A program made the translations under genes and the position numbers. Shown piece by piece: positions 1 through 44,379 of a stretch of 44,379 bases of DNA. This DNA comes from Verrucomicrobiota bacterium (GTDB taxonomy: Bacteria > Verrucomicrobiota > Verrucomicrobiia > Limisphaerales > UBA8199): NCBI GenBank assembly GCA_029974925.1, contig JARKQH010000165.1, forward strand, positions 1 to 44,379, given 5' to 3'. The notes under the pieces are model-generated. The model was not told the DNA's origin. It ran no database searches and worked only from the letters and a program-made list of their open reading frames with translations. Position 1 is the first letter of the stretch, and each line of letters starts with the position of its first letter.

Positions 1-40
1 GGCGGCCCGGTCAGAGTGGTTGGAAACGCGTGAAAAGAAG

Positions 41-1366
41 ATGACAACCGGCCGCCTGGCATCGCTCCGGGAGCTGCGGCGCATAGACTGGCGCCACGTG
101 GCGATTCTCTATCGCCGCGAAATGCGGGCGGCCTTCCGCGAAAAGACCATTGTCCTGAACAGCGTCGTCATTCCCATCGTTCTGTATCCGTTTCTTCTCT
201 GGTCCGTCTTCACCGGGATGCTGTTTGTCACGGGCCAGACCGAGAAGTTTGTCTCCCGGGTGGTCCTGATTGATTTTCCCGAGGGCCACCCCGCCCTGCG
301 CCGCGCGCTGGAGCGCCACGAGAAACTGCGGCTGGCGCCGGCGAGCGGGCCCAAGGCCTGGCTCGAAGCGCAACTTCAGCTCGGGAGCCTGGATGCGGTG
401 CTGGAGTTCGCGCCCCCAGAGCAAGCGGGCGCCGGGCTGAACGCGAACTTTGCCGCGCGCATCCTTTACAACCAATCGCGCGAGCGCAGCGTTGCCGCCA
501 GCAAGAGGCTGTCGGAGATTCTCGAGGTGTACCGGGAGGAGTGGCTGTTGCGCGAGGCGCGCAAGCGGGGCGTGGGGGCCGAGCACTGGCTGGTCTTCGA
601 CCTGGCGGCGCAAAACGTGGCCTCCGGCAAGGAAATGGGCGCCTTTCTGCTGGGTCTGCTGCTCCCGATCATATTCGTGGTCATGGTCGCCATCGGCTGC
701 TTTTACCCCGCCGTGGACGCGGTCGCCGGCGAGCGCGAACGGGGAACCTGGGAGACGCTCGTCTCGACGGCGGCGAATCGGCGCAGCATTGTGGCGGCCA
801 AGTATTTTTCCGTGGCCAGCCTGGGGGGCCTGGCGGGGTTGCTGAACGTGGTCGCGGTGCTGGTTACGGTGAAACCTATTTTCGGCCCGATTTTGGAGGA
901 AGCCGGGAAGACGGTCGAGTTTGCGTTGCCGTTGGGGGCGGTGCCGGTTTTGGTGCTGGCGGCGGTGCTGCTGGCCGGTTTCGTGGCGGCGGGCATGATG
1001 ATCTTCGCGTCGTTCGCCCGCACGTTCAAGGAAGGCCAGGCGATGATCACGCCGTTCTACTTGCTGATCATGCTGCCGGTGATCTTTCTTCAGGTTCCCG
1101 GTTTGAGTCTCACCCCCGCGCTGGCGCTGGTGCCGGTGGTCAACATCACGCTCATGGTGCGTGAGGCGATTTCGGGAACGCTGCAGTGGCCGCTCATCGG
1201 GCTGACGACCGCGGCGTCCTTGCTGGCCGTGGGGGCCTGCGTGCGTCTGGCGGCGTTCATTCTCCAGTTCGAAGACATCCTCACCGGCTCTTACAGCGGC
1301 AGTTTGTGGAGATTCAGCCGCGAGCGCCTGTTTCGACGCGCCGCATGCCATCCGCCTGTTCCCTGA
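41..1366 (+). CDS. ABC-2 type export permease (NatB-like)
   Basis: Membrane subunit of an ABC-2 exporter, probably pairing with the ATPase encoded next. A first membrane segment follows the N-terminal LYRREMRAAFREK stretch. A large extracytoplasmic loop of about 150 residues comes next, then a block of five or so hydrophobic helices from about residue 200. The cytoplasmic motif GERERGTWETLVSTAA is the hallmark of NatB/ABC-2 permeases. About 440 residues is normal for the family. The ATG at 41 is preferred because it follows an AAGAAG purine run and leaves the usual short cytoplasmic head; a TTG at 20 is in frame, and the frame stays open to the window edge, so a more upstream start cannot be excluded. 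The 3' end overlaps the ATPase start. Substrate is unknown; NatB relatives export sodium or peptides and antibiotics. Confidence 0.85.
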   Translation: MTTGRLASLRELRRIDWRHVAILYRREMRAAFREKTIVLNSVVIPIVLYPFLLWSVFTGMLFVTGQTEKFVSRVVLIDFPEGHPALRRALERHEKLRLAPASGPKAWLEAQLQLGSLDAVLEFAPPEQAGAGLNANFAARILYNQSRERSVAASKRLSEILEVYREEWLLREARKRGVGAEHWLVFDLAAQNVASGKEMGAFLLGLLLPIIFVVMVAIGCFYPAVDAVAGERERGTWETLVSTAANRRSIVAAKYFSVASLGGLAGLLNVVAVLVTVKPIFGPILEEAGKTVEFALPLGAVPVLVLAAVLLAGFVAAGMMIFASFARTFKEGQAMITPFYLLIMLPVIFLQVPGLSLTPALALVPVVNITLMVREAISGTLQWPLIGLTTAASLLAVGACVRLAAFILQFEDILTGSYSGSLWRFSRERLFRRAACHPPVP

Positions 1367-2160
1367 TCCCTCCCGTGAACCCAACCGTCATCGTTCGTGA
1401 TCTGACCAAAGTGTTTTACGACGACAGCCGCGGCGAACTCCGCGCCGTGGACGGCATCAACTTCGACTGCCGGCCGGGCGAAATTTTCGGGTTGCTGGGG
1501 GCCAATGGCGCCGGGAAGACGACCACCTTGCGCGTGCTGGCCACCATCCTCAAGCCGACGGCGGGCCGGGCCACGGTGATGGGCCACGACCTGGCGACCG
1601 CCCCCGAGGCCGTCCGGCGCAGCCTCGGTTTCAGCTCCGCCACGACAGCCCTTTATCCGCGGCTGACGGCCCGTGAAACCCTGGATTTTTTTGCCCGCAT
1701 CAACGGCTGCCCGGCTGAGCGCGTGGGCGCGCGGGTCGAAGAGTTGATTGACCGGTTCGGCATCGGGGCCTACGCCGATGTTCGCGTGGACCGCCTTTCG
1801 CAGGGCATGAAGCAAAAGGTCGCCATCGCGCGCACCGTGGCCCATGATCCCCCCGTCCTGATTTTTGACGAGCCGACCGTCGGCCTGGACGTGCTGAACG
1901 CGCTCGACATGCAAAAGCTCATCGCCGCTTTCCGCGACGAAGGCAAGACGATCCTCTTTTCGACTCACATCATGAGCGAGGCTCAAAAGCTCTGCGACCG
2001 CATCGCGATCATCCACCAGGGCAGGATTCACGCGTGCGACACCCTGGCCAGCCTCCGGGCGGCGACAGGCCTTTATTACCTCGAGGACATTTTTGTTCAC
2101 TATGTTGAACAATCCCGCTCGCAAGCGGGAGAAAGCCCGGCGTCCACCTCATGCGCCTGA
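1345..2160 (+). CDS. ABC transporter ATPase (NatA-like)
   Basis: Cytoplasmic ATP-hydrolysing subunit that should power the two flanking permeases. All ABC landmarks are present in order: Walker A GANGAGKTT, Q-loop region, signature LSQGMKQKVAIAR, Walker B LIFDEPTVGLD and the H-loop STHIM. At about 270 residues it is a single-domain ATPase. The start is uncertain: ATG 1345 overlaps the upstream permease by 22 bp, and GTG 1375 would begin right at the conserved NPTVIVRDLTKVF sequence. Neither has a clear Shine-Dalgarno. The 3' end overlaps the next permease by 10 bp, which suggests translational coupling. The family assignment to NatA-type exporters is firm; the transported substrate is not evident. 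Confidence 0.92.
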   Translation: MPSACSLIPPVNPTVIVRDLTKVFYDDSRGELRAVDGINFDCRPGEIFGLLGANGAGKTTTLRVLATILKPTAGRATVMGHDLATAPEAVRRSLGFSSATTALYPRLTARETLDFFARINGCPAERVGARVEELIDRFGIGAYADVRVDRLSQGMKQKVAIARTVAHDPPVLIFDEPTVGLDVLNALDMQKLIAAFRDEGKTILFSTHIMSEAQKLCDRIAIIHQGRIHACDTLASLRAATGLYYLEDIFVHYVEQSRSQAGESPASTSCA

Positions 2161-4280
2161 ACTGGTCAACCCTGGCGACGCTTTACCGCACGGAGTTGCG
2201 CATGGTGCTGCGGGACCGGCGCCTGCTGTTGACGTCGGTGGTGCTGCCCATCCTGGTGATGCCGCTGATGTTTCTTGGCTCGAACTGGTCCTTGAAAAAG
2301 CGCGAGGCCAAACTCCAGTCCCTGGCTTGTCGCTACGCCGTCCAAGGTCCCGAAGCGGAATGGGTCAGGGACCTGATGAGTCGAACCCGCGAACGCCTCG
2401 CGGCCGAGCCCAAAGGCACCAACACGGCGCCGTTTGAATTCGAGGAGGTCGCCTGCACCAACGCCCTTGCCGCACTGGAACAAGGCGAAATCCATGTAAT
2501 TCTGGAAGGCGGCAAAACCCCTGCCGGCGCCGCAGGGCCGGCGGGCGAACCGGCCGGCCCCGCCGCCGCATCCAGAAAGCCCGAACTCCGACCCCGTTCA
2601 AATTCCGCCCCGGCGCCGCTCCCGCGTTCGCTGCGGTTGGTATTCATGGGCAACCACGACGAATCGGTCACCTGCGCGCACCGTCTGCAGGAGGCGTTGG
2701 AGGCGACCCGCCGCGCCGAGCGGGTCGCCCTGTTGCTTGAACGCGGCCTGCCGGCGCCGCCCGACAAGATTGCGGCGTTCTCGCTGGTGGATGTCGCGAC
2801 GCCGGGCCAGGTGGCCGGGGTCAATCTGGGGCGGGTTCTGACGCTGTTGCTGGTGCTGTTCATGTTGACGGGGGGAGCGGTTGTGGCCCTCGACTCGCTG
2901 GCCGGCGAAAAGGAACGCGGCACGCTTGAGACCCTGCTCACGACCGGGGCAACGCGGCTGGAAATTGTCGTGGCGAAACATCTGCTGATTATCACGGTCG
3001 CGCTGGGGATTACGCTGGCGCAGGTGGCCAATTTGCTGGTGTATGTCGGGCTCAAGCTGGTGCCGGTGCCGGGAAGTCTGGCCGCGGCGGTCACCCCGGC
3101 CACTGGGGCACTCCTTCTGGTGCTTTTGCTGCCGGTGGCGGCGCTTGCGTCCGGCATCCTGTTGCTGGCCTCGGGACGGGCACGGACTTATAAGGAAGCC
3201 CAGTTCTACTTCTTCCCCCTGTTTTTGCTCGGGCTGGTCCCGGCCGTGGCCCCGCTGCTGCCCGGCCTGCCGTTACGTTCGGCGGTTGCGATTGTGCCTG
3301 TGGCCAACATTGCGATGGGGGTCCGGGAGGTGCTGATTGGCTCGTTCGATTGGCCAATGCTGGCGTTGGCCTGGGTGACCACCGCCGCCGCGGCCGCATG
3401 GACCACCCGCGGGGTGCTGGGCTACCTTTCTGCGGAGCGGTTGATTACTTCGTCTGAGCGGGATGAGATTGAGTTCCTCGGCGGGCTGCCTTTGTTCCGG
3501 CGCCGGGTCTGGGCCTGGTTTGCGGTGCTTTGGGCCGTGCTGCTGGTCGTGAGCAGCTATCTCGAGAAGGCCGACCTCCGGCTGCAACTGCTGGTCAACC
3601 TGGTGGGCGTGTTTTTCCTTGGTTCACTGCTGATGCTGCGGACTTACCGGCTGGATCCGCGCCAGGCCCTTGCCCTGCGCCAGCCGCGGCCGGCGGTATG
3701 GCTGGGAGTGTTGTTTGCGGTGCCGGGGGGCATGCTGGCGGCCATCGGCGCCTTCCACCTTCTCAACTTCGTGATCCCGGTCCCGCCCCAGGTTTTGGAG
3801 GGCTTTCAACAAAACGTGCTGCCTCAGGACATTCCTTTTGTGCAATTGCTCTTTTTCCTGAGCGTATTGCCGGCGTTTTTCGAGGAAATCGCGTTTCGCG
3901 GGCTGCTGCTTCACGGGCTGGTGGGCCGGTTTCGGCCGGTCACTGTGGCGGTGCTGGTCGGGGTGGTGTTTGGGCTGTTTCATCTGGCGCTGTTTCGCTT
4001 CGCGCCGACGGCCTGCCTCGGCGTGATGCTGGCGGCGGTTACGCTCCTGACGGGGTCCATCTACCCTGCGATGCTGTGGCACTTTCTGAGCAACCTTGGG
4101 GGGGTGCTGGCCGCCCGATTCGACATTCCTCTGGCACACTTGGATGCGGGGGGCTACCTCGCCGGCGCCGGCATTCTTTGCGCCGCTTTTTGGATTCTCT
4201 GGCGCAACCGCACCCCTTATCCCGGGCTGAACGCATGGCGCGATACAAGACCGCGGGCCAGCCAGGCTTGCGACGAGTGA
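2151..4280 (+). CDS. ABC-2 permease fused to CPBP intramembrane protease
   Basis: A 709-residue two-part membrane protein. Residues 1 to about 430 form an ABC-2/NatB permease like the first gene, with the diagnostic GEKERGTLETLLTTGA motif and a long extracytoplasmic loop rich in Ala, Pro and Gly. Residues from about 450 form a CPBP (CAAX protease and bacteriocin-processing) domain. Its EExxxR motif is at E578/E579/R583, its second-motif His at H611, and its third motif is H644-xxx-N648. These are the catalytic residues of glutamic intramembrane proteases, so this half is probably active. The gene starts inside the ATPase gene and completes a permease-ATPase-permease operon. The fusion could cleave a membrane-embedded peptide that the same exporter moves, but this is inference. 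Confidence 0.88.
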   Translation: MRLNWSTLATLYRTELRMVLRDRRLLLTSVVLPILVMPLMFLGSNWSLKKREAKLQSLACRYAVQGPEAEWVRDLMSRTRERLAAEPKGTNTAPFEFEEVACTNALAALEQGEIHVILEGGKTPAGAAGPAGEPAGPAAASRKPELRPRSNSAPAPLPRSLRLVFMGNHDESVTCAHRLQEALEATRRAERVALLLERGLPAPPDKIAAFSLVDVATPGQVAGVNLGRVLTLLLVLFMLTGGAVVALDSLAGEKERGTLETLLTTGATRLEIVVAKHLLIITVALGITLAQVANLLVYVGLKLVPVPGSLAAAVTPATGALLLVLLLPVAALASGILLLASGRARTYKEAQFYFFPLFLLGLVPAVAPLLPGLPLRSAVAIVPVANIAMGVREVLIGSFDWPMLALAWVTTAAAAAWTTRGVLGYLSAERLITSSERDEIEFLGGLPLFRRRVWAWFAVLWAVLLVVSSYLEKADLRLQLLVNLVGVFFLGSLLMLRTYRLDPRQALALRQPRPAVWLGVLFAVPGGMLAAIGAFHLLNFVIPVPPQVLEGFQQNVLPQDIPFVQLLFFLSVLPAFFEEIAFRGLLLHGLVGRFRPVTVAVLVGVVFGLFHLALFRFAPTACLGVMLAAVTLLTGSIYPAMLWHFLSNLGGVLAARFDIPLAHLDAGGYLAGAGILCAAFWILWRNRTPYPGLNAWRDTRPRASQACDE

Positions 4281-4290
4281 AGGTCTGTAA

Positions 4291-4344
4291 CCCGCCTGGC
4301 GGGACCGGCAAAGCTGTCCTCGCCGGGCACGGGACCCAGGCGGG
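4291..4344. terminator. Stem-loop in convergent spacer, possible two-way terminator
   Basis: Between the converging stops at 4280 and 4371, a 9-bp perfect stem (CCCGCCTGG at 4291-4299 with CCAGGCGGG at 4336-4344) encloses a smaller CCGGC/GCCGG stem. No T-tract follows on either strand, so termination is plausible but unproven. The right flank also resembles part of a cobalamin riboswitch (see findings). Confidence 0.35.
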
Positions 4345-4368
4345 CTGCGGCGCCAATCCGGCCAGCCG

Positions 4369-5868
4369 CTACTGTGCCGGCAGAGACTCCGGCGGCCGTT
4401 GCGTTCCCCAAGCAACCGCCCGGCTGATCCATGACTCCAGCCCCTTTGTTTGTTCGGGATGGGGGCTGAAGCAGATCACCCTGCCCCGCCCGAAATGACC
4501 CGCGAACACTGCGGGCGAATTTACCATAATGCCCTTGGGGGTGTTATTGGCCGCAACCTCAGTCCTGAACCAAGCCAGGACTTCATAATCCGGCAGGTTT
4601 TCGTTTTCGGCCGGGCCCACGATGGGGCCCTGAGCATACAAACAGTCGAACCAGCCCTCGCCCATGCCCAGCGCCCTTCGCCCCGCTGGAGTCAGTTCCA
4701 CCTTCACCGTCGCTTTGCCGCGCTGCCACAATGGCGACAAGGTCCTGGCGTCAATCAGCCCGAGCCCCCAGGAAAACCCGCTGCAGGCGAGATACGACCC
4801 GGCGCAGATGCCAATGTAACAACCGCCGCGGTCCACGAACTCGCGGATGCGTTGCCGGCCTTCAAGGCCCAAGGCCTTGGCCTGACCGCTCCCGCTGCCC
4901 CCCGTGAACATGACCGCCTGGAATCCCTCGAGAGCTCCGCCGCGGAGGTCATCCGCGCTGACACGAACCGCCAGCATGTCCGGCTGCCTGCCAATCTCCT
5001 CGAGCACCTTGGGAACGCCGGCGCCGCCGTTTCCCGGACCGTCGTAAACCGCCACAGCAATCCGTCCTTCGGTTTGGGCGCCGGCCAGCAGTCGGTTGGG
5101 GGTGACCTCGTCGGGGATCATGCCCAAATCGCTGAGGAGGCAATGCACCGCCAGCCGGTGCTGGCGGGTCCGCAAGGCCAAAGCCTGGGATTTAATGGTG
5201 GTTTCCAGGATCAAAGCCCGGGCGCCCAGCTCGTCTGCCGCCGCGCGGGCCAGGCTGCCTTTCACAGGCCGCGAGAGGAACACAAAGGCGCGGTTGGACT
5301 CCGTGACGGTGGCATTGACGGCGTCCAGAATCTTTCTGGCCGCGGCAACGGCCTCCGGCATGTCAGCGGCGATGACACTGCTCCCCACGCTGTTGGTGGT
5401 CTGCCCCCGGAAATCCCCTCCCTCATGAAGGTCCAACAGCCAGTCCGGACGCTGCGTTTTGACCAGCGACCACAACTCAGCGGCCAACTCCTGGGCGGGG
5501 CCGCCGGGGCTTTCCCGCGGCGGGAAGACGCGATTGAGGTTCACGCGGTTGGTGCCGCCATCAGGGGACAGGCGAGTCTTGGCCGCCAGGGCCGCCACGC
5601 TGGCCCGGGGCACCACCAGCAAGCTGCCCTTTTGGATTGGCCAGTGGCGAATCTGCTCGGCTGCCGCCGGCCCGGCCGGTTCATCCCCGTGGATGCCGGC
5701 CACGATCAGGACCTTTGGCCCTGGCCTGCCCGACTCTTGCGCATAGTAGGGAGTGCGAGTCGGCCCCGCGCCCAGCCATCCGGCGGGTTCATCAGCGGCA
5801 AGAACGGTCTGGCCGGCCAGGAGGCAAAGCAGGGCCCACCGGGCTGAGGCGTTTATGGGGAGTGACAT
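4369..5868 (-). CDS. Exported M14-like metallopeptidase fused to BPL_N amidotransferase-like domain
   Basis: A 499-residue protein with a signal peptide (about residues 1-25, ending LLAGQTVLAA). Residues 45-260 look like an M14/AstE-AspA-type zinc hydrolase: zinc ligands H60 and E63 in GIHGDEPAG, a third ligand H148 in LDLHEGGDF, and a candidate catalytic glutamate E222 in LILETTIKS. Residues about 268-495 match the class-I glutamine-amidotransferase-like fold of the biotin-protein-ligase N-terminal (BPL_N) family, with a nucleophile-elbow cysteine C355 in GICAGSYLA and a C-terminal SPHPE motif. Such a peptidase would trim peptides or acylated amino acids outside the cytoplasm; the role of the BPL_N half is unknown. 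It lies 62 bp downstream of the GDPD gene on the same strand and may be co-transcribed with it. Family calls come from motifs only. Confidence 0.75.
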   Translation of the reverse strand: MSLPINASARWALLCLLAGQTVLAADEPAGWLGAGPTRTPYYAQESGRPGPKVLIVAGIHGDEPAGPAAAEQIRHWPIQKGSLLVVPRASVAALAAKTRLSPDGGTNRVNLNRVFPPRESPGGPAQELAAELWSLVKTQRPDWLLDLHEGGDFRGQTTNSVGSSVIAADMPEAVAAARKILDAVNATVTESNRAFVFLSRPVKGSLARAAADELGARALILETTIKSQALALRTRQHRLAVHCLLSDLGMIPDEVTPNRLLAGAQTEGRIAVAVYDGPGNGGAGVPKVLEEIGRQPDMLAVRVSADDLRGGALEGFQAVMFTGGSGSGQAKALGLEGRQRIREFVDRGGCYIGICAGSYLACSGFSWGLGLIDARTLSPLWQRGKATVKVELTPAGRRALGMGEGWFDCLYAQGPIVGPAENENLPDYEVLAWFRTEVAANNTPKGIMVNSPAVFAGHFGRGRVICFSPHPEQTKGLESWISRAVAWGTQRPPESLPAQ

Positions 5869-5930
5869 ACGGCGGCTTGCATCAGGATGGTCATCGGTTG
5901 TGGGTCGTTGGGGCTTGGGCCTGAGGGATT

Positions 5931-7691
5931 CTACTGGGCTTCGACGCGAAAGAGCCCAAATCCGTTGGTTCCCAGAGGACAGGAAAACCGGTAGGCGCCT
6001 CCGCCCAAGGCCACCGGCGACAGTCCTATGACCGGCGCGAAAGCCTCGCCCCAGTTCAAAGCACGCAGCAGCCGAAACGACTGCCAGGGCCCGCTGTTTT
6101 GAAAATCAATTTCGATTTTGTTTACCGCCGGCAGGTGCCGGGCGGCCGTGAGGCGCAGCAACGGAGTGGCCGCCCTGACCATCTGGCCCAACTCGCGCCC
6201 CTGCATGCCCTGCTCATAAAGCCAGGCGACCTCCGCCGGTGAAAGGGCCCGATTCCAAATCGCCAGGTCGTCAATCCCGCCGTAGTAATAATTTCCCCCC
6301 GCCGGTCCCTCGCGCCCGATCGCGGCGATTTGGCCGGATTTGACATTGTTGGTCAGGCCGAACGGCGAGGTGTTGTCATTGCCGGTGTGAACGTCCCGGG
6401 GCTGGCCGTTGAGGTAAATGGTGGCCTGGCCGGACACCGGGCCGACGCGCCCGGAATAGGTGCCCACGACATGAATCCACTCGTTGGTTGGCAAGAGGGA
6501 TTCTGAAATGCCGGGCCGGGCTGCGTGGGTCGCGGAATCGGTAATCTTGAAGCGCAATTCCTTGTTGCTGCGATCGAGATAGAAGACATAGCAGTCGGTG
6601 GTTGAATCGAAAATGGCGCCGTAGCTGGTGGTCAACTGCGAAGGCAAATCCCGAAGCTTGACCCAGGCCGACATGGTCAAGCCGTTCGTGTTGATGTCCA
6701 GGGCGGGCGTCTGCGGGAGGGTCACCGAGGCGTTCAGCCCCTCGACCATGAGGCAGCCGCCGAACTTGGCGGTGGGAGAAGCGAACCAGTGGGATTGGGC
6801 GTCGCCCCGAACCAGGGTCGCCGCGTTCGTGCCCCAACTGTCCTTAACCACCGTGGTCCATGGGTCGGCCAAACCGTCATCCATCTTCCAGTAAGCCACG
6901 AGGCCTTGGGCAAGGTCCACGGGGCCGTTGGTGGCGGTTTGCTGCAACTGTTGCACCAGCCCGGGGTCATTGGAGATGATTCCGTCAACCCCCATGTTGA
7001 TGAACGTCTGGATTTGCGCGCCGTCCACCGTCCAGACAAACAGCGTCAGACCCGCGCTCCGAACCAGGTCGAGCATGGCGGGGGTGACGGACGCCTTCTC
7101 CCATGCGACCATCCGGGCGCCGGTGTTCATGATGTTGGTCAGCGTCGCGGCCGTGAAGGCGCCGCTGCCCAGCGCCCCGAGGCGAATCGCCGGTTCCAAG
7201 GCATTGACCGCTGCCAAAAACGGCCAGTCGAACGACTGCACCACCACGTTGCTGACAGCGTTGAGCCTCCGCAACTCCGCAACGTAAGCCTCGGCGGATC
7301 CGGCCTTGCGCTCGATCAAGGGAGTCGCCTGCGGCAGGATGGCTGCCAAAGCCTCCTCGAGGGTCGGAATTCTTTCCCCTGTGAAAGCCGGGGCGAACCA
7401 CGAGCCGGCATCCAGCAGCTTCAATTGCGCGAGGGTCTTGGTCGAGATTGCACCCGTGCCGTCCGTTGTCCGGTCCACCGTGCTGTCATGCATCACCACA
7501 ATGACCCCATCGCTGCTCACGTGCCCGTCCAGCTCAACCAAGTCCGCCTTCCCCAATGCCGCAATAAACGCCGCCAAGGTGTTTTCTGGGGCAAATAGCG
7601 AGTTTCCACGATGGCCGATGCTGAGCACGGCGGCGGCAGAGAACTGGGCAGCCAGCAGGAGCCAGGCGAGAAAAAGAAAACGCGAAAACAT
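5931..7691 (-). CDS. Secreted glycerophosphodiester phosphodiesterase with LamG domain
   Basis: A 586-residue exported protein. A signal peptide (MFSRFLFLAWLLLAAQ...) precedes a GDPD TIM barrel at about residues 22-255. Its motif residues are H27/R28 in GHRGN, E36 in APENT, E53/D55 and H68/D69 in MHDSTVDRTT, so the general-acid and metal-binding set appears intact. GDPDs hydrolyse glycerophosphodiesters to glycerol-3-phosphate and an alcohol. From about residue 265 a LamG/concanavalin-like sandwich follows, ending in the YYGGIDDLAIWNRALSPAEV motif typical of Verrucomicrobiota and Planctomycetes surface proteins, then a short beta-rich tail. The LamG part probably binds carbohydrate or the cell surface. 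A promoter with an overlapping palindrome lies just upstream. Confidence 0.88.
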   Translation of the reverse strand: MFSRFLFLAWLLLAAQFSAAAVLSIGHRGNSLFAPENTLAAFIAALGKADLVELDGHVSSDGVIVVMHDSTVDRTTDGTGAISTKTLAQLKLLDAGSWFAPAFTGERIPTLEEALAAILPQATPLIERKAGSAEAYVAELRRLNAVSNVVVQSFDWPFLAAVNALEPAIRLGALGSGAFTAATLTNIMNTGARMVAWEKASVTPAMLDLVRSAGLTLFVWTVDGAQIQTFINMGVDGIISNDPGLVQQLQQTATNGPVDLAQGLVAYWKMDDGLADPWTTVVKDSWGTNAATLVRGDAQSHWFASPTAKFGGCLMVEGLNASVTLPQTPALDINTNGLTMSAWVKLRDLPSQLTTSYGAIFDSTTDCYVFYLDRSNKELRFKITDSATHAARPGISESLLPTNEWIHVVGTYSGRVGPVSGQATIYLNGQPRDVHTGNDNTSPFGLTNNVKSGQIAAIGREGPAGGNYYYGGIDDLAIWNRALSPAEVAWLYEQGMQGRELGQMVRAATPLLRLTAARHLPAVNKIEIDFQNSGPWQSFRLLRALNWGEAFAPVIGLSPVALGGGAYRFSCPLGTNGFGLFRVEAQ

Positions 7692-7701
7692 TGCGGAATA
7701 C

Positions 7702-7728
7702 TTAACGCGTTAACCCCGGGAGTGTCAA
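7702..7728 (-). promoter_or_regulatory. Promoter with LacI-type palindromic operator for the GDPD gene
   Basis: Reading the minus strand, a perfect -35 hexamer TTGACA (7728-7723) is followed by the perfect 12-bp palindrome TTAACGCGTTAA (7713-7702). The palindrome occupies the spacer and -10 zone and ends 10 bp before the ATG. A CG-centred palindrome of this kind is typical of LacI/GalR-family repressor sites, and its position would block RNA polymerase. No LacI-family gene is in the window. The -10 itself is poor, so the promoter call is moderate. Confidence 0.5.
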
Positions 7729-7789
7729 TTGTTTTCTATCAGGCCCCCTGTGCATCCCCCACTTTCGCTCGCATCGCGCCCGCGTCAGC

Positions 7790-7919
7790 CGGTTCGTCAT
7801 TCGTCTCGTCGTCGCGTCGTTTCGATGTTGCGGTTCCTGCTTGCCTTCGGTTCTGGTTCAGGCATATTCAACGGCAGGAAAACGGGCAACACCTTGGTTT
7901 GGTGGCGAATGACGAACCG
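7790..7919. repeat. 130-bp element bounded by 14-bp perfect inverted repeats
   Basis: CGGTTCGTCATTCG at 7790-7803 is repeated inverted as CGAATGACGAACCG at 7906-7919. Inside, TTCCTGC and GCAGGAA also pair, so the segment could fold as one long imperfect hairpin. It contains no convincing coding sequence. It may be a small non-autonomous mobile element or a structured repeat. The rest of 7692-8027 shows only the promoter/operator of the GDPD gene and no gene. Confidence 0.6.
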
Positions 7920-8027
7920 TTAGTGCAGGGACGAGAGGTTTTTTGCGCGGCCCCCGGCAGGAAGCGCCGGAGCGACAAAGACCCTCCTGTGGGAAGCGCA
8001 ACGGGGAGTGAGGCCAGCCCGCTGGAT

Positions 8028-8102
<75 letters not shown>

Positions 8103-8111
8103 ACCTGCCTC

Positions 8112-8120
8112 AAAAAAAAA
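8112..8120 (-). terminator. T-tract after tRNA-Glu
   Basis: On the minus strand nine consecutive T follow the CCA end of tRNA-Glu directly. No hairpin other than the tRNA itself precedes them. The tract could end the short transcript and also lies in the 18-bp gap facing tRNA-Met. Confidence 0.35.
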
Positions 8121-8195
8121 TGGCGACCCTAAGGGGACTCGAACCCCTGCTACCGCCGTGAAAGGGCGGTGTCCTAACCGCTAGACGATAGGGTC
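8121..8195 (-). tRNA. tRNA-Glu (TTC anticodon)
   Basis: On the minus strand: acceptor GACCCTA/TAGGGTC, D-arm with GTCTAGCGGTTAGGAC, anticodon stem CCGCC/GGCGG around the loop CTTTCAC (anticodon TTC), T-arm AGGGG/CCCCT, discriminator G and encoded CCA. It matches the bacterial tRNA-Glu pattern closely. Confidence 0.96.
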
Positions 8196-8214
8196 GCTCG
8201 CAAAAAGCATTCGT

Positions 8215-8242
8215 AATATATTCACCCCAACAAACTTGTCAC
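8215..8242 (-). promoter_or_regulatory. Sigma-70-like promoter of tRNA-Glu
   Basis: On the minus strand GTGACA (8242-8237), a 16-bp spacer and TATATT (8220-8215) lie about 20 bp before the tRNA 5' end. The -35 sits in a small palindrome, CTTGTCACAAG. Remaining sequence up to 8388 shows no gene. Confidence 0.55.
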
Positions 8243-8388
8243 AAGAAAAAAACGTGCTGCCCCGGTCATTTTCGGGCGGGTAGGGCAGCTCGCGGAAACC
8301 GAGCGTGCTTGGAAGCCTGAACTCGCAGTCTTGAACTCGCGGATTGCTTTGGGGGAACATTTTAACTAGGCTGTTCGGAGCTTAAGGC

Positions 8389-9261
8389 ATGAAAATCTAT
8401 ATTGATGGCAAGTATTACGACGAACGCACCGCGAAAATCTCGGTTTTCGACCATGGTTTGCTCTATGGGGACGGCATTTTTGAGGGCATCCGGGCCTATC
8501 ACGGGCGGGTCTTCAAGCTTAAGGAGCACATTGACAGGCTGTTCTGCTCGGCCAAAGCCATCCTGCTCGACATCCCGATGACGGCCGAAGCCCTGATGAA
8601 AGCGGTGGTCGAGACTTGCCGTCGGAACAAGCTGCGGGACGGTTACATCCGGCTGGTGGTGACCCGCGGGATTGGCACATTGGGATTGAACCCGAATCGG
8701 TGCAAGAACCCGTCGGTCATCATCATTGCGGACAAGATTCAGCTTTATCCGCCCGAGTTTTACCAGAAGGGCATGGAAATCATCACCGTGCCCACGGTGC
8801 GGAGCCTTCACAGCGCGCTCAACCCGGCCATCAAGTCGCTGAATTACCTCAACAACATTCTGGCGAAAATTGAAGCCAACAACGCCGGCTGCGAAGAGGC
8901 CATCATGCTCAACGCCGAGGGGTTCGTGGCCGAATGCACGGGCGACAACCTCTTTATCGTGAAGGAAGGAAAACTCCTGACCCCGCCGCTGTCCGCGGGG
9001 GCACTGTATGGGATTACCCGGAAAGTCGTGATGGAAATCGCCCTGGCGTCCGGGCTCGAAGTTGGGGAGCCCAACCTGACGCGCTATGACCTGTTCAACG
9101 CCGAGGAATGTTTCCTGACCGGGACGGGGGCCGAGCTGGTGCCGGTGGTCAAGATAGACGGGCGCTTGATTGGGAATGGCCGGCCCGGCCCGGTGACGCG
9201 GCGGCTGGTGAATCAATACCACGCCTTGACGAAAACCTCCGGCGAGCCGATATACGATTAG
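8389..9261 (+). CDS. ilvE: Branched-chain amino acid aminotransferase (class IV PLP)
   Basis: Cytoplasmic PLP enzyme that interconverts Val, Leu and Ile with their 2-oxo acids using glutamate/2-oxoglutarate; last step of branched-chain amino acid synthesis. The 290-residue length and motifs fit the fold-type IV family: FDHGLLYGDGIFEGIR near the N-terminus, the PLP-binding lysine K149 in NPAIKSLNYLNN, the phosphate-binding region ECTGDNLFIV, and FLTGTGAELVPV near the C-terminus. D-amino-acid or 4-amino-4-deoxychorismate aminotransferases share the fold, but the IKSLNYLNNILAK stretch is characteristic of the IlvE subgroup. The stop lies 6 bp before mcsA, so it probably heads that operon. Confidence 0.88.
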   Translation: MKIYIDGKYYDERTAKISVFDHGLLYGDGIFEGIRAYHGRVFKLKEHIDRLFCSAKAILLDIPMTAEALMKAVVETCRRNKLRDGYIRLVVTRGIGTLGLNPNRCKNPSVIIIADKIQLYPPEFYQKGMEIITVPTVRSLHSALNPAIKSLNYLNNILAKIEANNAGCEEAIMLNAEGFVAECTGDNLFIVKEGKLLTPPLSAGALYGITRKVVMEIALASGLEVGEPNLTRYDLFNAEECFLTGTGAELVPVVKIDGRLIGNGRPGPVTRRLVNQYHALTKTSGEPIYD

Positions 9262-9267
9262 CGAGAT

Positions 9268-9777
9268 ATGTTGTGCTGTGTCTGCAAGGAAAAGGAAGCC
9301 ACGGTCCATTTGACCCAGATCGCCGGGGACAAGATGCAGAAGGTGGACCTGTGCGAGGAGTGCGCCAAGACCAAGGGGGTGAATGACCCGATGGGTTTCT
9401 CCCTGGCGGATTTGTTGCTGGGGCTGGGCGCCTCGCAGGAAATGGAGCAGGCCGCCGGGGGAACCGAGGCTCGCTGTCCGCGGTGCGGTTTCACGCAGGC
9501 TGATTTCAAGAAGTCCGGACGTCTGGGCTGTCCGGAATGTTACCGGACCTTTGCCGAGGCGCTGGAGGGGCTGCTCAAGACCATGCACAAGGGCACGCGG
9601 CACGTGGGCAAGGCCCCCGAGTCGCTGCGGGCAAGCCGTGACCTGTCGGATCGCATTCGGGCGCTGCAAAAGCGGCTGGCTAAGGCGATTGAAGCGGAGG
9701 ATTTCGAGCAGGCGGCGGTGCTGCGGGACGAAATCAAACAGGCCTCGGCCCAGTTGGGCAGCCCCGCCCCTTCGTGA
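9268..9777 (+). CDS. mcsA: McsA, zinc-finger activator of protein arginine kinase
   Basis: 169 residues. An N-terminal zinc finger starts MLCCVC with its partner CEEC about 28 residues on; a second CPRC...CPEC pair follows near residues 70-92. The C-terminus carries a UVR motif (RIRALQKRLAKAIEAEDFEQAAVLRDEI). In Gram-positive bacteria McsA binds and activates the arginine kinase McsB and links it to ClpC. It lies between ilvE (6 bp) and mcsB (7 bp) and is clearly co-transcribed. Its stop overlaps the mcsB ribosome-binding site GAGGAG, which suggests coupled translation. Confidence 0.93.
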   Translation: MLCCVCKEKEATVHLTQIAGDKMQKVDLCEECAKTKGVNDPMGFSLADLLLGLGASQEMEQAAGGTEARCPRCGFTQADFKKSGRLGCPECYRTFAEALEGLLKTMHKGTRHVGKAPESLRASRDLSDRIRALQKRLAKAIEAEDFEQAAVLRDEIKQASAQLGSPAPS

Positions 9778-9784
9778 GGAGCCC

Positions 9785-10897
9785 ATGAACCTCCACGCTT
9801 TCCTCACCCCCCCGGCGGAAGCCGCCAAGCGGCGTGGCCCTCACGATCGCATCGTGATGTCCAGCCGGGTGCGGCTCGCCCGCAACCTCAAGGACGCCTC
9901 TTTCCCCGGCTGGGCAAAGAAGGCCGAACGAATTCGTCTGCTGGAGCTGATTCAGCCCGCGGTCGCCGGGTTGCCGGACATGCGCGATTCGTTCGTTGAG
10001 ACGATGGACAACCTGTCACCGCTCGACAAACAGATTTTGGTGGAGCGCCACCTTATCAGCCGGGAACACGCGGCCAAAGGCGCGGGCAGCGGGCTGGTCC
10101 TGAATCGGGACGAGACCCTGTGTTTCATGATCAACGAGGAGGACCACCTGCGCATGCAGGCCCTGCGGCCGGGGCTCCAGTTGCGCCAGGCGTGGCAGGC
10201 CATTGACCAGGCGGATTCGCTGCTCGAGAAGCGGCTGGATTACGCGTTCAGCCCGGAACTGGGCTACCTCACGGCCTGCCCGACCAACCTGGGCACGGGC
10301 ATCCGCGTCAGCGCCATGCTGCACCTGCCGGGGCTGGTGCTGGCGGAGCACATCAACACCATCATTTCCTCGGTCAACAAGCTGGGATTGGCCGTGCGCG
10401 GCCTTTATGGTGAAGGGACGGAAGCGCTTGGCAACGTGTTCCAGGTGTCCAATCAAATGACCCTCGGCGACACGGAAGCGGCCATCGTGGAGCGGCTGGA
10501 GAAGGTGCTGGCGCAGATTATCGAGCACGAGGAAAACTCCCGGGCGGTTCTGCTGGAAAAGAAGCCGAAGATGGTGTATAACCATATTGGGCGGGCGTAC
10601 GGGATTCTGGCAAACGCGCACAGCATATCGTCCAAAGAAACCATGAACCTGCTGTCGCTATTCCGCTTGGGCATGGATTTGGAGCTGTTTCCCGGTGTGG
10701 ACCGGTCGCTGCCCGACGAGTTGTTCATTCTGACCCAGCCGGCGCATTTGCAGAAGCGCTATTCCGACAAATTGTCGGCCGAGGAACGGGATGTGCTGCG
10801 GGCGGACATGGTGCGCGAACGGTTGAAACAGGTCAGCCGGCCGGTAACCCCGCCGCCGGCCGCGCCCGGGGCGGAATTGGACAAACCCGGCAAGTGA
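9785..10897 (+). CDS. mcsB: Protein arginine kinase McsB
   Basis: Phosphorylates arginine side chains on proteins, marking them for ClpC. About 370 residues, as expected for the bacterial phosphagen-kinase fold. Visible motifs are VMSSRVRLARNL near residue 27, the active-site loop MINEEDHLRMQ, CPTNLGTGIRVSAMLHLP around the conserved cysteine, and SNQMTLGDTE. The ATG at 9785 was chosen over the longer open frame because GAGGAG lies 5 bp upstream and it removes a sequence that overlaps mcsA out of frame. It stands directly between mcsA and clpC, as in Firmicutes, but without a ctsR gene. Confidence 0.95.
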   Translation: MNLHAFLTPPAEAAKRRGPHDRIVMSSRVRLARNLKDASFPGWAKKAERIRLLELIQPAVAGLPDMRDSFVETMDNLSPLDKQILVERHLISREHAAKGAGSGLVLNRDETLCFMINEEDHLRMQALRPGLQLRQAWQAIDQADSLLEKRLDYAFSPELGYLTACPTNLGTGIRVSAMLHLPGLVLAEHINTIISSVNKLGLAVRGLYGEGTEALGNVFQVSNQMTLGDTEAAIVERLEKVLAQIIEHEENSRAVLLEKKPKMVYNHIGRAYGILANAHSISSKETMNLLSLFRLGMDLELFPGVDRSLPDELFILTQPAHLQKRYSDKLSAEERDVLRADMVRERLKQVSRPVTPPPAAPGAELDKPGK

Positions 10898-10911
10898 TTG
10901 CATTTTGAAGT

Positions 10912-13404
10912 ATGAGCGACGAAGCGATGAACAATTTCACTCCCCGGGCCCAGCAGGTGCTGGCCCTGGCGAGGAAGGAAGCCGACCGTTTCAACCACAA
11001 CTTCGTCGGCACCGAACACCTGCTGCTGGGCTTGATCAAGCTCAACCAGGGCGTGGCCGTGAATGTGCTGCAAAAGCTCGGGCTGGACCTGGAAACCGTG
11101 CGCATGGAGGTCGAAAAGCAGGTCGGCACGGGCCCGGACCAGAAGATGATCGGAAACATCCCTTACACCCCGCGCGTCAAGAAGGTGCTGGCGCTCGCGG
11201 CCAAGGAAGCCAAGGCGCTCAACCACACCTACGTGGGCACCGAGCATATTCTCCTGGGGCTGTTGCGGGAGGGGGACGGCGTGGCCGCGCGTGTTCTGAA
11301 AAACCTGGACGTGGACATCGAGCAAACCCGCCAGGAAATTCTCAAGGAACTGGACCCCAATTTCGCGGCGCAGGAGGAGAGCGGAGGCGAAGCTCCGGAA
11401 AAACCCGCCCCGGAAAAGCGCGGGGAAGTCAAGACGCCCGCCCTCAAAGCATTCGGGCGGGACCTGACCGAGATCGCGCGCAAAGGCGAGATGGACCCGG
11501 TGATCGGCCGGAAGAACGAGATCGAGCGGGTGATTCAGATCCTTTGCCGCCGCACGAAGAACAATCCCGTCTTGCTGGGCGAGGCGGGCGTGGGCAAGAC
11601 GGCGATCGTGGAGGGCCTGGCGCAGGAGATTGCGGCCGGCAACGTGCCGGAACTGCTGCGCGACAAGCGGCTGATCACGCTCGACCTGGCGCTGATGGTC
11701 GCCGGCACCAAGTACCGCGGGCAGTTCGAGGAGCGGATCAAGGCGGTGATGGACGAAATCCGCCGCTCCAAGAACATCATCCTGTTTATTGACGAGCTGC
11801 ATACGATTGTTGGGGCGGGCTCCGCCGAGGGAACAATGGACGCCTCGAACATCATCAAGCCGGCGCTGAGCCGGGGCGAACTGCAATGCATCGGCGCCAC
11901 CACGCTGAACGAATACCGGAAATACATCGAAAAGGACGCGGCCTTGGAACGGCGTTTCCAGGCTGTCAAGGTCGAGGCCCCCTCGATCGAAGAGGCCATT
12001 TTGATCCTGAAGGGATTGCGGCCCAAGTACGAGGAGCATCACAAGGCGGAGTTCACCGACCGGGCCATTGAAGCCTCGGTCAGGTTGTCCGACCGCTACA
12101 TCACCGACCGCTACCTGCCCGACAAGGCCATTGACCTGATGGATGAGGCCGGCTCGCGGGCCCGAATCGGGACCATGACCCGGCCGCCGGAGGTCAAGCA
12201 GCTCGAGGGCGAAATCGAGGAGATCAAGGCCCGAAAGGAAAAGGCCATCAAGAACCAGGATTTCGAAGGCGCGGCCGCCATGCGCGACCGGGAGAAACAG
12301 GCGAAAGAGAGACTGGAGCAAATCCTCAGGGAATGGCGCGCCACCCGCGAGGAAAAGCGGGTGAAGGTGGACGAAGAGGACATTCTGCACGTGGTGTCCA
12401 AATGGACGGGCATTCCGCTGCAGCGAATGGAGCAAGGCGAGATGCAGCGGCTGCTGCAGGTCGAAGAGGAAATGACCAAGGTGGTCATCGGCCAGCGCGA
12501 GGCGGTTTCCGCGCTCTGCAAGGCGCTGCGGCGTTCGCGGGCGGACCTGAAGGACCCGCGGCGGCCGATCGGAACTTTTGCGTTGCTGGGCCCGACGGGC
12601 GTCGGCAAAACCTTGCTGGCCAAGACGCTTGCCGAGCAACTCTTTGGCGACTCCAAGGCCCTGATCCAGCTCGACATGAGCGAATACATGGAGAAATTCA
12701 ACGTGTCGCGCCTGATTGGCTCGCCGCCGGGCTACGTGGGCTACGAGGAGGGCGGGCAGTTGACCGAACAGGTTCGGCGCAAGCCTTACTCGGTGGTGTT
12801 GTTTGATGAAATTGAGAAGGCGCACCCCGATGTCTGGAACATGCTCCTGCAAATCCTGGAGGAGGGCAAACTGACCGACAACGTGGGCCGCGTCGTCAAC
12901 TTCCGCAACACCATCATCCTGATGACCTCGAACGTGGGCTCGGACACCATCAAGCGGCAGTCCACGCTTGGTTTTTCGCCCATCACCGACAACGACAGTT
13001 ACGAGCGGATGCGCGAGCGCATACTCGAGGAGGCCAAGAAGACCTTTCGTCCGGAGTTTCTCAACCGGTTGGACGACATTGTTGTCTTCCGCTCGCTCAC
13101 GAAGCCGGACCTCATTCAGATTCTCGACCTGGAGATCAGCAAGGTTGTGCAGCGGCTCAAGGCGCGGAACATCGTTCTGCGACTGGACGAGAAGGCGAAG
13201 GATTTCCTCGTCAGTCGCGGTTACGACCCGCAGTACGGCGCCCGCCCCATGCGGCGCGCGGTGGAACGCTTCCTCGAAGACCCCTTGGCCGAGGAGATTC
13301 TCCGGGGGGCATTCCACGAGGGCGAACCGCTGCTGGTCAGCGCTGAAGGCGACCATCTGACGTTTTCGCAAAAAGCGGCCGCCGAAGGGGCGCTTTCCAG
13401 CTAA
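10912..13404 (+). CDS. clpC: ATP-dependent unfoldase ClpC
   Basis: Hexameric AAA+ unfoldase that feeds substrates to ClpP. 830 residues in the standard order: Clp-N double repeat (about 5-145, two copies of the [13 protein letters not shown] pattern), first AAA+ with Walker A GEAGVGKT (from about 223) and Walker [10 protein letters not shown], a UVR-containing middle domain ([20 protein letters not shown], about 432-455), and second AAA+ with GPTGVGKT (from about 560) and [14 protein letters not shown]. The UVR middle domain separates ClpC from ClpA and ClpB. The McsA/McsB neighbours indicate that phosphoarginine proteins are its substrates. It ends the operon; a strong hairpin follows. Confidence 0.97.
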
Positions 13405-13426
13405 AGCGCACGACACCCCAGCCGGA

Positions 13427-13458
13427 CTTCGGGCGCGCAGCATTCGAGCGCCCCGAAG
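13427..13458 (+). terminator. Hairpin after clpC
   Basis: CTTCGGGCGC pairs with GCGCCCCGAAG around an 11-nt loop, with a single bulged C. It lies 22 bp after the clpC stop and separates the operon from the methyltransferase gene. No long T-tract follows, so termination would be of the weak-tail type. Confidence 0.5.
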
Positions 13459-13515
13459 CACTCCTTGCGCAGTAAAGGACTTTGTCCGACGGCGGCGTTT
13501 TGTTAGCCTCTGGTC

Positions 13516-14706
13516 ATGGGCTTCACCCCAGGTCAAATCCTAACCTTGACGGTGAGCGACGTCGCCTTCGGCGGAGAGGGGGTCGCGCGGCTGGATGACT
13601 TCGTCGTTTTTGTGCCCTTCGTTCTGCCTGGAGAAGTCGTCGAAGCCGAAGTCGTCGAAGAGAAGAAACGCTTCGCGCGCGCGCGGTTGTTGCGAATCAT
13701 CCAGACCTCGAAGGATCGCGTGACGCCCGCCTGCCGGTACTTTGGCGTTTGCGGCGGGTGCCAGTATCAGCACATGGCCTACGAGGCCCAGCTCGAGCTC
13801 AAGCGCAAGCAGGTGGCGGACATCTTCGCCCGGATCGGCGGACTGGACCCCGGAGTGGTTGCGCCGGCAGTCCCCTGCCCTCAACCCTACGGCTACCGGA
13901 ACCGGATTATGATCCGGTCACAATGGGACAAATTCAAACAGGGCTTGAACCTGGGCTTCATTCGCGCCGATTGCCGCCTGGTGGTGGACATCGAGGAGTG
14001 CAAGATCGCCGAACCCGCCCTGAACCAGCAACTGCGAGAGGTCCGCGCGCATCCTCCGCCCAAAGGGGGCCTGAAGGTCGTTTTGCGCATTCCGCCTGAG
14101 GGCTGGGAGGTTCCGCCGGACTCATTCTTTCAGAACAACTTCTTCCTCCTGCCGGGAATGGTCCGAGAGGTCCGGGAACGCCTGCGGGACAGCGGCAGCC
14201 GGCATCTGATTGACGTGTATTGCGGGGTGGGGTTTTTCGGAATCGAACTGGCCCGCGACGTCGAACACCTGGTCGGCATCGAATATGATCGAATGGCGAT
14301 CCGGGCGGCCCGGGCCAACGCCGCGGCGCGGGGTCTCGCCAACGCCGAGTTCCTGGCCGGCACGGCCGAAGAGCTGGTTCCCCAGGTGTTGGACCGCTTC
14401 CCGCCGAAGGAGACAACCCTCCTGCTGGACCCGCCGCGCAAGGGCTGCCAGCCCGTTTTGCTTGAGGTACTTCGGCAGACCAGCCCTCATCAACTGCTTT
14501 ACATCTCCTGCCACCCTGCCACTATGGCGCGAGACTTGAACATCTTGTGCACCGACAATGTCTTTGAAGTAGTGCGAGTGACGCCGCTGGATATGTTCCC
14601 TCAAACCGCGCACGTCGAGTGCGTGGCCGATTTGCGGCGTTCGACCGCCACTGCGCCTTCCGCCACCCCCGGAGGGGCCTTTCAGCCTGCGCATGACCAA
14701 CGATAA
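13516..14706 (+). CDS. RNA (uracil-5-)-methyltransferase, RlmD/TrmA family
   Basis: SAM-dependent enzyme that methylates C5 of a uridine in rRNA or tRNA. 396 residues. An N-terminal TRAM domain (residues 1-55) is followed by an iron-sulfur cluster motif C-x5-CGGC (ACRYFGVCGGCQYQHM, about residue 75) with a fourth cysteine near PAVPCPQP. The Rossmann methyltransferase half shows YCGVGFFGIELA for SAM, LLDPPRKGC, and the catalytic cysteine in ISCHPATMARDL. This is the RumA/RlmCD class; the exact target base cannot be assigned. The C-terminal 20 residues are low in complexity. The stop overlaps the next gene by 14 bp. Confidence 0.88.
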   Translation: MGFTPGQILTLTVSDVAFGGEGVARLDDFVVFVPFVLPGEVVEAEVVEEKKRFARARLLRIIQTSKDRVTPACRYFGVCGGCQYQHMAYEAQLELKRKQVADIFARIGGLDPGVVAPAVPCPQPYGYRNRIMIRSQWDKFKQGLNLGFIRADCRLVVDIEECKIAEPALNQQLREVRAHPPPKGGLKVVLRIPPEGWEVPPDSFFQNNFFLLPGMVREVRERLRDSGSRHLIDVYCGVGFFGIELARDVEHLVGIEYDRMAIRAARANAAARGLANAEFLAGTAEELVPQVLDRFPPKETTLLLDPPRKGCQPVLLEVLRQTSPHQLLYISCHPATMARDLNILCTDNVFEVVRVTPLDMFPQTAHVECVADLRRSTATAPSATPGGAFQPAHDQR

Positions 14707-17665
14707 GACCCCCGAAACCAGCCCCGAGGCCCAATACCCTTTCGGCTCGGCCGGGCGCTTTGTGCCGGCTTTTCTTCCCTGGCTTGTGGGGGGGATCGCG
14801 CTTTTGGTTTACGGGCTGACTCTCAGTCCTTGGGTGACCGTCAACAGCCTCGGTCTGGTGAGCCGGGCGTCGGGCTTGACTTGGCAGCCCGAATTGGGCG
14901 GCCCCTTGTATTGGCTCGTCACCTATCCGGTCCGCTGGCTGCCGCTCAAAGCCATTCCCTTGGCCCTCAACCTGTTCTCGGCTCTCTGCGCTGCGTTGAC
15001 CCTGGCCCTGCTCGCCCGGTCGGTGGCCCTCCTGCCTCATGACCGCACCGAAGAGCAGCGGATTCGCGAGAAGAGCACGTTTTCGACCCTGAGCATCCGA
15101 AGCGCTTGGTTGCCGCCCGTTTTGGCGGCTTTGGTCTGCGGCCTCCAGCTTACCTTCTGGGAGAACGCCACGGCGGCCTCGCAGGACATGTTCGATTTGC
15201 TCTTGTTCGCGTATCTCATCCGCTGTCTGCTCGAGTTCCGAATTGATGGCCGGCAGTCCTGGCTCTCGCGCGCCGCATTTCTTTATGCCGCAGCCATGAC
15301 CAATAATTGGGCCATGCTCGGGTTCTTCCCGCTCTTCCTCATCGCCGTGGCCTGGGTCAAGGGGCTTAGCTTTTTCAACCTCCGGTTTTTGCTGCGGATG
15401 TTCCTGTGGGGCCTGGCTGGGCTGTGTTTCTACTTTGTGATGCCCCTGGTCACCGCGCTTGCCGAGCATGCGCAATTCACGTTCTGGCAGGCGCTTCGTC
15501 TCGAGCTGGCCCAGCAAAAAAGCTTCCTGTTCGGCACGCTCAACAAGCAAATGCTTTTCAATCCCCAGATGCCGCTGTGGGTGCTGGGGCTGCCCTCGCT
15601 GTTGCCGCTGCTGATGATTGCGATCCGCTGGCCATCCTATTTCGGCGACCCCAGCCGTTTGGGCATCGCCATTTCCACGTTCGTCTTTCATTTGTTTTAC
15701 GGCGTGCTGCTGCTTTATGGCGTCTGGATTGCCCTCGACCCGCTGTTAAGCCCCCGGACCTACGGCATCGCCGGCCTGCCCCTGTATTACCTCGGGGCAC
15801 TCTGCATCGGCTACTTCACCGGCTACTTCCTCCTGGTTTTTGGCACCAAACCGTTCGGCCGGCCGCGGCCGGTGGCCTGGTTTGTGCCTTGGATCAGGAA
15901 GGTGGTATTTGCGGCAACCTGGGCTTTGGCCATTGCCGCTCCCGTCGCGCTGGTCTATCTCAACCTGCCGCAGATACGCATCACCAATGGGCCGATGCTG
16001 GCAGACTATACCGAGTCCATGATTCGTGCCCTGCCCTCCCAGCCGGCGATTGTGCTGAGTGACGATGTGTGGAAGCCCTGGCTCGTGGAATCCCAAATGG
16101 CTCGGACCGGCAAGCAGAAGACTCATTTGCTGCTCCACGTCTCAAGCCTGGGCCCGATGTTCCCCGAGTCGCTCCGCATACCGGCCTACAACCGATTTCT
16201 AAGGCGATACTATGGTGAACGCTGGCCCTTGGACCCCGACAAGGACAAGGTTGATCTGTATGATCAGGTTACTCTCACGCGGCTGATGGCCGCCCTGGCC
16301 AAAACCAACCAGATTTGCTATCTGAATCCGAGCTTCGGCTATTACTTCGAGCTCCTTTACGCGGAACCCCACGGAATGGTTCAATACCTCAAGCTCTGCC
16401 CCACCAACACCCTGCTGGTGCCGGCCCTTTCGGAATCCGTTCTGCAATCCAACGCCGCTTTTTGGAGCCAGGCGGAAGCCACCCTCCTGCCCCCCGTTTT
16501 CAAAGCCATCGCCCCCCCCAAAGCCACCAACGGATTGGGGGCGGCTCTGGCGAGAATCCGCGCAACTCCCAAACCCAATCAAGGAGCGCGGTGGCTGGCC
16601 AACGATTACTCTCGCAACCTGACCGCGTGGGGTGTTGCGCTCCAGCGGCATGGAAGGCTTGTCGAAGCTCAACGGGCCTTCCAGCTCGCCAGCAAGCTCA
16701 ACCCCGACAACGTCGTGGCCGAGGTCAATCTTCAGTGCAACCAAAACCTGCAAGCGGGGCGCAAGAGCACCGTTCGCCCCTCCAGGTCCATCGAAGATCA
16801 GTTCAGGAAGTATCGCAGTTGGGAGGGCGTCATGCTGCCCAATGGTCCGTTTGACGAGCCGAACATCTGTTTCCAACAGGGGTACGCCTTTTACAAAGGC
16901 TCGAATTTCCGCCAGGCGGCCCAGCAATTCACCCGCGTGCGCCAACTCGACCCGGACAATTTCCCGGCCAGTTTCGCGCTGGCTGAAATCTTTCTCCTGA
17001 GCGGCATGGCGGATGATGCGCTCAAGGAACTGGAGCCGCTTCACAAACGGCCGGAAATTTTCCAAGGCACGAATTCACTTCGCGCGCAACTCTTGTTCCT
17101 GGACATGGCGGCCCATCTCACCAAGGAGGAGCCGGCGACGGCGGAAGCCAAAGCCAAAGCGGCGCTCAAAGCCGCGCCCGACAATGATGATCTGCTTCAG
17201 GCTGCGAGCCGGGTTTACCTGACCTTTCGCCGCTACACCAACGCACTCGAGTACATTGAGCAGCGCCTGCGGCTCAAGCCCGATTCGCCAGGTTTGCTGC
17301 TCGATAAAGGGTATGCCTATCTTCAGCTCAACCAGCTTGCGCATGCCATCCCCCCGTTGAGCCGGGCGCTGGCGCTTGAGACCAATCCCAATTCGGCGCT
17401 CCACCTGACGGCGCTTTTCAACCGCGCCATCGCCTACTTGCGCAGCGAGCAATACGACCTGGCGCGCCGCGACTACGAAGCCTTGCAGAAGCAGTTCCCC
17501 ACCGACCCCAATGTTCATTACGGCCTGGGTGAAGTCGCCTACCATCGCAAGGATTACCGGACCGCGGTCAACCATTACGAAATCTACCTGGCCAATAGCG
17601 CGACCAACACACCGGATGCAACCAACATCCTGGCGCGCTTGAACGAAATTCGAAATTCGCGCTGA
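14693..17665 (+). CDS. DUF2723 polytopic membrane protein with TPR repeats
   Basis: 990 residues. The first half has about 10-11 transmembrane helices (from about residue 20 to 430) resembling DUF2723, a family related to GT-C protein O-glycosyltransferases. The second half has tetratricopeptide repeats (from about 620 to 985), for example around RAFQLASKLNPDN, QLDPDNFPASFALAEI and HYGLGEVAYHRKDY. The first periplasmic loop of GT-C enzymes normally carries an acidic pair (D-x-G-E) and an HPPG motif; here the same place reads VNSLGLV and LGGPLY, so catalysis by that mechanism is doubtful. The next gene is a glycosyltransferase 7 bp away, which suggests a shared surface-glycan or glycoprotein role. 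Precise function is unknown. Confidence 0.8.
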   Translation: MTNDKTPETSPEAQYPFGSAGRFVPAFLPWLVGGIALLVYGLTLSPWVTVNSLGLVSRASGLTWQPELGGPLYWLVTYPVRWLPLKAIPLALNLFSALCAALTLALLARSVALLPHDRTEEQRIREKSTFSTLSIRSAWLPPVLAALVCGLQLTFWENATAASQDMFDLLLFAYLIRCLLEFRIDGRQSWLSRAAFLYAAAMTNNWAMLGFFPLFLIAVAWVKGLSFFNLRFLLRMFLWGLAGLCFYFVMPLVTALAEHAQFTFWQALRLELAQQKSFLFGTLNKQMLFNPQMPLWVLGLPSLLPLLMIAIRWPSYFGDPSRLGIAISTFVFHLFYGVLLLYGVWIALDPLLSPRTYGIAGLPLYYLGALCIGYFTGYFLLVFGTKPFGRPRPVAWFVPWIRKVVFAATWALAIAAPVALVYLNLPQIRITNGPMLADYTESMIRALPSQPAIVLSDDVWKPWLVESQMARTGKQKTHLLLHVSSLGPMFPESLRIPAYNRFLRRYYGERWPLDPDKDKVDLYDQVTLTRLMAALAKTNQICYLNPSFGYYFELLYAEPHGMVQYLKLCPTNTLLVPALSESVLQSNAAFWSQAEATLLPPVFKAIAPPKATNGLGAALARIRATPKPNQGARWLANDYSRNLTAWGVALQRHGRLVEAQRAFQLASKLNPDNVVAEVNLQCNQNLQAGRKSTVRPSRSIEDQFRKYRSWEGVMLPNGPFDEPNICFQQGYAFYKGSNFRQAAQQFTRVRQLDPDNFPASFALAEIFLLSGMADDALKELEPLHKRPEIFQGTNSLRAQLLFLDMAAHLTKEEPATAEAKAKAALKAAPDNDDLLQAASRVYLTFRRYTNALEYIEQRLRLKPDSPGLLLDKGYAYLQLNQLAHAIPPLSRALALETNPNSALHLTALFNRAIAYLRSEQYDLARRDYEALQKQFPTDPNVHYGLGEVAYHRKDYRTAVNHYEIYLANSATNTPDATNILARLNEIRNSR

Positions 17666-17672
17666 CCGTCCC

Positions 17673-18848
17673 ATGCGCGTCGTCCATGTCATTACCCGCC
17701 TGATCGTGGGCGGGGCGCAGGAGAATACTGTGGACTCCGTCCTCGGCCTGCGGCGCAGACCCGGACTCGAGCCGCACCTGATTTCCGGCCCTTGCAGCCC
17801 GCTGGAGGGCTCGCTCGAATCCCGATTTGCAGACTGTCCGGAGTTGTTAACCCTCCTGCCCGATCTGGTCCGTCCCATCAACCCGTGGCGGGACTGGACG
17901 GCCTATCGCCGCCTGCTCGAGTGCTTTCGCCGTCAGCGGCCCGACATCGTCCACACTCACAGCGGCAAGGCCGGCATCCTCGGCCGCCTGGCCGCCGCTC
18001 GCGCCCGGGTTCCGCTCATTCTGCACACGGTCCACGGCCCCTCCTTCGGCCCTTTTCAAGGACCTGCCGCCAATTGGGCTTTTCGGGCCGCCGAACGGTT
18101 TGCAGCGAAGGTCACCACTCATTTTGTCGTCGTGGCCGATGCCATGCGCGACCAGTACCTGCAGGCGGGCATCGGTCGTCCGGAGCAATACACCAAAATT
18201 CTTAGCGGGTTTCCGCTCGAGCCGTTCCTCACTGCCGCCAACGACCCCGCCCTCCGCGCGCGGCTCGGCATCGCTGCCGAGGACATCGTCGTGGGCAAAA
18301 TCGCGCGCATCACCCGGCTCAAAGGCCACGAAGACCTTTTGGCGGTCGCGCCCGAGCTGCTTCGCGAAGTGCCCCGGCTCAAGTTCCTCCTGGTGGGAGA
18401 CGGGTCCTTGCGGCGCCGCGTCGAACGCCAGGTCCGCGACGCCGGGCTGCAGTCGCACTTCATCTTCGCCGGCCTGGTGGCCCCCGGCCAGGTGCCGCCG
18501 CTGGTAGGGATCATGGATCTGGTCGTACACCTGTCCCTGCGTGAGGGGTTGCCGCGTTCCCTGCCTCAAGCCCTGGCTGCCGGCCGGCCGGTCATCGCTT
18601 ACGACTGTGACGGCGCCCGGGAGGTCTGTCTGGACGATCAAACCGGCTTCCTTTTGCCCCCCCGCGATACCGCTGGCCTCCGCCTCCGCCTCCTGCAACT
18701 GGCCCGGAGTCCCGAGTTGCGCCAGCGTCTCGGTCACACCGGGCGGAATTTCGTCCGCGAGCGTTTCAGTCTCGATCGCATGGTGGATGATCTCTACGAG
18801 CTCTATCTTCGCCTGGCGCGACAGCGGCGGCACCCCCAGCCGGCCTGA
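17673..18848 (+). CDS. GT4-family glycosyltransferase
   Basis: 391 residues, GT-B fold. The N-terminal half opens with MRVVHVITRLIVGGAQENTV, the glycine-rich start of GT4 enzymes that transfer sugars from nucleotide donors. The C-terminal half has KIARITRLKGHEDLL, LVGDGSLRRRVERQV, the donor-site stretch LSLREGLPRSLPQALAAGRPVIAYDCDGAREV, and ends with a helix containing RFSLDRMVDDLYELY. No membrane segments, so it acts at the cytoplasmic face. It follows the DUF2723 gene by 7 bp. Likely builds an exopolysaccharide, lipid-linked glycan or glycoprotein glycan; donor and acceptor are not determinable. Confidence 0.9.
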   Translation: MRVVHVITRLIVGGAQENTVDSVLGLRRRPGLEPHLISGPCSPLEGSLESRFADCPELLTLLPDLVRPINPWRDWTAYRRLLECFRRQRPDIVHTHSGKAGILGRLAAARARVPLILHTVHGPSFGPFQGPAANWAFRAAERFAAKVTTHFVVVADAMRDQYLQAGIGRPEQYTKILSGFPLEPFLTAANDPALRARLGIAAEDIVVGKIARITRLKGHEDLLAVAPELLREVPRLKFLLVGDGSLRRRVERQVRDAGLQSHFIFAGLVAPGQVPPLVGIMDLVVHLSLREGLPRSLPQALAAGRPVIAYDCDGAREVCLDDQTGFLLPPRDTAGLRLRLLQLARSPELRQRLGHTGRNFVRERFSLDRMVDDLYELYLRLARQRRHPQPA

Positions 18849-18988
18849 AGCATGACTCTACAGCGGCATGCGGCCCATGGGAGACGGCTGCTCCAAAGCA
18901 ACGATTATCCCCGCGCGGGCTCCACTCGGTGTCTGGATCGGAGTTTGCGTTTGGAACCAACTTGTGTTTAATTAAGCACCGTTGTTTC

Positions 18989-19017
18989 TGGCACAATCGC
19001 CGGAACGGCTCTAAAAT
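18989..19017 (+). promoter_or_regulatory. Putative promoter of the YlbF-family gene
   Basis: TGGCAC (18989-18994), 17-bp spacer, TAAAAT (19012-19017), ending 9 bp before the ATG at 19027. The -10 is good and the -35 weak. The short leader leaves little room for a ribosome-binding site. Confidence 0.4.
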
Positions 19018-19026
19018 ACACTCAAT

Positions 19027-19437
19027 ATGATCATGACGGACGACACGCCGGTGCTGCGCAAAACGCGCGAGCTGTGCCAGACCATTTTGGAACAACCGGA
19101 TTTTCAATCCATTCGACAGCGCATTGAAACCTTTCTGGGCGACGAGCAGGCACGCGGCCAATACGACGAACTGGTGCAAAAGGGCCAGGCCCTCCAGCGT
19201 AAACAGCAGAACTCCATCCCGCTGACCGGCGAGGAGATAGCCGAATTCGAACGCGATCGCGATTCACTGCTCAACAATCCCGTCGCGCGGGGTTTCCTGG
19301 ATGCGCAGGAAGAGCTGCATGGTTTCAGACAGACCATCCAGCGTTACCTGAACAAGACCCTCGAACTGGGCCGGCTGCCGACGGCGGAGGACCTCGACGA
19401 AAGCTCCTGCGGCCACGGTTGCAGTTGCGACCATTGA
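19027..19437 (+). CDS. YlbF/YmcA-family protein with cysteine-rich tail
   Basis: 136 residues, mostly helical. The central part (LCQTILEQPDFQSIRQRIE, QYDELVQKGQALQRKQQ) matches the helical YlbF/YmcA family. In Bacillus the family members RicF and RicA join RicT in a complex that binds Fe-S clusters and aids RNA processing and sporulation or competence. The C-terminus ends in CGHGCSCDH, with C128, C132 and C134 plus two histidines as possible metal ligands. ATG 19033 is an alternative start six bases in. It stands alone with its own promoter and a downstream hairpin. Function in this lineage is unknown; a role in mRNA processing is inference. Confidence 0.8.
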   Translation: MIMTDDTPVLRKTRELCQTILEQPDFQSIRQRIETFLGDEQARGQYDELVQKGQALQRKQQNSIPLTGEEIAEFERDRDSLLNNPVARGFLDAQEELHGFRQTIQRYLNKTLELGRLPTAEDLDESSCGHGCSCDH

Positions 19438-19449
19438 TCGGGGCACCCT

Positions 19450-19471
19450 CCCCGCCCCAATTCAGGCGGGG
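19450..19471 (+). terminator. Hairpin after the YlbF-family gene
   Basis: Perfect 7-bp stem CCCCGCC/GGCGGGG with an 8-nt loop, 13 bp after the stop; a short TTTT run follows at 19482. Good candidate for an intrinsic terminator, though the T run is displaced. Confidence 0.5.
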
Positions 19472-19547
19472 CGCAGGCGGCTTTTGTGGTTGACGCGAAG
19501 GCGGCGCCGTCCGACTCAAGCACCCGCATAAATTCCAAATCCCCTTG

Positions 19548-19576
19548 TTGACCTCCGGCGGGGTCCTGACTATTAT
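19548..19576 (+). promoter_or_regulatory. Sigma-70 promoter of tRNA-Lys
   Basis: TTGACC (19548-19553), exactly 17 bp, then TATTAT (19571-19576). Both boxes match the consensus at 5 of 6 positions. The tRNA begins 18 bp further on. Confidence 0.78.
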
Positions 19577-19594
19577 CTTTATGAATTTGGGGCC

Positions 19595-19670
19595 GCCTCG
19601 GTAGCTCAATTGGCAGAGCAGTTGACTCTTAATCAATTGGTTCTAGGTTCAAGTCCTAGCCGGGGCACCA
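19595..19670 (+). tRNA. tRNA-Lys (CTT anticodon)
   Basis: Acceptor GCCTCGG/CCGGGGC with one G-T pair, D-arm GCTCAATTGGCAGAGC, anticodon loop CTCTTAA with anticodon CTT at 19628-19630, T-arm CTAGG/CCTAG around TTCAAGT, discriminator A, encoded CCA. The decayed apbE sequence begins about 100 bp downstream. Confidence 0.95.
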
Positions 19671-19766
19671 ATTTCCTGCCGCTCAAACGAGCCTCCTCAC
19701 TACCACTGAATAAACTGCTGCCAGGAAACTGCTTTTGGGAGTAGTGCTGCGCTCGGCGCTGAGCGA

Positions 19767-20184
19767 GTGGGCACGAGGCTGAATTTGGGGGCTGTTGGCA
19801 AAGGCCCGTCCATCGAGCGGGCCGCCGGGAGTCGGCGGGAAGCGAGCGCCCAGCATGCGGTTTCTAACGCGGCAGCAGCGCTGTTGACGGCTTGGATGCC
19901 CTGCTCGAAGGAAGCGCCTGGAAATCGGACTCGGCGCACCTCCCCCGCCCCCCTGCCCCCTGGGGGATGCAGACGCCTGCCCTTCGCAACGAGGCTCTGT
20001 CCCTATTCGCCCAGTGGGGGAATCATTTGAAGCGGGCGGCCAAATCTACGGACATGTGCTGGTTCCTCACACAAGGCGGCGGGTGGCCGAGGGCACCGTT
20101 CTGGCGGCCCTTATCGGCTCGTCAGCGACGGACAAGGACGCCCTGTCCACCGCCCCTCTTGGTGTTGGGCCGCCCCGCGTTTAA
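19767..20184 (+). pseudogene. apbE: Decayed apbE (FAD:protein FMN transferase)
   Basis: ApbE-like sequence survives in all three forward frames and in the right order. Frame one (19767 to about 19930) reads GTRLNLGAVGKGPSIERAA, the D/NLGxxxKGxxxDR region. Frame two (about 19920-20035) reads ALRNEALSLFAQWGNH, like the RNEALSTSGxxGNHF region. Frame three (about 20026-20184) reads FEAGGQIYGHVLVPHT then LAALIGSSATDKDALSTAP, like the YGHVLDPRTG and ADALSTA motifs. At least two frameshifts separate them, and the DPRTG active-site motif has become VPHTR, so the gene is dead. ApbE attaches FMN to flavoproteins such as NqrC and RnfG. It is a remnant of a working copy; no intact copy is in the window. 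Confidence 0.62.
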
Positions 20185-20564
20185 CCCAACCGCCTCCGAC
20201 CCGGGGTCAAAGGCCCGGGAAATACCAGCATGGGGCACCGCCCCCTGCCACGGGCTAAGGACTTTGGCCTCGAAATGGCTCAGGGCGGCAAAGAGCGTGA
20301 TGATTCCGTGAGCAGGGGGGCGGGTGCGAACATGCCCCCGGCCCAAGGGCAGGCCCGGCTGGGTCCGCTCCAAGGCCTGGCACGGGCACTTCTCGTACGC
20401 CCGCCCGGCTGCGGAGAGTGGATTCCGGGCCGAGCGCATTCCGCGCTTGCTGCTCAAGCGGCCGAAATCTACGTTCAGATCATGACTTTGCTGCGAATGA
20501 ACCCAGCCGCAGCCCGGACCCAACCTGCCGGGCGGAGGCCCGCGCTGCCCGCCGCGCACGCTTC
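20185..20564. other. 380 bp with no recognisable gene
   Basis: Lies between the apbE remnant and the hydrogenase maturation protease. Open frames here are GC-rich and of low complexity, with no recognisable motif on either strand. It may be further decayed sequence from the apbE end. Confidence 0.5.
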
Positions 20565-21053
20565 GTGACCCCCGCCGCATTCCAGTCCCCGCTCGCCAAC
20601 CCCCCGCGAGTCCTCCTGCTGGGCTTGGGCAATGACATTCTGACCGACGACGCCATCGGGTTGCGGGTTGTCGCCGCCCTGCGCGAGCGCGTGCGCGACA
20701 AGAAGCATGTCACCGCTGTCGAAACTGCGGAGATGGGATTGTCGCTCCTGGATTTCATGGTCGGATTCGACCGTCTCGTGTTGGTGGATGCGGTCCAGAC
20801 TTGCCAGGCCAAGCCCGGGTTTGTCCATGAAATCTCGGCCGAAGACCTTTCGTCCCAGCCGGCGCTCTCCCCCCATTTCCTGGGGGTGGGCGAAGTGCTG
20901 GCGCTGGGGCGGCAACTGGGTCTGAGCATGCCGCGGGAGGTGAAAATCTTCGCCATTGAAGTGGGCGATCCGTTCACGGTGGGGACAGAGCTTTCGCCGG
21001 AGTTGAAGGCGGCTTTGCCGGGCATCATTCATCGGGTGGAGGCGGCCTTGTGA
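20565..21053 (+). CDS. [NiFe]-hydrogenase maturation protease
   Basis: About 162 residues, the usual size. These endopeptidases clip the C-terminal tail of the hydrogenase large subunit after nickel insertion. Visible are the GLGNDILTDDAIGLRV start motif (the first Asp is a nickel-sensing ligand in HybD), a second acidic ligand in LVDAVQT, and a His in PHFLGVGEVLALG. The GTG at 20565 was chosen because the frame upstream is low-complexity and homologs start just before the GLGND motif. The stop overlaps the hypF start (GTGA), a coupled pair. No hydrogenase subunit genes are in the window, so its partner is elsewhere. Confidence 0.85.
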   Translation: MTPAAFQSPLANPPRVLLLGLGNDILTDDAIGLRVVAALRERVRDKKHVTAVETAEMGLSLLDFMVGFDRLVLVDAVQTCQAKPGFVHEISAEDLSSQPALSPHFLGVGEVLALGRQLGLSMPREVKIFAIEVGDPFTVGTELSPELKAALPGIIHRVEAAL

Positions 21054-23383
21054 GCCACGGCAAGGAAATTCCGGGCGCAGGAGCCCGGTTGCGCGTCGTG
21101 GTGCGCGGGGTGGTTCAAGGCGTGGGCTTTCGGCCGTTCGTTCACCGGCTGGCCCGGGAATTGGACCTGCGCGGCTGGGTCCAGAATTCACCGCAAGGCG
21201 TGTTCCTCGAGGCCGAGGGCGCGCGCGAGCGGCTTGAAGAACTGCTTTTGCGGTTGAGCGCTGAAAAGCCTCCGCACAGCTCGATCCAGAGCCTGGAGTC
21301 CACCTGGCTTGACCCGGTCGGGTATGCTCAATTCGAAATCCGGCAAAGCCGCGCCGGCGGGCCCAAGACAGCGCTGATATTGCCTGACATCGCCACCTGC
21401 CCGGACTGCCTTGGCGAGATTTTCGACCCGGCCAACCGCCGCTACCGCTATCCGTTCACCAACTGCACGCATTGCGGGCCGCGTTTTACCATCATCGAAT
21501 CGCTGCCGTACGACCGCGCCAACACTTCAATGAAAGCGTTCCGAATGTGTCGGCGGTGCCAGGCGGAGTACGAGGATCCGGCCGACCGCCGCTTCCACGC
21601 CCAGCCCAATGCATGTCCGGACTGCGGCCCCCGGCTGGAATTGTGGGGCGCCACCGGCCAGGTGTTGGCGGTGGAGGACCCCCTGGCAGCGGCCGCCGAG
21701 GCCATTCGCGCGGGGCGGATCGTGGCGCTGAAGGGATTGGGCGGGTTTCAACTGCTGGCAGCGGCGGGCCAGGAGGCGGTGGTGCGGCGGTTGCGCGAAC
21801 GCAAGCAGAGGGAGGAGAAGCCCTTCGCGTTGATGTTCCCCTCGCTCGATTCGATCAAGCGGGTCTGCAAGGTTGCGCCGCTCGAAGAGCGGCTGCTGCG
21901 GTCGCCGGAGTGTCCCATTGTACTTCTGGCCCGGCGCGCTGAAGCCGGGAGAGACGCGCCCACCGGCATCGCCCCCTCGGTGGCGCCCGCCAACCCCTGC
22001 CTGGGCGTCATGCTGCCATATACGCCGCTGCATCATCTCCTGCTCCGGATGTTGGATTTTCCCATCGTCGCCACCAGCGGCAACCTCAGCGACGAGCCGA
22101 TTTGTGTTTCGGAAAGCGAGGCGGTCGCCCGGCTTGGGCGCATCGCCGACCTGTTCCTCGTGCACAATCGGCCGATTGTGCGGCACGCCGATGACTCCAT
22201 AGTGCGGTTGGTTTCGGGACGGGAACTGGTCCTGCGCCGGGCGCGGGGTTATGCGCCCCTGCCGGTGCCGCTGCCGCCGTCTGACGCGGCGCCGGCGGTA
22301 CTGGCGGTGGGCGGCCATCTCAAGAACACCATCGCGCTGGGCGCGGCCTCCCAGGTGTACCTCAGCCAGCACATCGGAGACCTGGAAACCGACGAGTCCT
22401 TCCGCGCTTTCGAACGCGCCATTAAAGATTTCCAGCAACTGTTCGACATCCGGCCGGAGGTCATCGCTGCCGACCTGCATCCCGACTACCTGTCCAGCAA
22501 ACACGCTCGCGACCTTGCCGCCGCGCGCCCCGGCGCGAAACTGGCGACCGTTCAGCATCACCTTGCCCACGTCTGGTCCTGCATGGCCGAGAACGAACTG
22601 GCTCCTCCCGTGCTGGGCGTGTCTTGGGATGGCACTGGTTATGGACTGGACGGGACGGTCTGGGGTGGCGAGTTTTTCCTGATTTCAGAGCGCGGGTGGG
22701 AGCGAGTCGCGCATCTGCGCCAGTTTCGACTGCCGGGCGGAGACAAGGCAATCAAAGAGCCGCGCCGCAGCGCCCTTGGGTTGCTCCACGCCGCCTTCGG
22801 GGCGAAAGGCCTGCTGGAAAACCCAACCGCGCCCGTTCAAGCTTTCACCCGCCCGGAACTGACTGCCTTGCTCCGGATGCTGGAGCAGGGGCTGAACTCG
22901 CCGCTGACATCCAGCGTTGGACGCCTCTTCGATGCGGTCGCGGCCCTGGTCGGTTTGCGGCAAATCACCCGGTTTGAGGGCCAGGCGGCCATGGAACTGG
23001 AGTTTGCCGCCCAAACCGCCGCGGAACAGGGCCATTACGCGTTTGCGCTCACGCGGTCAGAAACCCCGCCGCTGTGGGTCATTGACTGGGGACCCGCCCT
23101 GAACTGTTTGCTGGAGGATTTGAGGCGCAAGGAAACCCCGGCCAGAATCGCCGCCGCGTTTCACCAAGGTCTCGCCGAGGCCGTCGTTGCTGTTGCCAGA
23201 ACAGTGGGACAATCCCGCGTGGTCTTATCCGGCGGCTGCTTTCAAAACCGGTTGCTGACCGAACGCACCATCGCCCGTTTGCAGGCGGAAGGCTTTCGAC
23301 CCTACTGGCACCAGCGTGTCCCGCCGAACGATGGCGGGTTGTCCCTCGGGCAAATCGCCGCCGCGCGTCACTTGCTTCCATGA
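21050..23383 (+). CDS. hypF: Carbamoyltransferase HypF (hydrogenase maturation)
   Basis: Makes the carbamoyl group, handed to HypE, that becomes the cyanide ligands of the [NiFe] centre. 777 residues with the full domain set: acylphosphatase (RVVVRGVVQGVGFRPFVHRL, about 12-100), two zinc fingers (CPDC...CTHC and CRRC...CPDC, about 117-200), YrdC-like (ALKGLGGFQLL to about 395), and Kae1-like with QHHLAHVWSC, GVSWDGTGYGLDGTVWGGEF and the C-terminal LSGGCFQNRLL. It starts with GTG overlapping the protease stop by 4 bp and ends with an ATGA overlap into the serine hydrolase. The other hyp genes (A-E) are absent here. Confidence 0.97.
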   Translation: MSHGKEIPGAGARLRVVVRGVVQGVGFRPFVHRLARELDLRGWVQNSPQGVFLEAEGARERLEELLLRLSAEKPPHSSIQSLESTWLDPVGYAQFEIRQSRAGGPKTALILPDIATCPDCLGEIFDPANRRYRYPFTNCTHCGPRFTIIESLPYDRANTSMKAFRMCRRCQAEYEDPADRRFHAQPNACPDCGPRLELWGATGQVLAVEDPLAAAAEAIRAGRIVALKGLGGFQLLAAAGQEAVVRRLRERKQREEKPFALMFPSLDSIKRVCKVAPLEERLLRSPECPIVLLARRAEAGRDAPTGIAPSVAPANPCLGVMLPYTPLHHLLLRMLDFPIVATSGNLSDEPICVSESEAVARLGRIADLFLVHNRPIVRHADDSIVRLVSGRELVLRRARGYAPLPVPLPPSDAAPAVLAVGGHLKNTIALGAASQVYLSQHIGDLETDESFRAFERAIKDFQQLFDIRPEVIAADLHPDYLSSKHARDLAAARPGAKLATVQHHLAHVWSCMAENELAPPVLGVSWDGTGYGLDGTVWGGEFFLISERGWERVAHLRQFRLPGGDKAIKEPRRSALGLLHAAFGAKGLLENPTAPVQAFTRPELTALLRMLEQGLNSPLTSSVGRLFDAVAALVGLRQITRFEGQAAMELEFAAQTAAEQGHYAFALTRSETPPLWVIDWGPALNCLLEDLRRKETPARIAAAFHQGLAEAVVAVARTVGQSRVVLSGGCFQNRLLTERTIARLQAEGFRPYWHQRVPPNDGGLSLGQIAAARHLLP

Positions 23384-25512
23384 CAGCGGACAAACTTCTT
23401 GCCGTCAGGAGCCGCCAAATCCAATGCCCGGGGGCGTCGCGTGATCGCCCCAAGGGCTGGCACCGCTCCGCTTTCGCCCTGGCGGCCCTGCTTGGCCTCG
23501 CCCCGGCGCCGGCGGTGGAGTTTTGGCCCGGGGCCGAGTGGCCTCGCGCCACGCCAGCCGAAGCCGGCTTGGGGGAAGCGTGGCTAGAAACCGCGCGGGA
23601 CTATGCATTGTCGGCGGGCGGCTCGGGCTATATTACCCGCGGGGGCCGGCTGGTGATGGCTTGGGGCGATGCCTCCCAGCGTTATGATCTAAAGTCCACG
23701 ACCAAATCCCTCGGTTCCATCGCCCTGGGATTGGCACTGCAGGACGGAAAAGTGCATCTGCAGGACCGGGCGCAAGCCTTGCATCCGGGATTCGGCGTTC
23801 CTCCGGCGGCGAACACCAACACCGGCTGGCTCGGGGAAGTGACGCTCCTGCATCTGGCCACGCACACCGCGGGGTTTGAGAAGCCCGGCGGGTTCACCCG
23901 CCAGCTTTTTCGTCCTGGCACAATGTGGGATTATAGTGACAGCGGCCCGAACTGGCTGGCGGAGTGCCTGACGATTGTTTACCGGCGCGACCTTGAGGAA
24001 TTGATGTTCGAGCGCGTGTTCGGGCCGCTGGGCATTGGACGCGACGACCTGGTCTGGCGCCGGAATCAGTATCGGCCCGCGACGCTGGCGGGAGTTGCGC
24101 GCCGTGAATTCGGGGCCGGAATCAGCGCCAATGTGGATGCCATGGCGCGCCTCGGTCTGTTGTTGCTTCGGGGAGGACGCTGGCGCGACACGCAACTGAT
24201 TCCGCGCGAGTTTGTGGAAATGGCCCGCCAGCCGGTGCCTGCGTTCGCCAGCCTGCCGGTCCATCCCAATTCTCTCCGGCCGGAGGACCTCAAGAGCGGC
24301 GCCCCGCAGCATTACGGCTTGTTGTGGTGGAACAATGCCGATGGTTCGCTCGAAACCGTGCCGCGCGATGCTTACTGGGCGTGGGGACTGTATGACAGCG
24401 TGATTCTGGTTGCGCCGTCGCTGGATTTGGTGGCGGCGCGAGCGGGCAAATCATGGCCCCGCCAACCGGGCGCCGGCCATTACGCTCCCTTGCGGCCGTT
24501 CTTCGAGCCGCTCGCCGCCGCCGCCGGCTATCAGGGGAGGAACCATTCTTCAAGACGGCTAATCAGGGAACTTCGCTGGGCGCCGATTGAAACGATTCGG
24601 CGACCGGCCCCAGGCAGTGACAACTGGCCACTAACGTGGGCGGATGATGGCGCGCTGTATGGCGCCTACGGAGACGGCCACGGATTCGAACCCTTCACGG
24701 ACGAAAAACTGAGTCTGGGTCTTGCCCGCATCACTGGCGGCCCGACGAATTTCCGCGGAGCAAATCTGCGCACGGCCTCGCTTGAAGCTCGCGGCGATGG
24801 CGACCGGGGCCGGAAAGCCAGCGGTTTGCTATCCGTGAAAGGCGTGCTGTATCTGTGGGCACGGAATACCGGAAACGCGCAACTGGCCTGGTCCGCAGAT
24901 CACGGCCGCACCTGGACTTGGGCGGACTGGAAGTTCATCAACAGCTTTGGCTGCCCGAGCTTCGTCAACTTTGGGCGGGATTATGAAGGGAACCGGGACG
25001 GCTACGTTTATATTTGTTCTCCCGACGCGGAGGATGCCTATACGCCGGCGGACCGGTTCGTGCTGGCGCGCGTGCCAGCCGATCGGATTCGAAGCCGCGC
25101 GGCATACCAGTTTTATGCCGGGTTGGACAACAATGGAGAACCGCAATGGACGACAAATCTTGTGTCGCAATGCGGCATTTTGGCGCGTCGCGGGGCGTGT
25201 TACCGGCCGAGCGTCACGTTCAACGCTCCGTTGGGGCGTTTTTTGCTGGTGCATTCTCTTCCCAACAAGGGGTCAAGGAACCCTGCGGGAACGATGGACC
25301 TGCGGTTTCAGGGGGGACTGGCCATCTATGAAGCGGCGCAGCCTTGGGGCCCCTGGCGGGTCGTTTACGAGACGGATCAATGGGATGTGGGACCGGGCGA
25401 TGCCGCGTCCTTTCCCGCCAAATGGATCAGCGCCGACGGAAAGACCCTCTACCTGGTGTTCTCGGGAGACGATTGTTTTTCCGTGCGCCAGGCCACCCTT
25501 GCCCTCGAGTAA
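23380..25512 (+). CDS. Exported serine hydrolase (class C beta-lactamase fold) with DUF4185-like C-terminal domain
   Basis: 710 residues. A long N-terminal region (about 30 residues) precedes a hydrophobic export signal (FALAALLGLAPAPA). No later in-frame start exists before the signal. Residues about 45-385 are a penicillin-binding/beta-lactamase fold: serine in S106-T-T-K109 (SxxK), Y185-S-D as the second motif. Residues from about 390 form a separate beta-rich domain resembling DUF4185/sialidase-like propellers, with repeated units such as LAWSADHGRTWTWADW and GPWRVVYETDQW. The ATG overlaps the hypF stop (ATGA), so translation is coupled to hypF, an unexpected partner. Substrate is unknown; an esterase or peptidase acting on a glycan is possible. 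Confidence 0.78.
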   Translation: MTADKLLAVRSRQIQCPGASRDRPKGWHRSAFALAALLGLAPAPAVEFWPGAEWPRATPAEAGLGEAWLETARDYALSAGGSGYITRGGRLVMAWGDASQRYDLKSTTKSLGSIALGLALQDGKVHLQDRAQALHPGFGVPPAANTNTGWLGEVTLLHLATHTAGFEKPGGFTRQLFRPGTMWDYSDSGPNWLAECLTIVYRRDLEELMFERVFGPLGIGRDDLVWRRNQYRPATLAGVARREFGAGISANVDAMARLGLLLLRGGRWRDTQLIPREFVEMARQPVPAFASLPVHPNSLRPEDLKSGAPQHYGLLWWNNADGSLETVPRDAYWAWGLYDSVILVAPSLDLVAARAGKSWPRQPGAGHYAPLRPFFEPLAAAAGYQGRNHSSRRLIRELRWAPIETIRRPAPGSDNWPLTWADDGALYGAYGDGHGFEPFTDEKLSLGLARITGGPTNFRGANLRTASLEARGDGDRGRKASGLLSVKGVLYLWARNTGNAQLAWSADHGRTWTWADWKFINSFGCPSFVNFGRDYEGNRDGYVYICSPDAEDAYTPADRFVLARVPADRIRSRAAYQFYAGLDNNGEPQWTTNLVSQCGILARRGACYRPSVTFNAPLGRFLLVHSLPNKGSRNPAGTMDLRFQGGLAIYEAAQPWGPWRVVYETDQWDVGPGDAASFPAKWISADGKTLYLVFSGDDCFSVRQATLALE

Positions 25513-25579
25513 TGCGACCGGCGTGGCGCTGGGAACCCACGCGGGATGTCGCGCCAGGTTTGTGCAGGTCGGCGGGTGT

Positions 25580-27463
25580 TCAGCGCGCGGCGGGCGTTCC
25601 GGGCTGGAGAATGACCTTCAAAGTGGCCTTCTCGCCGGCGCCGACGGGAACGGTGAATCCAACGATACTGACGCCCGGGTTGCGTGCGTCGTAGTCGTTG
25701 GGCGGCGGGTCGGCAGGCCACGACTGCAGCGCGGCGCCAGGCGGAGACAGCACTTCGAGGCGAAGCCGTTTGCCGGACTGCTCCAGCCAGCCGCGATTGG
25801 GGCTTTCAATTTTCAATGTGGCCGGCGTGACCATGCCCCATCGAACCTTTGCAGCCTCGCTTCCGCCGGTCAGTTTGTCTTCAATCGTCACACGTTTGTC
25901 CGCCTCCAGGGAGAACCGGCGAATGGCCGAAGCCAGTTGATTGGCGTAGGTGGCGCTCATGTCCACCACCGCGAATGCATTCTTTGGGTCGGGAGAGAAT
26001 TCGGAGATCGGCGCCTTGCTGCTGACGACCTGTTCGGCGTCGTTGACCAGGAGGGTGCTGTGGGCCCGGTTGTGATACCGGAAGATACGCCACCGTTCCG
26101 AGCCCTGCTGGCCGTTCCACAGGCCGATTCCCCGCTGTTCGAGCGCGTTGTAGTCCTCGGCCCCGAGGTCCAGCGACCAGCGCGTGCCCTCGGCATCCAG
26201 CACGAAGGAACCAATGTCCATGTGCGCATGGCTGGCCGAGGGCGTCCCGGCTTTGATGGCCACGTACACCGCGTCGGCATCCGTCCACGACGTGCGCAAC
26301 ACTGCGATTGGATTCTGCCCCCGGCCCAGCCAGTTCAGCGTTTCGGGCGGCTGCGGCTTGAGGCCTGCCTTGGACCACAGGAGTACGAGGGGGAAATAAC
26401 GGTCGCCTTGCCTTCTGCCCCGGCTCTGTTTGATGGCATCAAGTTCCTTCCCGAGCAATTCCGTTTCAAACCACAACAAATCCGGCCGCGCCGTCCGGGC
26501 CGCGAACCAGGTCATGGCGGGCGAAAAGCCCGTGCCGGTGCCGCAGTCGCTGAAATTGAAGGTTCGGCGGGTGGGCCCCATGATGTGCAACATGAATTCG
26601 CCCGCCTTGAGGAAACCGGGGCTACGGCAAAGATTGAAGTCCGATCCGAGCGCGGATTCGAGGAGATGGATCAGCATGACGTTGAAGGAGGTGCCGTAAT
26701 TCCAGTAGCCCGGCCCTTCCGGATAGGTGCCGTCCGGATCATAAACCTTCATCGCGTTGGGCAGACCGGCCAGGGCGCGGCGGACGACTTCGGCCGCGCG
26801 CTCGGGATTGTCCTCGAGCAACGCCAGCGCCCCCGCCACCATGCCGGCATGACAGACCTGGTTCCAGTTGTTGCCGCCACGTTCCCAACCGTGCCTCGCG
26901 CCGGGTTTCAGATAGGGGCCCAGGCCCTTGCTCTCGATGGCTTCGCGAGCGGCCTGACGCCGCTCCGCTGAGAGACGGTCAAACAGCCAGTCGTAGCCCA
27001 CCGCCATCGCAAGGGTCATCTCGGCGGTGTCGAGAAAATGGGAGGGATTCCAATCGGGCATGGCCGCCATGGCCTGCATCTCAACCATGGCTCGCTCCGC
27101 ATAGCGCCCGTCGCCTGTCAGCCGACAGGCGAAGCCCAGGTGCATCATGCGGCTCAGCGCTTCGCGCGAACGCCCCAGGAGCCGGCGTCCGTCTTTCCGA
27201 TACACCACGGGCGGTTCGGTGAGCATACGGTCGGCGGTCACGCGGACGGCCTCCCAAATGGCCTGCAGTTGCGGGTCGGCGTGGAGTTTTTCGCGCACAG
27301 CCGCTTCGTCACGCGAGGTCCAGAACAGCCGCGGGTGCGGGGGCGCCTTGGCAATTCGACCCAACAGTTCCTGTTGAGACGGCGCCTCCGCGGCGGAACT
27401 CCACGAGACCGAGGCGAACAGGACGAGAGCCACGCAGGTTGGCGGCGTGACCGCCGCCGACAT
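25580..27463 (-). CDS. Heparinase II/III-family polysaccharide lyase
   Basis: About 627 residues with a signal peptide (MSAAVTPPTCVALVLFASVS) if the ATG at 27463 is used; the frame is open to 27595 but the extension lacks a plausible leader. The N-terminal half is an alpha/alpha toroid like alginate-lyase domains (HPRLFWTSRDE, GNNWNQVCHAGM with Asn and His in the usual catalytic positions, PEGPGYWNYGTSF). The C-terminal half is the beta-sandwich heparinase II/III domain, with SHAHMDIGSFVL and DLGAEDYNALEQ. Such enzymes cleave uronic-acid polysaccharides by beta-elimination. It ends 67 bp from the converging serine hydrolase and follows larE on the same strand. Substrate cannot be told from sequence. 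Confidence 0.88.
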   Translation of the reverse strand: MSAAVTPPTCVALVLFASVSWSSAAEAPSQQELLGRIAKAPPHPRLFWTSRDEAAVREKLHADPQLQAIWEAVRVTADRMLTEPPVVYRKDGRRLLGRSREALSRMMHLGFACRLTGDGRYAERAMVEMQAMAAMPDWNPSHFLDTAEMTLAMAVGYDWLFDRLSAERRQAAREAIESKGLGPYLKPGARHGWERGGNNWNQVCHAGMVAGALALLEDNPERAAEVVRRALAGLPNAMKVYDPDGTYPEGPGYWNYGTSFNVMLIHLLESALGSDFNLCRSPGFLKAGEFMLHIMGPTRRTFNFSDCGTGTGFSPAMTWFAARTARPDLLWFETELLGKELDAIKQSRGRRQGDRYFPLVLLWSKAGLKPQPPETLNWLGRGQNPIAVLRTSWTDADAVYVAIKAGTPSASHAHMDIGSFVLDAEGTRWSLDLGAEDYNALEQRGIGLWNGQQGSERWRIFRYHNRAHSTLLVNDAEQVVSSKAPISEFSPDPKNAFAVVDMSATYANQLASAIRRFSLEADKRVTIEDKLTGGSEAAKVRWGMVTPATLKIESPNRGWLEQSGKRLRLEVLSPPGAALQSWPADPPPNDYDARNPGVSIVGFTVPVGAGEKATLKVILQPGTPAAR

Positions 27464-27601
27464 TCGCCGCCAAAGCGCGAATACAATGGAACGGCGATTT
27501 GCTGTGAACGACTGCACTGAGGAACGGGAGGAAGGCACTTTAGAACAAAGCATGCTCATAAAACGGCCCGCAGTCTGCCCGACGGCCCACGCCAAGACGA
27601 A

Positions 27602-28510
27602 TCATTTCTGCGCCGCGCCTTGGCGGGGGTCAGCCGTGATTGATTTCACCAGCAATTCGTTGGCGCTGCCGCGGCGATACCCCAGCAGATCGAGGGTAAC
27701 GTGGGCGTAACCGATTTTCTTGAGCGCCTCGGCGGCGGTCACGGAAGCGCCGTTTTCGAGGAATTTGCGCATTTCGGCGGGGCCGACCTCAATCCGGGCG
27801 AGGTGCGTCACGGGCGGAACGCCCACGATTGGAGCGGTTTGAACCGGGGCCGCCGGGGCGGGCCGGAGTTCGTGGTGGCGGACCCGCACATCGTAAAAGC
27901 CCATGTCGCGAAGAACGTTTTCCGCAGCTTCAATCATTCGCAGTTTTTCGGGTGTCACCGGCTCGCCATACGGGACCCGGGAGCTCAGACAGGCCATTTG
28001 CGGCTTGTCGGCTGTGGGCAAGCCGAGCTGGGCCGAGAGTTCGCGAATATCGGCCTTGGTCAGACCGGCTTCTTTGAGGGGGGCGCGGACTTGGAACTCG
28101 GCTGCGGCCTGGGCGCCGGGACGGTAGTCGCCGGTGTCACTGGCGTTTTCGCCATAGGCAATCACTTTCAGTCCTTCGGCTCGAGCCAGAGGCAGCAATT
28201 CCGAGAAAAGCTCGTGCTTGCAGAAATAGCAACGGTTGTTGGGATTGGCCAGGTAGCTGGCGTTTTGGAACTCGCGCGTGCAGACCACCCGAACGGGGAA
28301 CTGGAACTTGCGCGCCAGGTCGAGCGCCTCCTCCAGCTCCCGCCGCGGCAGGCTGGGAGAGTCGGCTATGGCGGCCAATGCGCGGTCACCCAGCACCTGG
28401 TGAGCGACAAAGGCAAGGAACACCGAATCCACCCCGCCCGAGTAGGCCACCAGGCAGGAACCATACCCCCGCAGCACGGTGCGGAGCTGCTCTAATTTGT
28501 CAGAAACCAC
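27602..28510 (-). CDS. larE: LarE, ATP-dependent sacrificial sulfur transferase
   Basis: About 302 residues. PP-loop ATPase motif AYSGGVDS, a CYFCKHELF cysteine pair and the donor cysteine in QMACLSSRVPYGE (equivalent to Cys176 of the Lactobacillus enzyme). LarE gives up its own sulfur to build the nickel-pincer cofactor of lactate racemase-type enzymes; members with several cysteines at the site may use a bound Fe-S cluster instead. The GTG at 28510 places the start just before DKLEQLRTVLR as in homologs; a longer start at 28555 exists. LarB and LarC are not adjacent. The heparinase gene follows on the same strand, with a 139-bp gap. Confidence 0.88.
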   Translation of the reverse strand: MVSDKLEQLRTVLRGYGSCLVAYSGGVDSVFLAFVAHQVLGDRALAAIADSPSLPRRELEEALDLARKFQFPVRVVCTREFQNASYLANPNNRCYFCKHELFSELLPLARAEGLKVIAYGENASDTGDYRPGAQAAAEFQVRAPLKEAGLTKADIRELSAQLGLPTADKPQMACLSSRVPYGEPVTPEKLRMIEAAENVLRDMGFYDVRVRHHELRPAPAAPVQTAPIVGVPPVTHLARIEVGPAEMRKFLENGASVTAAEALKKIGYAHVTLDLLGYRRGSANELLVKSITADPRQGAAQK

Positions 28511-28665
28511 GTCTTCATCATGCCACTGCAACGCGGCAAAGTCGAGCGACCACAAGCAAATCCGGAAGGTCCCGAGTTGGAAGTGGGCTGGCGTGATTTC
28601 TCGCCGGCGGTCGCCTCGCCCCGCGGCCAGGGCAAGGTTTTTATTCCGCTCTCCTGTCTGAATTC

Positions 28666-28694
28666 TTGACGCGGCGGCAGCGGACGCCTATCCC
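28666..28694 (+). promoter_or_regulatory. Putative promoter of the GH95 gene
   Basis: TTGACG (28666-28671), 17 bp, then TATCCC (28689-28694). The ATG at 28701 falls 7 bp past the -10 box, where transcription would start, so the mRNA may be leaderless. The -35 is good and the -10 weak. Confidence 0.35.
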
Positions 28695-28700
28695 CAAAGC

Positions 28701-31157
28701 ATGACACGGGCGCGCAGGTTTCTTCAGTTGAGTCTGATTTCACTCTGGTTCTGCAGAATGGCGGCTGGAGAGCCGCCGACCGGAGCCGTCCCCGATCCCG
28801 GGGAACACTTGGTATTCTACCGGCAGCCGGCCTCACGGTGGACCGAGGCCATACCGGTTGGCAACGGGCATCTCGGCGCGATGATTTTTGGCGGCATTGA
28901 GCAGGAGCGCTTGCAGCTCAATGAAAACACGCTGACTTCCGACGAACCGGGCTACCGCACCCTGCCCTTGAATGTGCGGCCCCAGTTTACCACGGTGACC
29001 AATCTCCTGGGTCGAAGGCAGTTTGCCGAGGCGGACGAACTGATTACGCGGACATGGCTTGGCCGCTCGTGGGCTTGTTATCAACCCTTGGGAGACCTGT
29101 ATTTGGATTTCCGGTACGCCGGGCCCGCCACAGATTACCGGCGGGAGCTGGACCTGTCTGAAGCCCGCTGCCGGATCAGTTACAAGGCGGGCGGGGCAAC
29201 TTTCACGAGAGAAATTCTGGCCAGCCATCCGGACCGGGTCATTGCAGTCCGGCTGCGCACGACCCAGGCCGGCACCCTGAGTTTCCGGGCCCGGCTTGCG
29301 TCCCCCCATTCCAACGCCGTGGCAACGACGCAGGCGAAGGGACCGCGCCTGATCCTGGGCGGGCAGGTTCCCGGGCTGGTGCTCCGCCGCACTCTGGCGT
29401 GGGTCGAGCAGAAAGGGGATACGTGGAAGTATCCCGAGTTATGGGACGAGCAGGGCCGGCGGCGTCCCCATGCGGGCCAAGTGCTTTATGGGAAGGACAT
29501 CGGGGGCCGCGGCACATGGTTTGACGCCCGGTTGGGGATTCGTCTGAAAGGCGGACGGGTTCAGGCCGAATCCGATGCGCTGGTGGTGGAAGGAGCCGAC
29601 GAGGCGGTGCTGGTGCTGAGCGCGGCCTCGAGCTACGCGGGTTTTGACAAAAGCCCGAGTCGTGCCGGTCCCACCGTTGCCGCCCGGAAGGCCGAGTCTT
29701 TTCTCAAAGCCGCGGAGCGCCGCGCCTTTGACCAACTGGCTGCGCGTCATGTGGACGATTACCGGGCGCTGTATGATCGGGTATCGCTCTCGCTGGGGCC
29801 GCCGAGCGAGCAGAGCCGGCTGCCAACCGATGAACGGATCAAGCGTTTTGGCAACGGACAGGACCAAGCGCTGGCCGCGCTTTACTTTCAATTTGCCCGC
29901 TACCTGATGATCTCGGGGTCGCGTCCCGGCGGCCAGCCCTTGAATCTGCAAGGGATGTGGAACGAGGAGATCATTCCGCCGTGGGCCAGCGGCTACACGA
30001 TCAATATCAACACCGAAATGAACTATTGGCTGGCGGAATCGGGGCATTTGCCGGAATGCGCCGAACCGCTGTTGCGGCTGGTTCGGGAGCTGGCGGTGGA
30101 CGGCCGCCGCGTGGCGCGAGACATGTACGGCCGCCGCGGCTGGGTGGCGCACCACAACACCACGCTGTGGCGCGATGCGCAGCCGGTGGACAACGTGGCC
30201 GGCACCTCGTTTTGGCCCATGGGCAGCGGGTGGCTGTGCCAGCACCTGTTCGAGCACTACCAGTTCACGATGGACGGGTCCTTCCTGCGCGAGGCCTATC
30301 CCCTGCTCCGCGGCGCGTGCGAGTTCTACCTGGACTGGCTGGTGCCGGATGATCAGGGGAGGCTGGTCACGCCCGTTGGCACGTCGCCGGAAAACGCGTT
30401 TGTGTATGTGAACGACGCGGGCCGGAAGGTCAAAGCCAACGTGTGCGCAGGCCCGGCGATGGACCTGGCGATCATTCGGGACCTTTTTCGCAACACCCTG
30501 ACCGCGGCGGAACTTCTCAAGCGGGACCGGGGCTTCCGAGCCGAACTCGAGGCGGCTTTGGGGCGTCTGAAGCGCTACGAGGTGGGGTCCAAAGGGCAGT
30601 TGCTGGAGTGGCCGGAGGAGTTCGAGGAGGCCGACCCCCACCATCGCCATGTGTCCCACCTGTTCGGCCTGCATCCGGGCCGGGAGATCACCTGGCGGAC
30701 AACGCCCGAGCTGGCGGCGGCCGCCAAGCGCTCGTTGGAACTTCGCGGTGATGGCGGCACCGGATGGAGCAAAGCCTGGAAAGTCAATTTTTGGGCGCGG
30801 CTCGAGGACGGGGAGCACGCGCACCGGATGCTGACGGATTTGATCAGCCAGTCCACGCTGCCGAACCTTTTTGACACGCACCCACCTTTTCAAATTGACG
30901 GGAACTTTGGCGGGGCGGCGGGCATTGCCGAGATGCTCCTTCAGAGCCACGCCGGGGAGGTCGTTCTGCTGCCCGCGCTGCCCAAGGCCTGGCCCGCAGG
31001 ATGGGTCAAGGGACTGCGCGCCCGGGGCGGGTTTACCGTGGACCTCGCGTGGAAGGACGGGCGGGTGACGGAATATCGAATTACGTCCGCCCGGGGCCAG
31101 CCGGTGCGAGTGCGCGTCAACGGCCAGCTCCTGAACCTCACCAGCTCGACTCCCTGA
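28701..31157 (+). CDS. GH95-family alpha-L-fucosidase/galactosidase
   Basis: 818 residues with a signal peptide (MTRARRFLQLSLISLWFC). GH95 enzymes are inverting hydrolases of alpha-1,2-fucosides or alpha-L-galactosides. The N-terminal beta-sandwich begins WTEAIPVGNGHLGAMIFGG. The catalytic toroid has TININTEMNYWL (the Asn pair that activates water in AfcA), GTSPENAFV (the catalytic Glu region) and HPPFQIDGNFGG with the conserved Asp near the C-terminus. All key residues appear present. It forms an operon with the GHL10 gene 14 bp downstream. Together with the lyases nearby it suggests growth on fucose- or uronate-containing polysaccharides from algae, plants or mucus. Confidence 0.92.
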   Translation: MTRARRFLQLSLISLWFCRMAAGEPPTGAVPDPGEHLVFYRQPASRWTEAIPVGNGHLGAMIFGGIEQERLQLNENTLTSDEPGYRTLPLNVRPQFTTVTNLLGRRQFAEADELITRTWLGRSWACYQPLGDLYLDFRYAGPATDYRRELDLSEARCRISYKAGGATFTREILASHPDRVIAVRLRTTQAGTLSFRARLASPHSNAVATTQAKGPRLILGGQVPGLVLRRTLAWVEQKGDTWKYPELWDEQGRRRPHAGQVLYGKDIGGRGTWFDARLGIRLKGGRVQAESDALVVEGADEAVLVLSAASSYAGFDKSPSRAGPTVAARKAESFLKAAERRAFDQLAARHVDDYRALYDRVSLSLGPPSEQSRLPTDERIKRFGNGQDQALAALYFQFARYLMISGSRPGGQPLNLQGMWNEEIIPPWASGYTININTEMNYWLAESGHLPECAEPLLRLVRELAVDGRRVARDMYGRRGWVAHHNTTLWRDAQPVDNVAGTSFWPMGSGWLCQHLFEHYQFTMDGSFLREAYPLLRGACEFYLDWLVPDDQGRLVTPVGTSPENAFVYVNDAGRKVKANVCAGPAMDLAIIRDLFRNTLTAAELLKRDRGFRAELEAALGRLKRYEVGSKGQLLEWPEEFEEADPHHRHVSHLFGLHPGREITWRTTPELAAAAKRSLELRGDGGTGWSKAWKVNFWARLEDGEHAHRMLTDLISQSTLPNLFDTHPPFQIDGNFGGAAGIAEMLLQSHAGEVVLLPALPKAWPAGWVKGLRARGGFTVDLAWKDGRVTEYRITSARGQPVRVRVNGQLLNLTSSTP

Positions 31158-31171
31158 CATTTCAGCCTCTT

Positions 31172-33622
31172 ATGAAAACTCATCGCTTCACCTGTGCCCT
31201 GCTGGCCGCGCTGGCCGGCTGCTGGCAGGCGGCCAAGGCGCAGGATGACCCCGTTGTCATTGACCCCGTCCGTTACGCAGGAGAGCCGGAGGCCCGGGCG
31301 GCGTGGAAGCCGATGGCGGGCAGCCTGCCGGTGGGGCTGGTTGCCCGCGATGGACAGCCCGCCTTGCGGCTGCCGTGCAATTTCGGCGGTACGAAGATCG
31401 AACGGGCATCATGGGACCGGACCGTTCAACTCGATTTGAGTTCGTGCCGCGGCGTGGTTTTTGAGGTTCTCTGCACCAATGCCGGCCCGGTTTCCCATTT
31501 CAGCCTCTACTTCCAGAGCGGAGCCGGGTGGTATCATGCGGCGTTTTATCCCGACAGTTCCACTGACTGGCAAACCATCCGCGTGCTCAAGGCCGACATG
31601 CGACCGGAGGGACAGCCCGGGGGGTGGGACCGGATCGAGACCATTCGGATTTCGGCGTGGCGCGGAGACGACACGGATACCGAGTTCCTCCTCCGGAATT
31701 TTCGGAAGGCCGGGGTGCTGGGAGCCGATGCTCACGTGCTTGTGGTCAAGGGCGACACGGTGGCCGAGCGGCGGCCGGCGGAGGCGCAGACCGTGGCCAA
31801 CACCGTTGCAACCGTGACTTCGGTGTTGGAATCCGGGGAAGTGGGATGCGTCACGGTAAGCGACCGGGGGGTTGGAAGGCGGGAACTCGAGAAGGCAAAG
31901 CTGGTCGTCCTGCCCTACAATCCGACCTTGCCGGACGCGGCGTTGACGGCGTTGGCGGAGTATGCCCGATCGGGCAAGCCGCTGCTGGCCTTTTATTCAG
32001 TCCCGCCGGCCTTGCTGCCCGTGTTGAACGTCGCGGATGGCCCGCATGTGAAGGAAACGAGGGCAGGTCATTTTGCGGCGCTGCGTTTTTCGGAGGGCGC
32101 GCCGCCGGGCGTTCCCACCGTGGTGACACAGCAGTCGTGGAACCTCCGGGCTCTGGCGCCCGTGCGCGGGAAGAGCCAGACCTGGGCGGAGTGGGTGGAT
32201 GAGGCTGGAAAGCCCACCGGCTATGCAGCCGTCATCGGGTCCACGAACGCCGCCGTCATGACCCACATTCTGCTGCCGGATGACCGGCTGAACAAACAGC
32301 GCATGCTGGTGGCCATCGCGGCCCGGCTGGCCCCGGACGTCGTTCGCCCCAGTGTGGAGGCGAGCATCGCGGCGGTCGGACAGGTCGCGAGTTACACGAG
32401 GTATGAGGAGGCCGTGCGGGAAATTCGACGGTTGGGCGGAGAGCGTCCCGAGGTGCAAACTGCGCTCGAGGATGCCGCCCGGCTGCGAGCAAACGCGCAG
32501 AGCCTGGCTGCGGCGGGCCGCTTCCCCGAGGCCCGGACGGCGGCCGAAACGGCGCGGGAGCGATTGGTCGAGGCCTTCTGCCGCGCGCAGACACCGCTGC
32601 CGGGCGAATTTCGCGCGTTTTGGTGTCACAGCGCCTTTGGCGTGCAGGGCAGGAGCTGGGACGACGCCATCCGGCGCCTCGCGGAGAATGGCTTCACCGC
32701 CATCTTGCCGAACATGCTCTGGGGCGGGGTGGCGTATTACGACAGCGCCCTTCTGCCGATGGCCGCCCAGGCGCGGGAACGCGGCGATCAAATCCGCGAG
32801 TGCGTGGCAGCGGCCAAGCGGCATGGGGTGCAAGTTCACGTGTGGAAGGTGAACTGGAACCTGGGGAGCGCCGCGCCGAAGGAGTTTGTGGAACGCCTGC
32901 GGCGCGAGGGCCGGCTGCAGGCCAATTCGGCCGGGAAGGAGGAGCGGTGGCTGTGCCCGTCGCATCCCGAGAATCAGAAGCTGGAGATTGCCTCCCTGGT
33001 CGAGGTCGCACGCAACTACGAAGTGGACGGCATCCATTTTGACTACATCCGTTATCCGGATGCCGACCACTGCTTCTGCGCAGGCTGCAAGGAGCGCTTC
33101 CAACGCTTTTGTCGCGCCGACCTCGAGCCCTGGCCGGCGGCAGTCCGGCGGGAGAGCCCCTTGCGACAGCAATGGCTGGAGTGGCGCCGCAGCCACATCA
33201 CGGAGGTGGTGCGGGCCGTGAGCGAGCAGGCCCGGGCGGTCCGGCCCGGGATCAAAATCTCCGCCGCGGTTTTTCGCAACTGGCCCTCGGACCGCGACAG
33301 TGTGGGCCAGGACTGGAAACGCTGGTGTGACCGGGGCTATCTGGATTTTGTCTGTCCCATGGACTACACCCCCAACAACCGCCAGTTCGAAAACATGGTG
33401 CGACTCCAGCTCGAGTGGGCCGGCAAAACGCCCTGCTACCCAGGCATTGGCGTAAGCGCCTCCTCCTCGCGTTTCGGCCCGGACCGGGCCGTCGAACAAA
33501 TCAACCTCACCCGAAAACATCGGACGGGCGGCTTTGTAATCTTCAATTACGGGGTTCGCGAGTGCGAGGAGCTGCTGCCCATGTTGGGTAGGGGCATTAC
33601 CCGTCGCCAAGCTGAACCTTGA
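31172..33622 (+). CDS. GHL10-family (DUF4015-like) glycoside hydrolase, exported
   Basis: 816 residues. Signal peptide MKTHRFTCALLAALAGCWQA; ATG 31172 chosen for it, although the frame is open further upstream. Residues about 25-190 form a beta-sandwich like carbohydrate-binding modules (IERASWDRTVQLDLSSC). Residues about 200-400 look like a class-I amidotransferase-type alpha/beta module (LVVLPYNPTLPD), and a helical linker follows. From about residue 485 comes a glycosyl-hydrolase-like 10 TIM barrel: EFRAFWCHSAFG, VDGIHFDYIRYPD with likely active-site Asp, and CPMDYTPNNRQFE. Enzymes of this family act on glycans, including peptidoglycan-like or storage polymers, but few are characterised. 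Co-transcribed with GH95. Confidence 0.82.
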   Translation: MKTHRFTCALLAALAGCWQAAKAQDDPVVIDPVRYAGEPEARAAWKPMAGSLPVGLVARDGQPALRLPCNFGGTKIERASWDRTVQLDLSSCRGVVFEVLCTNAGPVSHFSLYFQSGAGWYHAAFYPDSSTDWQTIRVLKADMRPEGQPGGWDRIETIRISAWRGDDTDTEFLLRNFRKAGVLGADAHVLVVKGDTVAERRPAEAQTVANTVATVTSVLESGEVGCVTVSDRGVGRRELEKAKLVVLPYNPTLPDAALTALAEYARSGKPLLAFYSVPPALLPVLNVADGPHVKETRAGHFAALRFSEGAPPGVPTVVTQQSWNLRALAPVRGKSQTWAEWVDEAGKPTGYAAVIGSTNAAVMTHILLPDDRLNKQRMLVAIAARLAPDVVRPSVEASIAAVGQVASYTRYEEAVREIRRLGGERPEVQTALEDAARLRANAQSLAAAGRFPEARTAAETARERLVEAFCRAQTPLPGEFRAFWCHSAFGVQGRSWDDAIRRLAENGFTAILPNMLWGGVAYYDSALLPMAAQARERGDQIRECVAAAKRHGVQVHVWKVNWNLGSAAPKEFVERLRREGRLQANSAGKEERWLCPSHPENQKLEIASLVEVARNYEVDGIHFDYIRYPDADHCFCAGCKERFQRFCRADLEPWPAAVRRESPLRQQWLEWRRSHITEVVRAVSEQARAVRPGIKISAAVFRNWPSDRDSVGQDWKRWCDRGYLDFVCPMDYTPNNRQFENMVRLQLEWAGKTPCYPGIGVSASSSRFGPDRAVEQINLTRKHRTGGFVIFNYGVRECEELLPMLGRGITRRQAEP

Positions 33623-33702
33623 GCCACGTCCTGCCCCATCCCTGGAACAAGAACAGGACGGGGCGAGAGCTGACGTTTCCTGGTCGAAGGCGGAGCGTGA
33701 GG

Positions 33703-33730
33703 GTTTTTGGGGAGCAGGCCCCCAGAAAAC
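33703..33730. terminator. Hairpin between GHL10 gene and alkD
   Basis: GTTTTTGGGG pairs with CCCC-A-G-AAAAC across a short loop with one bulge. A second, weaker stem (GTCCTG at 33628-33633 with CAGGAC at 33654-33659) abuts the GHL10 stop. Either could end transcription; no T-tract follows. Confidence 0.35.
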
Positions 33731-33843
33731 GCAGAAGAACGCGGAACGGGGGAATTGAGGAAGGAGCAAAGTCCTGAAATAGAAATGTGGGAGGGCGGGA
33801 ACGGGGAGCGACGAGACATCGCGTCCCGGATTAAAGATTCTGC

Positions 33844-34602
33844 ATGAGCGAGTTGAGAATCAGGAAGAAATCGGGTCGTAGCAAGGTGGCAACGACCGTC
33901 GGGAAGATTGAGGAAGCGCTGCGCTGCGCCGCGAATCCGGCGCAGGCGGCGATTCTGCGGCGTTTTTTCAAGACTGGCCCCGGCCAATACGGCGAAGGCG
34001 ACATTTTCATCGGGCTGAAAGTCCCTGTGATTCGCGGGGTGGTGAAGCAGTTTGGTTATGTGCCGCCGCGGGAAGCGCTCACGCTGGTTCGGTCTCCGAT
34101 TCACGAGATGCGCCTGGCGGCATTGCTGCTCTGGGTGAAGGCTTTTGAGGAAGGTGACGAGCGGACCCGGCGCCTGGTGTTCCGGCTGTATCTCCAAAAC
34201 ACGCGGCACATCAACAACTGGGACTTGGTGGATTTGAGCGCTCCGAACATCGTCGGGGCATTTCTGAAACCCGAGGATGACCCAAGCGCCGCGCTGCTTC
34301 AAGAACTGGCCGGTTCGGGGTGGCTCTGGGATCGGCGCATTGCGGTGGTGGCGACCTTCGCTTTCATTCGGCAGGGCCGGTTTGAGCCGACGCTCGCGCT
34401 TTGCCGGCGGCTGCTCAAAGACTCGCATGATTTGATGCACAAAGCGTGTGGCTGGATGCTGCGCGAGGTGGGAAAGCGCGACCGGGGAACGCTTCGCGCG
34501 TTTCTGGATGTACACGCCGGACAAATGCCGCGGACCATGCTGCGCTATGCGCTGGAGCATTTCGGGCCGGCGGAGCGGGCGAAGTACATGCGACGGGGGT
34601 AG
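33844..34602 (+). CDS. AlkD-like DNA alkylation repair glycosylase
   Basis: 252 residues made of HEAT-like helical repeats, as in Bacillus AlkD, which removes cationic N3- and N7-alkyl purines without base flipping. Residues lining the DNA-contact face are kept: W126 and D130 in NNWDLVD (W109 and D113 of AlkD) and W204 in ACGWMLREVGK (W187). The first about 20 residues are basic and not part of the fold. No signal peptide, so it works in the cytoplasm. It converges with the propeller/diheme gene, 53 bp away, and is a lone repair gene among polysaccharide enzymes. Confidence 0.9.
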   Translation: MSELRIRKKSGRSKVATTVGKIEEALRCAANPAQAAILRRFFKTGPGQYGEGDIFIGLKVPVIRGVVKQFGYVPPREALTLVRSPIHEMRLAALLLWVKAFEEGDERTRRLVFRLYLQNTRHINNWDLVDLSAPNIVGAFLKPEDDPSAALLQELAGSGWLWDRRIAVVATFAFIRQGRFEPTLALCRRLLKDSHDLMHKACGWMLREVGKRDRGTLRAFLDVHAGQMPRTMLRYALEHFGPAERAKYMRRG

Positions 34603-34655
34603 GAGAGCACCCCACAGCCCGGCCCGCCAGACCGGGGCCAGTCCGGCCGCGGGGC

Positions 34656-37286
34656 TTATCGCCGGTCCAGCAACTGGCGGATGTTTTCCTGCTCCAGTTC
34701 CGCCATTTGGCGGCGTTTCAGTTGGAAATGCGTGAACTTCTGGAGCTCATCCATCGTCCAGGCATTGGCCTCGGCATAATCGCCGCAAAACGGCACCAGG
34801 AGGTCAATCCAGCACGCAATTTTGTCGAGTTCGTCGCGGGCCAGCCTCACGCCCTGGTGTCCGGCTTCCAGCAGGGGCAGCAGCTCGCTGCGGGCCGCGC
34901 CGGCGGAATAGGGCGGCAAGGGTTCGGGGGCGGACTGCGAACTGATCCAGTTGACCCACCGCCCGGCGGGATTTCCACGGAAGGCCTGGCCACGGCCATT
35001 TCGCTCGTCCGGCAAGGCCTGGGTGAGGATCAAGTAGGAATCGCTCCATTCACGTCTGGCGATGGCATCCACCGTGGTGTCACCGAGGAGGCTGAAGGCC
35101 GGGGTCTCGCCGGAGGGATTGGCGCGAGCGCGCTCTGAAGGGGGCCGGTTCAGAAGGGGCACCCGTGTCCGGCCACTGGCCAACTGTTCGATGGGGGCGC
35201 GGTCCTTGTGGCAGCGAATGCAATGGCGGTCGAGGATGGGCTGAATTTCTTTGGGGAAGCTAAAGCCCCGCGGCGGCCCGTAAAACGGTTCGAGGGATTG
35301 GGGTCCGGCCTGCATCGCCTGGCTCGCGGTGCGCCGGGCCAGGGGCGGGGCCGCGGTTTTGGGGTCGTGGCAGCCGACGCAGCCAAGGTACTCACCCGGC
35401 TGCAGGGTGCTCCAACTGCGCATGGTTTGCACGACGCGCCCCCGCGCATCCACGGCTTGAAAATAAACGGGAGTCCGGGCCGGCACGGTGAAACAGGCCG
35501 AGCCGTCGTCGTAAACCCGCGCTTCGCCCAGAACGGTTTTTACATCCCACGCGCCGTTGCCAATCGAAACCGGGGTGCTGATAAGCGCCCCGCCGCCCGG
35601 CCCCGCGCTGCCGTTCTGGCCAATGCCCGCCGGGCGAAACTCCAGGGCCACGACGCGGAGCTTCTTGATTGTGCCGCGCGGCACGCCCGCCAGCCCGGGT
35701 CCGGCATAAATGTCGTCCAATTGAAACACCCCGGTGGTTTGGCGGTAATCCACGCGGCTGGGGACGACCGGCGGTTTGCGGCGGGGAACCAGGGGTACCG
35801 GCTGGCTGGAGGGGAGTTTGGGGTCGCAAGCGAGCAGTTCGCGCCGGCCGTCGAAGTCCATCCAGTAGATGGCAAAACCGGCATCGCCCCGGCGCCGCTC
35901 GGGGCGGTCCCAACCCAAGGGCGCATAGGTCACGAGACACTCGCGCTCATTCAAGGGATAGGGATATTGCCACAGTTCGCCGTCCTGGCCGTAGGCATCA
36001 ATCCGCTCTGCCAGGGTGGGGCGAAGAGGGGCCACCAACTGCACGCCGGTGTTTTCCTGTCTGCCCAAGCGGGGGTCAATGACGGCCAACTTGCCGGCTT
36101 GCGAGGTGTGATGGCCGCAAAGGATCGCCAAGACCTTGCCGGTGCCGGGAATGCCGCGCGCATGAGCGATGGTGGTGGGGAACCAAGAACTGTTGCCGTA
36201 GTATTCCATCTGGGCGGTGCCATCGGGATACATTTGGAAGAGGGGCTGGGGAAAAATCTGGCCGCGGTCGTTGTAATCCCAGCGGGTGTAAACCACGCGG
36301 CCATCATCGAGGACCTGTGGATAGACCGTGTGAACCTGGTCGAAGCCCAGGCGTCGCAAGTAGCGGCCCTCGGCATCGCAAGTGTAGAGATTGCTGACCT
36401 CGGTCCAAAAGCAATCCACCGTCTGGACACAGCGCGTGGAGGCAAAGATGAGGTCGCCGTTGGGCAGAAAGGCCGGCTCGTAATCGGCGAAGCCTCGACC
36501 GAAGGTAAGCTGACGGGTTCGGCCGCCGGCCACCTCCAGCTCATAGAGGTGATAATCATCCTCATCGAGGGATTTCTTCCACGCAAAAACGACGCGCCGG
36601 GCATCCCACGACACCGCCGGGTCGCGAATTGCACCGGTCGGGTCCGAAATCAAGGTCTCCACACGGCCGTAAAGGTCCTCCAAGTGCAGGAGGCACAACT
36701 GGGAACCGGGGAGGAAATGCCGTTCACTTTGGGCGTCGGATTGACCTTCAGTGTAGGCGAAAAAAGAAGGCCTGATGGTGCGGCGTTTGGTGAACAGGAT
36801 GCGGGGCGCCTCGGCCAGCACTGTGCGGAGCCGTTCCCGTCTTCGGTGCTCGCACACACGAAAGTACAGGTGAAGCAGGCGGCCGTTATCGCTGGGGCCG
36901 GGCTGCTGGAGGAGCGACTCGAGTTCTTGGGCCCAGGCCTGGCCCCCCTCCCGAAGTCCGGCAAGGGCGGTTTGGACGAGCTTTGCTTCCAGCGCCGCCG
37001 GGTCCTGGGTGGCGAACCAACGGCGGAAGGCCGGACCGCCGTCCTGCAGCAGCCAGTCCCACTGAATGGGAAACTCCTCGTTGATAAGATGCCATGCGGC
37101 GGTGGCCGCCTTTTCCTGGTCAGCCAGGGGCTTGTTGAGGATGAGAGCCCGTTGGTGGAGCATGGCGGCCACGCAGTCAAGATGACGGGCTTCGGGCTGA
37201 GCCGGGAACGCGTCCGCCGCCGGGAGAATTCCCAGCAACAACAGCAGCAGACAGATCAACGGTCGGATCAGCGGGACGATCTTCAT
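34656..37286 (-). CDS. Exported beta-propeller diheme protein, HZS-alpha (HzsA)-like
   Basis: About 876 residues. The ATG at 37286 has a strong Shine-Dalgarno (GGAGGGGGC) just upstream and opens a clear signal peptide (MKIVPLIRPLICLLLLLLGI). Residues about 130-560 hold propeller-type blades (AVSWDARRVVFAWKK, PAFLPNGDLIFAST, YPQVLDDGRVVYTRWDYND, and the GNSSWFPTTIAHARGIPG region) like the middle domain of the hydrazine synthase alpha subunit. Two c-type heme motifs follow: CVGCH at about 636-640 and CIRCH at 689-693. HzsA has the same order, propeller then two hemes. True hydrazine synthesis is unlikely here because the partner subunits are missing. It is probably a periplasmic electron-transfer or oxidoreductase protein of unknown substrate. 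Confidence 0.8.
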   Translation of the reverse strand: MKIVPLIRPLICLLLLLLGILPAADAFPAQPEARHLDCVAAMLHQRALILNKPLADQEKAATAAWHLINEEFPIQWDWLLQDGGPAFRRWFATQDPAALEAKLVQTALAGLREGGQAWAQELESLLQQPGPSDNGRLLHLYFRVCEHRRRERLRTVLAEAPRILFTKRRTIRPSFFAYTEGQSDAQSERHFLPGSQLCLLHLEDLYGRVETLISDPTGAIRDPAVSWDARRVVFAWKKSLDEDDYHLYELEVAGGRTRQLTFGRGFADYEPAFLPNGDLIFASTRCVQTVDCFWTEVSNLYTCDAEGRYLRRLGFDQVHTVYPQVLDDGRVVYTRWDYNDRGQIFPQPLFQMYPDGTAQMEYYGNSSWFPTTIAHARGIPGTGKVLAILCGHHTSQAGKLAVIDPRLGRQENTGVQLVAPLRPTLAERIDAYGQDGELWQYPYPLNERECLVTYAPLGWDRPERRRGDAGFAIYWMDFDGRRELLACDPKLPSSQPVPLVPRRKPPVVPSRVDYRQTTGVFQLDDIYAGPGLAGVPRGTIKKLRVVALEFRPAGIGQNGSAGPGGGALISTPVSIGNGAWDVKTVLGEARVYDDGSACFTVPARTPVYFQAVDARGRVVQTMRSWSTLQPGEYLGCVGCHDPKTAAPPLARRTASQAMQAGPQSLEPFYGPPRGFSFPKEIQPILDRHCIRCHKDRAPIEQLASGRTRVPLLNRPPSERARANPSGETPAFSLLGDTTVDAIARREWSDSYLILTQALPDERNGRGQAFRGNPAGRWVNWISSQSAPEPLPPYSAGAARSELLPLLEAGHQGVRLARDELDKIACWIDLLVPFCGDYAEANAWTMDELQKFTHFQLKRRQMAELEQENIRQLLDRR

Positions 37287-37426
37287 TGCCCCCTCCTGAT
37301 CCTTGGGAACATCAGTTGCATGGCCTGAACATGCACAAGCGAAAAGTCTGTCGCCAGAGTTAAATGCGAGGCCGCGCAAGGCGCGGGCGCGGGGATCCGG
37401 CAAGGAGCGGCTCGGATGCGTGCTGT

Positions 37427-39802
37427 TCAGGGTCCTTGAACAAGAACCGGGTGATCGAACTCGATGCCTTGCAATTTGGCGGGACCGGACACGCCAGCCT
37501 TGCGGAAGGCGACCAGCACCTTCATGCCGCCCACCGTCGCCTGCACGCCCACCGCGCTGGTCGTTTCGAGGCGCTGTGCCTTGAGCGCGGGCGGGTTGGC
37601 GCCGCGATATGGAGCGAGCACCGTAAGCAGGGCGAGCGAACGGTCCGGCTTCGGTGTCGCGGCCTCCACATGCCAATGGTTGGGGAAGTCCCCGCGCATG
37701 GGTTTGGGAGTGAAACCATCCCACTGTTTGAATGTCAGGGCCTCCGGGGCGAGATATTGGACCAGGACCCCTGCTTTCGGCCGCTGGAGCTGGAGCCGCT
37801 GGCGGGGCGCATCCAACTCGAAGGGGCTCAGACCGTGAAGCATCAACTGGCAGGTGACGGGTGAACCCGCCGTGACTTCGTCGCACAAAACGATCATATC
37901 CGGTTTGACAAAGACGACATGGCGCAGCGCCTGCTCGACCCGTCCGCCGTAGGCGCGGGTCGCGTCGCCGCAAACGTAGTCCCAGCGGGGATGAAGCTCA
38001 TAAGCGGCGATTCTTCCCTGGGCTTCGCCGCTGTGCGGAATCTGGCCTTTGCCATCAATGAGCAAGGCATTTTGGGAAACGGTTTGGTGCACCCATTTGA
38101 GGTGGAACTGCGAGCCGTGGTAGTCGCGATAAACGCAGGCGGGCAGCAGGGTTTCGCCATACGCCGTGAGCTGAAAGCCGTTCTGGGCGTTGTGGCCGTG
38201 GCTCAGTGAACCGAAGGGGCTGGACTTGAACAAAAAGTGCACGTCTTCCTTCGCGCTAAGCAGCGTGGTGTGGAGGCTTGCCACGCCGATGCCGTGAAAA
38301 ATTTTCGATGCCGGCAGGTCCGCGGGGGCCTGTGGCTGCGGCAGGGCGGGCAGGTTGGCCCGGTAGAGAAAACCAAGGATGCCGTCCTGCGGTTCGAGTT
38401 TCCATTGCTCCCCCCACCACCGCCAATAGCGCGCGTTGCTGCCCGGCAGGCCGGCGGCGTTGCGCTCGAAAAACTCGAGGTGGCCGCCCCAACTCGCCGG
38501 CGGCGTCCGACCGGACAGGTCGCCAAAGCCCATGGAACCGGCGCCTGGCGGCGCCATGTAAAGGGCGAAATCGCCGACATGGCTGAAAAAGGGCTTCTTG
38601 AATCCATCCACATTCAGGGCCGTTTTGGCGGCCTGCAGCCACCACACGGCTTTGGACATGTAGCCGCCCCAGTAGGAAAGCCCCTCATGCCAGCCGCCGT
38701 CTGCGTCCGACCACACCGGGTAACAGGCGTAAAACTTGTTCAAGGCGTAATCCAGCCACAGGTCGGCCTCGGGGATTTCTCCGAGAAACACGATGCCGCT
38801 TTCACCAATCTTATGCCACGTGCGGTTTCCATGGCTGTTGAGGGGGCGGTTGATGTGGCCGACCCCCCGGCCGACCTCGCCGCTCTCCCAGGCATCGCGG
38901 ACCCGGCGCTGGACGGCGGCCTGAACGCGGGCCCGGTCCGATTCAGTCAGGGCGGCCCAGGCCCAGTCGTAGGCGCGCGAAAGGCGGTGCAGCAACGGTT
39001 TGGCCGCCTCGCAATTCCAGCGAAAGTTGGTTTCGCCATCGGGGTTCCAGGCGGCGAGGTCGAGGATGCGCCGGCGGGCTTCCTCTCCATACTTTCGTTC
39101 GCCGGTAATCAAATAGACGAAGGCGACGGTCTCGGCCTCCTCACAGGCGCGGAGAGTTTGAACACGGTTCGCCCACCAGTTCTGGAGCAGAGTGAGGTTG
39201 GTTTTTATCGTGGCGGTGCCGCGCTCGGTGGGCTCGGGGACCAGTGGTTGGCCCAACAACCGGTCCGCCTGGGCACGCAACCGGTCGAACTCCTGGCGTT
39301 GCGCCTGCGCCGCCGCGGCCCGCAGCCGCGGCAATTCCTCCGGGCGGACAAAGAGCCGCGGGTGCGAGGCCGGCACGCGAGCGCGACGCTCTTCGCGGGA
39401 CGGCATCGGAAAGACGATGGCGTTGCCATCCAGAATGAAGCGGCGGGTCTGGCTCCAGGTTGAAATCTCGCCCCGCGCCGTAACAAACCGGTAACGCCAA
39501 TAGTATTCCCCCGGTTCCAGCGGAACAGGGTGCGTGTAACAGTTGAAGGGAAGGTTGGTAATCGTGACGGCCTGGGAAAAATCAGCGTGGCGCGACCACT
39601 CGACTGTGTACGTCTGCGCCGGTTTTTCGTGCAGCCACGCCAGCGAAGGGGGATTGAACTGCGCCGGTTCGCCGTGGGGAGGCAGGTAGCCAATCTCACC
39701 GGGTTCCGGCGTCCGGTTTTCGACTTTGGGCTGGGCGGCGCCAACGCCGTTGGAGGACAGGAAAGCCGCCGCCAAGACACCCACTGACCAAAGTGATTTC
39801 AT
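37427..39802 (-). CDS. Heparinase II/III-like lyase with DUF4962-type N-terminus
   Basis: 791 residues with a signal peptide (MKSLWSVGVLAAAFLSSNGV). The N-terminal part (about 45-125) is a fibronectin-like domain (YTVEWSRHADFSQA, PGEYYWRYRFV) as in DUF4962 proteins. An alpha/alpha toroid follows (HPRLFVRPEELPRLR; NSHGNRTWHKIGES) and a C-terminal beta-sandwich with the heparinase II/III motif SLSHGHNAQNGFQL and a conserved tyrosine-rich stretch YRDYHGSQFH. It should be a secreted lyase for uronate-containing polysaccharide. It differs from the first heparinase in its added N-terminal domain, so they are not recent duplicates. Upstream of the propeller/diheme gene on the same strand. Confidence 0.85.
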   Translation of the reverse strand: MKSLWSVGVLAAAFLSSNGVGAAQPKVENRTPEPGEIGYLPPHGEPAQFNPPSLAWLHEKPAQTYTVEWSRHADFSQAVTITNLPFNCYTHPVPLEPGEYYWRYRFVTARGEISTWSQTRRFILDGNAIVFPMPSREERRARVPASHPRLFVRPEELPRLRAAAAQAQRQEFDRLRAQADRLLGQPLVPEPTERGTATIKTNLTLLQNWWANRVQTLRACEEAETVAFVYLITGERKYGEEARRRILDLAAWNPDGETNFRWNCEAAKPLLHRLSRAYDWAWAALTESDRARVQAAVQRRVRDAWESGEVGRGVGHINRPLNSHGNRTWHKIGESGIVFLGEIPEADLWLDYALNKFYACYPVWSDADGGWHEGLSYWGGYMSKAVWWLQAAKTALNVDGFKKPFFSHVGDFALYMAPPGAGSMGFGDLSGRTPPASWGGHLEFFERNAAGLPGSNARYWRWWGEQWKLEPQDGILGFLYRANLPALPQPQAPADLPASKIFHGIGVASLHTTLLSAKEDVHFLFKSSPFGSLSHGHNAQNGFQLTAYGETLLPACVYRDYHGSQFHLKWVHQTVSQNALLIDGKGQIPHSGEAQGRIAAYELHPRWDYVCGDATRAYGGRVEQALRHVVFVKPDMIVLCDEVTAGSPVTCQLMLHGLSPFELDAPRQRLQLQRPKAGVLVQYLAPEALTFKQWDGFTPKPMRGDFPNHWHVEAATPKPDRSLALLTVLAPYRGANPPALKAQRLETTSAVGVQATVGGMKVLVAFRKAGVSGPAKLQGIEFDHPVLVQGP

Positions 39803-40091
39803 GTTTAGAAGCAGACGCCGAAGCCGCGGTTTGCCTTCAAATTGATAAGAATTTGCTTTTCCCGGGATGCTCCGTTACGGCGCGCTTTGCGAGCGACCGT
39901 CGCACCCAACCGAGCCCAGAGGAGGACAAAGCTCGATCGGCTGGCGTCCACCGGGCAAAGGGCGTTCTCCACCAAGAGCGGCTTCGAGAACTTCCTGCCA
40001 TGAGGGCGCTCGAATGGTCCGCTCCGAGCCGGTGGCCGGAGGATAAGGGAGGCATGGAAAGCCCCGTGGCAGCCTTTGCCCGGCATCCCGG

Positions 40092-42692
40092 CTACGGTTT
40101 GCGCAGGCGGTAAAACCGGCGTTCTGCGGTGGCGGTTTCAGTTACTGAAAAGCGATTCCCATCCACCGTCACCGGCTGGGACACTGCGGTCCAAGTGCCT
40201 GTGAGGGAGTCGCTCCATTCCAACACGAATCCCTTGTCCGCGTTGGTCCAGTTCAGCATGGAAGCGGAACCCGAGCGGGTCAACGCCAGCGTCGGATCGG
40301 GAATGGCCAGGGCCAGGACCCCATTGTTGCCTTCCACCACATAAAGCCGGTCGCGGCCAAAAACCACCTGGCTGATGAAGTTGGCATTGGCCCGGGCGGC
40401 GGTTTGCCCCGCCGGCATGGGGAACCGCCCGATCAACCTCGGATTGGCCAGGTTGGCGATGTCATACACCACCAGCATGTCGGGCAGGACGACGGCGTTG
40501 GCGGGCTGCTGGATGGTGGCGTAGTCAATTCCCGCCAGAAGGTTGCGTGAAAAATCGAGGGTGACCGCACCGAGGTTGGTCGAGAAAGCCGCGTAGCTGG
40601 CCAGCTCGGTGGAGTAGCGGTATTCGAGGTCGTAGGCGCAATGCATAAGCGGGCCGCCTTTGCGTTTCTGCCAGTAGGTGTTGCCTTGTCCAAACTGCAG
40701 ACTGCGGCCCAGGCCGCTCGAGTAAGTGGCGACCTGCATAAAACCATTCGACTTGGAAATCCAGGTGTTCATGACCCCGTTGCTGGGCACCAGGATGGCC
40801 GCCCAAGTGCCGCCGTAGGGACTGCTCCCCGCAATGCCATCAATCAGAATCTCGGTGTTCGTTCCCGAGCCGCGGATGGCCAGCGTGTCGCCCCAGCGGC
40901 TGCTTTCTCCCGCGGGCTGGCCGCTGTAAATGAGTTCCGGCAGCGTGTTGGGGTCGGTATCGGCCCAGCGGTAAAGCCGGTAGGCCCCGTTGCCATCCGG
41001 CGCCGCGGCGTTGACCTCGTTGGCGGCATAAACCGCCCCGTCGTCCGCCACCGCGATGCAGAGCAGACTGATGCTGCCGGCCGCCGCGCCGCTGGGCAGA
41101 CCATTGGTGTTGAGCCGGTAGAGGTGGGCGCCGGTGGTGCCATCCAGCACGTTGATGGTCAGACCGGCAATGAGATTGGCGTTGGTGCGGGAGACAATCA
41201 GCACCTGATTGGACAGGGCGTTGTAGGCGATGCTGCGCTGGAAAGGCGTGCTGGAGGCGTCGGCGGTAATGTAAGGCCGGCTGCCCGGCGCCAGCGACCA
41301 GAGGGGTTCCAAAACCCCCGCCGCCTTCGGCATCACCAGCAATTGCACCTCCACACTCGTGGCCTGCCCCAAGGGATTGCTCGCCGTCAGACGGTAGAGT
41401 CCCTCATCCCACACGCTGACGTTGGTCAGCGTCAGCGTCCGACCGGTGCCCCAGGGAATGTTCTCGAAGGCGGTGTTTGAGATGCTGTGGCTGACCTGCC
41501 ACTGCAGGCTCAGGGGCTCGCTGCCCAGGACAAACGCCGAAAAGGTGATGTCCGACCCTTCGGGCCCGTAACGCAACACCGGGCCGCTGATGTAAGGCGG
41601 TTCAGCCGGGGCGGGCTCGGGCACCACGTCGAGCGCGAGGATGCCATTGTTGCAGTTGAGGACATAGACGACGTTGGTGGTGCCCGCGCGGCGGAAGATG
41701 ACCGAGCCCATGGCGTAGCGGTTCAAATTGTCCGTGGGAGTGTTGGTCTTGCTGAGGTAGGTGAGCTCTCCGGTCGTGTTGGTGAAGCTGAACAGCATGA
41801 CACTGTCCGGCGTGCTGACATCCACGCCGGCCAGCCAGTTGCTTTGGAGTTGCAGGCCGAACGGGCCGATGGTGGCGGGAAACTCGTTCAACTCATAAAG
41901 GCGCAAGGTCGTGGCGGTGCCGCTGTTGGTGTCAAAACTGAAGTATTGGAGGGGATTGTTGAGCGACTTGGCCCAAAAGGTATTGCCGGGGCCAAAGGCC
42001 GCGGCCCCAAAATACCCGATGCTGCCCGGCGGAGCATCAGTGTTCAACTGGCGGGCGGTGAAGTTGGTGCCGTCAGCGGTGGTCAGCAGCGATGCGACGG
42101 TGCCCGCCGAGGCGCTGGTCGAGCTGGTGGTCAACAGAATTTGCGTGTTGGTTCCTTTGCCCCGCACGTCGAAGGTGTAACCCCATTGGCTGCTCGTCGT
42201 CGGCGCCGGGTTCCCCGCAAAGGCAATGGTTGCGACCGCGCTCTCGTCGCTCCACCGGTACACTGTGGCGCGCGTGCCCGGCCAGCTCCCAAAATTCATG
42301 GCATAGATGACCCCATCCTCCGCCACCCCGATTTTCACCATGGAAATTGTGCCACCGTTGGTGATTCCGCTCAGGTCAAGGCCCGGGTAAATCTCCTGGC
42401 CAGTGTCCGCATCCAGAATGTGAATGCCCTCGGGCACCGAGACGGAATTGGTCCGGTGCGGAATGTACAAGTGATTGTTCAGCGGATTGTACGCCATGCC
42501 GCGCTGAAGGTTGTCCCCCGTCCCGGTGCCTGTCGTCGCGGTCAGCCAGTAGTAGTCGCCGGGCTGGATGCTCCCGTCGCCCCGGAAACCAAACCCCGGG
42601 TGAGGTTGGAAGCGAAGCGTCTGGGCGGCGTTTGCGGCCGCAACCGACAGAACGATGGCGGCGAGAATGAAGGAACGAAGACTGGCTTTCAT
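40092..42692 (-). CDS. Large secreted protein with duplicated propeller and Ig-like domain
   Basis: 866 residues, signal peptide at the N-terminus (MKASLRSFILAAIVLSVAAA). Two copies of a propeller-like unit stand on each side of a central Ig-like domain (about 365-455, SLQWQVSHSISNTAFENI...LYRLTASNPLGQAT). The copies can be matched by RGMAYNPLNNHLYIPHRTN and RSIAYNALSNQVLIVSRTN, and again by VAEDGVIYAMN and VADDGAVYAAN. The last about 55 residues (EWSDSLTGTWTAVSQPVTV, ending RRFYRLRKP) are the Verrucomicrobiota C-terminal module found at the end of many surface proteins. Similar units are annotated as DUF4623. No enzyme motif is seen; it is probably a surface or exported binding protein. Confidence 0.72.
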   Translation of the reverse strand: MKASLRSFILAAIVLSVAAANAAQTLRFQPHPGFGFRGDGSIQPGDYYWLTATTGTGTGDNLQRGMAYNPLNNHLYIPHRTNSVSVPEGIHILDADTGQEIYPGLDLSGITNGGTISMVKIGVAEDGVIYAMNFGSWPGTRATVYRWSDESAVATIAFAGNPAPTTSSQWGYTFDVRGKGTNTQILLTTSSTSASAGTVASLLTTADGTNFTARQLNTDAPPGSIGYFGAAAFGPGNTFWAKSLNNPLQYFSFDTNSGTATTLRLYELNEFPATIGPFGLQLQSNWLAGVDVSTPDSVMLFSFTNTTGELTYLSKTNTPTDNLNRYAMGSVIFRRAGTTNVVYVLNCNNGILALDVVPEPAPAEPPYISGPVLRYGPEGSDITFSAFVLGSEPLSLQWQVSHSISNTAFENIPWGTGRTLTLTNVSVWDEGLYRLTASNPLGQATSVEVQLLVMPKAAGVLEPLWSLAPGSRPYITADASSTPFQRSIAYNALSNQVLIVSRTNANLIAGLTINVLDGTTGAHLYRLNTNGLPSGAAAGSISLLCIAVADDGAVYAANEVNAAAPDGNGAYRLYRWADTDPNTLPELIYSGQPAGESSRWGDTLAIRGSGTNTEILIDGIAGSSPYGGTWAAILVPSNGVMNTWISKSNGFMQVATYSSGLGRSLQFGQGNTYWQKRKGGPLMHCAYDLEYRYSTELASYAAFSTNLGAVTLDFSRNLLAGIDYATIQQPANAVVLPDMLVVYDIANLANPRLIGRFPMPAGQTAARANANFISQVVFGRDRLYVVEGNNGVLALAIPDPTLALTRSGSASMLNWTNADKGFVLEWSDSLTGTWTAVSQPVTVDGNRFSVTETATAERRFYRLRKP

Positions 42693-43012
42693 GGAATTAT
42701 TGAATGGATAAAGGTCTGCTTTTTGAGGGGTGCTCCATTCCCAGGCGCTGCACGAGTGAGGGAAAATTGGTTTTCGGGCACACCAATCATGAGAGCATCT
42801 TGCGGGGATTCGAACGCCGGTGTCAAGGGGTGATTCTTTATCGGCGAACGCCGGTCTTCAAGGTTGAACCGCTTGGGGCTGCGTACGCCACGGCTGTGGA
42901 GGTTCCGTCGAATCAACCCCTGGATTTCCGACACCCTGGCCGCCCGCCCTGGTTATTGCCCCCCGCTGCTTTTTTGTGGAACCGCCAGCCCGGCTTGTAT
43001 TGAATCGGCGCC
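42693..43012. other. 320-bp divergent spacer
   Basis: Separates the minus-strand propeller gene from the plus-strand voltage-sensor/CorA gene, so it must contain both promoters. A weak candidate for the CorA gene is TTGTGG-17 bp-GTATTG (about 42974-43002). No gene, repeat or convincing operator is visible. Confidence 0.4.
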
Positions 43013-44379
43013 GTGAGTGCACAAGTTGACAAATGGGATGCGCGGGGAAGCTGGAACCCGGCGTTGCGATGGCTTTTGGGCGAGGTGTTCCTGGGCTTTC
43101 TGGCGATTGTGGCGGCGGCGCTGACATTGATCCCGCTGCTGTTTAACGTCTCCTCCCGGACCAATGAGCTGTTGGAGGCTGGCCAATGGCTGATCATCCT
43201 GCTGTTTGCGGTTGAGTACGGGATGGGGGCGGTCGAAGCGCCGTCGAAACGCCGATTTGTATTGAATCCCTGGCGCTTGGTGGACGCGGCCACGATTGTC
43301 ATCCCGCTGCTCACGCTTATCCCCGGTGCGTCCGGGCTATTGCGTTCGAGTCCGGTGCTGCGCCTTTTGCGCCTGGCCCGGGTCATCGCTCTGGGGGCGC
43401 GCGCGGGGAGCGTGATGACGCGCGGCGAGGAAACGGCCGCGGTGCAGGCTGCGGCGGCGCCCATGCAAATCAAGCTGTTGCCAGGCGGAGCGAATACGGA
43501 ACCCCGGCCGGCGAGCTGGGAGGAATTCGTGCGGTGGGCTCGGGACCCGGGTGAGCAGTGGTTCAGCCTGGCCAATGTGGGAGCCGACAACCTCGCGGCG
43601 GTGGCGGAGGTTACCGGAATTCCCAAGGATTTCATTTCCAAACATCTCCTGGCAACCGGGTATCCCCACGCCGAGATGACCGGACGCCACTTCTCCCTGT
43701 TTGTCTGGGTCCCGGAGCCCGGCTCTGGGGGCACCGTGACCCGCAACGGTTTGCTGTTGCTGGCCAGCGAACGGAGTGTGGTCACCTTCTGCCGCCGTCC
43801 CGCCAGCCTGATGGAGCAGGCGGCCCGAGCCGAGGGCAGCCAGCTCGGCGGCCTGCCGTTTCCGGTCCGGATCACGTGCCGATTCCTCCAGGCGGTTCTC
43901 GACACCAATGAAACGCTGGTGGCCCGTTTCGAGCGGGAGCTTTCCGAGCTGGAGGACCTGCCCGTGCGGGAGAGCCGGCCGCAATTTTTTGAACGCACCT
44001 TCCGGCTCAAGAAGGAGCTGTCTGCCGCGCAAACCGATTTGTGGCGGCTGCGCGGCGTCCTCAAGGAGCTGGCGGAGGGCAAAGTGCGCCTGCCGCGCAG
44101 CGGGTCGGCCGAACTGGCGTTTCTGCGCGAGCTGGCGGACAGCGCCGATTACCTGTATGAAACCGCGAGCAATCTGCGCGAAGGCGTTTTGTCGCTGATA
44201 GACCTGCACCTGAATGTCGTTTCGTTCGAAATGAACCGGGTGATGCGGGTGCTGGCCGTCCTGAGCGCGCTGGGGTTGATCCCCGCGATCGTCGGGGGGC
44301 TGCTCGGCATGAACCTGGTTGACAATCCCTGGCCGCTGACGCTCTCCCAGGTGGCGTTTTCGGTGTGCCTGGCCATGGT
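43013..44379 (+). CDS. Voltage-sensor-like domain fused to CorA Mg2+ channel (3' truncated by window)
   Basis: Open from GTG 43013 (in-frame stop at 43001) to the window edge, over 455 residues with no stop. Residues about 24-130 form four hydrophobic helices like S1-S4 of a voltage-gated channel: E69 in S2 (LLFAVEYG), the S3 motif NPWRLVDAATIV with D91, and an S4 helix with arginines R111, R117, R120, R123 and R130, three of them every third residue. No S5-S6 pore follows. Instead, residues about 165-400 resemble the CorA cytoplasmic alpha/beta and long-helix domain (FFERTFRLKKELSA, YLYETASNLREGVLSLIDLHLNVVSFEMN). The first CorA membrane helix ends in the GMN signature at 432-434. The second membrane helix is cut by the window end. 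CorA conducts Mg2+, Co2+ or Ni2+; coupling to voltage is inference. Confidence 0.8.
   Translation, partial: MSAQVDKWDARGSWNPALRWLLGEVFLGFLAIVAAALTLIPLLFNVSSRTNELLEAGQWLIILLFAVEYGMGAVEAPSKRRFVLNPWRLVDAATIVIPLLTLIPGASGLLRSSPVLRLLRLARVIALGARAGSVMTRGEETAAVQAAAAPMQIKLLPGGANTEPRPASWEEFVRWARDPGEQWFSLANVGADNLAAVAEVTGIPKDFISKHLLATGYPHAEMTGRHFSLFVWVPEPGSGGTVTRNGLLLLASERSVVTFCRRPASLMEQAARAEGSQLGGLPFPVRITCRFLQAVLDTNETLVARFERELSELEDLPVRESRPQFFERTFRLKKELSAAQTDLWRLRGVLKELAEGKVRLPRSGSAELAFLRELADSADYLYETASNLREGVLSLIDLHLNVVSFEMNRVMRVLAVLSALGLIPAIVGGLLGMNLVDNPWPLTLSQVAFSVCLAM

Follow-up and report, generated by a model that had tools for sequence, protein, structure and literature searches.

The 3' end of this stretch of Verrucomicrobiota DNA (44,379 nucleotides, referred to below as the window) raises the question of whether a voltage-sensor domain (VSD) of the ion-channel type is joined to a CorA-type channel in a single protein and, if so, what such a sensor would control.

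Reading frame and domain architecture

The coding sequence begins with a GTG codon, just downstream of an in-frame stop (43001-43003), and remains open to the end of the window. The contigs of the same genome were searched for its continuation, and the end of the contig C472 is identical to positions 44239-44379 of the window (end overlap of 141 bases). This contig supplies the rest of the frame, VICLYFFVVKGWLR followed by a stop (the last 14 codons and the stop are found on C472). The last helix (TM2) and the stop, which lie past position 44379, were thus obtained, and the complete protein, named here VSD-CorA, comprises 469 amino acids. An assembly chimera was ruled out, since the identical fusion architecture recurs in five further genomes (six in total).

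A single chain contains, in this order, an S1-S4 voltage-sensor domain, a short linker, a CorA body with the GMN motif and two C-terminal helices (Table 1). The Pfam profile Ion_trans (PF00520) matches residues 29-127 (E-value 1.4e-7; 31.5 bits for a curated cut-off of 25) and the profile CorA (PF01544) matches residues 182-453 (E-value 4.2e-34; 118.6 bits for a curated cut-off of 27). Both profiles were found in all five members of the family that were scanned with Pfam. A full-length model was obtained with AlphaFold2 from an alignment of five orthologues only (mean pLDDT 72) and compared with the PDB. Residues 146-455 superimpose on CorA with a Z-score of about 25, the match between the CorA part and TmCorA having a Z-score of 24-25 and a deviation of 2.8-3.0 Å over about 270 residues. 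Residues 23-132 superimpose on the voltage sensor of a Nav channel (8f0q) with a deviation of 2.0 Å over 97 residues (Z-score 10.7).

S4 ends near residue 130 and TM1 starts near residue 401. Hydropathy and the model detect no transmembrane helix between residues 131 and 401, which confirms, together with the presence of GMN in the sequence, that the protein has the filter motif of CorA and no S5-S6 pore, as the first-pass annotation had claimed. That annotation had also placed the CorA body from residue 160; the assignment to CorA holds and the boundary has to be moved, as the fold begins near residues 143-150, about 15-20 residues past S4. The topology would be consistent, with four helices bringing the chain back to the cytosolic side, which is the proper one for the CorA funnel. 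Because the profile, fold and homologue evidence agree, the architecture in two modules (a predicted voltage-sensor fold and a CorA pore, without S5-S6) is well supported.

Table 1. Positions in the window of the VSD-CorA gene and of the segments of its product.
Feature	Position	Strand	Basis
VSD-CorA coding sequence	43013..44379	+	frame analysis and overlap with contig C472
S1 helix, residues 24-43	43082..43141	+	model secondary structure; Pfam Ion_trans
S2 helix, residues 52-75; F65-x-x-E68 (codons at 43205 and 43214) identical in all six members	43166..43237	+	model; homologue alignment
S3 helix, residues 86-101, N85 just before; D91 (codon at 43283) identical in all six members	43268..43315	+	model; homologue alignment
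S4 helix, residues 109-130, with R111, R117, R120, R123 (codons at 43343, 43361, 43370, 43379) and R130	43337..43402	+	model; alignment; hhalign
S4-CorA linker, residues 132-168; lowest conservation of the protein (43% or less)	43406..43516	+	regional identity
CorA cytosolic domain, residues 169-400 (CorA fold match from near 143)	43517..44212	+	Pfam; fold; alignment
Pore helix TM1, residues 401-430, with N408, M411, L414 (TmCorA N288, M291, L294)	44213..44302	+	alignment
GMN selectivity-filter motif, residues 432-434	44306..44314	+	sequence; alignment
TM2 start, residue 444 onward; finished on C472 as ...CLAMVICLYFFVVKGWLR-stop	44342..44379	+	contig overlap

Distribution of the fusion and genomic context

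Searches at the levels of order, class and phylum recovered six members of the fusion family among roughly 1,100 genomes of Verrucomicrobiota. The five relatives of the window protein share its architecture and are designated G012 (Limisphaerales, PLZQ01; 65% identity), G265 (UBA1319; 48-50% identity, its gene being interrupted by a scaffold gap), G329 (49%), G445 (35%) and G641 (27%). In the G265 gene (L061/L037, DBTJ01000156), a run of N is bordered on both edges by GVILRE-GRRA, which looks like a scaffold gap artefact and not like an insertion. The family is rare and scattered across several families of Verrucomicrobiota. Further profile surveys of the phylum gave no additional member, no fusion was found in viral contigs, and the matches in plasmids were all plain CorA proteins. 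Exact-peptide scans of genome contigs recovered two members and missed three known ones, and consequently say little about other phyla.

Two sets of candidates were rejected. The long-frame CorA matches were checked by profile and none carries a VSD. Other VSD matches of the phylum (L038-L058 and L157-L162) resembled additional fusions by their frames of 390-460 amino acids; those that were read turned out to be Kv channels and have T-V-G-Y-G filters. In some of these Kv channels (L038, L039, L047, L048, L054-L058 and L157-L162), S5 is separated from the pore helix by an inserted hydrophilic stretch of some 90-100 residues and the C-terminus bears the motif CPTCG, while the genes L040, L046 and L049 contain a different insertion and two zinc-ribbon-like motifs.

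In the tree of the CorA domain, which samples a single phylum with E. coli CorA and TmCorA as references and carries a long-branch warning for G445 and G641, the six fusions lie on one side of a branch with support 100/99, apart from both references and from the plain CorA proteins of the phylum. A single fusion event followed by losses or by transfer would fit these sequences. At least one ordinary CorA is also encoded in five of the six genomes, so that the fusion is a specialised extra beside the ordinary CorA. In the genome of the window, the ordinary CorA is located on the contig C116. In the sixth genome, G641 (97% complete), the fusion (L064, contig C128; H117, R120 and P123) is the sole CorA-family protein found.

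The genes adjacent to the fusion vary between the loci examined and encode a beta-lactamase-type hydrolase, an acetate kinase, an HD domain, a POTRA domain, a squalene-hopene cyclase, periplasmic binding proteins or LuxR regulators. Because these neighbours differ, the gene context provides no functional hint. Upstream of the fusion gene, the window encodes a secreted-looking protein of 866 amino acids with an immunoglobulin-like domain (40092-42692, minus strand). On the contig C472 (L004), the region at about 14849-19125, near the end of the gene, encodes a tandem pair of periplasmic binding proteins and two response regulators of the LuxR type, with no obvious link to the gene. Rfam detected three tRNA genes in the window (8028-8099, plus strand; 8124-8195, minus strand; 19595-19667, plus strand) and no riboswitch, either of the M-box type or other.

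The S1-S4 domain

The first-pass annotation had read a voltage sensor from E68 in S2, N85-x5-D91 in S3 and R117, R120 and R123 in S4, and these residues are correct in the translation. The relationship with ion-channel voltage sensors was found by profile-profile comparison. A profile of the six orthologous N-termini was aligned by hhalign with one built from 43 Kv channels of related genomes, and residues 25-129 (S1-S4) were matched with a probability of 98.2% and an E-value of 6e-14, for probabilities of 3.7% with the reversed profile and 0.1% with CorA as controls. This alignment places F65, E68 and Y69 on the motif F-x-x-E-Y of the Kv S2 helix, D91 on the aspartate of S3, and R117, R120 and R123 within the arginine ladder of S4.

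The N-terminus was also modelled alone (pLDDT 67.6). All the listed fold matches of this model are voltage-sensor proteins, the isolated VSD of KvAP being the first and Ci-VSP being included, with Z-scores of about 10-11 that helical bundles can reach by chance; the E-values given by Foldseek are weak (best 0.017). The argument is consequently carried by the specificity of the match list and by the profile evidence, and not by the Z-scores alone. S4 is the least confident section of the VSD in the models (pLDDT near 50-63). From the profiles and the models, the N-terminal part is identified as a voltage-sensor domain of the ion-channel type.

In G012, G329, G445 and G641, the identity with the window protein is of 67%, 55%, 45% and 30%, respectively, in the VSD and of 63%, 44%, 27% and 24% in the CorA cytosolic domain. 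TM1 is the most conserved part (90%, 83%, 73% and 50%). Since the identity of the VSD across members at least equals that of the CorA cytosolic domain, the comparison indicates that the VSD is under constraint, at least as much as this domain.

The S1-S4 domain could nevertheless derive from a voltage-gated channel and serve as a membrane anchor, or as a module for assembly or for lipid or pH sensing, with the CorA pore being opened by other means and without voltage gating. We consider this rather unlikely. The poor conservation of the linker speaks for it, as does the retention of the domain in one of the six members despite the loss of two S4 arginines. However, among sequences of 24-56% identity, the residues of the gating-charge transfer centre (F65, E68 and D91), which a mere anchor would not need, are conserved in every member, and the full set R117, R120 and R123, located at every third residue, is kept in five. 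S4 itself is identical at 81%, 68%, 54% and 36% of positions in the same four relatives, above the mean of the domain. R120 and R130 are invariant in the six sequences whereas R111, R117 and R123 are each kept in five. The exception is the most distant member, G641, with V, H, R and P at positions 111, 117, 120 and 123; the arginines on which the first-pass annotation had staked its reading are thus maintained among the homologues with this single failure. Two observations count against voltage gating, namely that the regularly spaced charges of S4 are only three and that two of these three arginines are replaced in G641, where no second CorA was found.

It is highly improbable, in our view, that the voltage-sensor unit itself conducts protons as Hv1 does, thereby connecting the uptake of metal with proton leak or with the membrane potential. 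An aspartate in S1 is a criterion for Hv1, and the S1 helix of VSD-CorA (EVFLGFLAIVAAALTLIPLLF) contains none. The tryptophan of S4 has been called totally conserved in Hv1 (PMC10377628), and the segment RLLRLAR lacks this residue of the motif R-x-W-R. The likeness with Hv1 lies in the absence of S5-S6, since Hv1 is among the stand-alone VSDs without these helices (PMC10377628), and the candidate was rejected on the two residues.

The CorA body and its proposed control by voltage

In TmCorA, internal Mg2+ is proposed to be sensed at two sites located between subunits, M1 (D89 and D253) and M2 (E88, D175 and D253, with L12) (PMC10632456). The six fusions were aligned with 83 plain CorA proteins and TmCorA. 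In the plain CorA proteins, the residue of TmCorA is present at E88 in 79 sequences, at D89 in 82, at D175 in 80 and at D253 in 77. The corresponding residues of the window protein are S209, K210, Q294 and E373, and the six fusions display S/A/D/R/Q/E at E88, K/A/T/T/S/A at D89, Q/K/Q/K/K/E at D175 and E/D/R/V/L/H at D253. The four positions are all acidic in 75 of the 83 plain CorA proteins and in none of the fusions; the M1 pair is acidic in 77 of 83 and again in no fusion. An independent HMM alignment to TmCorA pairs the sensor positions identically. The first-pass annotation, which had kept gating by internal Mg2+ and added voltage "as well", is contradicted on this point: because the Mg2+-sensor residues are lost in all six members, voltage would replace Mg2+ control and not supplement it. 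This loss is not by itself a proof of another gate, since TmCorA proteins with a mutated M1 site are able to close (PMC8865849).

The pore displays another pattern. GMN, which sits between the two C-terminal transmembrane helices with a short outside loop, the equivalents of N288, M291 and L294, and an acid at D277 are retained in the six fusions. Further positions that are nearly invariant in plain CorA proteins are altered (T295 to A, P303 to I, F315, K98, and E320, which is missing), and none of the six fusions keeps T295 or the canonical residues surrounding the filter (Y311, F315 and E320). The fusion clade being divergent, its pore chemistry may differ too. The protein could thus be a transporter or channel for Zn2+, Co2+, Ni2+ or a monovalent ion, resembling ZntB or CmaX, with GMN kept and the filter entrance changed. 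We regard this as possible but doubtful; it would be compatible with the explanation that we prefer, as it may hold with or without voltage control. The changes around the filter favour it, together with the score of 58 bits against the NCBIfam CorA equivalog TIGR00383, below the cut-off of 200.75, and the presence of CmaX among the sequence matches, but the N288 ring, the hydrophobic gate and GMN are those of CorA, and TmCorA and MjCorA are the best matches of the CorA part by profile and by fold, above ZntB and CmaX. That the permeant ion is divalent, and Mg2+ in particular, is our guess.

We favour, as somewhat probable, the explanation that VSD-CorA is a cation channel of the CorA type whose gating by internal Mg2+ has been taken over by a voltage sensor. 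Each subunit would carry its N-terminal S1-S4 sensor, tied by the short linker to the cytosolic funnel, as indicated by the sequence and the fold models. If the protein is a pentamer as in CorA, five sensors would surround one pore. The membrane potential would shift R117, R120 and R123 past the charge-transfer centre (F65/E68/D91), and the S4 helix, continuing into the linker, would tug the funnel and open or close the TM1 pore, with N408, M411, L414 and GMN, all kept, as gate and filter. As the acidic sensor sites between subunits, whose proposed role in ordinary CorA is to close the channel, are lost in the six fusions, a feedback by voltage has most likely supplanted that by internal Mg2+. 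The depolarisation brought about by cation entry would close the channel, so that this entry would limit itself; the direction of this response is a guess. Of the first-pass interpretation, the architecture stands and the retained Mg2+ gating falls; voltage gating is what we infer from sequence and models, and Mg2+ is a putative substrate.

The modules are individually familiar. With TmCorA (PF01544), VSD-CorA shares the cytosolic alpha/beta funnel, the long TM1, GMN and TM2, and differs by its N-terminal S1-S4 domain and its altered sensor sites. CmaX and ZntB also have the fold of the CorA superfamily, with weaker matches than TmCorA, and lack the N-terminal voltage sensor. With KvAP, Kv4.2 and NavBac (PF00520), it shares the S1-S4 fold, F-x-x-E in S2, N-x5-D in S3 and the arginine spacing of S4; unlike them, it has no tetrameric S5-S6 pore, its sensor being joined to the pore of CorA. 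Ci-VSP likewise bears a pore-less VSD on another effector (the VSD-alone model matches 4g80 with a Z-score of 10.4 and 3.1 Å over 119 residues), but this effector is a phosphatase and not a CorA channel, and VSD-CorA is bacterial. In the sperm Na+/H+ exchanger SLC9C1 (sNHE), a voltage sensor also forms part of a transport protein that does not belong to the channel superfamily (PMC9180951), but its VSD follows the exchanger and precedes a cyclic-nucleotide domain, and this eukaryotic transporter is unrelated to CorA.

Voltage sensors on other effectors are thus represented in eukaryotes by Ci-VSP, Hv1 (PMC10377628) and the exchanger SLC9C1 (PMC9180951). For prokaryotes, a review of 2023 concluded from database searches that every VSD is accompanied by a K+, Na+ or Ca2+ pore domain of the S5-S6 type (PMC10377628). 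As predicted from its sequences and models, the VSD-CorA family is a counter-example to this rule. No description of a voltage sensor on a CorA protein was found in the open-licence literature, in agreement with the first-pass annotation, which knew of none; very likely, these proteins are present in the public databases with an annotation as CorA or as ion transporter. What is new is the combination of known modules and an apparent swap of the control input. Whether VSD-CorA is the first divalent-metal channel with a CorA pore to be gated by voltage, and its sensor the first one in prokaryotes to occur without an S5-S6 pore, with a chemical feedback (internal Mg2+) exchanged for an electrical one (membrane potential), is in our judgement evenly balanced.

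The set of six members, one of which has a degraded S4, constitutes a built-in comparison. If VSD-CorA is voltage-gated, a voltage sensor would be able to act on a channel whose fold and symmetry are unrelated, and the family would be a natural test case for the coupling of a sensor to its effector without an S4-S5 linker. The uptake of metal would then be tied to the membrane potential in a directly measurable manner.
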